A stretch of 64,000 nt of DNA, from assembly GCF_030169785.1 (NCBI RefSeq), contig NZ_CP125854.1, positions 1,302,001 through 1,366,000 of the forward strand, read 5' to 3'. Shown in pieces: positions 1 through 64,000 of this stretch. This DNA is from Bdellovibrio sp. 22V (GTDB lineage: Bacteria > Bdellovibrionota > Bdellovibrionia > Bdellovibrionales > Bdellovibrionaceae). Each line of letters begins with the position of its first letter. Position 1 is the first letter of the stretch. Under the pieces are notes generated by a model. The model ran no database searches. It was not told where the DNA came from and saw nothing but the letters and a program-made list of their open reading frames with translations. Both the position numbers and the translations under genes were made by a program.

Positions 1-54
1 GGAGCGAGAAGGTTGCCCGCCAACGAAGTCAGGCAAGCCCTTTTCAGCGACCGA

Positions 55-2341
<2,287 letters not shown>

Positions 2342-2416
2342 GGGGAAGTCTTAGCGTAATTCCCAGGGCATTTAAATAACTATATTATGCCGAAAATCGG
2401 ATGACGCACTATTGCC

Positions 2417-2441
2417 AGAAAAAAGAAGCAGGCACCTTTTA
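2417..2441 (-). repeat. Post-stop AAAAGGTGCC-type palindromic element
   Basis: Reading the minus strand, the stop codon TAA of the CpaF gene runs directly into AAAGGTGCCTGCTTC and a run of six T. The same layout (TAA, A-tract, GGTACCTG, T-tract) occurs after the heptose kinase gene near 60000, matching at about 18 of 23 positions. A related perfect palindrome follows the TonB-like gene at 34430. It could be a Rho-independent terminator of a recurrent family. Confidence 0.45.
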
Positions 2442-3545
2442 GGCGGCTTTTGTGAATTTGGATTTTGGGAATGGGAGGTTGTTGTCGATGATTTCGTCCA
2501 TGAACGTCGGTATATTGCCTGTGGCAACGAGTTTACCTTCCAGAGTGCCGTCGGGACGACGAGTCATTCGGGACATTTCAAAGATTGGAACGACGTTGTA
2601 CGAACCATCCGCATTGAATCCGCGCACTTCCGAGATTGCTGCGATACGGCGAGATCCATCGGAAAAACGCGAGACCTGGATGATAATTTCGATGGCTGAG
2701 ATCACTTGCGAGCGCAAAGCCTTCTCACTGATCTTCGCATCCCCGCCTTGAGCCAAAGCTTCCAGACGCACAATCGCATCTTCCGGTGTATTCGCATGCA
2801 CCGTTCCCATACAACCTTTGTGACCTGTGTTCATGGCGTTCAGAAGCTCCATCGCTTCACTCGAACGAACCTCCCCCACGATGATACGGTCAGGACGCAA
2901 ACGAAGCGCACTTTTCAAAAGATCTTTGATCGTGACTTCGCCTTTCCCCATTTGGTCACCTTGGCGCGTTTCAAACATCACCACGTGCTCATAGTCGACT
3001 TGCAATTCGGAAGAGTCCTCGATCACCATCACACGCTGCCCTTTGGGAATGCGCGTGCACAACAACGACAAAAGTGTCGTCTTACCGGAACCGGTACCAC
3101 CGCTCACGATGATGTTTTTGCCAAGGAACATGCAGATATCCAAAAAACGCGCGCCGTCTTCAGTGATCGCGCCGAACTTAATGTAATCCGCAAAAGTGAT
3201 TTTATTATTCGTGAATTTACGAATCGAAAGAGTCGTCCCCTTACGCGACATCGGCGGAATCACCGCCGCGATACGCGAACCATCCGGCAAACGCGCATCC
3301 AAACGCGGGGACTCATCGTCGATACGACGACCCACGCTTTGCGCGATACTGTTTACGGCCGCGCGAAGATCGTCTTCCGAAGGAAAACTTTCAGGAACTC
3401 GCTCGAGCTTCCCTTTTCTTTCGACGAAAATTTCTTTGTGACCGTTGACAAGAATTTCGGAAACGCCCTTGTCATCGAGGTACTTCAAAACAGGACCTAG
3501 ATTCTGCTGAATGGTCTGTTTGAAAACGTTCGACTGATCAGACAT
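2439..3545 (-). CDS. cpaF: CpaF/TadA-family type II/IV secretion ATPase
   Basis: This 368-residue protein belongs to the CpaF/VirB11 branch of secretion ATPases, hexameric motors that power Flp/Tad pilus assembly or related transport from the cytoplasmic face of the inner membrane. The Walker A motif GGTGSGKT is at about 149-156, the Asp box (VIEDSSELQ) at about 174-182, Walker B ([12 protein letters not shown]) near 220-231 and the His box ([12 protein letters not shown]) at 241-252. It lacks the long N-terminal FHA or AAA extensions of some relatives. No other tad, cpa or pil gene is in the window, so it is an orphan motor. It lies 18 bases after the cupredoxin-like gene and is likely in its operon. 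Confidence 0.93.
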
Positions 3546-3563
3546 GAGGGCGCATCTCCAAAA

Positions 3564-4073
3564 TTAGTTAGAAGCAGGTTTTCTGTCCGCTCCGGATTCA
3601 GAAAAGATAATGAACTTTCCTTGCACCGCCGTTTCCGGGCATTGGTAAGAGAAAATTCCATCCGTTTTCGGAGTGACATAAAAAGTTTTTTGTTCGCCGA
3701 ACACCGTATTGTGATGTTCAGAGAAAGCATCAAGAACGAAACTGACGTTCTTTTCTTTGCCGTTCACATTCACCACATGAATGCGGTAGTTATTCCCTTT
3801 TCGCAAACGAACCGTGTCAGGCACGAAGCCTTTATCCGTGTTCATGATCACGATGTCTTGCGTCGGCTCAACCGAATCAAAAACTTTATTAAGGATATTC
3901 ACCGATTGATCTTCCTGAATGCTTGCAGGTAAACGATCTTCGTTTTTAACTCTGTTGAAATCAACCTGGCGACGAGAGAAGTCCACTTCAAAGGCGAACG
4001 CCGACTGAGTCACACAAAGAGCGAAGAAAACCTTAGTGCAATTCAGTGCGATCTTGGAACTCACAAAACTCAC
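3564..4073 (-). CDS. Secreted cupredoxin-fold protein
   Basis: The product is about 169 residues, exported by an N-terminal signal peptide ending near AFA, with a C-terminal beta-rich domain of cupredoxin type (FVPDTVRLRKGNNYRIHV, then FSYQCPET, GKFIIF). Only one cysteine is placed like a copper ligand. The usual downstream Met is absent and the upstream His is not where expected, so copper binding is doubtful. I chose the GTG start because GGAGGT sits just before it. This start lies inside the 92-residue gene upstream, giving a 41-base overlap and likely translational coupling. A longer TTG start seven codons upstream has no ribosome site. Confidence 0.72.
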   Translation of the reverse strand: MSFVSSKIALNCTKVFFALCVTQSAFAFEVDFSRRQVDFNRVKNEDRLPASIQEDQSVNILNKVFDSVEPTQDIVIMNTDKGFVPDTVRLRKGNNYRIHVVNVNGKEKNVSFVLDAFSEHHNTVFGEQKTFYVTPKTDGIFSYQCPETAVQGKFIIFSESGADRKPASN

Positions 4074-4311
4074 GCGCCACCTCCATAGCAATATAATTCA
4101 CGGATCTTTGATCCATCATGTGAAGCTTCTGGATGAGGAGATCTTTGTTTCCTTTACACGCGTTGATGTTTTGAAACGCATCGCTCAAGAGTTGTGGATT
4201 TGCCATCATCTCTTTTGTGACTTCATTCCAATCCAACTTTAAAACAGGATCAATTGCGCCCACTGTGTAGAGTGCATCGAACACTATTTGTAAATCGCCT
4301 TGTAGAAACAT
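4033..4311 (-). CDS. Small hypothetical protein (92 aa), first gene of the cpaF operon
   Basis: This small protein has no recognisable family, signal peptide or membrane segment and is predicted helical. It is supported as a gene by a near-perfect AGGAGG ribosome site about 6 bases before the ATG and by its tight overlap with the cupredoxin-like gene. Its sequence has two cysteines (NACKGN and EFCEFQD). It leads the leftward group that ends with the CpaF ATPase, so a link to the envelope or to a secretion motor is possible but is inference only. Confidence 0.7.
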   Translation of the reverse strand: MFLQGDLQIVFDALYTVGAIDPVLKLDWNEVTKEMMANPQLLSDAFQNINACKGNKDLLIQKLHMMDQRSVNYIAMEVAREFCEFQDRTELH

Positions 4312-4371
4312 CGAATCCTCCTAATTGCTCTTTCGGGCATCCAGCCACTACATGTTGTTTCTATCGGTAGG

Positions 4372-4420
4372 AGTTCGTGAGAACTTGAGTCAATTTGAGG
4401 CGATTTTTCGAGACTTGAGG
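4372..4420. promoter_or_regulatory. Inverted repeat and phased CTTGAGG direct repeats upstream of the cpaF-group operon
   Basis: Between the 92-residue gene and the next minus-strand gene there is a perfect inverted repeat AGTTC-GTGA-GAACT (4372-4385). It is followed by three similar octamers, ACTTGAGT at 4383, ATTTGAGG at 4393 and ACTTGAGG at 4413. They are spaced 10 and 20 bases apart, i.e. on one DNA face. This is the layout of a transcription factor operator near the promoter of the leftward operon. The factor is unknown. Confidence 0.35.
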
Positions 4421-4483
4421 AGATCTATCGTTTGACGCTGGCCCACGGTCGAATGTGTCCGGAGCCAGTCTAGTCGAGGGAAA

Positions 4484-5134
4484 TTACTGCGCGGATTCGG
4501 CATTTTTTGCCGAAGTTTCAGACGTTTTTTCTTCTGTATCTGTGACCACAGGAGCCGGCTCGTTGCTTTGAGACAAAATCTTTTCGGCGATTTCCGATGG
4601 CGATGTCGTCGGTTTCATCGTGCGAAGTTTGCGTTCATTGACCGCTTCTTTTGAAACCTCAATCTTGGCATCACGCACTCTGACAGCGATCTGCTTTTCA
4701 AAGCCGTCATTCTTTACATACGGTTTGATCTCAGCCAAAAGATTTTCAAGGAAAATGACGTACGTTGTTTGCACTACCGGTTTAAAAGCCCGAGGATTTT
4801 TCAAAGCATTGATGGCTTCGTCAGTTAATTGACTGACCGTTTTTTCCCAGGACTCCAACTCATCTAAATTGGAACGCAAAGGTGCAATAATTTTATCAAT
4901 CATGTCATCTTCGTTCGGCCGAGAATAAACTGCCTGCAATGCTTCCTTAAGCGGCACCGCTTTGCCGCTTGCCGACTTTCGCGATTCTTTCACTTTGTCA
5001 CTGACCAATTTATTCATTTGGTCCAAGTCTTTCAGTGCCAATTGTGAGTAGTTAAATAACAAACCTGCTTGGGCTTGTGTGCAAAATACAAAGGTGAACA
5101 TTGTTAGAATGAATATTGCTTTTTTCATAAACAT
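4484..5134 (-). CDS. Secreted hypothetical protein with helical body
   Basis: The first 23 residues form a clear signal peptide (KK, hydrophobic stretch, cleavage after AQA), so the product is periplasmic or secreted. The mature part is about 190 residues, mostly charged helix, with a low-complexity Thr/Ser/Glu tail at the C-terminus. I see no catalytic motif and no lipobox. A second ATG two codons downstream is an equally possible start, as neither has a strong ribosome site. It is divergent from the DsbA-like lipoprotein gene and separate from the downstream operon by 172 bases. Confidence 0.75.
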   Translation of the reverse strand: MFMKKAIFILTMFTFVFCTQAQAGLLFNYSQLALKDLDQMNKLVSDKVKESRKSASGKAVPLKEALQAVYSRPNEDDMIDKIIAPLRSNLDELESWEKTVSQLTDEAINALKNPRAFKPVVQTTYVIFLENLLAEIKPYVKNDGFEKQIAVRVRDAKIEVSKEAVNERKLRTMKPTTSPSEIAEKILSQSNEPAPVVTDTEEKTSETSAKNAESAQ

Positions 5135-5271
5135 AAGTTTAAAGACGTCCGGTACTGAGACAAGGCCAGAATCATCCCGACCTAGGACCGGGATTTTTTC
5201 CTTCCCTCTAAACTAAAAATATTGTCAAATGGAAGGGCTCAAAACTTTAATCATCCATCTCGGAGGAAACA

Positions 5272-6054
5272 TTGAAAGCACTTAAGTTTTTAGGTATCGG
5301 CGCGTTGGCACTTTCTCTTGTAAATTGTGCTCCTTCAGCGAAACAACTCAAAGAAGCAGTAGAAAAAGATCCAAGCATCGTTTTCGTTGCTATTGAAAAA
5401 GATCCAGAACAATTCATCGAAGTTGTAAACAAGGCGGCTCAGAACGCTCAACGTAAAGCTCAAGAAAAAGCTGTTGCTGAAGAAGGCAAAAAGCGTGACG
5501 AAGAGTTTGCGAATCCATTGAAACCGGCAATCGAAGAAGGCCGCGTTATCTTTGGCCCTAAAGACGCAAAAATCACTATCATCGAATACTCTGACTTTGA
5601 GTGCCCATACTGTGCAAAAGGTCACGCGACAGTTGACGAAGTGATGAAAGCATATCCTAAAGACGTGCGCGTTGTGTACAAGCACCTTCCTTTGGATTTC
5701 CATCCAATGGCAATGCCTGCAGCTAGATACTTCGAAGCGATTGCAATGCAAGACCATGCAAAAGCTGAAAAGTTCTACAACCTCGTGTTCGAAAACCAAG
5801 GCGATCTTCGCACTAAAAAAGAAGGCGCTTTGAAAGACGCTGCTAAAAAAGCGGGCGCTGACATGAAGAAACTTGAAAAAGACTTGAACAGCGAAGCAAT
5901 CACTAAGCGTATCGACGCTGACATGGAAGAAGCTCGTAAGTTCGGATTCTCTGGAACTCCAGGTTTCTTGATCAACGGTGTTTCTCTTCGTGGTGCGTAC
6001 CCATTCTCTGAATTCAAAGACATCATTGATCGTCACCTTAAAGCAGCTCAGTAA
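5272..6054 (+). CDS. DsbA-like thioredoxin-fold lipoprotein
   Basis: The protein is a 260-residue thiol-disulfide oxidoreductase of the DsbA/Thioredoxin_4 type. Residues 1-19 form a lipoprotein signal with the lipobox LVNC (Cys19), so it should be anchored in the envelope facing the periplasm. A charged helical spacer (25-90) precedes the thioredoxin fold with the active site CPYC at 111-114 and a cis-proline segment GTPGFLING. The CPYC type usually oxidises or isomerises disulfides in exported proteins. Translation starts at TTG, fixed by GGAGGAAACA just upstream. Codon use is strongly biased, suggesting high expression. A strong terminator follows. Confidence 0.92.
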   Translation: MKALKFLGIGALALSLVNCAPSAKQLKEAVEKDPSIVFVAIEKDPEQFIEVVNKAAQNAQRKAQEKAVAEEGKKRDEEFANPLKPAIEEGRVIFGPKDAKITIIEYSDFECPYCAKGHATVDEVMKAYPKDVRVVYKHLPLDFHPMAMPAARYFEAIAMQDHAKAEKFYNLVFENQGDLRTKKEGALKDAAKKAGADMKKLEKDLNSEAITKRIDADMEEARKFGFSGTPGFLINGVSLRGAYPFSEFKDIIDRHLKAAQ

Positions 6055-6078
6055 TCTGAAAAGCTAAGACGAACAAAG

Positions 6079-6110
6079 AAGCCACGGGCCCAAACCGTGG
6101 CTTTTTTTTT
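6079..6110 (+). terminator. Rho-independent terminator after DsbA-like gene
   Basis: The stem AGCCACGG/CCGTGGCT has a 7-base loop and is followed by a run of nine T, 25 bases after the stop codon. Confidence 0.9.
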
Positions 6111-6191
6111 GCCTTAGAGCTCATGATTTTCATTGGCTCCTCGTCTTTTGTCCGGTTAAATAAATGTAGAACCACCACAAAGGAGTCCATC

Positions 6192-6575
6192 ATGAGCGCT
6201 CACGCAAAATCTCTTATTCTTAAGGCTCAGGACGATCTCGACTTAGCAAAAAAGAATCTTCACGATGAAAAACAGCACGATCTCGTCGGTTATAATTTGG
6301 CGCAAGCGTGCGAGAAATACTTAAAAGCTCTTTGCGAAATGCGCGGCCTTGAATATCCCCATGACGAAGAAGGGCACGATCTTGATGCTCTTATGCAAGT
6401 TTTGGAAGAAAACAATTTTGCGGCGATCTCTTCTCATGCGGATGTGATTGAATTGACTCCCTACAACTTTCCCAAAGCTCACGTGAAAGAAGACGAGCGC
6501 TTGGACATGGAAGAGTATGTAGGTTATGTCGAGAACCTTAAAAAACTTGTGGGTGAACAGCTCAAGTACCTTTAG
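6192..6575 (+). CDS. HEPN-domain protein
   Basis: This 127-residue protein shows the HEPN pattern: a four-helix bundle with AQACEKYLKALCEMRG followed by HDLDALMQVLEE. HEPN proteins are often the RNase or scaffold partner of a small nucleotidyltransferase. Here no such partner lies nearby, and the late Rx4-6H RNase motif is not evident, so toxicity is not supported. The ATG at 6192 is preferred because AGGAG lies just before it; an upstream in-frame ATG would add 23 unlikely residues. The stop overlaps the stop of the convergent L,D-transpeptidase gene by 4 bases. Confidence 0.82.
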   Translation: MSAHAKSLILKAQDDLDLAKKNLHDEKQHDLVGYNLAQACEKYLKALCEMRGLEYPHDEEGHDLDALMQVLEENNFAAISSHADVIELTPYNFPKAHVKEDERLDMEEYVGYVENLKKLVGEQLKYL

Positions 6576-7357
6576 TACTTGTTCACTGCATAGATCAGGC
6601 TTCCGCCTTTGATCATATTGATGACTTTATCCCGGTTGCTTTGCGAAACCGCAGGGCAACCCCAGCTTCTTCCCTGAATCACGCTTGAATCCTGAACATA
6701 GTTCGCACCATGCACAACGATCGCTCGAGATCGCGCGTTGGAATTTGTCGTAGAAAGGCCGTCCAAGCGCAAAGAGTATCCATTGCTTCCGGTATAGGTC
6801 TCGGCTGTTTTGTAAAAGCCTAACGAAGACGCGTTCGAGCCCGAGGTATTACTGAATTTTTCAGCATAGCCATCATGATTGCTGTCCGATCCTTTTCCAT
6901 GGGACACATGCACGTTCCATACGGACCCTGTTTGCATGTTAATAAAATACCAGCGCTTCTGCGTCGACTTCTGACTGAAATCCAAAACCGAAATCACCGA
7001 AGTGTTTTTAAATTTGGATTTATTTTTGTGAAAATAAATCACCGCCTCTTCCAACGGCTTGGTCGGAACAATCTGATTCGGATCCAAATAGTCGTACATT
7101 TTTAAAATCTGCTCGCGCTCTGTCAGCACAGGTTCTTCGGGATTGGGAGGCGATGTGGGAGTCGTTGGCTCCGCAACGTCGGGTGGAGTTTCCGAAGGCA
7201 ACTCCCCTTGCCCTTCATTGTTACCATCGCCGGGAAATGTCGCTGCGGGTTCGTTATGAGGGTCATCCGGCAAAACCGGAATTTGCGGTCCGCAGGCAGA
7301 AAGCGTAAGCATCATTGCTAAGGTCGTAAGAACTTTCGTGGGAGATAATGACATCAT
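6572..7357 (-). CDS. L,D-transpeptidase catalytic-domain lipoprotein (YkuD_2 type)
   Basis: The protein is a 261-residue lipoprotein (lipobox LSAC near residue 22) with a Pro/Glu/Thr-rich linker to about residue 85. Its C-terminal catalytic domain carries VVHGANY and the SWGCPAVS signature, with the nucleophile Cys at 234. Such enzymes make or edit 3-3 crosslinks or attach proteins to peptidoglycan in the periplasm. In Bdellovibrio many L,D-transpeptidases are known, some acting on the wall of the invaded prey, so a predatory role is possible but not shown here. GGAGGAT precedes the start. Confidence 0.9.
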   Translation of the reverse strand: MMSLSPTKVLTTLAMMLTLSACGPQIPVLPDDPHNEPAATFPGDGNNEGQGELPSETPPDVAEPTTPTSPPNPEEPVLTEREQILKMYDYLDPNQIVPTKPLEEAVIYFHKNKSKFKNTSVISVLDFSQKSTQKRWYFINMQTGSVWNVHVSHGKGSDSNHDGYAEKFSNTSGSNASSLGFYKTAETYTGSNGYSLRLDGLSTTNSNARSRAIVVHGANYVQDSSVIQGRSWGCPAVSQSNRDKVINMIKGGSLIYAVNKY

Positions 7358-7494
7358 GCCGATCCTCCGTAGTGGTCTACGGAAGTGATCGGCAGGTCAT
7401 TTTTAGAACTTAAAACTTTTTATTTGTGACTGATCTCTGAACAGCATTCAGAGGGAAAACGTGTGAATTCTTGACACTTTCCCTCGAAAAAAGC

Positions 7495-8541
7495 CTAGTT
7501 CAAAGAGGCAATATCAATCACAAAACGATAGCGAACATCGCCCTTCAACATGCGTTCGTAAGCCTCGTTAATCTTGGCAATTGGAATCAATTCGATGTCG
7601 GACGTGATGCCTTTAGCGGCGCAGAAGTCCAACATCTCTTGCGTTTCTTTGATTCCACCGATCAAGGAGCCCGCAAGACTGCGACGGCCCATGATAAGGG
7701 GAAACGGATGAATCGCTTCCGGTTTTTCTGGAACACCCAAAAGTACCATGGCGCCATCACGCTTAAGCAAAACCAGATACTGATTCAAATCAATCGGCGC
7801 AGACACTGTGTTAATGATCAAATCAAAACTGCGATACAGCTTTTTCATCGCTTCCGCATCCGCAGCCACGACATAATTTTTCGCGCCCAAGCGGTGCGCA
7901 TCTTCTTTTTTCTTCGGAGACGAACTTAGGACCGTGACTTCCGCCCCCATCGCCGCCGCTAATTTGACGGCCATGTGTCCCAAGCCGCCAAGTCCCATCA
8001 CACCGACTTTACTGCCAGGTCCCACTTTCCAATGACGAAGAGGAGAATAAGTAGTGATGCCGGCGCACAAGAGAGGTGCCGCTTTATCCAAAGGCAGCTT
8101 TGGCGAAATTCTTAAAACAAAATCTTCCGTCACAACAATCTTTTGGGAATAACCGCCTTGCGTTGGCGTCGTCCCGTCTTTTTCTACAGAGTTATAAGTG
8201 CCTACGAAACTTTTTTCGCAATATTGCTCGAGGCCTTCTTCGCATGATGGACATGTACGGCAGGACTCCACCATACAGCCGACCCCGACGGTGTCGCCGA
8301 CTTTGAATTTACTGACCGAGCCGCCGACTTGCGAAACTTTACCGACAATTTCATGACCGGGAACCATCGGAAATTGAGAGCCGCCCCACTCGTCACGCAC
8401 TTGATGCAAATCAGAATGGCAAACACCGCAGTAATGAATGTCGATGACGACATCGTAAGGCCCCGGTTCGCGGCGATCAAAACGGTAGGGCTTTAAATCT
8501 TCTTTGGCATTGTAAGCAGCATAAGCGTTTACAGTTGGCAT
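7495..8541 (-). CDS. Zinc-dependent alcohol/aldehyde dehydrogenase, YahK/CAD-like
   Basis: This 348-residue medium-chain dehydrogenase most resembles NADP-dependent YahK and cinnamyl-alcohol-dehydrogenase types that reduce broad-range aldehydes in the cytoplasm. Catalytic zinc ligands fit Cys41, His63 and Glu64 (CGVCHSD, PGHE). The structural zinc has its four cysteines at 94, 97, 100 and 108. The nucleotide-binding motif is [15 protein letters not shown] precedes the ATG. It stands alone, 137 bases from the L,D-transpeptidase gene downstream and divergent from the LMF-like gene. Confidence 0.95.
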
Positions 8542-8619
8542 TTCACAACTCCGTTCAGGTTTAGAAGTCTCATACTAAACACGAGATCATTCTCGCGCAA
8601 ATGATCTCTGGTAAAACAC

Positions 8620-10149
8620 ATGTCCTGTGCGCCTCTTGGTATCATCTATAATTTGCAAAATATGGGATTGGAAATTTTGTACTCCCAAGAATACACCTTC
8701 ACGCGCTTCTTGTTGCAAAGAGGAATCGCGTTTCTTTACCTCATGGGATTTTTAATTGCTGCAAATCAGGGCCGCGGTCTTCTGGGACAGCACGGACTGC
8801 TTCCAATTCATCTTTTCACGGCGCGCACACGCTTCTGGGACAATCCCAGTATTTTTTATTGGAAGAACAGCGATGGATTTATAAGTGGTATCGCGTGGCT
8901 CGGCGTTTTCATTTCCACACTCGCACTTTTGGGTCTTTCTGATGCTTTTGGATATTTGTTTTCTTTTGTTATCTGGTTCTCGCTGTGGGTTCTTTACTCT
9001 TCTTTCGTAAATGTCGGTCAAGACTTCTATGGCTTTGGCTGGGAAATATTATTACTTGAAACGGGTTTTCTTGCGCTATTCCTGGGGCCCACGTCGGCTC
9101 CCGTCGCGCTCCCCATTATTTGGCTTTACCGCTGGCTTTTATTCCGGGTAATTTTTGGCGCGGGCCTCATCAAAATCCGCGGCGACGAATGCTGGCGCGA
9201 TCTTACTTGTATGTACTACTTCTATGAAACGCAGCCATTGCCGAATTCGCTGTCGTGGTACTTTCATCACTTGCCAAAATGGTTTCATCGCTTTTCGGTG
9301 TTTTACAATCACGTTGTCGAATTGATTGCGCCCTTCGGTTATTTCGGGCCTGCTGTCGTCCGTTACACGACGGCCTTGCTCACGATCATTTTTCAGATCG
9401 TGATCGCCATCAGCGGTAATTTCAGCTGGTTGAATCTGATCACGATCGTTCTTTGTATTCCGTGTTTTGACGACGGATTTTTCGCTTACTTTGCCACACT
9501 GCCAAGCTTCGCAATGAGGGCAGAGGCCTTTTCGCCCCTCCATGCGGTTTTCGTTATCGCCGTTTCTGGTTTGCTTCTTTATCTCAGTTACAAACCACTG
9601 ATGAACATGATTTCAAAACGCCAGGCGATGAATCGCAGTTTTGATCGTTGGCATTTGATGAACACCTACGGCGCATTCGGCAGCATCACGAAAGAGCGCT
9701 ATGAGATTATTCTGGAAGGCACCACCGAGCAACATCCCGATCCTGCCACGCAGTGGACTCCTTACGAGTTCAAAGGCAAACCGGGAGATCCGCGCCGACG
9801 TCCCCCGCAAGTCAGCCCTTACCACTACAAACTGGATTGGCAGATGTGGTTTGCAGCGATGTCGGACTTTCGCTTTCATCCATGGATCATCAATCTTGTC
9901 GCGAAACTTTTAGAGGGAAATAAAGAAGTTTTGGGATTGCTCAAAGAAGATCCCTTTAAAGGCGAAAAGCCCCGCTACATCCGGGCCCATCTTTATCTCT
10001 ATCGATTCACAAAAAATCCCAAAGAGGGCTGGTGGAAACGCGCTCGCGTCAGTCTGTACATGCCGGCGATGTCTTTAGATGATCAGGGATTTAGAAATTA
10101 CTTACGCGAAGAAGGCTGGCTTGATGGTGAAGAGGAGCAAAAATCATGA
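8620..10149 (+). CDS. Lipase maturation factor (LMF)-family membrane protein
   Basis: The roughly 500-residue product matches the LMF1/2 family, multi-pass membrane proteins with a soluble C-terminal domain; the animal members help lipases fold in the ER, while the bacterial role is unknown. Hydrophobic segments fill residues about 20-330, with family landmarks such as LLLETGFLALFL, GLIKIRGDECWRDLTCMYY and YETQPLPNSLSWY. The C-terminal part has the conserved PYEFKGKPGDP and DWQMWFAAM regions. An alternative ATG at 8662 gives a more typical N-terminus; neither has a good ribosome site. It overlaps the DUF421 gene by 4 bases. Confidence 0.92.
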   Translation: MSCAPLGIIYNLQNMGLEILYSQEYTFTRFLLQRGIAFLYLMGFLIAANQGRGLLGQHGLLPIHLFTARTRFWDNPSIFYWKNSDGFISGIAWLGVFISTLALLGLSDAFGYLFSFVIWFSLWVLYSSFVNVGQDFYGFGWEILLLETGFLALFLGPTSAPVALPIIWLYRWLLFRVIFGAGLIKIRGDECWRDLTCMYYFYETQPLPNSLSWYFHHLPKWFHRFSVFYNHVVELIAPFGYFGPAVVRYTTALLTIIFQIVIAISGNFSWLNLITIVLCIPCFDDGFFAYFATLPSFAMRAEAFSPLHAVFVIAVSGLLLYLSYKPLMNMISKRQAMNRSFDRWHLMNTYGAFGSITKERYEIILEGTTEQHPDPATQWTPYEFKGKPGDPRRRPPQVSPYHYKLDWQMWFAAMSDFRFHPWIINLVAKLLEGNKEVLGLLKEDPFKGEKPRYIRAHLYLYRFTKNPKEGWWKRARVSLYMPAMSLDDQGFRNYLREEGWLDGEEEQKS

Positions 10150-10616
10150 TGCAACTTTCTTTACCCTTCTGGGAGATTATCTTAAGAGCCGTCATCGTTT
10201 ATTTTTTTCTTTTCCTTGCATTGCGGCTCACAGGAAAACGGCAGATTGGGGAATCCTCCCCGTTTGATTTTGTTTTGTTACTCATCATTGCCGATGGCGT
10301 GCAGAACTCCATGAGCGGCGGTGACGAATCCCTTCCCGGAGGTTTGATCACGGCGTTGACTCTTTTTACTATGGATCATCTTGTGGGCATCATCGGTTTT
10401 AAATTCAAACGCGTGGGCACTCTGCTTGAAGGTCGGCCCGAGGTTCTCATCTACAAAGGGCAGCTCAATGAAGATCTTGTGAGACGAGAAAGACTCACAC
10501 GTCACGAGATTGAAGCGGCCATGCGCCAAGAGGGCTGCACGACTTACGAAGAAGTCGAACTCGCCGTGCTTGAAAACAACGGCTCTATCACCATTAAAAA
10601 GAAAGAGAAAAAGTGA
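10146..10616 (+). CDS. DUF421 (YetF-like) membrane protein
   Basis: This 156-residue protein has two or three membrane helices in residues 8-85 and then the soluble DUF421 domain (EGRPEVLIYKGQ, LTRHEIEAAMRQEG). Family members such as Bacillus YetF/YrbG are small membrane proteins of unknown role. It starts inside the stop of the LMF-like gene (ATGA overlap), which indicates coupled translation, and the CBS-domain gene follows, forming a probable three-gene operon closed by a terminator. Confidence 0.9.
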   Translation: MMQLSLPFWEIILRAVIVYFFLFLALRLTGKRQIGESSPFDFVLLLIIADGVQNSMSGGDESLPGGLITALTLFTMDHLVGIIGFKFKRVGTLLEGRPEVLIYKGQLNEDLVRRERLTRHEIEAAMRQEGCTTYEEVELAVLENNGSITIKKKEKK

Positions 10617-10726
10617 GCCGCCCAAGGTCCCGTTTCAGACGACACATGACAGATTATTTAAAGTCCTCCAGAGCAAATCCGACTTATCATTGGGGAAAAG
10701 AACAACAGATGATGGAGGGTCCTTTT

Positions 10727-11143
10727 ATGCAAGTCCGCGAAATCATGCATCCAGATGCCAAAGTTCTTAATTTTAAACACTCTGTCGCTGAAGCCGCGCA
10801 ACTGATGGAATCAGAAGACTGCGGCTCCATTCCGGTTGAAAAAGACGATAAAATGATTGGTATGGTGACGGACCGGGACATCGCCATTCGCGTTGTCGCT
10901 CACGGCAAAGATCCGCGCAGCACAAAAGTGGAAGACATCATGAGTCCGGGTATTAGTTATTGTTTTGATGACGAAGATGTCAGCGAAGTCAGTCGCAAAA
11001 TGTCGTCGAAACAGATCCGACGTTTACCGGTCGTAGACCGCAACAAACGCTTGGTCGGCATGGTCAGCATCGGTGACATCGCAACCAAAGCTGGCAGCGC
11101 AAGAATCAGTCACGACACACTTCAAAGCGTTTCAGAACATTAG
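10727..11143 (+). CDS. Two-CBS-domain protein
   Basis: The 138-residue product consists of two CBS repeats (CGSIPVEKDDKMIGMVTDRD and RRLPVVDRNKRLVGMVSIGD). Pairs of this kind bind adenine nucleotides and act as energy or redox sensors. I chose the ATG at 10727 because GGAGG lies 8 bases upstream. A GTG at 10613 overlapping the DUF421 stop would add 38 residues but lacks a ribosome site. The protein has no fused effector, so it may act in trans. Confidence 0.88.
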   Translation: MQVREIMHPDAKVLNFKHSVAEAAQLMESEDCGSIPVEKDDKMIGMVTDRDIAIRVVAHGKDPRSTKVEDIMSPGISYCFDDEDVSEVSRKMSSKQIRRLPVVDRNKRLVGMVSIGDIATKAGSARISHDTLQSVSEH

Positions 11144-11150
11144 ATAAAAC

Positions 11151-11180
11151 AAAGTCGCGAGTGAAAAACTCGCGACTTTT
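11151..11180. terminator. Bidirectional terminator between CBS and sfsA genes
   Basis: The perfect stem AAAGTCGCGAG/CTCGCGACTTT has a 7-base loop and T-rich flanks on both strands. It serves the convergent CBS and sfsA transcripts. Confidence 0.88.
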
Positions 11181-11183
11181 TCT

Positions 11184-11912
11184 TTAAAGGCGCAAAGGCA
11201 GCGTCGTCTCTGACAACTCCGCCGACTCGTGGCTGAGGTCGACCACCAAAGGCGAGACTTTCAAACCTTTATGAAAAGCCTCACGCAAAAGTTTTCCATA
11301 CTCGGGATCGATATCATCCGCAGGCGCAAACGATCCGCAGTCATTTCGCTGAATCGTAAAAATAATTTCGGCACTGTGGCCTTGCTCCATTAAGAGCATG
11401 AGCTCACGCAGGTGTTTTTGTGCGCGCTCGGAGACAGCGTCCGGAAATTTTGCGACACCCTCTTCTGCGAGTGTCACATTTTTCACTTCGATAAAGTGCA
11501 TTTTGTCTGAATTTTTTCTTTTTAAAACAAAATCCAACCGCGTTTCCGCGTTGATCTTGTGCTCGCCCTTACACTCGTCAAAACGAGACCAGTCGGCGAA
11601 AGTGCCAAGAATGCCCTTTTGCCCGACAACACGAAGCAAGGTCTCTTTAACGATCGTATTGGGAGTCGCGGTGTTCACGCCCACCCAGGCCCCCGTTGGA
11701 GCTTTAATCATCTCCAATGTAAACTTGAGCTTTCTTTCGGGATTATCACTTTCCGAAAACAGACAGTGCTGACCCGGGTTGTTCACGCTTTTAAGACTTC
11801 CCGTGTTAGGAACGTGGGCTATAATTGTTTCACCCTTCCATTCGATATCCGCGAAGAAGCGTTTATAGCGCTTCAACAAAATACCTTCCTGCAACTTCCG
11901 AGAAAACTTCAT
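11184..11912 (-). CDS. sfsA: SfsA family protein
   Basis: The 242-residue protein matches SfsA (sugar fermentation stimulation protein A). Landmarks are HVPNTGSLKS near residue 33, GVNTATPNTIV near 78, and a nuclease-like core ETRLDFVL with HFIEVKNVTLAE, which carries the D...ExK pattern of PD-(D/E)XK enzymes. E. coli SfsA is a DNA-associated protein of unclear role. The gene stands alone on the minus strand, divergent from lipA. Confidence 0.95.
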   Translation of the reverse strand: MKFSRKLQEGILLKRYKRFFADIEWKGETIIAHVPNTGSLKSVNNPGQHCLFSESDNPERKLKFTLEMIKAPTGAWVGVNTATPNTIVKETLLRVVGQKGILGTFADWSRFDECKGEHKINAETRLDFVLKRKNSDKMHFIEVKNVTLAEEGVAKFPDAVSERAQKHLRELMLLMEQGHSAEIIFTIQRNDCGSFAPADDIDPEYGKLLREAFHKGLKVSPLVVDLSHESAELSETTLPLRL

Positions 11913-12088
11913 GGCAACCCCTTGTAAGCCTGCGATTTCACCATCAACTTAGACTTTTTAATAGGCCGTTGTCGATGCCTTTTGCTAGGCCTCCGCAGCG
12001 TCTGTTTTTTATTCCGTTTATGCATGGCGTAATTAAGTGCAAATGCTCTAGGGTGAGAATAGAAGGGAGTGTTCAAAAAGGACGGATT

Positions 12089-13009
12089 ATGTCTGAAAAA
12101 AAGCCAGTAAGTCCGAAGCCTTCGTGGCTGAAGGTGCGCGCTCCTGTCGGAGAAAATTACACGCGCATCAAGGAAATGCTTGGTGAGTTGAAACTGGCGA
12201 CGGTCTGTCAAGAAGCGCGTTGTCCCAACATCGGTGAATGTTGGTCCGGCGGCACAGCCACTTTTATGATTATGGGTGACGTGTGCACTCGGGGCTGTCG
12301 CTTCTGCAACGTGAAGACAGGAAATCCGAAAGGAGTCCTCGATCCTTTTGAGCCTGAGAAAATTGCTTACTCGATTTCTCAGATGGGTTTGGAATACGTC
12401 GTGATCACAACCGTCGATCGCGATGATCTTCCCGATCAAGGTGCCGAACATTTCTCGCGCACCGTGAAGACGATTAAGAAGCTCGCACCGAACTTGATTG
12501 TCGAAATACTTGCAGGAGACTTCCGTGGTGAGCGGGATCTTGTGTATCAACTCACCGATGCGAAACCGGATGTGTATGCACACAACATCGAAACGGTGGA
12601 GCGTCTGACTCCGAAGGTGCGGGACCCACGTGCGGGTTATCGTCAAACTCTGCGCGTGCTTGAGATGGTGAAAGAGCGAGACCCTTCCCGTTACACGAAG
12701 TCTTCAATCATGTTGGGACTTGGTGAAAAGGACGAAGAAGTTTTGCAGACACTGAAAGATTTGCGAAGCGTAGGCTGTGACGTTGTGACCTTTGGTCAAT
12801 ACCTGCAACCTGCGAAGAGACATCTGAAAGTGGAAGAGTATGTCACTCCCGAGAAATTCAAAGAGTGGCAGACGACAGCGGAAGGCATGGGTTACTTGTA
12901 CGTAGCATCAGGCCCGCTGGTAAGAAGCTCTTATCGTGCCGGCGAATTCTTCATGAAAGGAATCGTCGAGAAACAAAGAGCGATGGAATTGGAACAAGTT
13001 AATTTTTAA
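12089..13009 (+). CDS. lipA: Lipoyl synthase
   Basis: This 306-residue radical SAM enzyme inserts two sulfurs into octanoyl groups on lipoyl domains. The auxiliary cluster cysteines are Cys40, Cys45 and Cys51 (CQEARCPNIGEC) and the radical SAM cluster is Cys66, Cys70 and Cys73 (CTRGCRFC). The start ATG at 12089 follows AAGGA; extending the frame upstream adds non-homologous residues. The gene lies 35 bases before the E2 gene whose lipoyl domains it should modify, a functionally sensible operon. LipB, which supplies the octanoyl group, is encoded at 29507. Confidence 0.97.
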   Translation: MSEKKPVSPKPSWLKVRAPVGENYTRIKEMLGELKLATVCQEARCPNIGECWSGGTATFMIMGDVCTRGCRFCNVKTGNPKGVLDPFEPEKIAYSISQMGLEYVVITTVDRDDLPDQGAEHFSRTVKTIKKLAPNLIVEILAGDFRGERDLVYQLTDAKPDVYAHNIETVERLTPKVRDPRAGYRQTLRVLEMVKERDPSRYTKSSIMLGLGEKDEEVLQTLKDLRSVGCDVVTFGQYLQPAKRHLKVEEYVTPEKFKEWQTTAEGMGYLYVASGPLVRSSYRAGEFFMKGIVEKQRAMELEQVNF

Positions 13010-13044
13010 TACGGATATGCAACAAGGAAAGGAACTTTCTCAAC

Positions 13045-14679
13045 ATGGCAACTGATGTAAAACTGCCCGAACTTGGTGAAGGTGTTACTGAAGGTGAATT
13101 GGTAAAATGGTTGGTAAAACCAGGCGACTCTGTCAAAGCCGATCAACCTATCGCGGAAGTATTGACTGACAAAGCAACTGTAGAGGTTCCATCTCCTGTT
13201 GCAGGTGTTGTTAAAGACTTAAAATTCAAATCTGGCGACGTCGTAAAAGTCGGCGCAACAATGATCACACTTGACGGCGCGGGCGCAACGGCGGCACCTG
13301 CGGCTCCGGCTGCAAAACCAGCAGCTCCGGCGGCTCCGGCTCCGCAAGCGGCAGCTCCAGCTGCGGGTGGCGGTAAAGTTCAAGACATCAAACTTCCAGA
13401 ATTGGGAGAAGGTGTTACTGAAGGTGAACTTGTAAAATGGTTGGTAAAACCAGGCGACTCTGTGAAAGCAGACCAAGCGATTGCAGAAGTTTTAACGGAC
13501 AAAGCGACCGTTGAAGTTCCAACTCCAGTCGCAGGGGTTGTCAAAGATTTGAAATTCAAATCTGGTGACGTCGTAAAAGTCGGCTCGACAATGATTACTC
13601 TTACAGCGGGAGCCGGTGCGGCTCCAGCTCCACAAGCTCCTGCGGGCGCACAACGTGAAGTTCCTGCTTCAGCGCATGCGAATTTCGCGGCGGCATCTGC
13701 AATGCCAGCACAAGCTTCTTCAGCAGCGGCTGTCGCGACGGGCGGAATTTTCCCTCCAGTGGCGGATTCTAAAGTTCTTGCGACTCCGGCGACTCGTCGT
13801 TTGGCGCGCGAGATGGGTGTGGACATCAACACTCTTGGCGGAACAGGTCTTGCGGGTCGCGTGACTCGTGAAGATGTTCTTTCTGCAAAAGGCGGCGCAG
13901 CTCCGGCAGCGGCAAAAGCTCCTTCGGCTCCAGGCATGTCTATTCCGAAACCTTCTTATCAAGGACCTGCAGGCGCGGCGGAAGAGCGTGTACCTCTTGT
14001 TGGTATCCGTAAGAAGATCGCTGAAAACATGCAACGCTCTAAACACGTCATCCCTCACTTCACAATTATGGATGAAGCGAAAGTGGATGCGATGGTCGCG
14101 ATGCGCGAATCTTTGAAAGAGCATGCAGAGAAACACGGAACGAAGATCACATATCTTCCAATCGTGATGAAGGCCTTGATTGCGACAATCCGCGAATTCC
14201 CAATGTTCAACGCTTCTATCGACGATGCGGCTGGTGAAATCGTTTACAAAAAATACTTCAACCTTGGTTTTGCGGCAGACACTCCAAACGGACTTGTTGT
14301 TCCTGTGATCAAGAATGCAGACCAAAAATCCATCTTGGAAATTTCTAAAGAGATCTTGGATCTTTCTAAGCGTGCTCGTGATGGTAAGTTGAAACCAGAT
14401 GAAATGAAGGGTGCGACTATCACTGTGACGAACATCGGTTCTATCGGTGGCACTTACGCAACTCCAGTGATCAACCATCCTGAAGTGGCGATTCTTGGTA
14501 TGTACAAAATCGATGAAAAACCGGTTATCAAAGATGGCCAGTTGAAAGCGATCAAAGTGATGAACTACACAATGACAGCGGACCACCGTTTGATCGACGG
14601 CGCAGTGGCGGCTCGTTTCTTGGCGGCATTCATCGCTCGTATTGAAAACCCTGGTAAACTTTTGGTGGAGCTAATCTAG
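13045..14679 (+). CDS. Dihydrolipoyllysine acyltransferase (E2), two lipoyl domains; probably pyruvate dehydrogenase
   Basis: The 544-residue E2 core subunit carries two lipoyl domains, about residues 3-78 and 113-188, with lipoyl-lysines at 43 and 153 in TDKATVEV. These are joined by Ala/Pro-rich linkers. The peripheral subunit-binding domain lies near 250-287 (ATPATRRLAREMGVDI) and the catalytic acyltransferase domain has HRLIDGA with His514 and Asp518. The two lipoyl domains are almost identical in protein but differ at many third codon positions. The E1 gene is not adjacent, so substrate (pyruvate rather than a branched-chain oxoacid) is inferred. Ribosome site AAGGAAAGG. Confidence 0.95.
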   Translation: MATDVKLPELGEGVTEGELVKWLVKPGDSVKADQPIAEVLTDKATVEVPSPVAGVVKDLKFKSGDVVKVGATMITLDGAGATAAPAAPAAKPAAPAAPAPQAAAPAAGGGKVQDIKLPELGEGVTEGELVKWLVKPGDSVKADQAIAEVLTDKATVEVPTPVAGVVKDLKFKSGDVVKVGSTMITLTAGAGAAPAPQAPAGAQREVPASAHANFAAASAMPAQASSAAAVATGGIFPPVADSKVLATPATRRLAREMGVDINTLGGTGLAGRVTREDVLSAKGGAAPAAAKAPSAPGMSIPKPSYQGPAGAAEERVPLVGIRKKIAENMQRSKHVIPHFTIMDEAKVDAMVAMRESLKEHAEKHGTKITYLPIVMKALIATIREFPMFNASIDDAAGEIVYKKYFNLGFAADTPNGLVVPVIKNADQKSILEISKEILDLSKRARDGKLKPDEMKGATITVTNIGSIGGTYATPVINHPEVAILGMYKIDEKPVIKDGQLKAIKVMNYTMTADHRLIDGAVAARFLAAFIARIENPGKLLVELI

Positions 14680-14690
14680 CCAAAGGCTAG
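14676..14690 (+). promoter_or_regulatory. Hairpin at the E2 stop codon before the E3 ribosome site
   Basis: CTAGCC-AAA-GGCTAG is a perfect 6-base stem with a 3-base loop that includes the E2 stop codon and ends 2 bases before the AGGAG of the E3 gene. It could tune translation of E3 relative to E2 or protect a processed end; there is no T-tract, so it is not a terminator. Confidence 0.4.
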
Positions 14691-14704
14691 CTAGGAGATA
14701 AAGC

Positions 14705-16129
14705 ATGGCACAAAATTTTGACGTAGTAGTAATTGGTGCGGGTCCTGGCGGTTACGTCGCGGCGATCCGCTCCGCGCAACTTGGATTTAAAACAGCTGTC
14801 GTTGAAAGAGAATTCTTGGGTGGCGTGTGCTTGAACGTGGGTTGTATCCCGTCTAAAGCGATGATCACGGCGACTCATCTTCTTCACAAAGCTCAACATA
14901 ACTTCTCTGAAATGGGTTTGAATATCAAAGGCGGTATCGACGTTGATATGAAACAACTCGTGAAGTGGAAACAATCCGTTTGTGACAAAATGTCTGGCGG
15001 CGTGAATCAGCTTCTTAAAGGTTATGGCGTTACAATTCTTAAAGGTGATGCGGAATTCAAAACTTCAAAAGAAATCACTGTGAAGTCCTCTGCGGGAACA
15101 GAGTCTGTTCAGGCGAAATACTTCATCGTAGCGACGGGTTCTCGTCCTATCGAAATTCCGGGCTTTAAGTTCGATGAAAAAGACATCTGTTCTTCAACGG
15201 GTGCTTTGGCTTTCGATTCTATTCCTAAGCGCGTAGCTGTTATCGGTGGCGGTTATATCGGCCTGGAGATCTCTTCTTACTTGAGAAAATTGGGTACGGA
15301 AGTAACTGTGATTGAAGCCCAATCCGCTCTTCTTGCAGGCGTTGTCGATCCAGACTGCGCTCAAGTCGTGACTCGTAAGTTGCAAAAATCCGGCGTGAAC
15401 ATCATGTACGGCGCAAAAGCCAAAGGTCAGAAAAAAGTCAAAGACGGCTACGAAGTGACTGTTGAAATCAACGGTAAAGACGAAGTCGTTAAATGTGACA
15501 AAATCTTGGTGACTGTAGGCCGTCGTCCTAACGGCGACCAAGCGAACTTGAAAGCGGCGGGTATCGCTGTTGATGAACGCGGCTTTATTAAAGTCGACGC
15601 TCAACGCAGAACAAATGTTCCGCACATTTTTGCAATCGGTGATATTGCGGGTCAGCCAATGCTTGCGCACAAGGCGTCTCATGAAGGCGTTCTTGTTGCT
15701 GAAGTGATCTCTGGCGCGAACCGCGTTTACGATGCGAAAACAGTTCCTGCTGTTGTCTTCACAGATCCAGAAATCGCTTCTGCGGGTATGACAGAGGCCG
15801 AGGCTAAAGCGAAAGGCTACAACGATCTATTGATCGGTAAGTTCCCATTCGGAGCTAATGGCCGCGCAGTCAGCATGATGGAAACGGAAGGTTTCGTGAA
15901 AATGATCGCCGATAAAAAGACGCATGTTCTTTTGGGCGTTCACATCGTGGGACCTGAGGCATCTAACTTGATCTCGGAAGCTGTCTTGGCTATCGAGATG
16001 GGCGCACGCATCGAAGACTTGGCACTTTCCATCCACCCTCACCCTACCTTGGGTGAAACAATGATGGAAGCGGCTGAAGCGACTTTGGGTCACGCGATCC
16101 ACATCATTCAAAAACCTTTGAAACACTAA
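14705..16129 (+). CDS. lpdA: Dihydrolipoyl dehydrogenase (E3)
   Basis: This 474-residue flavoprotein reoxidises dihydrolipoamide with NAD. It has the FAD motif GAGPGGYVAA at 11-20, the redox disulfide Cys42/Cys47 in GGVCLNVGCIPSK, an NAD-binding motif GGGYIGLEISS, and the C-terminal catalytic HPHPTLGE with His446 and Glu451. AGGAGATAAAGC precedes the ATG. It sits 25 bases after the E2 gene. One E3 usually serves pyruvate, 2-oxoglutarate and glycine-cleavage complexes, so its role may be wider than its operon. Confidence 0.97.
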   Translation: MAQNFDVVVIGAGPGGYVAAIRSAQLGFKTAVVEREFLGGVCLNVGCIPSKAMITATHLLHKAQHNFSEMGLNIKGGIDVDMKQLVKWKQSVCDKMSGGVNQLLKGYGVTILKGDAEFKTSKEITVKSSAGTESVQAKYFIVATGSRPIEIPGFKFDEKDICSSTGALAFDSIPKRVAVIGGGYIGLEISSYLRKLGTEVTVIEAQSALLAGVVDPDCAQVVTRKLQKSGVNIMYGAKAKGQKKVKDGYEVTVEINGKDEVVKCDKILVTVGRRPNGDQANLKAAGIAVDERGFIKVDAQRRTNVPHIFAIGDIAGQPMLAHKASHEGVLVAEVISGANRVYDAKTVPAVVFTDPEIASAGMTEAEAKAKGYNDLLIGKFPFGANGRAVSMMETEGFVKMIADKKTHVLLGVHIVGPEASNLISEAVLAIEMGARIEDLALSIHPHPTLGETMMEAAEATLGHAIHIIQKPLKH

Positions 16130-16155
16130 CCTGTTTTCAATTAGCTTTCTCTCAG

Positions 16156-16194
16156 TTTTGCGGGTTCGATTCTTGTTGAAACGATCCCGCAAAA
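16156..16194 (+). repeat. Inverted repeat downstream of lpdA
   Basis: TTTTGCGGG and CCCGCAAAA form a 9-base stem around a 21-base loop that can itself pair partly. It lies between lpdA and the single-heme protein gene. No T-tract follows on either strand, so terminator function is uncertain. Confidence 0.45.
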
Positions 16195-16210
16195 ATGAAA
16201 TGAGAACGCT

Positions 16211-17356
16211 ATGAAAACATTGGTTTTACTTGCGAGTATCCTGGTCAGCTTCACTGCTGAAGCGCGCTGGGAACTGAACGACGTTTCTTATCTTTTACCA
16301 TTGCCTGCGAAAATCGGCTCGGATCCTCTTTTAGGAATTGATGCTCCTGGAAAAGGGGGCGCCCTTATTCCACGGCAATTTCTTGGCACTATTCCTCCTT
16401 TGACACCTGTGATGACCGAAGGACAAGTCGCTGAAAGCCTGCGCGCGATCGCGGTTCGTGTCGATCCGTGCTTCCCGCTCCCCACGCCGCAAGCGTGCCA
16501 AAAACAAATCCGCATTGTGTGGCAACCTCTGGAAATCGGCTTTCGCAATCGCGTGAATGCCGTGGACGCGGCTCTTCACAGTTTCTATGTTTTGGACGAC
16601 ACGGAATTTAAAAAAGTTCTGAAGGATCTTGCCGCTTGGAAAAAACGTTTCAATGTCGATACAGACGGCCTTCCTTTGCAAATTCATCCCGCGTGGGCTC
16701 AGCAGGGCGTGGATAGCCCGGCGTTGCTTGAATTCCAAAAAATCATTTTGAAGTATGCAGGCCAGCAGAATCTTTCGCGCGTAACCGTGATGGTGGTTCG
16801 CGGCGCCGGCGATATGTGGTCTTTCGCGGGTTTCGAGGTTCGCGATGGCAAAATGCAATTGATTAAAATCCCCCGCATTTCACGCGGAGCCCAAGCTTTT
16901 GTGAACTTTGCAGTTCCATCGGATCATTTCGAGCGCGGCTTTATTTCACCGGAAGCCACAGGTGAAGACTCTTTCAGCAAAGTCATCATTGATTCCGATA
17001 AAATGAAAGTCGGCAATGAAGAGCTCTTACATAAGGAACTTCGTGCTATCTATCGTATTGAAAATCCGCATGACTTCAATCCTGAAAACATGGACTGCGC
17101 AAGCTGCCACGTTGCACAGATCGCACGCGTTTGGCTGGAAAGAAATCGTGCCGATTTGAAAATCGAAAACCTTTGGTCGCAGCATGCGTATAAAAATGCG
17201 GCGCACTCTTTGGAAAACGTCAGCCCCGCATTAAAGAACACGCAAATCATTCGCGCGTTTGGATATTTCGGCGAAGAGGCGGCGATCAGCCAACGTGTTA
17301 TCAATGAGTCCGCAGAAGTTGCCGATGCGGTGACTCGCTACTTGTCTTCGAAATAA
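16211..17356 (+). CDS. Secreted single-heme c-type protein of unknown role
   Basis: The 381-residue product has a signal peptide ending near AEA (residues 1-18) and one covalent heme motif, CASCH, at 296-300 close to the C-terminus. The first 290 residues do not resemble a cytochrome fold I recognise and carry a Cys pair at PCFPLPTPQAC. A late axial Met is not obvious. It should be periplasmic or secreted. It may be an electron carrier or heme-bearing sensor; the sequence does not decide. It is followed by a strong terminator and appears monocistronic. Confidence 0.8.
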   Translation: MKTLVLLASILVSFTAEARWELNDVSYLLPLPAKIGSDPLLGIDAPGKGGALIPRQFLGTIPPLTPVMTEGQVAESLRAIAVRVDPCFPLPTPQACQKQIRIVWQPLEIGFRNRVNAVDAALHSFYVLDDTEFKKVLKDLAAWKKRFNVDTDGLPLQIHPAWAQQGVDSPALLEFQKIILKYAGQQNLSRVTVMVVRGAGDMWSFAGFEVRDGKMQLIKIPRISRGAQAFVNFAVPSDHFERGFISPEATGEDSFSKVIIDSDKMKVGNEELLHKELRAIYRIENPHDFNPENMDCASCHVAQIARVWLERNRADLKIENLWSQHAYKNAAHSLENVSPALKNTQIIRAFGYFGEEAAISQRVINESAEVADAVTRYLSSK

Positions 17357-17376
17357 ATCACTGCAGCAAAGCAAAC

Positions 17377-17412
17377 AATGTCGAAGTGACACCGTTTTCT
17401 TCGACATTTTTT
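17377..17412 (+). terminator. Rho-independent terminator after the heme protein gene
   Basis: A 10-base perfect stem, AATGTCGAAG/CTTCGACATT, with a 12-base loop is followed by four further T, 20 bases after the stop. Confidence 0.85.
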
Positions 17413-17454
17413 GCGCACAGAAATTGCAGCATTTTTCTCTAAAATAGAAAGTAA

Positions 17455-17467
17455 TGTCATAGTGACA
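17455..17467. promoter_or_regulatory. TGTCA-TAG-TGACA inverted repeat before the DUF3011 gene
   Basis: A perfect 5-3-5 inverted repeat lies just downstream of a TAAAAT sequence (17440) that could be a -10 element, and 18 bases before the ATG. It could be an operator at the transcription start. No matching -35 was found at a normal distance. Confidence 0.3.
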
Positions 17468-17484
17468 CTATTCTTGGGGGAAAA

Positions 17485-17907
17485 ATGAAAAATCTCTTCA
17501 TCGCACTTCTTGTTGTGATCGGTTTGGCACCATTGGCACAAGCCGACATCAATGACAGCATGAACCACTCTGAAATCATGGACGTTCGACCACGTCCTCG
17601 TCCTGAACCGTATCCAGGCAATCCGGGCCGCCCAGATCCATATCCTGGAAATCCCCGTCCAGAGCCGCGCCCCGATCCACGACCTTATCCACCGCCACAC
17701 TATCGCTCCGAGTTTATAACATGTGGATCTTATAACTATCGCTACAACGAATGTTATATCAATCCTTACTACCTTTACCAAATCCGCGTGTACCAAGTTC
17801 ACTCGTATGAGCCTTGCTATTGGGGTCAAACGACAGGTGCTTACAACGATCGGATTTGGGTGGACCGCGGATGCCGCGCCACTTTCGAGATCATTCGTTA
17901 TTACTAA
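17485..17907 (+). CDS. Secreted proline-rich DUF3011-domain protein
   Basis: This 140-residue protein has a signal peptide ending in AQA (residue 20), a Pro/Arg/Asp-rich low-complexity stretch from about 34 to 74 built from PYPGNP-like repeats, and a C-terminal domain with the DUF3011 pattern. The latter shows paired cysteines (ITCGSYNYRYNEC, EPCYW) and the closing motif IWVDRGCRATFEI. DUF3011 proteins are secreted and of unknown function. The ribosome site is a GGGGG run. It is monocistronic with its own terminator. Confidence 0.86.
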   Translation: MKNLFIALLVVIGLAPLAQADINDSMNHSEIMDVRPRPRPEPYPGNPGRPDPYPGNPRPEPRPDPRPYPPPHYRSEFITCGSYNYRYNECYINPYYLYQIRVYQVHSYEPCYWGQTTGAYNDRIWVDRGCRATFEIIRYY

Positions 17908-17927
17908 ACATGTGAATGATTTTCCGC

Positions 17928-17957
17928 AAAGGCCTGTGGATTCACAGGCCTTTTTTT
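17928..17957 (+). terminator. Rho-independent terminator after DUF3011 gene
   Basis: Stem AAAGGCCTGTG/CACAGGCCTTT with a 4-base loop and a T-run, 20 bases after the stop. Confidence 0.9.
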
Positions 17958-18030
17958 GTTTTTTCTAAAGCTCCATTGAAAGCCGCTCCTAAGTTCTCGA
18001 AAATTTTTAGTAACTCTAAAAGGAGAACAT

Positions 18031-18525
18031 ATGGCTTTACAAACATCACAACCTTCTGAAAAAAGACGCGTTCCTATGTCGAGCGAGGAGTCGGAAATTC
18101 GCGACGTCCTTGAGCGTTTTTCCGAAGCTTTGACAGCAAAAGACCTCGATAAAATCATGTCATTTTACTCAGAAGACGTTGTCGCTTTTGATGTGATGCC
18201 TCCGCTACAAATGGTCGGCAAAGAGGAATATCGCAAAGCATGGAATCATTATGTAACAGGAATGCAAGGCTCTTCGACTTATAAAATAAGAGACCTGCAT
18301 GTTATCGCCGGCAACGATGTCGGTTACAGTCATTGCTTGAGTCACATGACAGGCACGACGAATGACGGTCAAAAAATAGATTGCTGGATGAGACAAACCA
18401 ACTGTTTTAAGAGAATCAACGGGCAGTGGCTGATCACACACGAACAATATTCTGTGCCGATCGATCCTAAAACGGACAAAGCTCTTTGGAACCTCACACC
18501 GGAAAGCACTTCGGCTTCCCATTAA
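18031..18525 (+). CDS. SnoaL/NTF2-like protein
   Basis: The 164-residue cytoplasmic protein fits the NTF2-like fold of the SnoaL/DUF4440 group: an N-terminal helix EIRDVLERFSEALTAKDLDK followed by FYSEDVVAFDVMPPLQMVG and later strands (WLITHEQYSVPID). Members include isomerases, cyclases and binding proteins, so no reaction can be assigned. AAAGGAG precedes the ATG. It is flanked by terminators and looks monocistronic. Confidence 0.85.
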   Translation: MALQTSQPSEKRRVPMSSEESEIRDVLERFSEALTAKDLDKIMSFYSEDVVAFDVMPPLQMVGKEEYRKAWNHYVTGMQGSSTYKIRDLHVIAGNDVGYSHCLSHMTGTTNDGQKIDCWMRQTNCFKRINGQWLITHEQYSVPIDPKTDKALWNLTPESTSASH

Positions 18526-18526
18526 A

Positions 18527-18548
18527 AAAGGGGCTTTGCGGCCCCTTT
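18527..18548. terminator. Bidirectional terminator
   Basis: Stem AAAGGGGC/GCCCCTTT with a 6-base loop sits in the 26-base gap between the converging NTF2-like and thioredoxin-TPR genes and serves both. Confidence 0.85.
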
Positions 18549-18551
18549 CCT

Positions 18552-20231
18552 TTACAAACTCTTTTTCATTTCTTCAAGTGCCTGCGCCACCGATTTATAT
18601 TTTTCGTTCTTGGCTTCCGGTAAAGCCAAAGCCTGTTCAATAGACTTTCTCGCAGCCTCTTTTTGATTTAATTCTTTTTGAATCTCAGCAAGAGTCTTCA
18701 AATAAAAGAAACGCAAATCCGCTCCGAGCTCGACCGCTTTTTCCGCCTCTGGCAGAGCTTTCGCATAGTCTTTTTGGCGTTTGTAATAGGAAGCCAGTCG
18801 CGCATGATATACGTAAGTATCCGGGTATTTTTCGACGAGTTTCAAAAGCCAATCGCCTTCTTCTTTCGTCAGCTCGGCTTTGCGAAAGTACGCCGCCGCT
18901 GTCATGATCTCACCGGGACGTTGCACCGTGAACGGATGTTTTTTCAGAAGAGCTTGCAATTTTCCCTGAATCTCCTTGGCTTCTGTATCTTTCTTCAGAT
19001 ATTTCGCGGAAGAAAACCATTGCGATAACAAGTCCACTTGTTCGAAAGGCGCATAGCTTGAAACACCCCAGTCCTTAAACAGAGCCACTGATTTCTCATT
19101 CGAAACAGCGACCTCAGACAGAATTTGAATATTTTTAGCAAGTTCGTTTTTCACGGATTCAGGAAAGGATTTTTCGTCCTTATAGATTTCCGCCCAGTCG
19201 TTGCGCGCAGAAATCGCCGTATAAGAGTTCGGATATTGCGCGATCCATTTCTGCAAAGTCGCAATGTATTTTTCTTTGTTCTTTGGATCTTCCTCGAACT
19301 TTTGCGCCCACAACATAATCTCAGCATTCGCGTATTCTTCGCTTGCTTCGCCCCGTTTCGCATACCACTTCACGGCCTCTTCGTACTGAAGGCTATTTGA
19401 AGCGTGCTCTGCCAATAACGAGATTGCGCTTTTATCCCCTTGCTCCGCTTTTTTCTGAAGATCGGCCATCGCGGTTTTTTGCAGCAAAGCTTGTTTCAAT
19501 TCTTTCACCAAAAGATCCGCCGGTTTGAAATCCAGCATGCGGTACAATTCTTCGCCTTGCGCATTGAGGATCAATATCGTCGGGAGCGCTTTGATTTTGT
19601 ATTTGTCGCCAAAGTCTTTGTTCTGCGCCAGATCGGCATTCAAAGCGAGCTTCACCAAAGATTTTGCGGCATTTTTAAAAGTCTTCGTATTAAACGTTTC
19701 TGTTTCATAGCGCACACACGCAGGACACCATGGAGCCCCGTAGTCGACGAAGACCAGCTTGTTTTCTTTTTTCGCCTTGGCCAATGCGGCGGCAAGGTCA
19801 TTTTCAATAAAGCCATGTGCATTAAGATGTTCTTTCACCGACTTATTCTGTGTTGATGGTGTTAAGGAAGCTTTCGTCGCAGCGGCCTCGGTTTTAGCCG
19901 CCACTAATTTTCCGTTTTTAAGAACGTGATCGTATTTATGCTCTTCACAGACGGTTTTTTTATCGTCGCAAACATAAAAGCTGACCGAGAAGGTTTTGCC
20001 CCCAATCCCGTTAAGGTCGAAAGACATTTCCTTTTCTTCTTTTTTGAGAGGAGCGGACTCTTTATCCATGACTGTGAGGTGCGCGGGAGCCTCTTTATTA
20101 AAATGAAAACCGGGTGCGACCGAAGCCACAAGAATCTTCTTTTGTATGTTCAAGTTGACTTTCCCGTCGGAAAGACGAGCCAATGCCGAAACCGACGCAA
20201 AGAAAAGAGCCAAACTGACGACGATTTTCAT
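18552..20231 (-). CDS. Secreted thioredoxin-domain protein with DsbD-alpha-like N-terminus and TPR tail
   Basis: The 559-residue periplasmic protein has a signal peptide (1-18). An N-terminal domain to about 110 resembles the DsbD periplasmic alpha domain (VAPGFHFNKEAP, with the cysteine pair at 88 and 95). A thioredoxin domain carries WCPAC at 168-172, and a long helical region (about 240-559) is built of TPR-like repeats. Together these suggest a thiol-disulfide enzyme that docks on partners through its TPRs. The DsbD membrane domain is absent. The ATG at 20231 is chosen because GGAGG lies 6 bases before it; a TTG four codons upstream overlaps that site. Confidence 0.88.
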   Translation of the reverse strand: MKIVVSLALFFASVSALARLSDGKVNLNIQKKILVASVAPGFHFNKEAPAHLTVMDKESAPLKKEEKEMSFDLNGIGGKTFSVSFYVCDDKKTVCEEHKYDHVLKNGKLVAAKTEAAATKASLTPSTQNKSVKEHLNAHGFIENDLAAALAKAKKENKLVFVDYGAPWCPACVRYETETFNTKTFKNAAKSLVKLALNADLAQNKDFGDKYKIKALPTILILNAQGEELYRMLDFKPADLLVKELKQALLQKTAMADLQKKAEQGDKSAISLLAEHASNSLQYEEAVKWYAKRGEASEEYANAEIMLWAQKFEEDPKNKEKYIATLQKWIAQYPNSYTAISARNDWAEIYKDEKSFPESVKNELAKNIQILSEVAVSNEKSVALFKDWGVSSYAPFEQVDLLSQWFSSAKYLKKDTEAKEIQGKLQALLKKHPFTVQRPGEIMTAAAYFRKAELTKEEGDWLLKLVEKYPDTYVYHARLASYYKRQKDYAKALPEAEKAVELGADLRFFYLKTLAEIQKELNQKEAARKSIEQALALPEAKNEKYKSVAQALEEMKKSL

Positions 20232-20344
20232 AGAAGCCTCCAATGGGTAAGAACTTTATCAACATGCTCTTGCAACTCAACAACAACCTTGTCTTTTTTA
20301 CGCGATTTTAAGGGGTTACCTGCTGAAGCGCACTCATTTTCGTT

Positions 20345-20359
20345 CTCAATACGTTTTCA
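20345..20359. promoter_or_regulatory. CTCAATACGTTTTCA motif upstream of the iron uptake unit (copy 1)
   Basis: This 15-mer is preceded by CACTCATTTTC at 20331. The same pair, CACTCATCTTC plus CTCAATGCGTTTTCA, lies upstream of the imelysin gene at 24679-24712. Because both downstream units are iron-related, the element is a candidate operator for an iron regulator such as Fur, although it is not a classical Fur box. Confidence 0.45.
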
Positions 20360-20468
20360 TCTTCAATCCTCTTTCATTTAGGCGCACAAAGCACGGAAAG
20401 GTTGTGTGCCCCTCTCAGATTGGGTATCTCCTGCTCTCGAAATCGAACACCCATAAAAGGAGTCTTAC

Positions 20469-21455
20469 ATGAAAATGCTTATCGCAGCTCTTCTTGTGTC
20501 TATGACTGTCGTAGCTCAAGCAGAAACTCTTACGATCTATACAGACCGTCCAACGGCTCGTCTTCAACCTATCGTTGACCAATTCAAAGCTGACAAAGGC
20601 GTTGAAGTGGTTGTTGTTGAAAAACCATACGCTGATATCGTGGCACAACTTGAAGCAGAAGGTGCAAACTCTCCTGCAGATCTTATTTTCACAAAAGACT
20701 TGGTTTTCCTTTCTGATTTGACGAACAAAGGTCTTTTGCAGCCTTTGACTTCCGCGGCTGTTAAATCTCGCGTTGCGCCTGCAATGAAAGATGCGAACGA
20801 CCACTGGGTTGCTGTGACTTACAGAGCTCGTACTTTGGTTTATGACTCTTCTCGCGTGAATCCTTCTGAAATCTCTTCTTACGAAGATCTTGCAAATCCT
20901 AAATGGGCTGGCCGCGTGTGCATGAGAACTTCTAAAGGCACTTACAATGTGGCGTTGATCGCAAGTTTCGTTCACCACAAAGGTGAAACTACGGCGAAAA
21001 ATATCGTAGCGGGTATCCTTGAAAACTTGGCAGTAGACGTTTACCCGAACGACACTGCAATGATGACGGCAATGGCTAACGGTATCTGTGACGTTGGTAT
21101 TGCAAACACTTACTACCTTGCTGGTATGGTTCAACAAAACCCGAACTTCCCAGTCAAAGTTCTTTTCGCTAACCAAGACAGCACGGGCGCTCACGTGAAC
21201 GGTTCTGGTATCGGTATCGCTAAGAACTCTCAAAATGCGGCATTGGCTCAAGACTTCATCTCTTTGATGTTGCAAGAACCTGCTCAATTGCACCTTTCTT
21301 CAAGCCACTTGGAATACCCTGCAGCTGTAGGCGTAACTCCAAACACTTTGATCAAAGATTGGGGCACATTTAAAGCAGACGCAACGAGCTGGTCTGTTAT
21401 CGGTGAAAGCGTTCCTGCTGCAGTTCGCATCATCAAGGAACTTGATTACAAGTAA
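20469..21455 (+). CDS. Periplasmic Fe(III)-binding protein (FbpA/FutA type)
   Basis: The 328-residue protein has a signal peptide ending in AQA (18) and the two-lobe fold of iron ABC transporter binding proteins. Family landmarks are ETLTIYTDRP at the mature start, PYADIVAQLEAEG near 57, WVAVTYRARTLVYD near 118, and GICDVGIANTYYLAG near 211, where the paired tyrosines that bind ferric iron lie. AAAAGGAG precedes the ATG. The TonB receptor gene starts 2 bases after its stop. No permease or ATPase gene is nearby, so those must be elsewhere. Codon bias suggests strong expression. Confidence 0.94.
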   Translation: MKMLIAALLVSMTVVAQAETLTIYTDRPTARLQPIVDQFKADKGVEVVVVEKPYADIVAQLEAEGANSPADLIFTKDLVFLSDLTNKGLLQPLTSAAVKSRVAPAMKDANDHWVAVTYRARTLVYDSSRVNPSEISSYEDLANPKWAGRVCMRTSKGTYNVALIASFVHHKGETTAKNIVAGILENLAVDVYPNDTAMMTAMANGICDVGIANTYYLAGMVQQNPNFPVKVLFANQDSTGAHVNGSGIGIAKNSQNAALAQDFISLMLQEPAQLHLSSSHLEYPAAVGVTPNTLIKDWGTFKADATSWSVIGESVPAAVRIIKELDYK

Positions 21456-21457
21456 TC

Positions 21458-23656
21458 ATGACTAAGTTTTTCTCGACACTTATTTTAGTTTCACTCTTCG
21501 GCCTGAACTCTCAGGCCGAAGACGTTTCTGAGGTGGCAGCAAAAATGTCAGAACTCGGTCCCGTTAAGGTGATCGGCAGTTCTGAAGAAGAATTGTTGCA
21601 ACCAAATTCCGCTCATTTCATCGACAAAGCCAAACTTGAACAGCAGCAACAAAGCGACGTGAACCGCGTCCTTAAACAGGTTCCCGGTGTTTACGTTCAA
21701 GAAGAAGATGGCTTTGGTTTAAGACCTAATATCGGATTGCGCGGCACTCATCCTCACCGCAGCCGTAAAGTCGTCATTCTGGAGGATGGAATTTTAATCG
21801 GTCCCGCTCCTTACTCGGCTCCTGCAGCCTACTACACTCCTTTTATGAGTAAGATTGAATCCCTTGAGGTGTTCAAAGGCGTGGCTTCTGTTCCTTACGG
21901 ACCTAACTCTATCGGCGGAGCCATCAACTACATCACGCGCAGTCTTCCAAAAGAAAATCGTGCAGAAGTGGATCTTGCCGGCGGAACATTCAATACGCAA
22001 AAATATCGCGCCAATGTCGGCCGTGTGTGGGAACAAGGTGCTATCCTTATTGAAGGTACACATTTGCAAACAGACGGTTTTAAGAAGTTGGATAACGGTG
22101 CCAACACGGGCTTTAATAAAAACGATTTCCTTCTAAAGGGTGAACAGCGCTTAGGCGGTGATCGCCGTCATTCCATCGAATGGAAGATCGGCTACGGAAC
22201 TGAGCTTTCTGACGAGACCTATCTTGGGTTGAGCGAAGATGATTTTTACAGTTCGCCGTACCGTCGTTACGCCGCTTCAGAGAACGATCTGATGGATTGG
22301 CAGCACGAGCAATATCAACTCACCTATAAAACTCAAGTACAAGAAAACTGGGGTTTATGGGCTACGGCTTATCACAATAAGTTTCATCGTGATTGGTCGC
22401 GCTTTAATAATTTTAGAAATACCACCATCGACGTGAATTCCGTTCTTAGAAATCCGTCGTCAGGTGCGAATCAAGGTTATTACAATATCATCACGGGGGC
22501 TGCGGATTCTTCAAGTCTGGGTACCAATGACGGTGATATCGTCATTACAAACAATGATCGTTACTTCTTCAGCCAAGGTGTGCAAACGGGTTCTTTCTCT
22601 GTGCACACAGTGGATTCTTGGACTCATCAAGTGAGTTTGGGACTTCGCCTGCATCAAGATCAGATTCGCCGTAATCATTCGGAAGATTTATTTTCGATGA
22701 CTTCGGGTTCCCTTGTAAGAACAGCGGATCCTCGTAAAGCGACGAATAAAACACAGGACACTTCGCAAGTCGTTACTTTGACGGCGACGGATGAAATGTT
22801 GTGGAATGCTTGGAAATTTAATGCCTCCGGCCGTTTTGAGAGTGTGAGCTACAACTCCCAAAACGATCTTACGAACACGGAAACAAACGGAGATGAAAAT
22901 CTTTTTGTTCCGGGCGCGGGAGCGCTTTACCAATTCAATGAGCGTTGGTCAGCTCTTGTGGGTGTTAATCGCGGCTTTACTGTTGTCGGTCCCGGCCAAA
23001 CTCAAAGCGAAAAACCGGAAGAAAGCATCAACTACGAAACAGGTGTGCGTTACTCCAATGCCGATCACGAGTTCTTTGCCGAGGGTATCGCCTTTGTGGC
23101 GGACTATCAGAACATCAAAGGAACTTGTTCGTTCTCTTCCGGATGTACGGGCGGAAATCTCGATCAAGAGTTTGACGGCGGTAAAGCTTTGATTCGCGGT
23201 TTGGAAACAAGATTCGCGAAGGGTTTCATGTGGAAGAATATTTACATTCCAGTGAATTTCAATATGACTGTGACAAAGGCGGAATTCGCAGCCGACTCCA
23301 GCTCTTCCAACCCGGAATGGGGCCAAGGAGAGATTAAGTCTGGCGATCCTTTACCCTACGTTCCTGAAGCGCAATACAGCCTTGGGATCGGCACTCAGTA
23401 CAAGAAATACAGCCAAGAAGTGATCGTTTCGTGGACTGGTAAAATGTACGACCAAACAGTGGCGCTAAATCGCCAGGAAATTCCTGCCTATGGCGTTGTC
23501 GATTGGACGATGAAATATCAGTACGACAAGGCGGGCTCCGTTTACGCTCGTGTTGATAATATCTTTGATCACGATTATCTCGTATCTTTGCGACCTTTCG
23601 GTGCTCGTCCGGGCAAAGCGCGCAGCTTGCTTGTCGGACTCAAACACTACTTCTAA
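21458..23656 (+). CDS. TonB-dependent outer-membrane receptor (FecA-like)
   Basis: This 732-residue outer-membrane barrel imports a ferric chelate using TonB energy. A signal peptide (1-20) is followed by a plug domain, about 50-165 (RVLKQVPGVYVQEEDG, RPNIGLRG, GGAINYITR), and a 22-strand-type barrel ending in the terminal aromatic GLKHYF. There is no long N-terminal signalling domain, so it is a transducer-independent receptor. It starts 2 bases after the Fe-binding protein, sharing its transcript, which makes ferric substrates likely. A terminator follows directly. Confidence 0.95.
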   Translation: MTKFFSTLILVSLFGLNSQAEDVSEVAAKMSELGPVKVIGSSEEELLQPNSAHFIDKAKLEQQQQSDVNRVLKQVPGVYVQEEDGFGLRPNIGLRGTHPHRSRKVVILEDGILIGPAPYSAPAAYYTPFMSKIESLEVFKGVASVPYGPNSIGGAINYITRSLPKENRAEVDLAGGTFNTQKYRANVGRVWEQGAILIEGTHLQTDGFKKLDNGANTGFNKNDFLLKGEQRLGGDRRHSIEWKIGYGTELSDETYLGLSEDDFYSSPYRRYAASENDLMDWQHEQYQLTYKTQVQENWGLWATAYHNKFHRDWSRFNNFRNTTIDVNSVLRNPSSGANQGYYNIITGAADSSSLGTNDGDIVITNNDRYFFSQGVQTGSFSVHTVDSWTHQVSLGLRLHQDQIRRNHSEDLFSMTSGSLVRTADPRKATNKTQDTSQVVTLTATDEMLWNAWKFNASGRFESVSYNSQNDLTNTETNGDENLFVPGAGALYQFNERWSALVGVNRGFTVVGPGQTQSEKPEESINYETGVRYSNADHEFFAEGIAFVADYQNIKGTCSFSSGCTGGNLDQEFDGGKALIRGLETRFAKGFMWKNIYIPVNFNMTVTKAEFAADSSSSNPEWGQGEIKSGDPLPYVPEAQYSLGIGTQYKKYSQEVIVSWTGKMYDQTVALNRQEIPAYGVVDWTMKYQYDKAGSVYARVDNIFDHDYLVSLRPFGARPGKARSLLVGLKHYF

Positions 23657-23663
23657 ATTCTAA

Positions 23664-23689
23664 GGGAGAAAAATTCGAGTTTTTCTCCC
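23664..23689. terminator. Bidirectional terminator
   Basis: Stem GGGAGAAAAA/TTTTTCTCCC with a 6-base loop fills the gap between the TonB receptor and the converging sterol-desaturase-family gene. Confidence 0.9.
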
Positions 23690-24646
23690 TCATTTTGAGG
23701 CAAATATCTTATTAAAGACCGCGATGAAGGGCGCTTTGTAGTGCTCCCAAAGCGAGGTATGAAAACGTTCGTTCAAACCGAATTTCAGTTTTTGCACGTC
23801 TTTAGAAAAAACCAACGAACCAAAAAGTCCGTCCCAGACCGCCAAACTCACACCAAAGTTTTTGTCATAGTGAACTGCATTTTTCGAATGGTGCACTTGA
23901 TGTTGAATGGGACTGATCAACAGTCTCTCGAAAGGACCAAAGCTGAGCGGAATGTGGCTGTGGCGAAGGTTCGCTCCGACCAAGTTGAAAATAAAACCGA
24001 AGCCGTTAATCCCCAACAGCGTCCACAACGAAAAGCTTGAGCCAAACACGAAAATAAAAATGCCGATGGCCACACCTAAACTCAGGCTGTTACGCAAGAT
24101 TGCTAAAATCGACTCCACAGGATGCGCCCGATAAAGAGTTACAGGTGTTAACACTCGCGCACTGTGATGCAGTTTATGGAATTCCCAGAGAAAAGGAATT
24201 TTATGCATCAACCAGTGGTGGAAAAAACGCAGGAAATCGTCCCACACAAAAACTCCCAACGTAAATACCAGCAAAAGAGAGTTATTAACGGGAATATCAA
24301 GCAAGTCTCCGCCGTTAAAACGCACGAGAAAGCGAATCACGGCTTGCGAAATATGAAAGCTGCCTTCGAATAAGGGGACGAACAAAAAGCTCTTAAAAAG
24401 GGCGTTGAGGAAATAAATCAGGTAATCCTGTTTCGTTGAGCGATTCCACCAGTATTTTTTGCGCAAAACCCAACGGCTGAGAAGTGTTTGAAAGGACAAG
24501 TTCTGACGTCGGCCAACGAGCCACAGAACGATGAAAACCAAGAGAAGACTTGAAATGATATTGACGTGATAAAGCCGCGACGTGGGTTCATCAAATTGGA
24601 ACAGCAGTTTTTGCAGTCTTGTCCAGTTTTCCGGCTTTTCAAACAT
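23690..24646 (-). CDS. Sterol desaturase / fatty acid hydroxylase superfamily membrane protein
   Basis: The 318-residue membrane protein has the histidine boxes of the di-iron hydroxylase superfamily: HHWLMH, then HKLHH, and later HQVHHS, with RHSHIP between. Such enzymes hydroxylate or desaturate lipids using oxygen and a di-iron centre at the cytoplasmic membrane face. Hydrophobic helices lie at about 27-45, 85-110, 125-145 and 185-225. The substrate cannot be read from the sequence. It is divergent from the imelysin gene and sits between two iron-related units, fitting an iron-dependent enzyme. Confidence 0.92.
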   Translation of the reverse strand: MFEKPENWTRLQKLLFQFDEPTSRLYHVNIISSLLLVFIVLWLVGRRQNLSFQTLLSRWVLRKKYWWNRSTKQDYLIYFLNALFKSFLFVPLFEGSFHISQAVIRFLVRFNGGDLLDIPVNNSLLLVFTLGVFVWDDFLRFFHHWLMHKIPFLWEFHKLHHSARVLTPVTLYRAHPVESILAILRNSLSLGVAIGIFIFVFGSSFSLWTLLGINGFGFIFNLVGANLRHSHIPLSFGPFERLLISPIQHQVHHSKNAVHYDKNFGVSLAVWDGLFGSLVFSKDVQKLKFGLNERFHTSLWEHYKAPFIAVFNKIFASK

Positions 24647-24697
24647 GCTAACTTGTTACCACACAAGCAGATTTTTCACACTCATCTTCCCTCTATC

Positions 24698-24712
24698 CTC
24701 AATGCGTTTTCA
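24698..24712. promoter_or_regulatory. CTCAATGCGTTTTCA motif upstream of the imelysin gene (copy 2)
   Basis: It matches 14 of 15 bases of the motif at 20345, and its companion CACTCATCTTC (24679) also matches. An AT-rich CAATTATACA follows immediately and could hold the -10 element, which would place the motif in the promoter. Confidence 0.45.
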
Positions 24713-24790
24713 ATTATACAGGGCCCTCCATGAAAACTTGTCATACCCGTCCCATTTCGGGCACAAAGAGGCCTCGGAAAGTGAGGTCCT

Positions 24791-26092
24791 ATGCAGTCTA
24801 AATCCCTTGTTCTAAAGGCTTCTTTGGCGGTCGCAACCTGCCTTCTTACAGCCTCTTGCGCGGATTTCTTCCAAAGCGAAAAATCATCTCCGTCAGGCCC
24901 GGGAACTAACGGCACACAATCTGGCGGCGGTTCACTTCCTCCAGAATTCCAGAAACCCAACGAAGGCTCTTTTAGCGAGCAAAAGATGTTGATCAATATC
25001 GGAACGAATGTGATTGCTCGTGCTGTTGATAACTTCAATACGCAAGTTCCTGTTTTGAAAAATTCTTTGCGCCAGTATTGCGAGACTTTGGCAACAGGTG
25101 CTTCCGCTCGCCGTGAAGAGACGCAAGCCCAATTGGACTGGGAACGCGTGATGTTGGCTTTCCACGAGATCGAGGCCGCTCCATTCGGTCCGTTGATGGA
25201 TAACGGCCGTTACTTGAACGACTACATGTATTCTTGGCCTTACCTCAATACTTGCGACATCGATAAAAAAGTTTTTGAACACTCGCAAACGCCTGTGACG
25301 GCCGACAGATTGCTTTTCAACGTTCGTGGTCTTTCCGCTCTTGAATATCTTTTGTTCGAGAAATCCTACAAGAGCACGTGCAACTTGCGCGCAAATCCCA
25401 CGATGGCAGAGTGGAATGCCCGCAGCGAGCAACAAAAGAAACTGGATCGCTGTCAATGGGCTCAAGAACTTGTGAAAGACGTTCAGGCTAAGGCCCAAGA
25501 CCTTCAATTCGCGTGGGCGATTGAATCCGGCAATTTCACAAAAACGATGATTGATGGTTCCCGCTACTCAAGCATGAAAGAATCCATCAATGCTTTGACG
25601 GACGCGTTGGCACATATCGAAAAATTGAAAGACACGAAACTAGGTAAACCGACAGCTCGTCACAAAGACTGCACGGAAGACAAATGCCCAAAAGATGTTG
25701 AGCATCTTTATTCTGGTTTGTCTTTGGCGTCCGCGGAAGCCCAGCTTAAAGGCTTTAAAGCGATCTTTACTGGAAGTTATTCCAACCAACCTGGCTTTGG
25801 CTTGGATGATTTGTTGATCCAATCAGGCCGCGCTGACGTGTCTGAAAAAGTAATCGCTGCTTTAGATCAAGCGTTGCGTTCTTTGCGAGCGGCACAAGAC
25901 AACGGCACGTTGAAAGAGCAAGTGGAAGCTATGGATTCCGCTCTCTGCAAAGCGACGACAATGACGGATCGCAAAGTTGAGATTTGCGCTGTCCACGCGG
26001 ATGTTCGCGAAGTCGCTTTCTTGCTGAAAACGGAAGTCCTTGCAGCCCTTGCGCTGCGAGCGCCACCGACTCACCAAGGTGATAACGACTAA
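24791..26092 (+). CDS. Imelysin-family (M75-like) lipoprotein
   Basis: The 433-residue lipoprotein (lipobox LTASC, Cys23) belongs to the imelysin family, which includes iron-regulated IrpA and the EfeO M75 domain. Helical repeats contain WERVMLAFHEIEAAPFGP near 117-134 and, in the place of the GxHxxE signature, GLSALE at 179-184, so the His is replaced by Ser while Glu is kept. Family members act in iron uptake at the outer membrane or periplasm rather than as proven peptidases. GAGGT precedes the ATG. It shares an upstream motif with the Fe-binding protein unit. Confidence 0.92.
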   Translation: MQSKSLVLKASLAVATCLLTASCADFFQSEKSSPSGPGTNGTQSGGGSLPPEFQKPNEGSFSEQKMLINIGTNVIARAVDNFNTQVPVLKNSLRQYCETLATGASARREETQAQLDWERVMLAFHEIEAAPFGPLMDNGRYLNDYMYSWPYLNTCDIDKKVFEHSQTPVTADRLLFNVRGLSALEYLLFEKSYKSTCNLRANPTMAEWNARSEQQKKLDRCQWAQELVKDVQAKAQDLQFAWAIESGNFTKTMIDGSRYSSMKESINALTDALAHIEKLKDTKLGKPTARHKDCTEDKCPKDVEHLYSGLSLASAEAQLKGFKAIFTGSYSNQPGFGLDDLLIQSGRADVSEKVIAALDQALRSLRAAQDNGTLKEQVEAMDSALCKATTMTDRKVEICAVHADVREVAFLLKTEVLAALALRAPPTHQGDND

Positions 26093-26098
26093 TTCAAA

Positions 26099-26120
26099 AA
26101 AGGGGCTGAAAAGCCCCTTT
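26099..26120 (+). terminator. Rho-independent terminator after the imelysin gene
   Basis: Stem AAAGGGGCT/AGCCCCTTT with a short loop lies 7 bases after the stop. Confidence 0.85.
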
Positions 26121-26201
26121 CTCATTTCTGCGCACTCCTGCAAATGTGAGCCTTTCTTTTCTCGATGCTAATTTTGTTGCCAGTGACGTTCTTTTAGACA
26201 G

Positions 26202-26214
26202 TGAGAGTTTCTCA
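26202..26214. promoter_or_regulatory. TGAGA-GTT-TCTCA inverted repeat upstream of the lytic transglycosylase
   Basis: A perfect 5-3-5 inverted repeat lies 65 bases before the transglycosylase ATG, within a 186-base intergenic region that otherwise shows only the imelysin terminator. It may be an operator; the factor is unknown. Confidence 0.3.
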
Positions 26215-26278
26215 TTCGCAATAAACCGCATTTAAGGGGTTCCGAACCTAGCATCACTCTTGCTCTAACAAGAAGTGC

Positions 26279-27694
26279 ATGAAGAGCTTGGGAATTTGGA
26301 ATTTTCTTAAAAATATCGTCTCAAAAAGACACACTCGCGGCGTGGTCGTAACACTCACGACTTTGACGCTGCTTATTGGTCTTTTTAATTCGGCAAGCTT
26401 TCCCATCGTCGTTCAACAAATCAAAAAAATTCAGAGGGTGATCCTTGACGGTGTGATCTTCACTCGGGACCCTGACATCGTTTACCATCGCGAAGAAATT
26501 CTCAGTGATTATGAAGACAGAATCTCCGAACCCTTCACTATCTCGGAAGGCCTTCGTCCTCGCGTTGGTTTCTGGTTCGATATTTACACTCGCTATGATT
26601 CCAATAAAAAAGTCGTACATCATACGATGTATCCTTGGATTGTTTTTAAAGTTATTGATGTCACAAGCATCGTTAATGCAGAAATGCCAAAGGCCCGCTG
26701 GATGCGCAATCTGAAAGCGGAAGAGTTCGTGACTGACGAAGTTCAAAATATCCGCGAAGCTTTACGTGAACTTGCGCGCACTGGTGACGTAGACACAGAA
26801 AACGAATACCAGGTCGCTGTCGCCGAAGCTTTGGAAGGACTTGAAGGTTCGCTTAAAGAGAAAGCCAAAGACGCATTAAAGAACGTGCGCGTGCAGACGG
26901 GGCAAAAGAACTTCTTTGCGGAAGGTCTTGAGGTCAGTCCTCTTTATTTGAGTGGCATGGAAGAAATTTTCCGCAATCACAAACTTCCTGTGGAGCTCAC
27001 TCGTTTGCCTTTTGTAGAAAGCAGCTTCAATCGCCACGCTGTCAGCAAAGTCGGCGCTTCCGGAATCTGGCAATTCATGGATTATACGGGAAAAAGCTTT
27101 ATGACCGTGAATGAGCACATCGACGAACGCAATTCTCCTTTTAAGGCGACGGACGCAGCCGCTCGCTTGTTGAAAGAAAATCACATGATCCTGCACCGTT
27201 CATGGCCATTGGCGATCACGGCGTGGAATCACGGCCCTTCGGGAATCCGCCGCGCAATCAAGGCTGCCGACAGTAAAGAACTTGAAGAGATCATTGAAAA
27301 CTATCAATCAAAAACTTTCGATTTTGCTTCTTCGAATTTCTATTGTGAATTCTTAGCGGCCCTTTACGCGGAGAAATATCACGACCAGATTTTTGAAGAC
27401 CTTGAGTACGAAAAAACTTTGGATCTGCATACCGTGAAACTGGCGCGCGCTATCTCCGCTAAGGAACTTTTGCGTCGCAGTGGTTTGGCAAAAGAAGATT
27501 TTATTCTTTACAATCCGGATCTTAAAAAAGCCCTTGAGCGCAACACGTCGATTCCATCAGGATTTACATTGATGGTGGATACACCGGCGCGCCTGGTGCT
27601 CAAAAGCCTTCTTAAAAAAGAAGATCGCACAGCGGCTGATACGAAAGTCAGTCAAAGCGACATCTCCTTTAACTCGGATATTAGCAAAAACTAA
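26279..27694 (+). CDS. Membrane-anchored lytic transglycosylase (SLT, MltD-like)
   Basis: The 471-residue protein has an N-terminal membrane anchor at about 20-42. An SLT domain from about 220 to 345 carries the catalytic Glu247 in LPFVESSFN, then SKVGASGIWQFM and ITAWNHGPSGIRRA. It should cleave peptidoglycan glycans non-hydrolytically, leaving 1,6-anhydro ends, in the periplasm. The C-terminal segment (AISAKELLRRSGL...PSGFTLMV) looks like a diverged LysM-type module. Its stop abuts, without a spare base, the stop of the convergent VWA lipoprotein gene. Predatory or self-wall use cannot be separated here. Confidence 0.92.
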   Translation: MKSLGIWNFLKNIVSKRHTRGVVVTLTTLTLLIGLFNSASFPIVVQQIKKIQRVILDGVIFTRDPDIVYHREEILSDYEDRISEPFTISEGLRPRVGFWFDIYTRYDSNKKVVHHTMYPWIVFKVIDVTSIVNAEMPKARWMRNLKAEEFVTDEVQNIREALRELARTGDVDTENEYQVAVAEALEGLEGSLKEKAKDALKNVRVQTGQKNFFAEGLEVSPLYLSGMEEIFRNHKLPVELTRLPFVESSFNRHAVSKVGASGIWQFMDYTGKSFMTVNEHIDERNSPFKATDAAARLLKENHMILHRSWPLAITAWNHGPSGIRRAIKAADSKELEEIIENYQSKTFDFASSNFYCEFLAALYAEKYHDQIFEDLEYEKTLDLHTVKLARAISAKELLRRSGLAKEDFILYNPDLKKALERNTSIPSGFTLMVDTPARLVLKSLLKKEDRTAADTKVSQSDISFNSDISKN

Positions 27695-29314
27695 TTACTT
27701 CAAACACGAATAGAGAACTTCATAGTTTCCTGCGGGAAGCATTTGATCGAAAACCACGTTCAATCCCTGAACGGTGCGAGTTCCGTCATAGACTTGCCCG
27801 TCTTTCAAAACCAAAAGAGATCTCATTGAGTCAATCACCGGAGCACAGGACAAGGTGATCGACTTCAAGGTATTACGAACACCCTCCGCAATGCCCTGCA
27901 CTTGAGCTGCATAATCCGTCGCGCACACGTCACCGATCACACCGCCTGTCAGTTTGGATATAGCCTCGTAACGGAATCCCGCTGAATAACCCTCACCACT
28001 GAGGCAGGCTTTGTCGCCAGGACGTGCGATGATCGAATGAAAGCTCATCGCCTTTTGGCCATTGAAACTGCTTTGGATAAACTTCACAAAGTTCGCGGGA
28101 TCATTCTTAAGCCCATTCGCGGATTCATCTTCGTCTGAGATCAAAACGACCGCCAGTTGTGCGTCGGAACGGATAAAGTTCACGTTACCGCCGCTTGCAG
28201 CCAACGATCTTTCGACCGCTCGATAGGCTGTATAAATACCTTGCTCACTGCCGCTTCCCGTTTCAGAACGTTGTAATGTATTACCAAGGATCGTGCGCGC
28301 TTCACTGTCAGCGACAGAAGAATTTAAAATATAAGATCCTGTTCTGCCATAAAGAGGCACCAAACGACCGTCACCGAGCGTTTTGTTTTCAGGATCCGTT
28401 GTTGTCACGGCAATCTGCCAATCCAAGCCTTTCACGACATCCAAGAAATTGCGCACGCGTGAGGCCATGCTTTTTTGTTCATAGGCCATTGAGCCGGAGT
28501 TATCGATAACAAAAAGAATGTCTACTTTCTGGTACTCGTTTACTTTCACGTTTTGCGCCATCTGTTTATACAAAGAAGAAACTTTGAACGAAACGGACTT
28601 CTGAGAGGCCTGTCCCAGCTTGTCCTTTGCGGAAACGTTGAGTGTATAATCTCCACCGGCCATTTTCGGGAAGATGATTTTGTTTTGGCCTGCGGCACAC
28701 GCTTTCGAAATCGGACCGAACTGACATGTGACTTCCGCCACCCCTGCGCCAGGATCCGTCACGGAAAAAACAATCTCAACATCGAGGCCTTCTTCAACGG
28801 GAGCCACAGGATATTTTGCAAAAACGATTTCAGGCCCCGTTTGATCGATGAAAATTCTTTTTACATAACATTCACTCGTGCGACCGTCATGATCACGAAA
28901 CTGCACACTCACAGGGACATTCTGATTTGTTTTAGAACTCACCAAGCTGCGGCTGTCGGCATAGTTTTCCCAAACGCCGTCAGCGCAATTGTCATTCTCT
29001 GAGACCTTGGCATACGCAGAATGATAAGGAGGATAAAAATCGAGAAGGAGATTCGTTGAAGCCGTCAGCGTTTCGCCCTTATTGATTTCAAGACCATCGG
29101 GCGTTGAAGGCTGAGAAGGTGTCGATGGGTTTTCTTCATCTGGGTTGGTCGTGCCACCCCCGGATTGTCCACCATTTTCGGTCTCGGGATCTGTGACGAC
29201 TTCAAAATCTTCGTTGTTCAGATTCGACGGAACTTCTTTGCCAGAGCCGCTGTCAAGACAGCCTGTCAAAGCCATCGTCGCCATCAAAATAAAGATCATC
29301 CCAAGATTTTTCAT
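27695..29314 (-). CDS. VWA-domain lipoprotein
   Basis: The 539-residue lipoprotein (lipobox LTGC, Cys19) has a Thr/Pro/Gly-rich linker to about 70 and Ig-like beta domains around 85-240. A von Willebrand A domain follows with the MIDAS sequence IDNSGSMA (Asp271), later VVLISDEDES. Metal-dependent adhesion of this kind suggests protein or surface binding on the cell exterior. I placed the start at the second ATG, which follows GAGAGGGA; the first ATG eight codons upstream lies before that site. Several Cys pairs suggest oxidised folding. Confidence 0.9.
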   Translation of the reverse strand: MKNLGMIFILMATMALTGCLDSGSGKEVPSNLNNEDFEVVTDPETENGGQSGGGTTNPDEENPSTPSQPSTPDGLEINKGETLTASTNLLLDFYPPYHSAYAKVSENDNCADGVWENYADSRSLVSSKTNQNVPVSVQFRDHDGRTSECYVKRIFIDQTGPEIVFAKYPVAPVEEGLDVEIVFSVTDPGAGVAEVTCQFGPISKACAAGQNKIIFPKMAGGDYTLNVSAKDKLGQASQKSVSFKVSSLYKQMAQNVKVNEYQKVDILFVIDNSGSMAYEQKSMASRVRNFLDVVKGLDWQIAVTTTDPENKTLGDGRLVPLYGRTGSYILNSSVADSEARTILGNTLQRSETGSGSEQGIYTAYRAVERSLAASGGNVNFIRSDAQLAVVLISDEDESANGLKNDPANFVKFIQSSFNGQKAMSFHSIIARPGDKACLSGEGYSAGFRYEAISKLTGGVIGDVCATDYAAQVQGIAEGVRNTLKSITLSCAPVIDSMRSLLVLKDGQVYDGTRTVQGLNVVFDQMLPAGNYEVLYSCLK

Positions 29315-29506
29315 GCAGTATCCCTCTCTTGATTTCATTGTTGCCGGGTTTTCAGAGGGCTTTCAAATGAATCTCATTTTGAAATTTTTCTGTCCAAAGC
29401 GTTTACACCTTCAAAAACACTGCTGTCTAAAGTTTTGACCATAATTTCGGAACGACATTTTCGCAAAAGCGATGACATCGCGAAGGAAGAGTGGCAAAAG
29501 AAATTC

Positions 29507-30163
29507 ATGGCGGATCTTATCTTTGAAGACTGGGGTTTGATTCCTTACGAAGAAGCCCTCGCAAAACAAACGACACTCGTTGAAAAAGTTCAGGAAGAGA
29601 ACTCGCCTGGATACTTGATCTTTTGCTCCCATCCTCCCGTGGTTACGACAGGACGGGCCACTAAGCCTGGAGACATTTTTGCGTGGCAAGGCCCCGTTCT
29701 TGAGGTTTCTCGCGGAGGACGCGCCACTTATCATGGCCCGAGCCAGCTTATTGTTTATCCGATTTTAAATCTCACACATGAAAGAAAAGGACGGCAGTCG
29801 CGGGAAATCGTCGGTTATTTGAGAGCTTTTGAAGAAGCCATTGTCGACGTTCTTAAAACTTACAATGTCCAGGCGCAGGGCCGTTCGACTCACAGAAATC
29901 CGCAAACAGACAGCGAGGCAGACGAAACGGGAGTTTGGGTTGAAGATAAAAAACTCGCTTCGCTGGGAATCGCCGTACGCAAGTGGGTCACGTTTCATGG
30001 CGCCGCAATCAATCTGAAATACGACCCAGAGGCTTTTCAGGGACTTCATCCTTGCGGCTTTAGCACACAGACGATGGTGAGCTTGGAACAACTTCTTCAA
30101 GCTGATGTGAACGTTTTAAACTTTAAAGACAAGCTCCGCAGCCGATTGCTGGATGTTCTTTAA
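29507..30163 (+). CDS. lipB: Octanoyltransferase
   Basis: The 218-residue enzyme moves octanoyl from acyl carrier protein to lipoyl domains, the step before LipA. Motifs are VVTTGRATK, SRGGRATYHGPSQLIVYP, KLASLGIAV with the active Lys, and GLHPCGF with the acyl-accepting Cys183. The ATG at 29507 gives the usual N-terminus (MADLIFEDWGLIPYEEAL); a TTG at 29435 would add 24 residues. A strong terminator follows. The gene is about 17 kb from lipA. Confidence 0.95.
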   Translation: MADLIFEDWGLIPYEEALAKQTTLVEKVQEENSPGYLIFCSHPPVVTTGRATKPGDIFAWQGPVLEVSRGGRATYHGPSQLIVYPILNLTHERKGRQSREIVGYLRAFEEAIVDVLKTYNVQAQGRSTHRNPQTDSEADETGVWVEDKKLASLGIAVRKWVTFHGAAINLKYDPEAFQGLHPCGFSTQTMVSLEQLLQADVNVLNFKDKLRSRLLDVL

Positions 30164-30170
30164 AAAATAA

Positions 30171-30197
30171 AAAAAAGGGGCTCTCGGCCCCTTTTTT
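30171..30197. terminator. Bidirectional terminator
   Basis: Stem GGGGC/GCCCC with 5-base loop, A-rich on the left and nine T on the right, lies between lipB and the converging DoxX gene. Confidence 0.9.
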
Positions 30198-30198
30198 T

Positions 30199-30633
30199 TT
30201 ACATATTGTTTTTCTTTGTAAGTAAGTGATCCACCGACCACCTGCCCGCCCCGTGTAGGACAAAGAACAAAGCCGCGAAGAAGTACAACAAAGCCATTTC
30301 TTTTTTTGCAAAAGGATCCGCTGCGTGAACCGCAAAAGCGGCTACACCCATCGTAAAGACAACGAACGCGGCTGCGGGTCTCGTCAAGAAACCAATTGCC
30401 AGCAAAAGACCGCCAACGAATTCAGCCAAGCCAGCACTCCACGCAAACATCTCTGGCATCGGGAATCCTAAACTGGAAACACCCTGAACAAGCATTTCTG
30501 GAGGAGGAATTTTGCCAAGTCCGTGAGAGAACGCCATTGTCGCGCCGATAAAAACGCGCAACATCGCCAAAGCAAGATCATCTTGTTTCGTATTGTAGTT
30601 CTTTGCAGAAAGAAGTTTTTTAAACCAGTCCAT
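30199..30633 (-). CDS. DoxX-family membrane protein
   Basis: The 144-residue protein has four predicted membrane helices and the DoxX pattern: LRVFIGATMAFSHGLGKI, then GLAEFVGGLLLAIGFLTRPAA and a C-terminal pair of helices. DoxX proteins are small inner-membrane proteins linked in some bacteria to redox stress or quinone-related oxidoreductases. It is the last gene of a minus-strand group after PhoH, MaoC and BLUF genes, with GGGGAG before its ATG. Confidence 0.93.
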   Translation of the reverse strand: MDWFKKLLSAKNYNTKQDDLALAMLRVFIGATMAFSHGLGKIPPPEMLVQGVSSLGFPMPEMFAWSAGLAEFVGGLLLAIGFLTRPAAAFVVFTMGVAAFAVHAADPFAKKEMALLYFFAALFFVLHGAGRWSVDHLLTKKNNM

Positions 30634-30660
30634 GAATACTCCCCGGGCTTGTTGTGATTT

Positions 30661-31080
30661 TTATTTAAGATCGGGCGCGGAAGCGCGAAACTTTTCCAGC
30701 ATAGGAATGATGTTGTTTTTGTCGTGCTTTTCGCAGGTATTGAAAAGATCCACCAACTCTTGTGTCGAATTGCTGGAGATATCACCGTCAACGAAAGCCA
30801 TCGCCCAACTGCTAAAAAGACGCTTGTCGCTGGAGGTTTCAATCAACACTTTCAAAGTGTGATTACGATCGTCCATCATAATTTTACCAAGAATCTTTTT
30901 AACGCTTCTCTCGTCGCCTTCGAGAAGTTGCAGGAAGTAGCTTTCGCGGAAAATAAGAAGTCCCGTGACGCCTTCACTTGCATTGTTCTTGCGGGAGATA
31001 TCGAGAATATCGCGGATATCAGTGTAACTGATATCCTCTGCCGCATGACTCATATATACAAGGTGGAAGGTTTTAGCCAT
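30661..31080 (-). CDS. BLUF-domain blue-light sensor
   Basis: The 139-residue protein is a short stand-alone BLUF photoreceptor that binds FAD. Every key position aligns with AppA at a constant offset of 12: Tyr9 (Tyr21), Asn33 (Asn45), Gln51 (Gln63), Trp92 (Trp104) and Met94 (Met106). These residues carry the photochemical hydrogen-bond switch, so light sensing should be intact. There is no fused output domain; the C-terminal 40 residues are helical and probably signal to a partner. AGAGGT precedes the ATG. It lies 10 bases after the MaoC gene and 27 before DoxX. Confidence 0.95.
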   Translation of the reverse strand: MAKTFHLVYMSHAAEDISYTDIRDILDISRKNNASEGVTGLLIFRESYFLQLLEGDERSVKKILGKIMMDDRNHTLKVLIETSSDKRLFSSWAMAFVDGDISSNSTQELVDLFNTCEKHDKNNIIPMLEKFRASAPDLK

Positions 31081-31090
31081 AGACCTCTTT

Positions 31091-31495
31091 TTAAACAGTC
31101 ATCATCATGATAACTGCTTCGCCTTTAACAACGATATCACCGTTCGGTTTCGTCGCGTTGGTTTCAACAGTTGCGATACCTTTTTCCTTACGAATGCCAG
31201 TCACTTTGATTGTGATATTGATCGTGTCGTCAATAAACACAGGATTTACGAATTTAAGAGATTGGCCCAAGTAAATACCGCCACGACCGATACCATCAAC
31301 AAGAGCTCTGGAAATCAGAGCTCCCACGATCATGCCGTGGGCGATACGACGTTTGAAACGACTTTTGGAAGCGTACTCATCGTCAAGATGAATAGGATTA
31401 TGGTCACCAGAAAGCTCTGCAAACTGACGAACCATTTTGTCTGTCACTTGCACAGTGATTGTTGCCGTATATCCTACATCAATTTCCTGAACCAT
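31091..31495 (-). CDS. MaoC-type (R)-specific enoyl-CoA hydratase
   Basis: The 134-residue hot-dog-fold protein has the hydratase catalytic pair Asp31 and His36 in GDHNPIH, followed by RRIAHGMIVGALIS. It resembles PhaJ-type enzymes that hydrate enoyl-CoA to (R)-3-hydroxyacyl-CoA, linking beta-oxidation with PHA or lipid synthesis. No PHA synthase is in the window, so the pathway is uncertain. AGGAG lies before the ATG, and 10-base gaps on both sides support one transcript with PhoH and BLUF genes. Confidence 0.93.
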   Translation of the reverse strand: MVQEIDVGYTATITVQVTDKMVRQFAELSGDHNPIHLDDEYASKSRFKRRIAHGMIVGALISRALVDGIGRGGIYLGQSLKFVNPVFIDDTINITIKVTGIRKEKGIATVETNATKPNGDIVVKGEAVIMMMTV

Positions 31496-31505
31496 TTTCT
31501 AACTC

Positions 31506-32822
31506 CTAAAGAATATTTGCTGCCAATTCGGCAAGCTCCGATCTTTCACCTTTCGTGAGAGTCACGTGAGCAGCAATAGGATGCCCTTTGAATCTCTCGA
31601 CCGCGTAGGTCAGACCACTGTTTGCGGAATCCACGTAAGGATTATCGATCTGGTAAACGTCACCAGTCAGAATCACTTTCGTGCCGCGGCCTGCACGCGT
31701 AACGATGGTCTTGATTTCATGCGGAGTCAAGTTTTGTGCTTCGTCAACGATAAGGTACTGCTTCGGAATGCTGCGACCGCGAATGTACGTCAGCGGTTCG
31801 ATATTCAACATGCCTTGATTGATCAGTTCCTGCGCGCGACCTGCTGCTTTTTTGTCCGCACCCATCAAGAACTCTACGTTATCAAAGATTGGTTGCATCC
31901 AGGGATTTAATTTTTGTTCTATGTCACCTGGCAAATATCCGATGTCACGGCCCATTGGGAAAATAGGACGAGAAACCAACAAGCGCTGGAATTGGCCTTG
32001 ATCGAGAGTTTTATGCAAACCTGCCGCAATTGCGAGCAAAGTTTTACCCGTTCCGGCTTTACCAACCAAAGATACGAATAAAATCTCATCATTCAAAAGA
32101 CAGTCCATCGCAAACGCCTGTTCGACATTTCTTGCGTGAATGCCCCAGATGGAATCCGCAGCCTGCATCAAGGGAACGATCGCTTTTTCAGCAAAGCTGT
32201 AACGGCCGATCGCCGAGTGATTCGGGTTTGCAGAGTCTTTCATGATCACATACTGATTCGCGTAAAGCTTCATGTCTGTGATGAAACGTTTTTCTTTGTA
32301 GAAAGAGTCGATTTGCTCTGGAGAAACCAAAATCTCTTGATAGCCTTCGTACAAATCATCGCGGTTGATATCGTTGGTTTCGTAGTCTTTCGCAACAACG
32401 CCGTAAACGTCTGCCTTGATACGCAAGTTGATATCTTTAGAGATCAACTCCACTTTGTAGCGTGGATGTTGTTTCTGCAAAGCCAGCGCCGTATTCAAAA
32501 TACGGTTGTCCGCTTTTTGATGATCCAACTCGGAAGGCATACCTGCCAACATCAAGTCAGTGTTGATATAGACCATTGTTTCGGAGTTGTCGATTTGCAC
32601 TCCGCTTGCCAAAGAACCTTTCGCACGAAGCACGTCGATGAAACGGCTGAATTGACGAGCGTTACGGCCATTCTCGCCTTGGTCTCTTTTGAATTTATCC
32701 ACTTCCTCGATAACAGAGATTGGGATGTGAACGTCTGCTTCTCCAAAACGCAGGATCGCCTGGGCGTCGAAAAGAATCACATTCGTATCAACAACAATTT
32801 TTCTGCGCTTAGCTTTACTCAA
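31506..32822 (-). CDS. PhoH-family ATPase with N-terminal PIN domain
   Basis: The 438-residue protein joins an N-terminal PIN ribonuclease domain (VVDTNVILFD with Asp12, acidic residues further on) to a C-terminal PhoH ATPase with Walker A GKAGTGKT near 250 and Walker B YLIVDEAQN. PIN-PhoH proteins unwind and cut RNA in the cytoplasm. The start is a TTG with GGAGGG just upstream. It is the first gene of the PhoH-MaoC-BLUF-DoxX group. Confidence 0.95.
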   Translation of the reverse strand: MSKAKRRKIVVDTNVILFDAQAILRFGEADVHIPISVIEEVDKFKRDQGENGRNARQFSRFIDVLRAKGSLASGVQIDNSETMVYINTDLMLAGMPSELDHQKADNRILNTALALQKQHPRYKVELISKDINLRIKADVYGVVAKDYETNDINRDDLYEGYQEILVSPEQIDSFYKEKRFITDMKLYANQYVIMKDSANPNHSAIGRYSFAEKAIVPLMQAADSIWGIHARNVEQAFAMDCLLNDEILFVSLVGKAGTGKTLLAIAAGLHKTLDQGQFQRLLVSRPIFPMGRDIGYLPGDIEQKLNPWMQPIFDNVEFLMGADKKAAGRAQELINQGMLNIEPLTYIRGRSIPKQYLIVDEAQNLTPHEIKTIVTRAGRGTKVILTGDVYQIDNPYVDSANSGLTYAVERFKGHPIAAHVTLTKGERSELAELAANIL

Positions 32823-32944
32823 AGGACAACCCTCCGTAGTTATGGTCCATGCAATCTCTCTGCATCCGCTGCAGAAGATCCACAGCTAAATTGCAACAAA
32901 TTGCAGGACCAAAGTCCACGGAAAAGGGTCGCGAGAATTTGAAA

Positions 32945-33454
32945 TTATGAGATATGGGAAACGAGTACGTCGCCAGCGTCTGTTTTCAAGCTCGCACTGA
33001 CGTTTTCAATGAATTTTACAAAGTGATGAAGCGCTACATCATTCATAGTTCCCTTGACGAAACTAGCGCCATGACGAATCACACCTTCATCCTCAAGAGC
33101 ACGACTGTTATTTACGCGAATTGTGAATGGAAAATATGTGGAGTGGTTAAGGTAAACACGCATCGCCACCTCATCACCTTGTGAAAAGCCACCTTCCATC
33201 AATTCCAAATCAAAAGCCATCCCGTTTTCAGAGATGTCATATAGAGCCGCTTTCAAAAGACCCTTCTCTGGAAGAACCACGAAAGCGCCCACGAATTCAG
33301 TTAAGATCGTTCTTTTAATTTCACGGCGATCGCGGCTCAAGATTTCCTGACGCGCTTCCGTGATATCAAGGACCTCCGCCCCCACCTCTTTTTTACCATT
33401 TTCCAAAGAATTCTGAGCTCTTAGGCGTGGCGTAATATCGAGAACTTTCCCCAT
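32945..33454 (-). CDS. PilZ-domain c-di-GMP binding protein
   Basis: The 169-residue protein carries both PilZ signatures, RxxxR at Arg44-Arg48 (RREIKR) and DxSxxG at 73-78 (DISENG), so it should bind c-di-GMP. The N-terminal 40 residues are a charged tail with VLDIT repeated at 4-8 and 28-32. The ATG at 33454 is preferred because AGGGGG precedes it, rather than one 15 codons upstream. It may receive signals from cyclases such as DgcB encoded at 41435. Confidence 0.9.
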   Translation of the reverse strand: MGKVLDITPRLRAQNSLENGKKEVGAEVLDITEARQEILSRDRREIKRTILTEFVGAFVVLPEKGLLKAALYDISENGMAFDLELMEGGFSQGDEVAMRVYLNHSTYFPFTIRVNNSRALEDEGVIRHGASFVKGTMNDVALHHFVKFIENVSASLKTDAGDVLVSHIS

Positions 33455-33546
33455 TATTTCCCCCTGTGACTCATTTCTTATCGGCAAAAAATGTTTCAAC
33501 TTTAGCCGTCTTGCACCTAAGTCCAGTTTCGTCTTATATTGAGACG

Positions 33547-34428
33547 ATGCCAGTGATTCGCGCCGTTTTATTTAGCGTTCTCGTCCATTCTCTGCTGATC
33601 GGAGCGATCCTTTGGCTTGCACCTCTATTGCAAATTCCCAGCAAAGAGACGATTGAGGTGCAGTTGTTTCCCGAGGGGCAAATCCTCGAAGCGTTAACAC
33701 CGAACAAACAACAGATCGTGCGACAGGCGTTGGTGCCGGAAAAAATGAAAGCTCCCGACGATGAAACATTGGCGCGTTTTCTTTCCGAACAAAAACAGAG
33801 AGTGCGCCAAGAGCAAAGAGCTGCGCAAAGCGGAATGACTTCCAATCGAGCCAATCAACCCGGGCCCGTCCAAGAGCAAAAGACACAGCCACAGCGACAG
33901 GCACAAAAACGTGCGCAAGAAAAAGTCGAAAAGGCGGATGACGGCTGGAAGGAAATGGATATCACGCAAGATCTTGCCGAGATGAATCGCTACAGCGATG
34001 GTCTTTCCACGATCGGCGAATCCATGCCACGCGATATGAAGGTCGGTTCGTTCACGGCGCTCAATACAGATCGCTACCTTTTTTATACATTCTATGCGCG
34101 CATGGAAGAGTTGATTCGCTATCGCTGGGAAAGCCGCGTGCAATCCGCCATCAACAGCTTTGACCGACCGACATTAGCGTTAGCCGGCAATCGCAACTGG
34201 ATCACACACGTGGAATTTCTGTTGGATAAAAATGGCTATTTGCGTTCAGCGTTGATTATGAAAGAGTCAGGCATTCGTGCTTTCGACGCCGCTGCGATCA
34301 ATGCTTTCAAAGAAGCCAAAGTCTTTCCAAATCCTCCGCAGGAAATGGTGCAAGACGATGGCTTCATCCACATCAAATTTTCCTTCACGGTCAACTACGC
34401 CCCACCGACCCTCGTAAACCGCAATTAA
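33547..34428 (+). CDS. TonB-like energy transducer
   Basis: The 293-residue protein has one N-terminal membrane helix with Ser10 and His14 spaced as in the proton-coupled helix of TonB (SVLVH). A Gln/Arg/Lys-rich periplasmic linker follows (about 70-150). A C-terminal TonB fold spans about 215-290 (HVEFLLDKNGYLRSALIM, AAINAFKEAKVFPNPP). ExbB/ExbD genes are not adjacent. The start is chosen at the ATG directly before the helix; an upstream start would place 27 extra residues before it. It could energise the TonB receptor at 21458, but that is inference. Confidence 0.88.
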   Translation: MPVIRAVLFSVLVHSLLIGAILWLAPLLQIPSKETIEVQLFPEGQILEALTPNKQQIVRQALVPEKMKAPDDETLARFLSEQKQRVRQEQRAAQSGMTSNRANQPGPVQEQKTQPQRQAQKRAQEKVEKADDGWKEMDITQDLAEMNRYSDGLSTIGESMPRDMKVGSFTALNTDRYLFYTFYARMEELIRYRWESRVQSAINSFDRPTLALAGNRNWITHVEFLLDKNGYLRSALIMKESGIRAFDAAAINAFKEAKVFPNPPQEMVQDDGFIHIKFSFTVNYAPPTLVNRN

Positions 34429-34429
34429 A

Positions 34430-34445
34430 AGGTACGGCCGTACCT
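34430..34445. repeat. Perfect 16-bp palindrome AGGTACGGCCGTACCT
   Basis: The palindrome fills the 17-base gap between the stops of the converging TonB-like and NamZ genes. Its AAAGGTAC entry directly after TAA resembles the elements after cpaF and hldA. It may terminate both transcripts, although no T-tract follows. Confidence 0.5.
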
Positions 34446-35639
34446 CTAGTACAAGAGATATTTTTTACGTTCTTTTGCCCACGACTTTTCGTCTTTGCTT
34501 AACGCGGCGTCGAGATCTTTCGGCGTGGCTTTGGCGTTTTCAATCCAGTCTTTTAATGCTGGTCCGCCGTTAATCACGTCGAAAGCCAAACGATCACGCA
34601 CATACTCGTAAGCAAAGTCGCGATAGATCGGATACTCGGGATGCATTTCGCGGATCACTTTCAACATCAGCGCCACAAGACGGAACGGTTTGAACTGCTC
34701 ATGTTTGTAGCTTTTGCTGTCCGTGTGGAATTGAAAGCCATGGCAGAGTTTTCCGACGTGCTTGTGGAAGGTCGGTTCAAAATAACATTCACGCAACGTC
34801 ACGCCCTTATGCCATTGCGGCGCTTTTTTCTTCATGCGTTTTAAAACTTCCGCGAAGTCGATATCAGAGGCGCCGATAATTTCCAAAGCTCGTGTCGTGC
34901 CGCGCGCCTCTGACAAGGTCGTGCCTTCAATCAAAACAGTTCCTGAATACGCGCGCGCCATATTCAAGGACGCCGCATTCGGAGAAGGATTCACCCACGC
35001 CCGCTTTGTATCCCAACCATAACCAGGAGCTTTATCCGGTGAATAGCCTTTCATCTTCACAACCTGAAGATCTAAGTCCATTTTGTAGTAATCTTTGAAG
35101 TACAGAGCCAACTCTCCCACCGTAAGACCGTGGCGCATAGGAATGGGAGCCGCGCCCACAAAAGATTCCCAGCCCGGAAGCATTTTAAAACCTTCGATCG
35201 GTCGTCCCGCCGGATTCGGGCGGTCCAACACGATAACGGTTTTGCCAAGCTTCGCGCACTCTTCCATGACGTAAAGCAAAGTAGTGATGAAGGTGTAAAT
35301 ACGGCAGCCCAAGTCCTGCAAATCAAAAAGCAAGACATCAAAGTGCTCCATCATTTCTTTTGTCGGACGGCGCACTTCCCCGTAAAGACTGAAAATGGGA
35401 ATCTTCAAAACAGGATCGACGAAGTCGGGACTTTCAATCATGTTGTCTTGCTTATCCCCACGCACCCCATGCTGAGGCCCGAAAGCGCAAGAGAGTTTTA
35501 TTTTTTTAGAAAGCAGATCCAAACTGTGTTGAAGATTCTCATCGACACTCGCCGGATGACAAACGATTCCGACTCTTTTGTTTTTCAATGACTTAAGAAG
35601 TTTGGAATTCTCTAAAAAGACTTCGATACCGAGCTTCAT
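34446..35639 (-). CDS. namZ: Exo-beta-N-acetylmuramidase NamZ family (DUF1343, GH171)
   Basis: The 397-residue protein matches DUF1343, now known in Bacillus as NamZ, which removes N-acetylmuramic acid from the non-reducing end of glycan fragments. Landmarks are GIVCHPASV, AFGPQHGVRG, VLLFDLQDLGCRIYTFI, VLDRPNPAGR and a C-terminal RDFAYEYVRDRLAFDVINGG. I see no signal peptide, so it may act on imported muropeptides in the cytoplasm, which would suit a predator recycling prey wall. Gene order gives no partner apart from the convergent TonB-like gene. Confidence 0.93.
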   Translation of the reverse strand: MKLGIEVFLENSKLLKSLKNKRVGIVCHPASVDENLQHSLDLLSKKIKLSCAFGPQHGVRGDKQDNMIESPDFVDPVLKIPIFSLYGEVRRPTKEMMEHFDVLLFDLQDLGCRIYTFITTLLYVMEECAKLGKTVIVLDRPNPAGRPIEGFKMLPGWESFVGAAPIPMRHGLTVGELALYFKDYYKMDLDLQVVKMKGYSPDKAPGYGWDTKRAWVNPSPNAASLNMARAYSGTVLIEGTTLSEARGTTRALEIIGASDIDFAEVLKRMKKKAPQWHKGVTLRECYFEPTFHKHVGKLCHGFQFHTDSKSYKHEQFKPFRLVALMLKVIREMHPEYPIYRDFAYEYVRDRLAFDVINGGPALKDWIENAKATPKDLDAALSKDEKSWAKERKKYLLY

Positions 35640-35690
35640 GTTGCAACGTCCTTGTTAAAGGAAAATTGTAAACAGACCGCGAAGGCCTGT

Positions 35691-36122
35691 CTATGTCTTT
35701 GCGTTGCTATCTTTTTTAGGAATAAATCGCAGCGAAGCCGAGTTGATACAGTAACGTAGACCCGTCGGCGGAGGACCATCATCAAAGACATGGCCCAAGT
35801 GCGAATTGGATTGTTTTGCGCGAACTTCAATACGGGTCATGCCATGACCGTAATCGGGGATCTCGACAATCTCCTGCTGGGAAATAGGTTTTGTAAAACT
35901 CGGCCAACCGCTGCCCGATTCGAATTTATCTTCGCTGGAAAAAAGCGGAACCCCGGAAATAGCGTCGACATAAATTCCCGGCTCCTTATGGTTCCAATAG
36001 GCATTGTGGAAAGGACGCTCGGTGCCGCTTTCAACCATGATATGGTATTGCTCTGGAGTCAGAAGTTTTTTAAGCTCGTTCTCGTCTTCAGGTAATCCGC
36101 ATTTTAGTGTTTTCTCAGCCAT
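35691..36122 (-). CDS. msrB: Peptide-methionine (R)-S-oxide reductase, zinc-free type
   Basis: The 143-residue enzyme repairs methionine-R-sulfoxide. The catalytic Cys125 lies in [10 protein letters not shown], with SGSGWPSF at 69-76 and [11 protein letters not shown] at 107-117. The two CxxC pairs that bind zinc in most MsrB proteins are absent (positions read VDAISG and RAKQSN), so this is the zinc-free form. There is no signal peptide. It appears monocistronic, divergent from the barrel-protein gene. Confidence 0.96.
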
Positions 36123-36208
36123 ACTTTAGTTTTATAAGGTCTAGCTTCTTTAGTCCAGACATTGCCAGAATTGTGTCACTCGTCAAACAGCCTTGCTAAG
36201 ATGAAAGA

Positions 36209-36781
36209 ATGAAGAAATTCTCCGCATTTATCGTTTTGGCTCTTTTGGTGACTTCCGCTTCTCCTGCTCATGCGCTTTATACCGAATTAGGTCTATCTTA
36301 CGGAAGAAAAACAACAACTTTCGACGAGAACAACTCCTTTGATTCTGAATCTGTTACGGGCTCTCTGTCTTTTTATTTCCTTGAGCGTTTGGCTTTAGAG
36401 CTGAGCTACACGGACGCAAAAGGTTTGCGCAAAGAAAAAGCCAGTCCCGCTGATGCCCAACGTACGACAAAACAGAAATCGCAAATTATCGGCGCCGACC
36501 TCATTCTGACTTTTGCCGATAGAAAGTCCTTGTTTCAACCTTACATCAAAGCCGGCGGAGCTCAAATCGCGCGCTTTCAAGAAGTAAAGATCGAAGGTCA
36601 GGACACGTACACCTTAGAACCGGAAAACGCGACCGTCCCAAGTTATGGTGCCGGTTTAAAAATTCAAATGACAGAGACTCTGGGAATTAAACTGAGTTAT
36701 GACGTTTGGAAAACACCAATCGGTGACGGCATGCAAACGGATGACTCTTCGATTCGCGCCGGCATCACTTGGGTATTATAA
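36209..36781 (+). CDS. Small outer-membrane beta-barrel protein
   Basis: The 190-residue protein has a signal peptide ending near AHA (23) and alternating hydrophobic strands of an eight-strand OmpX/OmpW-like barrel: LYTELGLSYGR, SVTGSLSFYFL, LALELSYTDAKG, YIKAGGAQIA, IRAGITWVL. It ends in a hydrophobic residue, as expected for barrel assembly. The ligand is unknown. The zinc aminopeptidase gene starts 9 bases after it. Confidence 0.85.
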   Translation: MKKFSAFIVLALLVTSASPAHALYTELGLSYGRKTTTFDENNSFDSESVTGSLSFYFLERLALELSYTDAKGLRKEKASPADAQRTTKQKSQIIGADLILTFADRKSLFQPYIKAGGAQIARFQEVKIEGQDTYTLEPENATVPSYGAGLKIQMTETLGIKLSYDVWKTPIGDGMQTDDSSIRAGITWVL

Positions 36782-36790
36782 TAGGATTTC

Positions 36791-37867
36791 GTGAAATCAA
36801 TATACCACCTGCTTATTCTTTGTCTTTGCGCTTCCCTTCTGAGCGCGTGCCAGATCAGCTATCTGGTGAAGTCTGGCTATAATCAGATGAAGCTGCTCAG
36901 TCAGCGCGTGCCAATCGAAGAAGCCTTGAAAGATCCGCAGATTTCCGAAACTGATAAAAACAAACTGCGTTTAGCGCAAGAGGCGCGCAAGTTCGCGGAA
37001 AAAGATCTTCATCTTAAGCCGACAAAAAACTATTCCTCGTTCGTGCAGCTGGACCGTCCTTACGTGACTTATGTGGTGAGTGCAGCCCCGCGCTGGGAAC
37101 TGAAACATTATCAGTGGTCTTATCCGTTCGTTGGAAAAATGCCGTACAAAGGCTACTTCAACGAAAACGACGCCCGCGAAGAAGAAAAAGATCTGCAACA
37201 AAGCGAAAATCTGGACACCTACATGCGAGGTGTGTCGGCTTACAGCACGTTGGGATATTTTAATGATCCGCTTTTAAGCTCGATGCTTCGTTATGACGAT
37301 TACGATCTTGTGAATACGATTATTCACGAAACGGTTCATGCGACTCTTTACATAAAACATGCGGCGGACTTTAACGAGCGTCTCGCGACTTTTCTGGGCA
37401 ATAAGGGAGCCGAGCAGTTTTATCTTAAAAAAGAAGGTCCTGACTCGAAAACTCTTTTACAGCTCAGAAAAGAAAATGACGATGCCAAAGCTTTTTCGAA
37501 GTTTATTTCGACAGAGTTGGCCGCTCTTGAAAAATGGTACAAAGATCTTCCCGCAGACGACCGCTCTGAAGACAAACGGATGGAGCGCATCCGCCAAATT
37601 CAGGAAAAATTCACGACGGAACTTCAGCCGCATTTACAAACCGACAATCACAAAAAGTTTCCCGAGCTGAAACTCAACAACGCTCGTCTTCTGGTTTACA
37701 AAACCTATATGCAAGACCTCAGTGACTTTCAAACTCTTTATGAACTGTTGGGGTCCGATTACAGCCGCTTTATTGAAAACTGCAAAGCGCTCGAAAAAGC
37801 CCCAGATCCGACAGCCGCTTTGAAACAAATGATTGTCGACATCACCAAGCAAGCGCAACAAAAGTAG
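36791..37867 (+). CDS. Putative zinc aminopeptidase lipoprotein (PF10023 type)
   Basis: The 358-residue lipoprotein (lipobox LSAC near residue 20) contains the zinc-binding HExxH motif HETVH at 179-183 in a segment typical of the DUF2265/putative aminopeptidase family (DYDLVNTIIHETVHATLYIK). A downstream Glu (FNERLATFLGNKGAEQFY) is the likely third ligand. It should act in the periplasm or outer membrane on peptides. The start is GTG after AGGA. It is close behind the barrel gene and probably co-transcribed. Confidence 0.9.
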   Translation: MKSIYHLLILCLCASLLSACQISYLVKSGYNQMKLLSQRVPIEEALKDPQISETDKNKLRLAQEARKFAEKDLHLKPTKNYSSFVQLDRPYVTYVVSAAPRWELKHYQWSYPFVGKMPYKGYFNENDAREEEKDLQQSENLDTYMRGVSAYSTLGYFNDPLLSSMLRYDDYDLVNTIIHETVHATLYIKHAADFNERLATFLGNKGAEQFYLKKEGPDSKTLLQLRKENDDAKAFSKFISTELAALEKWYKDLPADDRSEDKRMERIRQIQEKFTTELQPHLQTDNHKKFPELKLNNARLLVYKTYMQDLSDFQTLYELLGSDYSRFIENCKALEKAPDPTAALKQMIVDITKQAQQK

Positions 37868-37945
37868 TTTCGATCTTTCTGTCGAACAGCCAGTCCTGTA
37901 GACTTCCGCTTTAAAAATCATTATCCTTTTTTGCGGAGGAACATC

Positions 37946-38677
37946 ATGCTTAAGTACTTTTTTCTCATCCTGCCCTCGCTTCTTCTTACAAACTGCAGCA
38001 CCATCTCTGTCGACGAAAGCAAAGTTAAAAATCTGAACAACATCGGGATAGTTTCGGTTCTCGACGACAAAGCTACGCTGAAGTATCAAGGCACGACTGT
38101 TTTTACGAACAAAGAATATACGACGAACACAGCTTCGTGGGACGTGAATAAGGTTATGACGGAGAAAGTAAACGCAGAACTTTCCCAGCTTGGCAAAAAA
38201 ACCGTCGCTGTCCAATTAGACGCACGGAAAATTCAATCTGCGAAAGAAGATGCTTTGCGCCTGAAGAATCTTTACCTAGGAAATCGCTATCAGGTTTTGC
38301 AGCAATACGTTTTGTCCGAAGCGGAAAAGCAAGGTGCCGAACACATCCTTGTCATCCATCCGACTTTGAACGACAACTTTCCGGTACACAAAGCAGGATA
38401 CGGTTTTCTTTGCCAATCTCCGATGGGAAAAAAAGGCGATCTTGAAGGCTACACTATGATCGGCGCCGAAATGTGGAACGTGAAACAAAGAGAACTCGAA
38501 GCCCGCGTGACTATTTCCCCTGAAGACGCCGGATTTAAAACAGGAAAGACGTGCGCGGAAGCCTCTAAACTTTCCGCGGAAAAAATGGCGGCTCAGTACA
38601 AAGAACAAATGACCGCTTTGATTCAAAAAGCGGCGACTCTGATCGTGAACAGAGCCGGCTTCACACAAACTAAGTAA
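37946..38677 (+). CDS. Hypothetical lipoprotein
   Basis: I do not recognise this 243-residue protein. It has a lipoprotein signal with lipobox LTNC near residue 16, then a mixed alpha/beta body with no catalytic motif I can name. Central sequence HILVIHPTLNDNFP and GYGFLCQSP might form a binding core. The ATG is fixed by GGAGGAAC. Its stop abuts the stop of the convergent Spy-like gene with no spacer. Confidence 0.8.
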   Translation: MLKYFFLILPSLLLTNCSTISVDESKVKNLNNIGIVSVLDDKATLKYQGTTVFTNKEYTTNTASWDVNKVMTEKVNAELSQLGKKTVAVQLDARKIQSAKEDALRLKNLYLGNRYQVLQQYVLSEAEKQGAEHILVIHPTLNDNFPVHKAGYGFLCQSPMGKKGDLEGYTMIGAEMWNVKQRELEARVTISPEDAGFKTGKTCAEASKLSAEKMAAQYKEQMTALIQKAATLIVNRAGFTQTK

Positions 38678-39157
38678 TTATTTTTCTTCGATAAGCTTCG
38701 GTTGCGGCAAAGCCGTCTTGGGACTCTTTGTCGCTTCGGGATTCGCCAGCATAGTTTTGATCCGATTGGTAAGATCCTGTTTGATTTGCAGATACTGCAC
38801 CATGCGCTCCGGCCCCAAAAGAGTTTTTAACTTATCAAACTCTTCTTCATTCAAACGACCGTAACTTTGCAATGACTTGCGATACTGCGCGAGTTCATCC
38901 TCTTTCGCTTTTTTCGTTGTCGCTTTGTTCATCTTTTCCAAGGAACTTTGCAAAGAATGATTAATATCCGCTTTCTTCGAGTTCAGAGTTTGCACGATTT
39001 CCGCGAATTTCTTTTCCTCGATGGGATTGAGCTTCAGCTCATCACTCATCTTCCAAATAAGAAGTTCTTCAAGTTGATTGCGTTTTTCTGCAGCTTGAGA
39101 AAAGCCGCAGAAAGAAATTAGAAGTAGAATAGCAAGAATACAGCGCACGCGTTTCAC
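38678..39157 (-). CDS. Spy/CpxP-like helical periplasmic protein
   Basis: The 159-residue product has a signal peptide ending in SQA and a charged helical body with the look of the Spy/CpxP/heavy-metal-resistance group (KMSDELKLNPIEEKKFAEIV, later RLNEEEFDKLKTLLG). Such proteins sense or chaperone misfolded periplasmic proteins. It is the last gene of an operon with an ECF sigma factor and a membrane anti-sigma candidate, which fits a role as the periplasmic sensor. The LTxxQ repeat itself is not exact. Confidence 0.78.
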   Translation of the reverse strand: MKRVRCILAILLLISFCGFSQAAEKRNQLEELLIWKMSDELKLNPIEEKKFAEIVQTLNSKKADINHSLQSSLEKMNKATTKKAKEDELAQYRKSLQSYGRLNEEEFDKLKTLLGPERMVQYLQIKQDLTNRIKTMLANPEATKSPKTALPQPKLIEEK

Positions 39158-39171
39158 CCGAAAATGGGTGA

Positions 39172-39660
39172 CTAGCGTCCGCTCTCACCCATGATTTTAT
39201 TGAATTTAGATACAGATAAATTTTCGAATGATTCGCGAGCTACGTCCATAAAAAAGTCAGATTCGCTCTGCGTGCTGATTAAAGTCTGGGACAGGTCCTC
39301 TGGGGACAAGAGAGCCTCGCTAACAATACGCTCATGACCATCGCTCAGCAATCCTGCTCTTTGCATAGACTGGTTTACTTTTGACACCTGAGTCAGGAGA
39401 AGTGAAGCGAATACAAAAACCGACATCACACCGCCTGCCGGATAAAGCCATCCTCTCCAATGAGCGCGCAAAAGATTTCGCGGTGTCATAAGCATAGGAG
39501 CTGGTGCGATTTCAGTTTGTTCGACCTCTGCCATGATCTTGTCGTGAAGACGATCAAAGAAATCGTCATTCATCGGAAGTTCAAGATCGTCAGAGGCCTT
39601 CAGACCTTGCCGCACCTTATCCATTCGATTCATTTCATTTCTCGGGTCCATGCGATCCAT
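39172..39660 (-). CDS. Probable membrane anti-sigma factor
   Basis: The 162-residue protein has a cytoplasmic N-terminus of about 70 residues (LELPMNDDFFDRLHDKIMAE), one membrane helix at about 72-92 and a periplasmic C-terminal domain of about 70 residues. This topology, and its place directly after an ECF sigma gene, mark it as an anti-sigma factor. The zinc HxxxCxxC motif of ZAS types is absent. AGAAGGATAATC, which contains the sigma gene stop, serves as its ribosome site, so translation is coupled. Confidence 0.8.
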   Translation of the reverse strand: MDRMDPRNEMNRMDKVRQGLKASDDLELPMNDDFFDRLHDKIMAEVEQTEIAPAPMLMTPRNLLRAHWRGWLYPAGGVMSVFVFASLLLTQVSKVNQSMQRAGLLSDGHERIVSEALLSPEDLSQTLISTQSESDFFMDVARESFENLSVSKFNKIMGESGR

Positions 39661-39663
39661 TGA

Positions 39664-40284
39664 TTATCCTTCTGCTTCCGCAAATCTTTGGTTCACTTCC
39701 AAAAAGAAACCGCCTACTTCTTCCGTCCAATTCTTGAGCTCCGCTTGTTGCTCAAAGGTTTGGCGCAGTTTCATGAGAGCGTGGCGGTAATTCGCCTTCG
39801 CCGTGTCGTATGGACACTCCATGATATCAGCGATCTCGTTAAAGCTGAGGTCTTCGTAAACTCGAAGTACCAACGCTGTTTTTTGTTTAAATGGCAATTT
39901 CTCCACTTCTTTGTGAAGGATATCGGCAACCGCTGTATGCACGAGAGTGCTTTCTGCTTCTGCATCGACAGCCAACTGCACATCATCGATATCTACGGTC
40001 TCCCTTTTCCATTCCCTGATTTTATTCCTGGCAGTATTCACTGCGATTTGGAACAACCAGCTTTTGAAAGAGGCACGACCTTCAAAGGAGTTCAGCTTTT
40101 CGTAAGCTTTGATGAACGCTTCTTGCGTTACATCCTCCGCCGTATCCATGTCCTTCACAAACCTCAAACTCAGCCGTAGCACACTTCTCTGATGTCGTTT
40201 CACGAGTTCGGAAAAAGCTCTTCTGTCTCCAGACTTCACTTTTTCAACCAGTTCAAGATCCGTAACGTTTAGATCTCTCTCCAT
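39664..40284 (-). CDS. ECF-type RNA polymerase sigma factor
   Basis: The 206-residue protein has sigma region 2 at about 18-85 (FSELVKRHQRSVLRLSLRF, DVTQEAFIKAYEKL, SWLFQIAVNTARN) and region 4 at about 125-180 (LPFKQKTALVLRVYEDLSFNEIADIM). Regions 1 and 3 are missing, as in extracytoplasmic-function sigma factors of RpoE type. With the following membrane protein and the Spy-like protein it forms a three-gene envelope stress unit. A promoter match typical of ECF self-regulation was not convincing. Confidence 0.95.
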   Translation of the reverse strand: MERDLNVTDLELVEKVKSGDRRAFSELVKRHQRSVLRLSLRFVKDMDTAEDVTQEAFIKAYEKLNSFEGRASFKSWLFQIAVNTARNKIREWKRETVDIDDVQLAVDAEAESTLVHTAVADILHKEVEKLPFKQKTALVLRVYEDLSFNEIADIMECPYDTAKANYRHALMKLRQTFEQQAELKNWTEEVGGFFLEVNQRFAEAEG

Positions 40285-40610
40285 AATATGACTCGCTTCT
40301 GTCTAAATTCGGTTAACGTTCTGAATTTTTTTCCCAGAAGAGCCATTCTGCCCCCCTCAGCCCCCGGTAAATTCGCCCCCAAACCCGCGGTGCCTACATG
40401 CTTTCATTAGTGCAACGATGATGCCGGGATCTCGAGAGTCAAAATGGCTCTAAATATATGATATTTCTTAGGAATTACGCATTTTGTTATAACACGTATT
40501 AGCAAAACTTATGGGCCCGGGCGAAGGTCCAGGGGGGTATTTGTATAAAAAGATTTCCACTCCGGAGGCGGCCCATTTTGTCTATATATAGACTCTGCTA
40601 AAACCTCGGC
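40285..40610. promoter_or_regulatory. 326-base divergent intergenic region between the sigma operon and the C39-like gene
   Basis: No coding sequence was found. It holds an AT-rich stretch at about 40445-40510, GC-rich tracts at 40345-40385 and 40512-40540, and a perfect 14-base palindrome GTCTATATATAGAC at 40580-40593. The palindrome lies 17 bases before the C39-like ATG and could include its -10 element. The C39-like gene has no ribosome site, so it may have a very short leader. Confidence 0.4.
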
Positions 40611-41387
40611 ATGACAAAAATTTTGATTCTAATTCTTGCCTCACTCTTGATGACCACCGCGACCCTCGCCCGCACCTTGCCGGCAGAGGCGCAGCTGCCC
40701 TCCTTGATGCTCGATCAGAAAGATGCGTTGTTTTACGAAGAAGGCGTGATCCCGGCGGGCTCGGAAAGTTCTTTGTGTGGGCCGACGACAGCAGTGAACT
40801 GGCTTCAGCTTGAATCTTTGCAGCAGACTTACGATAAAACGCAACTCGTCGATCTGATTAAAGAGATCGGATCTGTTTTGCGCGGCAAACACATTGAGAT
40901 CAATCGCGGATTGATTGAACCCGATTTGCTTGCTTTTCTTCAGCTGCTTTATAAAAAACTGAATATCAAAAAAGAATTCGTCGTGAAGGGTCGCTACCAC
41001 AAAGACGTGCCCCTTTCCGAAGAAGAGCTCTGGAATGACCGTGTGCAAATTCTGCTTTTGAATTACACCGAGATTCGCTCCATGTCAGAAGGTCCGCACG
41101 GCCGAGGGCGCCCTCCCGGAAGAAACATTCCTTTGCCTGATGATTTGATTCCGCAAGGGCCTTTGGTTCGCGGCAATCACTTCGTTTTGAAAGTTTATGC
41201 GGATCGCGAGCAAGGTGTGCTCGGTTTGATCGATCCCGAAACGCCGGGACAATATACATTACTCAAAGTCGGAACAAGCGAAGGTTCTGTAACGACTGTT
41301 CGTCCCTATTCGCGCCGGGATTTTCCAAGATTTGCTTTTGGAATTCCTTTGCGTTGGTCGATTCTCAGTATCATCGAAGAAAAATAG
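40611..41387 (+). CDS. Secreted C39-like cysteine peptidase
   Basis: The 258-residue protein has a signal peptide (about 1-20) and the catalytic order of papain-like C39 peptidases: Cys56 in SSLCGPTTAVNWL, His190 in RGNHFVLKVYA and Asp208 in LGLIDPET. It should be exported and could cut peptide bonds in the periplasm or in prey. No ABC transporter is fused or adjacent, so it is not a bacteriocin-leader peptidase. The gene lacks a Shine-Dalgarno. It is divergent from the envelope-stress sigma operon, which may control it. Confidence 0.8.
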   Translation: MTKILILILASLLMTTATLARTLPAEAQLPSLMLDQKDALFYEEGVIPAGSESSLCGPTTAVNWLQLESLQQTYDKTQLVDLIKEIGSVLRGKHIEINRGLIEPDLLAFLQLLYKKLNIKKEFVVKGRYHKDVPLSEEELWNDRVQILLLNYTEIRSMSEGPHGRGRPPGRNIPLPDDLIPQGPLVRGNHFVLKVYADREQGVLGLIDPETPGQYTLLKVGTSEGSVTTVRPYSRRDFPRFAFGIPLRWSILSIIEEK

Positions 41388-41406
41388 GCTTCTTGCGGAA
41401 GCCTAT
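41384..41406. terminator. Bidirectional hairpin between C39-like gene and dgcB
   Basis: ATAGGCTTC/GAAGCCTAT forms a 9-base stem with a 5-base loop and includes the stop codon of the C39-like gene; T-rich sequence follows at 41406. Confidence 0.75.
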
Positions 41407-41434
41407 TTACTAAGTCTGAATTTTTAAACGGAAG

Positions 41435-42370
41435 TTACGGAGCGATTGTTACGCGATTTCTTCCGCCTTGCTTTGATTGATACAAAGCTTTGTCGGCGCG
41501 ATCGTAAATCTGTGTCCACTCGGTTTCGTTCGGCAGCTTCGTCGCGACACCCACAGAAATCGTAACGGGGATTTTCTTCCCTTCAAATACGAACTCGTGC
41601 GCCTCGATTGTTTGACGAATACGTTCACCGACTTCACCCGCCGTTTTTGATGGAGAACCGGAAAGAAGCAGAACGAACTCTTCCCCACCATAACGGGCAA
41701 AGAAGTCATTCGACCGAATCAGTTTTGTGATCACGATACGGCAAAGTTCTTTAAGAACGTAGTCACCGCCCGGATGGCCGATGCTGTCGTTGATTTTTTT
41801 GAAATGGTCGATATCGAATGTCACAAGGCTCAGTGGCTCTGCCAATACTTCGGCGCGCTTCATCGCCTCCGGGCCTTTTTCGAGCAATGCACCTTTGGAG
41901 TGAGCTCCCGTCAAAGCGTCTTTTTGCGCACGCTCGTACATCGCTGCATTCGTCATCGCCTCGATACTTCCTTTTTCCAGGAATTTGAAGATGACGTTGC
42001 CGGTTTTGATTTGATCATTGTTTTTCAAAAGGCACGATGCCAATGGAGGAATTACTTGGCCGTTCACGATCGTTTTGTTCGTAGACCCTAAATCGATCAC
42101 GGAGACTTCGCTTCCGTTGACGGCGAATTTCGCATGCGAACGGCTCAAACTTTTATCGTCGATGTAAACTTGGCTTTCTACAGAACGGCCGATCACGATG
42201 TCACTTGCCGTAATAGGATATTGCTTTCCGACGTAACCAGGGGGACCAATCAACACAACAATCGCCGGCGGCACTTCATCCGCTTCCTTCAAACGACCGC
42301 GAAACGTGTCGCTGGCAACAATACTGGTTTTCTCTAAGTTGTCATTGGAGTTGTCATCGTTGTGAGCCAT
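41435..42370 (-). CDS. dgcB: FHA-GGDEF diguanylate cyclase, DgcB-like
   Basis: The 311-residue enzyme makes c-di-GMP. An FHA phosphothreonine-binding domain spans about 37-130 (VIGRS, SLSRSHAKF, DLGSTNKTIVNG). The GGDEF domain follows with the active motif GGEEF at 228-232 and an intact inhibitory site RSND at 219-222. The N-terminal tail has LEKTSIVASD with Thr15. This matches the architecture of Bdellovibrio DgcB, which is required for prey invasion and whose FHA domain is reported to bind a phosphorylated threonine in its own tail. It is the last gene of an operon starting with a coiled-coil protein. Confidence 0.95.
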   Translation of the reverse strand: MAHNDDNSNDNLEKTSIVASDTFRGRLKEADEVPPAIVVLIGPPGYVGKQYPITASDIVIGRSVESQVYIDDKSLSRSHAKFAVNGSEVSVIDLGSTNKTIVNGQVIPPLASCLLKNNDQIKTGNVIFKFLEKGSIEAMTNAAMYERAQKDALTGAHSKGALLEKGPEAMKRAEVLAEPLSLVTFDIDHFKKINDSIGHPGGDYVLKELCRIVITKLIRSNDFFARYGGEEFVLLLSGSPSKTAGEVGERIRQTIEAHEFVFEGKKIPVTISVGVATKLPNETEWTQIYDRADKALYQSKQGGRNRVTIAP

Positions 42371-42407
42371 AAGGAGAAGTATAGAACCCCTCCCCGTCGA
42401 ATGACAA

Positions 42408-43625
42408 TCATGCTTTCTTCAATTTTTCTTTCGCTAGTCTCTTGCCCAGCTCAACACCGGGTTGATCAAAAGCGTCGATTTGCAGATATTCTCCAAGTCC
42501 AGCAACAACGAGTTCGAAGAACATAAAGAGGTATCCCAAAGTATGTTCGTCTAAGACTTTAGTCTTAAGAGTCATAGTGGAAATTCCATTCTGCGTGAGA
42601 GCTTCTTGTGTGGCCAAAGCCTCTGCCCGCAAAAGCTCACCCATCGTACGACCTTCAAGATCAAGAGTTTCTTTGAACTGAGATTTTTTGATTCGCAAAG
42701 AGCCTGTCTCGGACTCTTCGACCCGCATAAACATCACGAATTTATCGCGTGTTCCTTCCATCACTTGCTGCAAAATGGAGTGTTGGTCGGAGGCACCAAT
42801 CGCCCACATCGGCGTGCTCACGCGTGGCGCTTTTCCGCCGGCACGATCCACTTTTTTGCCCAGCGATTCAGCCCACAACTGCTGAAACCACAACCCCATA
42901 TTTTTCAATCGTGAGTTATAGAACCACAACAGAGTGATCCACTCTTCACGCTGATAGCTTTGCACGACCTGCGCCATTGTCTGCGTTACAAGAGCCGTGT
43001 CATTCAAAGCGCGCATGGCTCCGACGCGGAACTTTTCTAAATCCAATCCTAAAAACGAAGCCGGCATCATACCCACCGGGGAAAGGACGGAAAATCTTCC
43101 ACCGACATCGAGAGGAATTTCGCACGTGGGGATTTCGTTTTTTTTCGCCCACGCTGTCAGAGTGTTGTCTTTGTTCTCTGAGATAACGACGCTTTGAGAC
43201 GCCAGGTGAAGATTTTCTTCTTTATAGATTTGATCCAGGAACTCGAGAGCACAAAGGGATTCAATCGTCGTTCCGCTTTTAGAAATAAAAGCCCAACCGA
43301 CATTGCGAAGATCGCCCAGCTCGTCGACAAGCGTTTCGAATTCAAGTGCATCGACATTGTCGATAAAGAAAATATTTTTGGCGTTAAAAACTTCCGCAAT
43401 CACGCGAGTTCCCAAAGAGCTTCCACCCAGGCCCACGATCACGATTTTTTTGAAGCGATGGTTGAATTCCTGTCCTACTTTGTGCGACTGCTGCCACAAC
43501 TGCACACGCTCTACCAATTGCGGAAAACCAATATCTTTTCTTTGCAAAAAAAGTTTCAGCGACTCCTGACATTTTTGTGAAATAGAATCGTCGAGCTTGT
43601 GCGCCGCTTGAGAAATTTCCAACAT
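42408..43625 (-). CDS. pgi: Glucose-6-phosphate isomerase
   Basis: The 405-residue enzyme interconverts glucose-6-phosphate and fructose-6-phosphate. Motifs are VGLGGSSLGTRV, FISKSGTTIESL (phosphate site), DVGGRFSVLSPVGMMPA and a C-terminal AFDQPGVELGK. It is shorter than the 550-residue enterobacterial form, as in several other bacteria. It lies 37 bases before dgcB and 47 after the metallophosphoesterase gene. The pgi-dgcB neighbourhood agrees with what I recall of Bdellovibrio bacteriovorus. Confidence 0.97.
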   Translation of the reverse strand: MLEISQAAHKLDDSISQKCQESLKLFLQRKDIGFPQLVERVQLWQQSHKVGQEFNHRFKKIVIVGLGGSSLGTRVIAEVFNAKNIFFIDNVDALEFETLVDELGDLRNVGWAFISKSGTTIESLCALEFLDQIYKEENLHLASQSVVISENKDNTLTAWAKKNEIPTCEIPLDVGGRFSVLSPVGMMPASFLGLDLEKFRVGAMRALNDTALVTQTMAQVVQSYQREEWITLLWFYNSRLKNMGLWFQQLWAESLGKKVDRAGGKAPRVSTPMWAIGASDQHSILQQVMEGTRDKFVMFMRVEESETGSLRIKKSQFKETLDLEGRTMGELLRAEALATQEALTQNGISTMTLKTKVLDEHTLGYLFMFFELVVAGLGEYLQIDAFDQPGVELGKRLAKEKLKKA

Positions 43626-43672
43626 ACCGCCAACTTTCTAAATAATTTAAAGGCTGCCGTTTGCACCGGCCG

Positions 43673-44815
43673 TTAGGAAATCGCGACGTCTTCTTCGATG
43701 CGGTGATAACCCTTCCACTCTTTGAGACGTCCACGCGGGCGGCCGCCGTCTTCAGGGTATTCGATCAATACATATGTCAACTTCGTGATTTTCCCTAAAG
43801 AGACAATATCCAAAGAAGTGATCTCAGTCCACGTTCCTGTATTAAAATATTCTTTATTCTCGGACCACTGACGATACTGATAAACGTGCGTGTGTCCAAA
43901 GACCACCGTATGGACACGCTCATCACCTAATATTTTACGCGCTGACTCACTGAGATCGGGAAAGATCGCGCTTTCAGCAATGACTTGAATAATACGTTTG
44001 ATCGGCCAATGGCGACGAGGATCCTTGATAAACGCACTCTTTGCAAAGTAGCCCATTGCCATAAAGAAAGCTTTGATCATCGTGCGGGTTTCATTCAAAA
44101 AAGCCCAGCGCACCATTTTCCCGAAAGGACGAATTTTATCCACGTGTGGATAGTGTTGTTTAATTTTTAACACCACTTCCAGAAAGAAGTGCGAGCCGAA
44201 AGGAAGATTTAATATGGGCTCAACAAGATCTTTCTTAAGAAAAAACTTTTTTGGGTCCATACGATTCGCGGCTTCGTGCATGTGTCCGTGCTCGATGTGC
44301 ACGCCATCAAAGAAGTACACGATATTTTTAAAGCGAATCGGCGTCCCGATCACTTGATTCAAGTAGGCACGGCAGGCAGGCCACAGCATTCCCTGGTCAT
44401 GATTTCCAACAATGTAGGTAATTGTATTACCGGGTTTTGCCGCAAACTCCGCCAAAGCTTTAAAGACGTTAGCGTGGCCTTTTACAATGTCCTTGAGAAT
44501 ATCAAGAGTCACTGACTCCGTGATAACTGAAAGAAAATGTCCTTTATAATCGCACTGCAAGAAATTTAGAAAGTCGCCGTTGATAATGAGTTCCACGTCA
44601 TAATCGCGATAAGCACCCGTAGAATAGTAGTGAATAAATTCAACCAGCTTCTCGCCATAGTAGAATTCTTCCAGCGAGTTGATGCCCCCTTTTTCCAAAA
44701 GACGGCCTTTCCCCAAATGGAGATCGCTCACGATAATTTTGATTTTTTTAACGGGAGTGGGCTTCGCGGCGACAGCGGTGCTTTCGGTGTTCTCAGCAGG
44801 GGAAGCAGATTCCAT
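43673..44815 (-). CDS. Calcineurin-like metallophosphoesterase
   Basis: The 380-residue protein has the metal-binding motifs of the family: SDLHLGKG near 31-38, NGDFLNF near 75-81, GNHDQG near 137-142, and GHTHVYQY near 313-320. It should hydrolyse a phosphoester with two metal ions; the substrate (nucleotide, lipid intermediate or phosphoprotein) is not evident. It has no signal peptide. It starts 2 bases after the coiled-coil gene and leads to pgi and dgcB, so a phosphatase role in that signalling unit is conceivable. Confidence 0.93.
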   Translation of the reverse strand: MESASPAENTESTAVAAKPTPVKKIKIIVSDLHLGKGRLLEKGGINSLEEFYYGEKLVEFIHYYSTGAYRDYDVELIINGDFLNFLQCDYKGHFLSVITESVTLDILKDIVKGHANVFKALAEFAAKPGNTITYIVGNHDQGMLWPACRAYLNQVIGTPIRFKNIVYFFDGVHIEHGHMHEAANRMDPKKFFLKKDLVEPILNLPFGSHFFLEVVLKIKQHYPHVDKIRPFGKMVRWAFLNETRTMIKAFFMAMGYFAKSAFIKDPRRHWPIKRIIQVIAESAIFPDLSESARKILGDERVHTVVFGHTHVYQYRQWSENKEYFNTGTWTEITSLDIVSLGKITKLTYVLIEYPEDGGRPRGRLKEWKGYHRIEEDVAIS

Positions 44816-44817
44816 GT

Positions 44818-46128
44818 TTACTCAGCTTTCTTTAACGGAACGAGGTTCTCCTCTTTAGCCTCTAGGTTCGTCAAAGCCAAGCGCAAAGCGCGCTCGGTGC
44901 GTTTGAACTGATCCTGGTTAGCCTCGATAGTCTTGTTAAGCTCAAGACATTTCTTACGATAATTATCGAGTTCCTGAGATAGCTGATCAATCTTTCTTTT
45001 CTGCTCTAAGATATACTCATCTTTGGACCGAACGAGCGCCGATTTTTCCGCACGAAGGAGCTCTAGACGATTTTCCAGCTCTCTTTCACGTACTCGGATC
45101 TTTTTAAAGTCGGATTTAAGTCGAGTTTCTAGCTCCTCAACTTTAACACGCGCTTTGGCAACTTCGTTCTCTTTGTACTGCAAATTACCTTTAAGAATTA
45201 AAAGTTCGCTTTGTGCGGACTCTTGGATCTCGGCTTTTTCTTTTTCCAAAGCAGAGATGCGCACCGTCAATTCATCCGTGCGAGTACGAATGATTTCACC
45301 GGCAGAGGCTAATTCTTCATTTTCGCCACGCAAGTGCTCGACTTCTTTTTCAAGCTCTAAAATTCTTTGTTGCGCCAGTTTTAAATTTTCGGCCTGCGCC
45401 AGACTTGCGTCAACGGAAGTCATGACATTCGCGGAACCGCGACTGCCACGGAAATTTCCAACGCTGACTTTAACGTCAACTTCAGGAGCTTTTCTCGCTC
45501 CCACCCGCGCATTGGCAAAACCATCGACCGCGACAGTTTTGTCGGCATCTGTGCCGCTTGCCACAGAGGACGTCACATTGAAATCTTGTTGAATAGAAAC
45601 AGTTTTATCTTCGCCCGATCCCGCAAGATTGCCAGGACTGAAAACAGGACGAGTCGCCTCGTCGTCAGAGCTGGCCTCTGGAGTGGGCGCTTCATACAAA
45701 TCATCAGAAGATTGGTAACCACCATCCGCCGAAGGACCGTCATAACCTTTTTCTTCATCTATCGAAGGAGCACCGACCATAAAACGCTCTGAAGGCGGCA
45801 AGTCGCCAAAACCTTCCGGCATATCGAAGTCAGCTGAATCTTCATCGCCTTCCGCTTCAGAATCCTCAACAGAATGCGACTGCGCGCCGCCCGTGAATTC
45901 TGAAGAGACAATATCTTTTTCAAGATCTTCCCAAAGACCGCCCGCAGAATTTCCTGCAGCCGTGTTTTCCACGCGATTTCCATCGTCGTCGAGCGTTGGC
46001 AGACCGGCAAAATTATCATCAGCTTCCTCTGCTCTGTAAGAGGATTCAGATTGAATCTCCTTCAAGTCATCCATTAATGACTCGATCAGATTCTCTGCTG
46101 CTGAAGATTTCTTTTTTCTTTTGCTCAT
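44818..46128 (-). CDS. Acidic/coiled-coil protein with FHA-ligand-like threonine motifs
   Basis: The 436-residue cytoplasmic protein begins with a Lys-rich tip, followed by a long acidic, disordered region (about 12-240) and an unbroken coiled coil (about 245-420). I know no family for it. The disordered part contains EDKTVSIQQ (Thr176) and ADKTVAVDG (Thr198). Both resemble the DgcB tail EKTSIVASD: each has an acidic or small residue before KT and Ile/Val at position +3 from Thr, as FHA domains prefer. It is the first gene of the operon that ends in dgcB. A scaffold role is inference. Confidence 0.82.
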   Translation of the reverse strand: MSKRKKKSSAAENLIESLMDDLKEIQSESSYRAEEADDNFAGLPTLDDDGNRVENTAAGNSAGGLWEDLEKDIVSSEFTGGAQSHSVEDSEAEGDEDSADFDMPEGFGDLPPSERFMVGAPSIDEEKGYDGPSADGGYQSSDDLYEAPTPEASSDDEATRPVFSPGNLAGSGEDKTVSIQQDFNVTSSVASGTDADKTVAVDGFANARVGARKAPEVDVKVSVGNFRGSRGSANVMTSVDASLAQAENLKLAQQRILELEKEVEHLRGENEELASAGEIIRTRTDELTVRISALEKEKAEIQESAQSELLILKGNLQYKENEVAKARVKVEELETRLKSDFKKIRVRERELENRLELLRAEKSALVRSKDEYILEQKRKIDQLSQELDNYRKKCLELNKTIEANQDQFKRTERALRLALTNLEAKEENLVPLKKAE

Positions 46129-46352
46129 GTCTATTGGAAATATCGGAATTTTTACGCTCTCTCTTAAGAAGAAAACAAACTGAAGTCCCTATCAGGCACA
46201 AGGTCCTGTAAAGATCTTAACCGTTTCTCAATATGAAACATGGGATCAAGCGGGGTCCGTTTCACTTTGCTTTCGTCCACCGATCCTAAGTCAGGAGCGG
46301 GTTTACATCAATCATAAAACTGTTTAGTGTTTAGTAAATAAGGATGAGTTAC

Positions 46353-48143
46353 ATGAACGAAAGTACTTTGAAGCTTGAGTTTACTGAAAGAATGGCGGGC
46401 CACTTCGTTGCCAAGAAATTCACTCTGAATCCATCTCGCCCTCTTTCTCATGATGTGTTTAAATCCGAAGCTGAACGCGCGGATCTTCAGCCGTTTGAAT
46501 TCACTTTGACTATTTCCATTTCGGACCTTGAGCGTTTCGTTGAAGATCCGCAACTGCTGGCGCAGGCGGAAGGCCATATCACAGACTTCCGCTTTCGCCA
46601 GAATATGACAGTGGAGAAAGGCTGTTTCCAGCTCTTCACCCGCCCCGCGGCGAGTCCGCACTATGATACCGCCAAAGAAATGCACTACACGCTTTATCTG
46701 ACCGACCGCGAAGGTAAAAAGTGGACGTTCTTTGGCTTCAAAGAATTGATGAAAGAAGAAACTTTGAAAATCTGGGAGCAGACGACCACCCTTTATTATT
46801 ATATCTGGGAGGGGCACTCCAATTTTGAAAATTTCGGCGAGAAAGCCGTGCACGGCGTGGGCACTTTGCGCATTTCCCTTGCTGATTTTATAAAACAACT
46901 GCGCAGTTTCAAAACAAACGCGGTTTCTTTAAAAGGCGAGCAAGAAGCCCTGGGAAAATTTCTGAAAACTTTCGCCGGAAATCTTTGGGAGGCCTATGCT
47001 CCTTATGTTTTCACCACGACATCCGCGCGCTGGAATGAACATGTTATCCCGCTGCACACAACCGAAGGTGTCGCATTGGGAGAAAAAACTCTGCATCCGC
47101 TGAACACTCGCGACGGGATTAATATCACGGTGCAAAGATTTAAGTACCAAGAATGTAAAGACGTCGTACTGCTCGTTCACGGACTGACGACATCGACCGA
47201 CATGTTCATCATGCCCGAGCATGAAAATCTTGTAAATCATTTGCATTCACAGGGATTCACCGACGTTTTTTCTTTGGATTGGCGAGGCAGCTCCCGTTTT
47301 ACCTACAATCTTTCGCCGCATCTTTATTCCATCGACGATGTCGCGAAATACGATATTCCCCGCGCAGTGGAATTCATTCGTGAACAGTATTCTCCGCAGG
47401 TGCGGATTCACGTTGTCGCGCATTGTGTAGGTTCGATCGCTTTCATGGCCTCTTATGCCGCCGGTTACATTTCTAATATCGCGAGCCTTGTTTCCAACAG
47501 CGTTTCTTTAACTCCGAAAGTAAAATGGCAAGCTCTTATGAAAATGATGGTGGGTCCCGAAATTTTAGAGAGCGGTTTTGGCTACACCTACATCAGCCCG
47601 AAGACGGGCTACATGCCGGGAAAAGGTTTTGGCAAATGGCTTTATTGGATGGAGCGAACTTTGCGCAACGAGTGCACCGAACCCGCATGTCACCTTGTCA
47701 GCTTTATGTGGGGCTGGGGTTTTCCGGCAGTTTATAATCATCGCAATATTCATCCCGTCACTCACCGCCGTTTGGTCGATCTTTTTGGCGGCACCAGTTT
47801 TAATTACTACAAGCACATTCGCAAAATGCTGCTTGCGAAAGCTTCAGTCTCTTGGAATGGAAAGGTGAACTACCTTGAAGAGATGATGAAAAGAGACATG
47901 CCGCCGACCCTTTTTATTTCCGGCGCGGATAACAATATTTTTCCGGGCTCTAACAAAATGACTTACGAGATTTTACGCCAAGGAAAAAACGCACATAAGA
48001 TTCAATATCAAGAATTTGCCCAGTATGGACACCAAGACGTTTTCATGGGGCAGTTTTCCCACTCCGAAGTTTTTCCAAAGCTGATGGAGTTTTTGAAACA
48101 AAATGCATCTGTCGCGACGACCCGAAAGTTGCGGGTCGCTTAA
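46353..48143 (+). CDS. Alpha/beta hydrolase with cysteine nucleophile and N-terminal extra domain
   Basis: The 596-residue protein has an N-terminal domain of about 225 residues resembling the region fused to hydrolases in large GMC oxidoreductase proteins, then an alpha/beta hydrolase fold. The latter has the oxyanion segment VHGLTTSTDMF, the nucleophile elbow VAHCVGS with Cys358 instead of the usual Ser, an acidic residue in SGADNNIFPG and His in YGHQDVFMG. A Cys elbow occurs in this hydrolase group and in PHA synthases. The second ATG (46353) is preferred, 8 bases after AAGGA. The GMC gene follows 10 bases downstream. Confidence 0.87.
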   Translation: MNESTLKLEFTERMAGHFVAKKFTLNPSRPLSHDVFKSEAERADLQPFEFTLTISISDLERFVEDPQLLAQAEGHITDFRFRQNMTVEKGCFQLFTRPAASPHYDTAKEMHYTLYLTDREGKKWTFFGFKELMKEETLKIWEQTTTLYYYIWEGHSNFENFGEKAVHGVGTLRISLADFIKQLRSFKTNAVSLKGEQEALGKFLKTFAGNLWEAYAPYVFTTTSARWNEHVIPLHTTEGVALGEKTLHPLNTRDGINITVQRFKYQECKDVVLLVHGLTTSTDMFIMPEHENLVNHLHSQGFTDVFSLDWRGSSRFTYNLSPHLYSIDDVAKYDIPRAVEFIREQYSPQVRIHVVAHCVGSIAFMASYAAGYISNIASLVSNSVSLTPKVKWQALMKMMVGPEILESGFGYTYISPKTGYMPGKGFGKWLYWMERTLRNECTEPACHLVSFMWGWGFPAVYNHRNIHPVTHRRLVDLFGGTSFNYYKHIRKMLLAKASVSWNGKVNYLEEMMKRDMPPTLFISGADNNIFPGSNKMTYEILRQGKNAHKIQYQEFAQYGHQDVFMGQFSHSEVFPKLMEFLKQNASVATTRKLRVA

Positions 48144-48153
48144 GGTTAGAACA

Positions 48154-49842
48154 ATGAAGTTGGATTTTGATTATATTGTGATCGGCTCGGGCTTCGGCGG
48201 GTCTGTGATGACCTGTCGCTTGGTCGAAAAAGGCTATAAAGTTTGTCTTCTTGAACGTGGTCGCCAATGGAAAATGCACGAGTTTCCCCGTCGTCCTCAG
48301 GAAGTTCAACAAAATATGTTTTGGGATCCGCAAGACAACAAGTATGGATTGATGGAGATTCGTGATACTCCCGGAAGCGATGTAATGACTTTAACCGGAA
48401 GCGGTCTTGGCGGAGGCAGTCTTATTTTCGCAAACGTCATGTACCGTATGCCCGCGGATTTTTTCCATGGCTGGCCGAGCATTTACAGTCGGGAAAGTCT
48501 TGATCCTTATTATGACCGAGTTCTTGAAACAATGGAGGCGGAACCGTATCCTTTCGAATCGCAACCTTATTATCGAAATACACCTAAAACGGCAGCCCTC
48601 AAAAAAGCAGCGGAAGAAATGCCGTGGCCCGAAGGAGCCTTGAAAAAGCCGGAGTTTGTTTTGCCTCCGCTGGCCGTGCGTTTTAAAGGAAATTTTCCAG
48701 GTCATCAAACCCGCAACAAACACGGTGCTTTGCAATCCAAGTGCAACAAGTGCGGCGATTGCGACATCGGCTGCAACATTCACGCAAAAAATACTTTGGA
48801 TTTGAATTACATTCACCGCGCCCGTCACTTGGAATCCGCAGCTCACAAAGCCGACGTGCGCACCCATGCGGAAGTCACGCGAATTGAACATTGCGGAGAT
48901 TACTACAAAGTGACTTATGTCATCCCAGAGTTTCCCGCCCAAGAAAATGTCTTCACGGCGAAAAACGTGGTTGTCTCCGCAGGTTCTATTGGCAGCACCT
49001 CATTACTTTTAAAAATGAAAAAACAAGGTCATCTGCCGCGACTCAATCATTGGCTTGGCAAAAAATGGAGCGGCAACGGCGACCTGTTGGCGTGGGTCTT
49101 TAATACTAAAAACGACATCGATGCCACAAACGGGCCCGTAATCACTGGTGCTATTGAATATTCGTACAAGACTTATCCCGATGGTTATCCGCATGGTATG
49201 TACATCGAGGAAGCTGGCTATCCCATTGGGATCGCCTGGTATCTTTCCGGCCGCATCCCGCAACTGCCGGGTCTTGCGGGTTTTGTGAAACTTTTAAGCC
49301 ATTCTTTAAAAAAATATATTTTTAAAAATCTAAAAATCGACGGTCACGATCAAATCAACGTCGGTGATGAAATTTCCCGTTCTGTCGATCGCGCCGACTT
49401 CACCAAAAAATGTCTTATTCTGCTGGGAATGGGCCGCGACCGCGCTGACGGAGAAATTGAACTTCGCGACGACAACCAAGCCGTCGTGCGCTGGAAAATC
49501 GACAGCAGTCAAACGCACTTTTCAAGGGTGCGCGAGCAAATGAAAGTCATTGCCGAACACGCCGGCGGCGTTTTCGTAGAAAATCCGTACAGTCACTTAA
49601 ATAAAATTATTTCGGTTCATCCTTTAGGGGGCTGCCCCATGGGAGAAACCGCGGATCATGGATTCGTCAGTCCTCTCGGGGAAGTTTACGGATATCCGGG
49701 ACTTTACGTTATTGACGGAAGCATTTTGCCGACTTCTTCAGGCACAAATCCTTCCCTGACTATAGCCGCTGTCGCAGAGTATATTGCTTCAAAAATTCCC
49801 TCTAAAGTCACCGTTCCAACCCACGAAACCGAAAACGCCTAA
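48154..49842 (+). CDS. GMC oxidoreductase, cholesterol-oxidase-like
   Basis: The 562-residue flavoprotein has the FAD motif IGSGFGGS at 10-17, the GMC segment LTGSGLGGGSLIFANVMYR, and the C-terminal HPLGGCPMG and GTNPSLTIAA motifs. It most resembles cholesterol oxidase-like GMC enzymes, which oxidise alcohols or sterols. It also has a cysteine cluster at 197, 200, 203 and 207 (CNKCGDCDIGC), spaced like a ferredoxin 4Fe-4S motif. No signal peptide is present. It is co-transcribed with the hydrolase, a pair that is a single fused protein in some bacteria. The start follows AAGGTTAG. Confidence 0.92.
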   Translation: MKLDFDYIVIGSGFGGSVMTCRLVEKGYKVCLLERGRQWKMHEFPRRPQEVQQNMFWDPQDNKYGLMEIRDTPGSDVMTLTGSGLGGGSLIFANVMYRMPADFFHGWPSIYSRESLDPYYDRVLETMEAEPYPFESQPYYRNTPKTAALKKAAEEMPWPEGALKKPEFVLPPLAVRFKGNFPGHQTRNKHGALQSKCNKCGDCDIGCNIHAKNTLDLNYIHRARHLESAAHKADVRTHAEVTRIEHCGDYYKVTYVIPEFPAQENVFTAKNVVVSAGSIGSTSLLLKMKKQGHLPRLNHWLGKKWSGNGDLLAWVFNTKNDIDATNGPVITGAIEYSYKTYPDGYPHGMYIEEAGYPIGIAWYLSGRIPQLPGLAGFVKLLSHSLKKYIFKNLKIDGHDQINVGDEISRSVDRADFTKKCLILLGMGRDRADGEIELRDDNQAVVRWKIDSSQTHFSRVREQMKVIAEHAGGVFVENPYSHLNKIISVHPLGGCPMGETADHGFVSPLGEVYGYPGLYVIDGSILPTSSGTNPSLTIAAVAEYIASKIPSKVTVPTHETENA

Positions 49843-49861
49843 CAATAAAGACTTTTCGCGG

Positions 49862-49885
49862 TCCGCTTTTGTAAAAAAGAGCGGA
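49862..49885 (+). terminator. Hairpin after the GMC oxidoreductase gene
   Basis: TCCGCT/AGCGGA with additional T/A pairing forms a stem 20 bases after the stop; a T-run follows about 10 bases later, so it is a weak terminator candidate. Confidence 0.5.
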
Positions 49886-49899
49886 TGCTATCTCATTTT

Positions 49900-49943
49900 T
49901 TTACGTTTTTATTTATATTGTGTACAATTTAGTTGCATACAAT
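49900..49943 (+). promoter_or_regulatory. ohrR-ohr promoter with OhrR-like operator
   Basis: A -35 TTTACG (49900) and -10 TACAAT (49923) are separated by 17 bases. The -10 lies inside the palindrome ATTGTGTACAAT (49917-49928), and a second half-matching copy GTTGCATACAAT (49932-49943) forms a larger inverted repeat with it. ACAAT/ATTGT half sites are typical of OhrR operators, so OhrR should repress its own operon. Confidence 0.7.
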
Positions 49944-49967
49944 GTAAATCGGCATAAGAATGAACGT

Positions 49968-50420
49968 ATGAATAAGAAGCTCAAACTTGAAAACCAAATC
50001 TGTTTCCCGATCTACGCAGCTTCGCGTTTGATCACGCAGATGTATGGAGAGCACTTTAAAAAGTTTGATCTTACTTATCCGCAATACCTGGTGTTTCTGG
50101 TTCTCTGGGAAAAGTCCCCGCGCAAAGTGACTGAGATCGCAGATCTTCTTCTTCTTGATACGGGAACGGTGACTCCGCTTATTAAACGCATGGAGCAAAG
50201 AGGCTGGCTGACTCGCAAGCGTTCAAAAACCGATGAACGCAGCGTTCAGGTTTTTCTCACCAAAGAAGGCCGAAAGATGGAAGAGCGCTTTCAAACTCTG
50301 CCAGATAAACTTCTTTGCGAGGTCGATTGCAAAAAATCCGATCTCGATATTTTGAAATCACAATTGAATAAACTTATTGGGCAAATGAAAGAAACCTTAG
50401 AAGGAGGTCATCATGAGTAA
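49968..50420 (+). CDS. ohrR: OhrR, MarR-family organic peroxide sensor-repressor
   Basis: The 150-residue regulator has the winged-helix MarR fold (TYPQYLVFLVLWEKSP, TVTPLIKRMEQRGWLTRKRS, DERSVQVFLT). The conserved redox Cys12 lies in NQICFPIYAASR, equivalent to the peroxide-sensing Cys of OhrR proteins. Oxidation releases DNA and induces ohr. I place the start at MNKKLKLEN; an upstream frame extension would begin inside the operator. The gene overlaps ohr by 8 bases. Confidence 0.93.
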   Translation: MNKKLKLENQICFPIYAASRLITQMYGEHFKKFDLTYPQYLVFLVLWEKSPRKVTEIADLLLLDTGTVTPLIKRMEQRGWLTRKRSKTDERSVQVFLTKEGRKMEERFQTLPDKLLCEVDCKKSDLDILKSQLNKLIGQMKETLEGGHHE

Positions 50421-50829
50421 GCTCTATACAGCAGTCGCCACGGCGTCTGGAGGACGGAACGGAAAAGTAGAAAGCTCTGACGGAGTCCTGAATTTTGAAA
50501 CACGGATTCCGAAAGAAATGGGCGGCTCTGGTGGCGCCTATACGAATCCGGAACAGCTTTTTGCGGCGGGATATGCAGCGTGCTTTGATAGCGCCTTGCA
50601 ATTCGTCGCTCGCAATCAAAAACTTGCGCTAAAAAGCAGCGCCATCACGGCCGAAGTCGGCATCGGACCGAATGGCTCCGGCGGATTTGCTTTAGCGGTC
50701 AAACTCAAAGCCAAGATTGAAGGCCTCGAAAGACCTGAAGCGCAAAAGCTTCTTGAGGCGGCTCACCAAGTGTGCCCGTACTCGAACGCCACTCGCGGCA
50801 ATATCCCGGTAGACCTTGAACTTGTGTAA
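50413..50829 (+). CDS. ohr: Organic hydroperoxide resistance protein
   Basis: The 138-residue enzyme reduces organic hydroperoxides with lipoylated protein as electron donor. The two catalytic cysteines are Cys57 (GYAACFDSAL) and Cys121 (HQVCPYSNATRGN). GGAGG lies directly before the ATG, inside the end of ohrR, so translation is coupled. The lipoyl pathway (lipA, lipB, E2, E3) is in the same window and can supply reducing power. A strong terminator follows. Confidence 0.97.
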   Translation: MSKLYTAVATASGGRNGKVESSDGVLNFETRIPKEMGGSGGAYTNPEQLFAAGYAACFDSALQFVARNQKLALKSSAITAEVGIGPNGSGGFALAVKLKAKIEGLERPEAQKLLEAAHQVCPYSNATRGNIPVDLELV

Positions 50830-50847
50830 TCGCCTCTCCCGAAAAAC

Positions 50848-50875
50848 AAAAAGCCCTCTGAAAAGAGGGCTTTTT
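50848..50875 (+). terminator. Rho-independent terminator after ohr
   Basis: Stem AAAAAGCCCTCT/AGAGGGCTTTTT with a 4-base loop, 19 bases after the ohr stop; it also faces the end of the convergent PfkB gene. Confidence 0.92.
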
Positions 50876-50898
50876 GCATTTTAGAATCTGAATACACT

Positions 50899-51807
50899 TT
50901 AGATCGTGATTACCTTTTTGTATTCGTTCAAACGGCTTTCAAGATCGCCCAAAGTGACTTTCGCCAATGCTTTGACAGAAAAATCTTGAATCGTATGGCT
51001 CGCCATCATTGAACCCATGATACACGCTTGCTTCAAGTTGTTGATCGTTGGAGCTGTTTTTTGCGCCGCCAAGTAACCGAAGAAACCACCGGCAAAAGTA
51101 TCACCCGCGCCTGTAGGGTCGATCACTGTTGGAATCGGCATTGCTGGCAAGATAAAGTAGCCTTCTTCCTTCGTATACATCGCAAAGCCGTATTCACCGC
51201 GCTTAATAACAACCGCGGAGGGGCCCATCGCCGTAATCATTGGAGCCGCTGAAATCGCGTTGGCGGCACCCGTTAACATTTTTGCTTCACCCTCGTTGAT
51301 CAAAACAAGATTCACCTTTTTAAGAACTTCGATGAGCTTTTCTTTTTTGATAGAGATCCAGAAATTCATTGTATCCATGCCGACAAACTTCGGCGCTTTC
51401 ACTTGCTCAAGAACTTGCAATTGCAATTCCGGTGCGATGTTTGCCAAGAACACAAATGAAGAGTCGCGGAAATGCTCTGGCAATTGCGGATTGAAGTCAG
51501 CAAAAACGTTGAGATCCGTTTGCAAGGTCTTTGCTTCATTCATATCGCCTTCATAAGAGCCCGCCCAATGGAACGTCTTACCTGGAACTTTTGAGAGGCC
51601 GCTCAAATCAACGCCGCGCGAGTTCAGCAATTCATAGTCGTGCTGTTCGTAATCTTCTCCGACAACGCCGACCACACGAACTTTAGAAAACAAAGAGGCC
51701 GCCAAAGAAAAGTAATTCGCGGAACCACCCAAAGCACGGTCCACTTTTCCAGAGGGAGTTTGGATAGAATCGTAAGCAAGACTTCCGACAACGAGAATTT
51801 CAGACAT
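50899..51807 (-). CDS. PfkB-family carbohydrate or nucleoside kinase
   Basis: The 302-residue kinase has the two PfkB signatures: an N-terminal GGSANYFSLAAS and the C-terminal DPTGAGDTFAGGF with the catalytic Asp. The family phosphorylates ribose, fructose, adenosine and similar substrates; the short lid and overall pattern recall adenosine/sugar kinases but do not decide. AAGGAACC precedes the ATG. It follows rlmN by 12 bases on the same strand. Confidence 0.92.
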   Translation of the reverse strand: MSEILVVGSLAYDSIQTPSGKVDRALGGSANYFSLAASLFSKVRVVGVVGEDYEQHDYELLNSRGVDLSGLSKVPGKTFHWAGSYEGDMNEAKTLQTDLNVFADFNPQLPEHFRDSSFVFLANIAPELQLQVLEQVKAPKFVGMDTMNFWISIKKEKLIEVLKKVNLVLINEGEAKMLTGAANAISAAPMITAMGPSAVVIKRGEYGFAMYTKEEGYFILPAMPIPTVIDPTGAGDTFAGGFFGYLAAQKTAPTINNLKQACIMGSMMASHTIQDFSVKALAKVTLGDLESRLNEYKKVITI

Positions 51808-51819
51808 GACCGTGGTTCC

Positions 51820-53034
51820 TTATTGATTGTTATTCGTTTGCGCAGCTTCAGCGGCAAGCATTTCACGCTTGTACTTAGGAAGACCCGCAAGTTTAGAGTT
51901 AGAGATATCCATGGATTCAGGCTTATTTGGCACCTGGCTTGTCAACTGACCGCAAGCCGCGTAGATATCGCGACCCATAGAGCGGCGAAGAAGAACGTGA
52001 GCCCCCAAGCGCATCAATTCAGAATGGAAAGCTTCAACAGCTTCGTCAGAAGGACGCTCGTAACCAGAACCCGGGTGTTCGTTGAAAGGAATGATGTTGA
52101 TCTTACAAGGAACATCTTTCACCAACTTCACCAACTGGCGCGCATGTTCGATTTGATCTGTTACGCCTTTCAACAAAACGTATTCGAAAGTGATTTTATC
52201 TTTTGTGATACGGTAATGTTCTTTACACGCATTCAAAAGCTCTGTCGTATTCCATTTCTTATTGATTGGCATGACCTGAGTGCGGATTTCATCTGTCGGG
52301 CCATTCAAGCTGACCGCCAAACGCACTTTCGCTTCAGCCACGCGCCACATCTCAGGAACGATACCTGAAGTGGAAACAGTGATCTTCTTGCGGGACAAGT
52401 TGATGCCCCAAGGGGAATGAATCACGTCGATCGTTTTGAATACCGCTTCCGGATTGTCAAGCGGCTCGCCCATTCCCATGAACACGATATTCGTGATTCT
52501 TTGACCGTCACCCAAACGGTCGTGCGCTTGCATGAATTGACCGACGATCTCTTCCGTGCGCAAACGGCGTTTCAATTTTTGTTTTCCTGTGAAACAGAAC
52601 TTACAGCCGATATTGCAACCGACTTCCGAGGAAATACACAACGTCAATCGGTCTTCCGACGGAATCAAAACCGCCTCAACACTTTGACCGTTCCCCATAT
52701 CAAAAAGCATTTTTTGTGTGCCATCGACGGACTTCAAATGAGTTAAAACTTTCGGAAGTTCAAAAGAAAGAATTTGCGGCAACGAAGCGCGGAACTCTTT
52801 TGAAAGATTCGTCATTTGTTCTGGGTCTGTGATTCTTTGTTCATAAACCCATTTGAAAATTTGCTGAGCGCGGAACTGCTCTTTACCCTTCCCTTTGAGG
52901 TATGCTTTCAGATCTTCTAATGTCAGAGAGTAAAAATTGACGGGTTTGTTTTCGAGAGGTTTTGCGACGTTATCGTCCGAGTAATTCACAGGTGCAGACA
53001 TAGCGTTTTCAACGCTGCCGTTGTTTAATTCCAT
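51820..53034 (-). CDS. rlmN: 23S rRNA / tRNA adenine-C2 methyltransferase
   Basis: The 404-residue radical SAM enzyme methylates A2503 of 23S rRNA and A37 of some tRNAs. The cluster motif CNIGCKFCFTGK, the segment NIVFMGMGEPLDN, and the C-terminal RSMGRDIYAACGQL with the methyl-carrying Cys are present. The N-terminus is about 35 residues longer than usual. I start at the ATG at 53034, which follows GAGGAG by 7 bases; an upstream ATG would add 10 residues. The PfkB gene follows in the same operon. Confidence 0.96.
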   Translation of the reverse strand: MELNNGSVENAMSAPVNYSDDNVAKPLENKPVNFYSLTLEDLKAYLKGKGKEQFRAQQIFKWVYEQRITDPEQMTNLSKEFRASLPQILSFELPKVLTHLKSVDGTQKMLFDMGNGQSVEAVLIPSEDRLTLCISSEVGCNIGCKFCFTGKQKLKRRLRTEEIVGQFMQAHDRLGDGQRITNIVFMGMGEPLDNPEAVFKTIDVIHSPWGINLSRKKITVSTSGIVPEMWRVAEAKVRLAVSLNGPTDEIRTQVMPINKKWNTTELLNACKEHYRITKDKITFEYVLLKGVTDQIEHARQLVKLVKDVPCKINIIPFNEHPGSGYERPSDEAVEAFHSELMRLGAHVLLRRSMGRDIYAACGQLTSQVPNKPESMDISNSKLAGLPKYKREMLAAEAAQTNNNQ

Positions 53035-53204
53035 CTTCGGGCTCCTCGGGCTTATTACAGCCATGCTTGTTACAGCTGGGACCTTAAACAGTCCCTTTGG
53101 TTAAAGGATTATGTGAGGCGATTATGTAGCATAACCCCCTCAAACTTCCTAGGAATTTCGTAAACAGGGAAAAACTTCATAAGACGCCCTCATATTAAAC
53201 ACTC

Positions 53205-53266
53205 GACCCTCGCCCGCCATGCCTCCAGCGAATAATTAGTTCTCCTTGTAAAGCGGGGCGAGGGTC
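53205..53266. repeat. Long inverted repeat between rlmN and the MFS gene
   Basis: GACCCTCGCCCGC (53205-53217) pairs with GCGGGGCGAGGGTC (53253-53266) with one bulged G around a 35-base loop. It ends 15 bases before the MFS start codon, so if transcribed with that gene it would form a stable 5' leader hairpin next to the ribosome site. No T-tract follows. Confidence 0.55.
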
Positions 53267-53281
53267 CCTATATTGGGGTCC

Positions 53282-54457
53282 ATGATCTGGCCCTTTATCT
53301 TTCTTTCTTATGCGAGTCTTTTTGTCTTTGGTCTTTCTGACAATATTCGAGGGCCTCTTTTTCCAGAAATTATGAAGCAGTTTGCGATCAGTGACTCAAT
53401 GGGGTCCTTGATGTTTGCCCTGTCTAACATCTCGGGCTTTGTCGCAAGTTATGGCTGCCGTTATCTTTTGCGCCGTTATGATCGCCTTTCCGTTTTGCGG
53501 GGTGGGGCGATCGGTTTGATGATCTCCATGTGGGGCATGGCCGGCTCGACTTACTTTCCGCTCTTTCTGTTCTTCTCGTTCTTCTTTGGTCTGAGCCTTG
53601 GTATTTTGGGATTGGTACCGAACATTCTTGTTCCGATGGGATCCAGCCCGCAAAGAAAACAACAGATGCTTTCCGGCTTGCACACCATGTACGGAATGGC
53701 GAGTTTGCTCGCGCCTCTTTTAGCGGCTTCCATGGAGTATCTCACAGGCAACTGGCGATGGACTTTCGTGGCGGCATCTATCGGGCCCTTAATTCTTCTC
53801 ATTTACACTTTGCACGGCAGCCACAAGTCTTTGCATACCAAGGCGAGCTACTCTGCGGAAACTCACAAGGCGAATAAAAAGAAAAACTTTAAACCGCAAT
53901 TGTTTCTGGCGGTCATGCTGAGCCTGGCGGTCGCGGCCGAGATCATGGTTTCTTCGCGCTTGGCTTTGTACATGCAACGCACTTGGAGTTTCGACATGGA
54001 GGCCTCCAGTCTTTATGTTACTTACTTCTTTATTTGCATGATGCTGGGTCGTTTTCTGTTCGCGATTGTTCACTTCAAAAAATCACCGCAATTCCTGCTT
54101 TCGTCATCCCTGGTGCTGACTGCGGTTTTTATTTTGGCCGGCGTCTTTATCCATCCCCTGTTTTTGGCAGGTTCCGGATTTATGATCGCACCATTTTATC
54201 CGCTTTCTATTTCGTGGATCTCTTCTGAATTCCCGGAGGATTTGGATTCCGCGGTTTCCTATATGATGGCGACGGATTCGATCATGTTGATCCTCATGCA
54301 TTTGGCGGTCGGAAAACTCACAGATCTTTTCAGCATCAAACAAGCGATGCTCTGGGGTTTGGGTTTTGTTGTGTTATCGTTTGCCATGGTCAACAGCTTT
54401 GCCTTTCTTTTCCGCAGGGAAAACGCCGTCAGACTTCAAGAGTCGCCGGCAAAATAA
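53282..54457 (+). CDS. MFS transporter
   Basis: The 391-residue protein has about 12 membrane helices and the layout of the major facilitator superfamily, with early FGLSDNIRGPLFPEIMKQF and LRRYDRLSVLRGGAIGL (loop 2-3 region). The fold recalls sugar/FucP-like or YbjJ-like exporters, but the substrate is unknown. A long hairpin lies immediately upstream. It precedes the radical SAM-helicase-nuclease genes by 94 bases, with a separate promoter likely for those. Confidence 0.88.
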   Translation: MIWPFIFLSYASLFVFGLSDNIRGPLFPEIMKQFAISDSMGSLMFALSNISGFVASYGCRYLLRRYDRLSVLRGGAIGLMISMWGMAGSTYFPLFLFFSFFFGLSLGILGLVPNILVPMGSSPQRKQQMLSGLHTMYGMASLLAPLLAASMEYLTGNWRWTFVAASIGPLILLIYTLHGSHKSLHTKASYSAETHKANKKKNFKPQLFLAVMLSLAVAAEIMVSSRLALYMQRTWSFDMEASSLYVTYFFICMMLGRFLFAIVHFKKSPQFLLSSSLVLTAVFILAGVFIHPLFLAGSGFMIAPFYPLSISWISSEFPEDLDSAVSYMMATDSIMLILMHLAVGKLTDLFSIKQAMLWGLGFVVLSFAMVNSFAFLFRRENAVRLQESPAK

Positions 54458-54515
54458 AAGCGCACTCATATTGTATAAACATGTTTTAGCATCCTGGCCA
54501 AAAGTGAGTTCCTCT

Positions 54516-54545
54516 TTGCGCCCGGAAGCTTCCGTGACATACTAG
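54516..54545 (+). promoter_or_regulatory. Candidate promoter with palindrome in spacer, repair-like operon
   Basis: TTGCGC (54516) and CATACT/TACTAG (54538-54545) could be the -35 and -10 boxes, 16-18 bases apart. The spacer contains the perfect 12-base palindrome CGGAAGCTTCCG (54523-54534), where a repressor would block polymerase. The TTACN3GTAA type of LexA site described for Bdellovibrio is not present here. Confidence 0.35.
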
Positions 54546-54551
54546 CCCCCT

Positions 54552-55628
54552 ATGACTCGAAGGGAATTCCGCAAAGATATCCGGGGTCGTGGAGCCAGTA
54601 GCAACGTCACCAATCGTTACGACTCTCTTAAATACGAAGCTACCGAAGAAGAATTCGACAATTATGCTGACGAGAAAACTCTTCTCAAAACGGAAGTTCT
54701 AAAAGACTCTTCGCGCACCATACTCTCGGAAAATAAAAGTCCTGACATCGGCTTTCGCTTTTCAGTGAACGCCTATCGCGGCTGTGAACACGGCTGCGCG
54801 TATTGCTATGCTCGACCGACTCACGAGTATTTGGGATATTCTCCGGGCCTGGATTTCGAGTCGAAAATTTTCGTCAAAGAAGAAGCCCCAAAACTTTTAC
54901 GCGAAGCCTTGATGAAAAAATCCTGGGAGCCGCAAGTGATCGCCATGAGTGGCGTGACGGATTGTTATCAACCGCTCGAAAGAAAAATGCAGCTGACCCG
55001 CGGATGTTTGGAAGTGCTGTTGGAATTTAAAAATCCGGTTTCTATGATTACCAAAAACGGATTGATCTTGCGCGATCTTGATATTTTCAAAGAGATGGCC
55101 AAGTACAACGGCATTCTTATTTTTATTTCCGTGACATCCCTTGACGCTGAACTGGCTCGCACTTTAGAGCCGCGCACGTCGCCGCCGCAAACGCGTTTGC
55201 ACGTCATTAAAACATTGGCCGACGCCGGAATTCCTGTTGGTGTGAACGTCGCGCCTTGCATTCCTGGTCTGACGGATCACGAAATGCCCATGATTCTTAA
55301 AGCTGCCAGTGAGGCTGGCGCGCAATACGCGGGATACGTGCCTTTGCGCTTGCCCTCTTCGGTGATGCCTATTTTCGAAGAGTGGTTGGAGGTTCACAGA
55401 CCTCTGAACAAGCAAAAAGTTTTGAACTCGGTGCGTGATATTCGGGGCGGCAAACTCAATGATCCTAACTTTGGCTCGAGAATGCGGGGCGAAGGTCCCC
55501 GAGCGGACCATATGGCGCAAATGTTCGCTCTTTATGCTCGCAAATATAATTTAAATATGAAAAAGTTCTCTCTCTCGGCGGAGCATTTCCAAAGACCGGG
55601 GGACCAACTGAAATTTGCCATAGACTGA
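54552..55628 (+). CDS. PA0069-family radical SAM protein, SplB-like
   Basis: The 358-residue protein has the radical SAM cluster cysteines at 78, 82 and 85 (CEHGCAYCYA) and the pattern of the PA0069/SplB-related family: GFRFSVNAYRGC, VTDCYQPLERKMQLTRGCLE, TKNGLILRDLDI, LRLPSSVMPIFEEWL. SplB itself reverts the spore photoproduct in DNA, while the PA0069 branch is uncharacterised. It begins a tight operon with a nuclease-helicase and a UvrC-like nuclease: only 1 base separates it from the helicase gene. A DNA-repair role is therefore a reasonable inference. Confidence 0.93.
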   Translation: MTRREFRKDIRGRGASSNVTNRYDSLKYEATEEEFDNYADEKTLLKTEVLKDSSRTILSENKSPDIGFRFSVNAYRGCEHGCAYCYARPTHEYLGYSPGLDFESKIFVKEEAPKLLREALMKKSWEPQVIAMSGVTDCYQPLERKMQLTRGCLEVLLEFKNPVSMITKNGLILRDLDIFKEMAKYNGILIFISVTSLDAELARTLEPRTSPPQTRLHVIKTLADAGIPVGVNVAPCIPGLTDHEMPMILKAASEAGAQYAGYVPLRLPSSVMPIFEEWLEVHRPLNKQKVLNSVRDIRGGKLNDPNFGSRMRGEGPRADHMAQMFALYARKYNLNMKKFSLSAEHFQRPGDQLKFAID

Positions 55629-55629
55629 C

Positions 55630-58002
55630 ATGCGGAAAATATATCTGAACGTAAAACAGTTTGCTCTTCCTGCGCCACGTATCGGCAGCATCGAAACTCA
55701 TTCGGGTTACGGGGCGACGCCGACAAGCGGGCAAGAGATTCATCAAATTGTTCAGCGTCGTCGTTCCCGCGAGATGACCGGTTATGAAGCTGAAAAGCGT
55801 ATGGACTTTGTCTTCAATGAAGGTCCCTATGAATTTGTCGTCAATGGCCGGGCTGACGGTTTTGTCGAAGAGCCTGCTTTCGTCGAGGAAATCAAATCCA
55901 CATTCGACATCGAAGAACTTTACTACAAACTGGCTGTCGAACCGAATCATCCCTATGTGTGGCAGCTGCGCACCTACGGATACTTTCACTATAAAAAAAC
56001 CGGTGTTGTTCCCCGGCTCAGTCTGCATCTTGTTTCCGTGCGCAACTTTAAATCCAAAGACCTCGAAATTCTTTTGGACGTAGACGGTTACGAAGAGTGG
56101 CTCAAGATTCGTTTGGCTGAACTCGTTGTCGAAACAAAAGCAAAGGAAAAGCTTTTCAAAAAACGCCAATCCATTGCGGAAGATATGACTTTTCCTTTTG
56201 CGTCTCCTCGTAAGAGCCAAAAAGAACTGGTCGACACCGTGACTGAAAATTTCATGCAGCAAAATCCGCTGATGATCCAAGCGCCGACAGGCCTGGGTAA
56301 AACCGCAGGCATTTTGTATCCTTCTTTGAAAGAGTCGCTGGCACGAGGACAAAAAGTTGTCTATGTAACGCCGAAAAACTCGCAACATCAGGTTGCCGAA
56401 GAAGCCGTTGAAAAAATTCAAGAGCAAGGCTGTAAAGTGCGGTCATTGACGATCACGGCGAAAAGTAAAATGTGCTTGAAGGCGGAGCCTTTGTGCAATC
56501 CCAAGTACTGCCAATACGCCAAAGATTATTACAAAAAAGTCGCTGAGCACGATCTGATTAACAAGCTCACAAAACTGCGCAGCCTGACCAATAAAAAACT
56601 GATCGCTCTTGGTGAAGAGTACGAAGTCTGTCCTTTTGAATTGTCCGTCGAGGCCATCGAAAGAGCCGACGTCGTGATTGGCGACTACAACTATGTTTTT
56701 GCCCCGCGCGGTCTTTTAGGCCGACTGTCTGAGCCGCTTTTAGAGCAAAGTGAAAAGGCCAATCTGGTGATTGATGAAGCTCACAATCTGCCTTCGCGCG
56801 CGCAGGATTATTTTTCTCCGTCATTGTCGGTGCAGCAACTTTTCAACATCGAACGGGATTTTTACAAATTGCCTGCGACATTTTCGATTCGCGCCCAGGC
56901 TTTGACAACGCAAGCAAAGCGTTTGATTCAGTCGTACGGCTTGGAAGGCCCTTCTCGCAAGGTAACTATTGATCTGGAGCCTTTCGTGGAGCTTGAAAAA
57001 GATTTCCGCGAAATGACGATGGAATATCTGGAAGCCGATGTCGAAATTCAAACTCAAGATCCGATCTTGCGTCTTTCCAATCTCTGGACGGAGTTTGTCA
57101 GCGCCTTGACCTTGTCCGGTGAAGAGTTCTTCCAGACTTATCAGCGCAACAATTATGCTGAAATGCTTAAGGTCACTTGTTGTGATGCCTCCGAACATTT
57201 AAAACTCGCTTATAAAGAATTTAAAAACGTTGTGGCGTTTTCCGCAACGCTGAAGCCGTTCGTGTATTATCAGGAACTATTGGGGTTCTCGAAAATAGAA
57301 ACCAAACAGCTGGAGTTTCCATCTCCGTTTGCAAAAGAGAATCGCAAGCTTCTTATCATCCCGCAGATTTCCACAAAGTTTTCCGATCGCACCATGAATG
57401 CAAAGAAGATTGCGGAAACTATTGAGCGTATCACTCAAGTGAAAAAGGGCAATTACATCGCTCTTTTCCCCAGCTTTGAATTTATGCGTATGGTGGAAAA
57501 TCATTTAAAACTTCCTGACTTTCAGATCCTGACGCAAGAACGGGAAATGAAACAAACGCAGACGCAACAGTATTTGGAAGAATTAAAAGCCGGACTGAAA
57601 GCCACCGTGCTACTAGGAGTTCAAGGCGGTGTTTTTTCAGAAGGAGTCGATTTTCCCGGTGACATGCTTATCGGCGCTTTCGTTGTTGGCCCGGCTCTGC
57701 CGAACTTTGATTTCGAACGCGAGCAGATTCGCGCCTATTACGAAAGCCGCTATGGCAAGGAACACGCTTTCAATTATGCCTACGTTTATCCCGCGATGGC
57801 TAAGGCGATTCAATCCGCGGGCCGCGTGATCCGCTCCGAAACAGACCGCGGCGTGATCGTGATGCTGGATTCGCGTTTCCTGCAAGCAAGCTATTCTGAA
57901 ACAATGCCGGAAGGATGGTTTGAAGAGTCTCCGCAAGAACTGGTGTCGCGCCAAATTCTGCAAGACGTGAAAAATTTTTGGGGGATGACACATGAGTCTT
58001 AA
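55630..58002 (+). CDS. DinG/XPD-like Fe-S helicase with N-terminal PD-(D/E)XK nuclease domain
   Basis: The 790-residue protein joins an N-terminal RecB/Cas4-like nuclease (Asp76 in GRADGF, then Glu87-Ile-Lys89) to a superfamily 2 helicase. Walker A is APTGLGKT (Lys224), the DEAH box VIDEAHN is at 382-385, and four cysteines at 282, 289, 294 and 334 lie between them as in the Fe-S domain of XPD and DinG. Late motifs include QGGVFSEGVDFPGD and QSAGRVIRSETDRG. It should unwind DNA 5' to 3' and cut it. It starts 1 base after the radical SAM gene and overlaps the next gene by 11 bases. Confidence 0.94.
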   Translation: MRKIYLNVKQFALPAPRIGSIETHSGYGATPTSGQEIHQIVQRRRSREMTGYEAEKRMDFVFNEGPYEFVVNGRADGFVEEPAFVEEIKSTFDIEELYYKLAVEPNHPYVWQLRTYGYFHYKKTGVVPRLSLHLVSVRNFKSKDLEILLDVDGYEEWLKIRLAELVVETKAKEKLFKKRQSIAEDMTFPFASPRKSQKELVDTVTENFMQQNPLMIQAPTGLGKTAGILYPSLKESLARGQKVVYVTPKNSQHQVAEEAVEKIQEQGCKVRSLTITAKSKMCLKAEPLCNPKYCQYAKDYYKKVAEHDLINKLTKLRSLTNKKLIALGEEYEVCPFELSVEAIERADVVIGDYNYVFAPRGLLGRLSEPLLEQSEKANLVIDEAHNLPSRAQDYFSPSLSVQQLFNIERDFYKLPATFSIRAQALTTQAKRLIQSYGLEGPSRKVTIDLEPFVELEKDFREMTMEYLEADVEIQTQDPILRLSNLWTEFVSALTLSGEEFFQTYQRNNYAEMLKVTCCDASEHLKLAYKEFKNVVAFSATLKPFVYYQELLGFSKIETKQLEFPSPFAKENRKLLIIPQISTKFSDRTMNAKKIAETIERITQVKKGNYIALFPSFEFMRMVENHLKLPDFQILTQEREMKQTQTQQYLEELKAGLKATVLLGVQGGVFSEGVDFPGDMLIGAFVVGPALPNFDFEREQIRAYYESRYGKEHAFNYAYVYPAMAKAIQSAGRVIRSETDRGVIVMLDSRFLQASYSETMPEGWFEESPQELVSRQILQDVKNFWGMTHES

Positions 58003-59602
58003 GAATCTCCCCGTTTTATTTTTGGATTTACAGACAACCGGAGCTAAACCCGATACGGCAAATATTTTGGAAATGGCGTGGGGTTCTAAAACCAAAAAGC
58101 TGAGCTATTTGGTACAACAACCTGAAGGCGAATCCATTCCGCGCCGTATTCAATACATTACCGGTATTTTTGAAGAAGACATGGACGAGGCACAACGTCT
58201 GTCTGACGTGCTGAAAGTTCTCAAAGACTTCATTGCCGAGCATGTGGGGCTCCATCCCGTTGCCGTGATTCACTTCGCACAATTTGAAAAGCCTTTCTTG
58301 TTGGATGCTTATGAAAAGATCCAAGAGGAAATGCCGTTTTCAATTCTCTGCACGCATGAAATCGCGAAACGACTTTTTCCTAATCTTCCCACTCGCGGCA
58401 TCAAAGGTTTGGCAGGATATTTTGGTTTTCCTTCAGGGGAACTTAAGCGCGGCGACAATCATGTCCAAGCCACAGAAGTGATTTGGAACGGTCTTGCGGA
58501 AGCCCTCGAGACCAAAGGCATTACTTCCCTTGAGACTTTGCAACAATGGCTGCAGGAAACCCCTAAGGCCGCGCGTGTAAAGTATGAATATCCGCTGCCG
58601 AAAGAAAAACGCCTGAGCCTGCCTAAGCAGCCGGGCATCTATCGTATGATCAGTCGCTGGGGCGAAGTTTTGTACGTCGGGAAAGCGACCTCTTTGCATG
58701 ATCGCGTGAATAGTTACTTCCGCGGGCAAAAGAATCGCGATACGCGCAAGCTTGAAATGCTGACTCAAGTGTGGGACTTGCATGTAACTCCGGTCAGCAG
58801 TCCCCTCGAAGCCGCCCTTCTGGAAACGGACGAGATCAAACGGCTTGATCCGCCTTACAATGTCAGCTTGAAGGTCGGCGCCCGTAGCATGGCCTTCTTC
58901 AATCGCGATTTCACCTCTGTCAGTCACGAGCACGACGAAGAGCATTGCATCGGACCTTTTTCCAATTCGATGGTTTTAGATTCGATGCTGAAACTCAATC
59001 ATTCTCTCACTTGTGAAGAGTTTGACGAAAATATGTTCTATGAACCTATCGACGCCGAACTTTTAAAAGACGGATTTGAATTATTCTGCCAGCGTCATGA
59101 AGTCGATAAACTTTCTTTCACGTCCATGCGCTCTATTCTCGCCTTGGGTCTTTCCTGGGTCCGCGGGCTCAACGAAGAAGATGACGTGGAAGAAGATATA
59201 GAAACTGAAGAAAGTGAAGTGACGGCCACAGAAGCGTCGAGTCCTTCCGAAGGCGATGAGGATGTCGAGAGTGAAGAAGAACTCGAAGTCGAACTGACGG
59301 CGGAAGATATTGCCGACAAGTTCGAGCGTCACTTTATTCGTGCGGCTCGCGCGTATTTGCGAACAAAAAAGCTCACACGTCTGTTGAATGTCGATATTCA
59401 GTTTGAACTTAAATCCCCGGTGATCCTTAAAATCCGCCAAGGAAATATTGTTCACGAAGACAGTCCTATAACGGCTAAATCTTGGAAAAATCTGTCGATA
59501 GAAACTTACGATCGCATGACCGTCCTTTACACGGAGCTGGAAAAACTTCGTGCCCAAGACTGCAATTTAAAAATTCACAAAATCTATTTGAACTTGGAAT
59601 AG
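57992..59602 (+). CDS. DnaQ-like domain fused to GIY-YIG (UvrC/Cho-like) nuclease
   Basis: The 536-residue protein has an N-terminal DEDDh exonuclease fold (about 5-175) and a GIY-YIG nuclease (about 210-295) with GIY at 215-217, YVG at 228-230, Arg238 and the catalytic Glu278 in ALLETDEIKRLDPPYN. A C-terminal region with a very acidic stretch (about 390-440) has no recognised domain. In the exonuclease part Asp12 and His157 are kept, but the other acids are changed (Gln14, Glu99, Glu162), so activity may be lost. GIY-YIG of this type cuts damaged DNA like UvrC or Cho. It overlaps the helicase gene by 11 bases. Confidence 0.93.
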   Translation: MSLKNLPVLFLDLQTTGAKPDTANILEMAWGSKTKKLSYLVQQPEGESIPRRIQYITGIFEEDMDEAQRLSDVLKVLKDFIAEHVGLHPVAVIHFAQFEKPFLLDAYEKIQEEMPFSILCTHEIAKRLFPNLPTRGIKGLAGYFGFPSGELKRGDNHVQATEVIWNGLAEALETKGITSLETLQQWLQETPKAARVKYEYPLPKEKRLSLPKQPGIYRMISRWGEVLYVGKATSLHDRVNSYFRGQKNRDTRKLEMLTQVWDLHVTPVSSPLEAALLETDEIKRLDPPYNVSLKVGARSMAFFNRDFTSVSHEHDEEHCIGPFSNSMVLDSMLKLNHSLTCEEFDENMFYEPIDAELLKDGFELFCQRHEVDKLSFTSMRSILALGLSWVRGLNEEDDVEEDIETEESEVTATEASSPSEGDEDVESEEELEVELTAEDIADKFERHFIRAARAYLRTKKLTRLLNVDIQFELKSPVILKIRQGNIVHEDSPITAKSWKNLSIETYDRMTVLYTELEKLRAQDCNLKIHKIYLNLE

Positions 59603-59970
59603 TCCAACGAAACGGGCGTTCCCAACCACAACGCTGCTTGCGTGTGATCGTAAAGATCGTCCCCTGTGAGTTCATGAACAAGAACGGAAAGATCGCCGCG
59701 ATTTTTCATCAACCACAAAACGACATCCGTGAAATACTCTTTGGGAAAATTGATTTCAAACATCGGAATCGGATGTGGCCCGATGGCTTCAGGGATCATT
59801 TCGCCCGTAAAAACCTTCTGCCCTGCAAATTCCTTCAACGCGTGTGAACGCAAAGCCTCGGCCATGTCACGACTTTCAGGAGAAAAATAAATATGCGCAT
59901 CAAACTCCCGAGGGAATCCCTCGGGAAGCAATTGCGAATTCACTTTATACGGACGATCGGTCTTAGACAT
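59584..59970 (-). CDS. DOPA 4,5-dioxygenase-family protein
   Basis: The 128-residue protein matches the small DOPA 4,5-dioxygenase family: DAHIYFSPESR, GPHPIPMFEINFP, WLMKNRGDLSVLVHELTG and DHTQAALWLG. Conserved histidines in these blocks probably bind iron. Fungal and plant members open catechol rings; the bacterial role is unknown. Its last 19 bases overlap the end of the convergent UvrC-like gene. It follows the heptose kinase gene on the same strand but a hairpin separates them. Confidence 0.93.
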   Translation of the reverse strand: MSKTDRPYKVNSQLLPEGFPREFDAHIYFSPESRDMAEALRSHALKEFAGQKVFTGEMIPEAIGPHPIPMFEINFPKEYFTDVVLWLMKNRGDLSVLVHELTGDDLYDHTQAALWLGTPVSLDYSKFK

Positions 59971-59986
59971 AAAAAACTTCTATGGG

Positions 59987-60009
59987 AAAAAGATACCAGG
60001 TACCTTTTT
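59987..60009 (-). terminator. Terminator-like palindrome after hldA (AAAAAGGTACC type)
   Basis: On the minus strand AAAAAGGTACC and GGTATCTTTTT pair with one mismatch around a tiny loop, starting one base after the TAA stop of the heptose kinase. Sequence and position match the element after cpaF at 2417. Confidence 0.6.
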
Positions 60010-60010
60010 C

Positions 60011-61039
60011 TTAATGAGCTGTTTGGATGTATTCTTTGAGTTCCGGAATTTCACAGGGCACACAGCCGACTTTGCCGACGACAACACCTGCTGCATTGTT
60101 TGCGAGCATGCACGAGTGCACCAATGACAAACCGGAAACGAGTCCCAAAGAAAGAGCCGCGATAACAGTATCTCCTGCGCCTGTGACGTCGAAGACTTTA
60201 CGTGCGTAAGTTGGAACTTCTGTGATCTCTTCACCAGAGAAAATCGTCATGCCGTCTTTTCCGCGAGTCAAAACCACTTCTTTTGCGCCTGTGATCTTTT
60301 GCAAAGCACGACCTACTTCAACAACTTTATTTGGATTGTCGCGAAGATCGTCGAAGCTCATGCCGGTCAAGACAACCGCTTCGTCATAATTCGGCTTGAT
60401 CAAATCAACGCCTTTATAGAAGCCACCATTGTTGTCACGATGCGGATCGACCATCAATTTTTTGTTCGCCTTTTTGCAGATCGCGGAAACCTTTTCCACG
60501 ACATTACGGGAAATCACGCCCTTGGCATAATCTTCGATAATCACACAGTCGGCTTCAGAAACATTTTTTTCGACAGTGGCAATCAAACGGCTTTCCGCTT
60601 CTTCAGAAAGATATTTTTTAAGCTCATAGTCCACGCGCACTAAGTGATGGTGTTTTGCCATCACGCGGGTTTTGCGTGTTGTGGGACGAGCCTTATCGAC
60701 AATCATGTAATCCCAACTCACACCGTTCTTAACGCTCAACTCTTTCAGAAGATTTGCTCCGGTGTCGTCGCCGACGATTGAAACAAGCATCGGAATTCCG
60801 CCCAGGCTTGCTACGTTTTGCGCAACGTTGGCTGCCAGACCCAAACGCATATCTTCGCCTTCCACTTCCAGAACAGGCACGGGCGCTTCAGGGCTGATAC
60901 GACGGACTTGACCCATCACGTACTCGTCCAAGCCTACGTCGCCGATAATGAGGATTTTTTTACCTTTAAGGAAAGGGATCTGATTTAAAAGAAGCTGCTT
61001 TTCTTGAGGACCCAGGATGGCCTGCACAGGTGATGTCAT
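60011..61039 (-). CDS. hldA: D-glycero-beta-D-manno-heptose-7-phosphate kinase
   Basis: The 342-residue PfkB-fold kinase makes heptose 1,7-bisphosphate for the lipopolysaccharide inner core. It shows IIGDVGLDEYVMGQVRRISPEAPVPVLEV at the N-terminus (family signature of RfaE domain I), GGIPMLVSIVGDD, IIEDYAKG and the catalytic DVTGAGDT. The adenylyltransferase half found in bifunctional HldE is absent, so a separate HldC/RfaE2 must exist elsewhere. AGGAGG precedes the ATG. Confidence 0.95.
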   Translation of the reverse strand: MTSPVQAILGPQEKQLLLNQIPFLKGKKILIIGDVGLDEYVMGQVRRISPEAPVPVLEVEGEDMRLGLAANVAQNVASLGGIPMLVSIVGDDTGANLLKELSVKNGVSWDYMIVDKARPTTRKTRVMAKHHHLVRVDYELKKYLSEEAESRLIATVEKNVSEADCVIIEDYAKGVISRNVVEKVSAICKKANKKLMVDPHRDNNGGFYKGVDLIKPNYDEAVVLTGMSFDDLRDNPNKVVEVGRALQKITGAKEVVLTRGKDGMTIFSGEEITEVPTYARKVFDVTGAGDTVIAALSLGLVSGLSLVHSCMLANNAAGVVVGKVGCVPCEIPELKEYIQTAH

Positions 61040-61072
61040 TTTTTCATCCTCCTAGGGCCCATTTGTAGCCGA

Positions 61073-61134
61073 ACAGGGCGCCCCTGTCATCCTCTATCAG
61101 CGCGGGCTTGGCCTTCGCCCGCAAGCTGTGATAG
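61073..61134. promoter_or_regulatory. Two hairpins in the hldA-alkB-like divergent region
   Basis: ACAGGG-CGC-CCCTGT (61073-61087) is followed by a longer stem, CTATCA...GCGGGC (61094-61107) with GCCCGC...TGATAG (61117-61134), whose inner and outer parts both pair around short bulges. They end 13 bases before the AlkB-like ATG and could form a structured leader or bind a regulator. Confidence 0.45.
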
Positions 61135-61147
61135 ATATTTTCGCCTT

Positions 61148-62035
61148 ATGTTCAAAGCAAAGGGATCTTTTAAACCAAAATTCCAGCCTAAAAGCGCGGA
61201 GAAACCTCAAGGCATGGGCCGAGGACTGGTTTACAAGCAAAACTATATTTCTCCTCGAGAAAAACAGGAAATTCTGAATTACCTGAGCACCCTTTATCCC
61301 ATTTGGGAGATGCGCTACTCAAAGAACAATCCGCCTCCGGCCAATCAAAAGCAACGTCCTCTTTTGCGTCCCGTTTACTGGTTGGGCAACTGGCAGTTTG
61401 CGTGCCTTAACTACTATCATCCGCCTAAAGGAATTTATAACCGCTGCGTTCAGGCCGAGCCTTACCCGCCGATCCTGGAATTCATCGTGCAAAAAATTGA
61501 AACACTGGTGCACGAGTCTTTCGAGCCTCGCGACATTCCGCGTGGCTGGCATTTGAACACCTGCCTTATCAATTATTACGGCAATCAGATTCAAGAGGAC
61601 GGCAAAGCTTTGGACTGCGCCCGCGTGGGCGAGCATAAAGATTTTGAACCAGGCCCTGTGGCCTCCGTCTCTTTTGGTGAGCGCGCTCTTTTTCAATTCG
61701 TTTCGAGCCAAGGCACGGAATCTAAATCCAACGTCGTCTTACAACAGTGGCTGGAAGACAGCTCCTTGCAGATTTTTGGCGGAGACAAATTTAAAAAACA
61801 TCTTTTCCACCGCGTGCAGCGTGTGGAGAAAAAAGAAGATGTTGTCTTTCCTCTGAACGAAATCACCAACTTTGAAACTCGCCGAATCAATTTCACGTTT
61901 CGTTACGTGCCGGATGAACACATCGTCCCCTTTCAACGGCTCTCGGAAACAGCAAAAGAAGACGTGCAGGGTTACATGCAGCAACTCGCGCAGCACTCCG
62001 ATTTTTTTAAAGAGCAACTGTCCGCCCCCGTCTAA
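61148..62035 (+). CDS. AlkB-family 2-oxoglutarate/Fe(II) dioxygenase
   Basis: The 295-residue protein has the iron ligands His163 and Asp165 (GEHKDFE) with a distal His221 (HLFHRV), and the 2-oxoglutarate Arg at 246 or 252 (RRINFTFR). NTCLINYYGN and VASVSFGERALFQF follow the AlkB pattern. AlkB enzymes remove alkyl groups from DNA or RNA bases; a protein or other substrate is also possible for diverged members. The N-terminal 25 residues are basic. No ribosome site is clear, and the start follows structured leader sequence. Confidence 0.88.
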   Translation: MFKAKGSFKPKFQPKSAEKPQGMGRGLVYKQNYISPREKQEILNYLSTLYPIWEMRYSKNNPPPANQKQRPLLRPVYWLGNWQFACLNYYHPPKGIYNRCVQAEPYPPILEFIVQKIETLVHESFEPRDIPRGWHLNTCLINYYGNQIQEDGKALDCARVGEHKDFEPGPVASVSFGERALFQFVSSQGTESKSNVVLQQWLEDSSLQIFGGDKFKKHLFHRVQRVEKKEDVVFPLNEITNFETRRINFTFRYVPDEHIVPFQRLSETAKEDVQGYMQQLAQHSDFFKEQLSAPV

Positions 62036-62176
62036 AAAGACCCACGTGCGAAAGCACGCACGCCGAAAAAATGCGCTCGGAAAGACTTCGAAGAGTGTTG
62101 CACTTCGATACAAAATCGACTTTTTGTTTATAGCCTTTTTCTTGATTCGAATAATCTGACTCTACTGGGGGAATAA

Positions 62177-62572
62177 ATGAATGCGAAAGATCTTATCAGC
62201 AGAGCTGGCGACCTTTTCAATCAAGCTACTAGCTTAGGTAATAACAAAACCCTCTTAGGCGCCGGGGCCATTCTCATGGCGTTAGCCATCTTTCAGATGA
62301 AAAAGGACAAAGAACAAAAAACACCGAAGGAGAGCGAGCCAGCGGTCGTTTTTTCAGTCCCAGGAGTCGGACCGAACCCTTTTGCGCGAGAAGAGCCCGT
62401 GGTTTTGACTCAGGACCCTCAGGTGCAAATCCTCGCGGATGAAACAAATGAACTGAAAAAAGAAAATCGCATTCTAATCAACTCAATCAAAGGCCCGTCT
62501 TTCTCTGAATGTCGCAAGACGACCGCAGGGAAGGAGATCGCCGCGACACCGACAGAAAGCAATAACACGTGA
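62177..62572 (+). CDS. Small single-span membrane protein of unknown function
   Basis: The 131-residue protein has a short N-terminal helix, one hydrophobic segment at about 25-42 and a soluble tail rich in Glu, Pro and Lys with a short coiled-coil-like part (DETNELKKENRILINS). No family is recognised. A GGGGGAATAA ribosome site precedes the ATG. The 141 bases upstream hold a CGTGC-GAAA-GCACG hairpin at 62045-62058 and nothing else clear. Confidence 0.72.
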   Translation: MNAKDLISRAGDLFNQATSLGNNKTLLGAGAILMALAIFQMKKDKEQKTPKESEPAVVFSVPGVGPNPFAREEPVVLTQDPQVQILADETNELKKENRILINSIKGPSFSECRKTTAGKEIAATPTESNNT

Positions 62573-62590
62573 GATTTCATCTGAGACGTC

Positions 62591-64000
62591 TTATGGATCG
62601 CGCGGGGTGCGCTGATATTGTAACTCTTCCCGCTCTTCTATTCCCAGACGAGGAACCACCTGCATGGAGTCCACTTTCGCAAAGATGGTTTGTCCTTCTT
62701 TGATCGTCTCCAGCACGAAAATATCTTTGATGGTCGTAGGATTCACTTTCAAAGGGTTCGCCGAAAGAATCGCAAAGTCCGCCATTTTCCCGGGCCGGAT
62801 CGAACCCTTTACTTCTTCTTCAAAATAAAGATACGCTCCGCCCAAGGTCAGCGCTTTCAAAGACTCAAATGCGGAGATCCGCTCCCCGGGACCTAAAATT
62901 TTTCCTGTGCGTGTTGTGCGATTTACGGCAGAGTCCATGAGTCGCATAGGATTAGGCGGAATCACCGGTGCATCGGAATGATTCGCTATTGTCATTTCTC
63001 GTCGCAAAGCCGAAGCCATCGGGCTGATTTTTGAAGCCCGCTCTAAGCCCAAAGTTTCAGACACATGCCAGTCACCCCAAAAGTAGGTGTGCGCGCTAAA
63101 AAAACTGGGCGTAATTCCTAATTGTTTCATTTTATCCAGTTGATCTTCACGCACGGTTTGCGCATGAATCATCACCGGGCGAAGATCTTTTTGTCCGTAT
63201 TTTTCCTGTGCCTTACGAACCGCTTCGATCATCATGTCGGCGGCGGCGTCCCCGTTACAATGAACAAAAACCTGAACGTCACTGCGATAAGCGGCATCCA
63301 ACCACTGATCGAGCTGATCTTGGGTCAAAATCGGAAATCCGCGATAGTCCGCTTTCTCACCGGCGGGAACTCGCAAGTACGGTTTCGAGAGATAGGCTGT
63401 TTTTCCTTGCGGAGATCCATCCTGCGTAATTTTAATTCCGCCCACCTTTAGTCGCCGATCGTAGATGCCCACGTTTTGCCGAGCTTGACCTTCGATAACG
63501 GGACTATTGAAAACTTCTTTCTGTGAATGATAACTCCACAGCTGCGGATTGTTTTCATATCCCGGAGGAAAATAATTTACGTCCAACTTTCTGCTGCCAT
63601 TCATGACGTCATTAAAATTCGTCCACTTCGGATAAGCCACAACATCCATTTTCAAACGATTTTGTTTTGCAGCTTCTCGCAATAAAGCCATGGTCCCTGG
63701 GAGCGTCTGTCCTTCTTGCGCCGTCGTGATCCCTTGACTCGCGTAATAGTTTTGCACGAAGTCCAACTTTGTTAAGTTATCCTCCATCGTGCCCGGAGGA
63801 ATTTTTGCGAAGAAGTTGAAGACCGCTTGTTCCTCGACGACTCCTGTTGGCAATCCTGTTGTTTTATCGAAAAGAATTCTTCCGCCCTCGGGAGCCTTAC
63901 TGCCTTTTTTAAATCCCGCCAGTTTCAACATCGCCGTATTTCCCACAGCAAGATGCCCTGAAGCATGAAGAATAAAAATAGGACGTGTCGTGGAAATACG
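62591..64000 (-). CDS. Amidohydrolase family protein (YtcJ-like), 5' end beyond the window
   Basis: The reading frame stays open to the right edge, so at least 470 residues are present and the N-terminus is missing. The part seen contains the YtcJ/amidohydrolase_3 pattern: a His in the edge segment FILHASGHLAVGN, VFVHCNGDAAADMMIEAV, MIHAQTVREDQLDKM, NHSDAPVIPPNPM and GSIRPGKMADFAIL. Such metal-dependent hydrolases act on exocyclic amide or carbamoyl bonds; the substrate is unknown. It converges on the small membrane protein gene with an 18-base gap. Confidence 0.92.
   Translation of the reverse strand, partial: RISTTRPIFILHASGHLAVGNTAMLKLAGFKKGSKAPEGGRILFDKTTGLPTGVVEEQAVFNFFAKIPPGTMEDNLTKLDFVQNYYASQGITTAQEGQTLPGTMALLREAAKQNRLKMDVVAYPKWTNFNDVMNGSRKLDVNYFPPGYENNPQLWSYHSQKEVFNSPVIEGQARQNVGIYDRRLKVGGIKITQDGSPQGKTAYLSKPYLRVPAGEKADYRGFPILTQDQLDQWLDAAYRSDVQVFVHCNGDAAADMMIEAVRKAQEKYGQKDLRPVMIHAQTVREDQLDKMKQLGITPSFFSAHTYFWGDWHVSETLGLERASKISPMASALRREMTIANHSDAPVIPPNPMRLMDSAVNRTTRTGKILGPGERISAFESLKALTLGGAYLYFEEEVKGSIRPGKMADFAILSANPLKVNPTTIKDIFVLETIKEGQTIFAKVDSMQVVPRLGIEEREELQYQRTPRDP

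Follow-up and report, generated by a model that had tools for sequence, protein, structure and literature searches.

The window, namely the whole stretch of 64,000 nucleotides of Bdellovibrio sp. 22V DNA analysed here, contains an operon of three genes on the + strand, designated rSAM, hel and giy. The first (54552..55628) codes for a 358-residue radical SAM protein of the PA0069 family (NCBIfam NF033668), with a CxxxCxxC motif at residues 79-86, the second (55630..58002) for a 790-residue EndoDinG-type helicase-nuclease, and the third (57992..59602) for a 536-residue GIY-YIG endonuclease with a degenerate DEDDh domain, as indicated by domain matches and a predicted model. A single base separates rSAM from hel, and hel and giy overlap by 11 bases (57992..58002, +), so that the coordinates of the layout described in an earlier note on this DNA are confirmed. 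The domains named there were also recovered (Radical_SAM, XPD/DinG with PD-(D/E)XK, and a DEDDh-like domain with GIY-YIG), except that the first protein is related to SplB only at the level of the broad family and that the catalytic residues of the DnaQ-like domain are lost. The genes flanking the operon, in a host genome of 3.6 Mb, are mostly metabolic.

The hel product carries the Pfam domains DEAD_2, HBB and Helicase_C_2, and matches the DinG structure of Finegoldia magna (9kqh) nearly from end to end, its predicted model (pLDDT 80) aligning over 780 columns. The N-terminal PD-(D/E)XK nuclease domain covers about residues 1-150 (55630..56079, +), and H38, E55, D76, E87, K89, Q112 and Y116 are invariant in 21 out of 21 aligned sequences. 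The same alignment shows conservation, again in 21/21, of the Fe-S cysteines (C282, C289, C294 and C334; 56473..56631, +), Walker A and motif VI, and the DEAH-box residues are kept as well. Judged by these motifs, hel is a member of the EndoDinG class, which associates a PD-(D/E)XK nuclease with a CCCC Fe-S XPD/DinG motor. The representative named for this class, a B. bacteriovorus HD100 protein, agrees with hel in architecture and in motifs; its nuclease is of the RecE/Cas4/Dna2 type, and the protein is reported as an endonuclease, with reference to unpublished data (PMC11981726).

With regard to giy, the GIY-YIG nuclease domain (58601..58879, +) is closest to that of UvrC (1.7e-16 against structure 1yd6). 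Residues Y217, Y228, R238, E278 and N290 are invariant in the 42 proteins compared, as in GIY-YIG nucleases, and K231 is also intact in the window protein. In the predicted model (pLDDT 85), the DnaQ-like domain (57992..58561, +) has the fold of E. coli epsilon (1j53; Z 18.7, 1.8 A over 156 residues, in a comparison covering mainly residues 1-187). The fold matches also include the EXO-like domain of Exuperantia (5l80, Z 17.6), which we take to be another non-catalytic member of the DnaQ fold. Where DEDDh enzymes possess D, E, D, H and D, this domain has D12, Q14, E99, K152 and H157. The corresponding positions are D, Q, E, K and H/Q/N in 39 giy proteins, two of which are fragments without the first two catalytic positions, and the set is likewise lost in the three Legionella proteins, with N replacing K. 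Thus, none of these 42 proteins retains the catalytic set of a DEDDh exonuclease; five stand-alone proteins of the DnaQ-GIY type, encoded in the same phylum, keep the full set. On these residues, the DnaQ-like domain looks catalytically dead, at variance with the view of the earlier note that each domain represents an active repair enzyme. The remaining C-terminal part (58889..59599, +) is predicted to be helical, with a low-confidence acidic linker at residues 396-432. Only GIY-YIG and RNase_T exceed the Pfam cut-off in giy, where neither the RNase H nor the UVR motif of UvrC was found. Although the protein has the GIY-YIG active site in common with UvrC and Cho, it scores under the cut-offs of these families, with 82 bits against the UvrC model (cut-off 285). 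The DEDD exonuclease plus GIY-YIG proteins of the PRK07883 group have the same domain order as giy, which differs from them by its replaced DEDDh residues and by a score of 146 bits for a cut-off of 495.

The survey of 114 Bdellovibrionota genomes revealed hel in 23 and giy in 13 of them. All 13 giy-containing genomes also possess hel, next to giy in 12 cases; the two genes are unlinked in G091, and in G051 their order is reversed. Among the Obscuribacterales (Cyanobacteriota), giy is present in 23 of 53 genomes, and hel adjoins it in all 23. Since no full-length giy relative was found in 193 sampled genomes of other Cyanobacteriota, the pair is seen in this cyanobacterial order only. Further, hel and giy overlap by eight bases on three Legionella plasmids (L236, L237 and L238), two of which were typed as conjugative. 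Overall, hel adjoins giy in 41 of 44 giy-containing genomes from three phyla and is unlinked in three; five of these 44 genomes were reached via hel, which biases the sample to that extent, and formal p-values are only indicative because the genomes are related. The overlap ranges from 4 to 11 bases in the ten Bdellovibrionota copies measured, window included, and, recurring in 10/10, it is not a product of chance. The conserved unit is the hel-giy pair, which replaces the trio of the earlier note. The neighbourhood comparison suggested there, across Bdellovibrionota and other phyla, shows hel and giy kept together and rSAM usually unlinked; the proposed linkage of a helicase-nuclease with a GIY-YIG protein is borne out by an overlapping pair that spans phyla and lies in DNA-damage contexts.

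Related helicases take another nuclease in the place of giy, either the beta-lactamase-fold exonuclease TIGR04122 (MBL Exo), annotated as a ligase-associated DNA damage response exonuclease, or bacterial FAN1, whose folds are unrelated to that of giy; neither of the two is encoded in the window. The ten Bdellovibrionota genomes with hel and without giy all harbour the TIGR04122 exonuclease (one copy is fragmented), directly upstream of hel in seven cases, and only 3 of the 91 genomes lacking hel have it over the cut-off. GTDB genomes provided six Exo-hel loci, five with an overlap of one to four bases, the Exo-hel locus L056 being identical to the G089 locus of the Bdellovibrionota sample. In the helicase tree, the giy form and the Exo form each need one change only. 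On four Burkholderia megaplasmids, FAN1 (615 bits against the Pseudomonas FAN1 structure) directly precedes a more distant hel relative, 27-29% identical. The Burkholderia arboris copy (L242, 3235-7226) has a 4-base overlap between FAN1 and the EndoDinG-like helicase, in the same order as the three other megaplasmids. Matches to the Burkholderia-type helicase in the phage collection fall in records that lack annotation and in several cases are short, so that they could derive from host DNA. The window genome carries a separate TIGR04122 exonuclease (G000:C1:2819954-2820925), outside the window and unlinked to hel. Numerous hel homologues are found on their own. No recognised partner nuclease lies alongside the Firmicute relatives checked (Listeria and Enterococcus), and the genes upstream of the Acidobacteria and Lokiarchaeia hel loci belong to no convincing repair family. 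Two Lokiarchaeia EndoDinG-like genes have in common an upstream gene (L085, 4739-5704; L090, 56-991) for a protein of 311-321 residues, without an NCBIfam match or, for the one copy tested, a Pfam match.

The neighbourhoods of several copies relate to DNA damage. On all three Legionella plasmids the pair faces umuD and genes for Y-family polymerases in convergent orientation, and on two of them dinB as well; an SOS-associated peptidase is found near two, and UdgX and Ku flank one, so that these loci have the character of plasmid-borne DNA-damage islands. In a Desulfuromonadaceae genome (L059), the gene order is lexA-dinB-hel. The TTACN3GTAA motif, presumably the LexA box of Bdellovibrio, was not found upstream of the window operon or of most relatives, and SOS control of the window operon was rejected on this basis. 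An exact palindrome of this type is present at L043, 14 bases upstream of 7403 and before an Exo-hel operon, which could be chance. The window genome encodes UvrB and UvrC once each and UvrA twice; both full-length uvrA genes lie outside the window (G000:C1:1606484-1609012 and 445249-448122). Given this equipment, the earlier suggestion of a pathway that dispenses with UvrA/UvrB does not follow, as such independence is not readable from the sequence. The pair may be redundant, or use UvrB as Cho does.

Taken together, hel and giy probably repair damaged DNA. With moderate confidence, we propose that they constitute a two-protein DNA-damage module, in which the helicase works with an interchangeable nuclease beside the host UvrABC system, rSAM being a passenger. 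The pairing, the active-site residues kept or lost, the DNA-damage neighbourhoods and the change of partner are seen in the data, and we infer the docking of the proteins, the sequence and sides of their cuts and the type of lesion. The hel protein would travel on single-stranded DNA and unwind the duplex where it is damaged or blocked, and the PD-(D/E)XK nuclease of hel would incise one strand. By means of its dead DnaQ-like domain, giy would probably dock on hel, or grip a DNA end, its GIY-YIG nuclease being thereby positioned for a second nick; alternatively, the partner may trim past the lesion. The GIY-YIG domain of UvrC makes the 3' incision, and giy may therefore do the same. The two cuts would free or unhook a bulky adduct or a cross-link, in parallel to UvrABC, and other lineages would retain the helicase with MBL Exo or FAN1 as the second nuclease. 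In eukaryotes, cross-links are targets of FAN1 and of SNM1-type nucleases, and damage that is bulky or cross-linked is therefore favoured as the substrate of the module; this is the best reading, the cross-link specificity being drawn by analogy with FAN1, SNM1 and FANCJ. The DnaQ-like domain may represent a docking or end-binding adaptor, since this fold is part of the helicase polypeptide in ExoDinG and is predicted to be dead in pExoDinG (PMC11981726). Counted against the module are the three giy-containing genomes in which the genes are unlinked, the many lone hel homologues, the lack of a LexA-like box and the complete UvrABC set.

A bolder possibility, which we regard as rather doubtful, is that EndoDinG helicases form the core of an unrecognised cross-link repair machine resembling a primitive Fanconi toolkit, in which an XPD/FANCJ-like helicase-nuclease would act without UvrABC and receive a lineage-specific plug-in nuclease (a GIY-YIG protein with a dead-exonuclease adaptor, an SNM1-like MBL Exo or FAN1). 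If true, bacteria would possess a repair machine pairing one helicase-nuclease with lineage-dependent second nucleases, some of them homologous to enzymes that repair cross-links in eukaryotes, and would offer a simple experimental system for helicase-nuclease coupling at cross-links. It would also assign a function to the newly named EndoDinG class, show clearly how the fold of a proofreading exonuclease has been put to new use as an adaptor without catalysis, and account for the presence of a repair pair on plasmids beside translesion polymerases.

Other explanations have to be weighed against the two-protein module. We consider it unlikely that giy is an alternative 3' incision nuclease for UvrA and UvrB, comparable to Cho, with hel as a separate, co-expressed replication-stress helicase. 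Cho consists only of the N-terminal part of UvrC, and a likeness to it would suit a GIY-YIG domain closest to UvrC in a genome where UvrA and UvrB are present. However, every giy-containing genome of the Bdellovibrionota sample also has hel, whereas UvrC-type matches are near universal there, and the protein, devoid of a detectable UVR motif, scores only 33.6 bits against the excinuclease Cho model (cut-off 367). Quite unlikely, too, is a role of the pair in recombination, where it would process stalled forks or the ends of DNA in an AddAB or Dna2-like manner, instead of excising lesions. FAN1 and the GIY-YIG nuclease SLX1 act on flaps and forks, which is compatible with such a role. The RecE/Cas4/Dna2 type of the PD-(D/E)XK nuclease (PMC11981726) and the Ku gene adjoining one plasmid copy point in the same direction, but the flanking translesion polymerases favour lesion handling, and no recombination partner was seen beside the pair.

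The helicase-nuclease architecture of hel, its patchy and partly plasmid-borne distribution, and the existence of DinG-like proteins in type IV CRISPR systems (hel scores 405 bits against the PADLOC typeIV_DinG model) would also fit an anti-phage or anti-plasmid system, in which giy would serve as effector to a helicase-nuclease that breaks down incoming DNA. We judge this quite unlikely: PADLOC applied to ten neighbours gave one weak match (LmuA model, 27.7 bits, L054), Y-family polymerases flank the plasmid copies, and the phage collection contains no full-length giy relative. Furthermore, hel differs from CasDinG of type IV CRISPR systems by a score of 32.7 bits against the Csf4 model (cut-off 400), and no cas genes were observed in the annotated Legionella neighbourhoods or recognised beside the window pair. 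A defence island was rejected in view of the single weak PADLOC match, as was a viral origin, viral contigs containing no giy relatives and only distant helicases resembling hel.

The radical SAM gene stands apart from the conserved pair as a clade-specific passenger or local neighbour. Its product scores 477 bits against the PA0069 model NF033668 (cut-off 360), and 15.7 and 17.9 bits against the spore photoproduct lyase models TIGR04070 (cut-off 400) and TIGR03886 (cut-off 438); no solved spore photoproduct lyase structure matched it, even at E 1. By these scores it is not a spore photoproduct lyase, and the photoproduct chemistry evoked in the earlier note finds no support. The gene is present in 16 of the 114 Bdellovibrionota genomes and adjoins hel in 5 of the 23 that contain the latter (the window genome, G098, G052, G075 and G090), all closely related. 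In the other five hel-containing Bdellovibrio genomes, rSAM is located elsewhere (G060 and G040) or missing (G056, G064 and G104), and six genomes of the Bdellovibrionota sample possess it without hel. It was found within 6 kb of hel at none of 43 wider hel loci, and beside none of the pairs at the three Legionella plasmid loci. Its status as a third, core member of the system was rejected on these neighbourhood and co-occurrence data. That all three act in a single pathway of lesion reversal and excision, in which the radical SAM protein reverses photoproducts, is highly improbable in view of these scores and of this distribution, even if the rSAM-hel gap of one or two bases in five related Bdellovibrio species indicates that the trio is probably co-transcribed there.

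Among characterised systems, the nearest working precedent for the hel-giy pair is MrfA-MrfB (YprA-YprB) of Bacillus subtilis, a helicase with a DnaQ-fold protein, whose repair of mitomycin C damage does not depend on UvrABC (PMC11194089). The two systems are nevertheless distinct: MrfB has a catalytic DEDDh site and no GIY-YIG domain, whereas giy has lost the former and possesses the latter, and MrfA is a YprA-family helicase, whereas hel is of the XPD/DinG type and carries its own nuclease. A DnaQ-fold domain also works with a DinG helicase in pExoDinG and ExoDinG (PMC11981726), to which it is fused, whereas here it resides on a separate GIY-YIG protein. The helicase class was already known; PMC11981726 names no partner gene in its EndoDinG section and mentions GIY-YIG nowhere, and the nuclease partners come from the present analysis. 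In the open-licence literature searched, no description was found of the hel-giy pairing, of the signature of a dead exonuclease or of the exchange of partners.

In other respects, an AlkB-like 2OG-Fe(II) oxygenase (Pfam 2OG-FeII_Oxy_2, 117 bits) is encoded 1.5 kb downstream of hel-giy, at positions 61148-62035 (+) of the window, and is likely an alkylation-repair gene. A gene of similar size is present at the matching position of loci L048 and L049.
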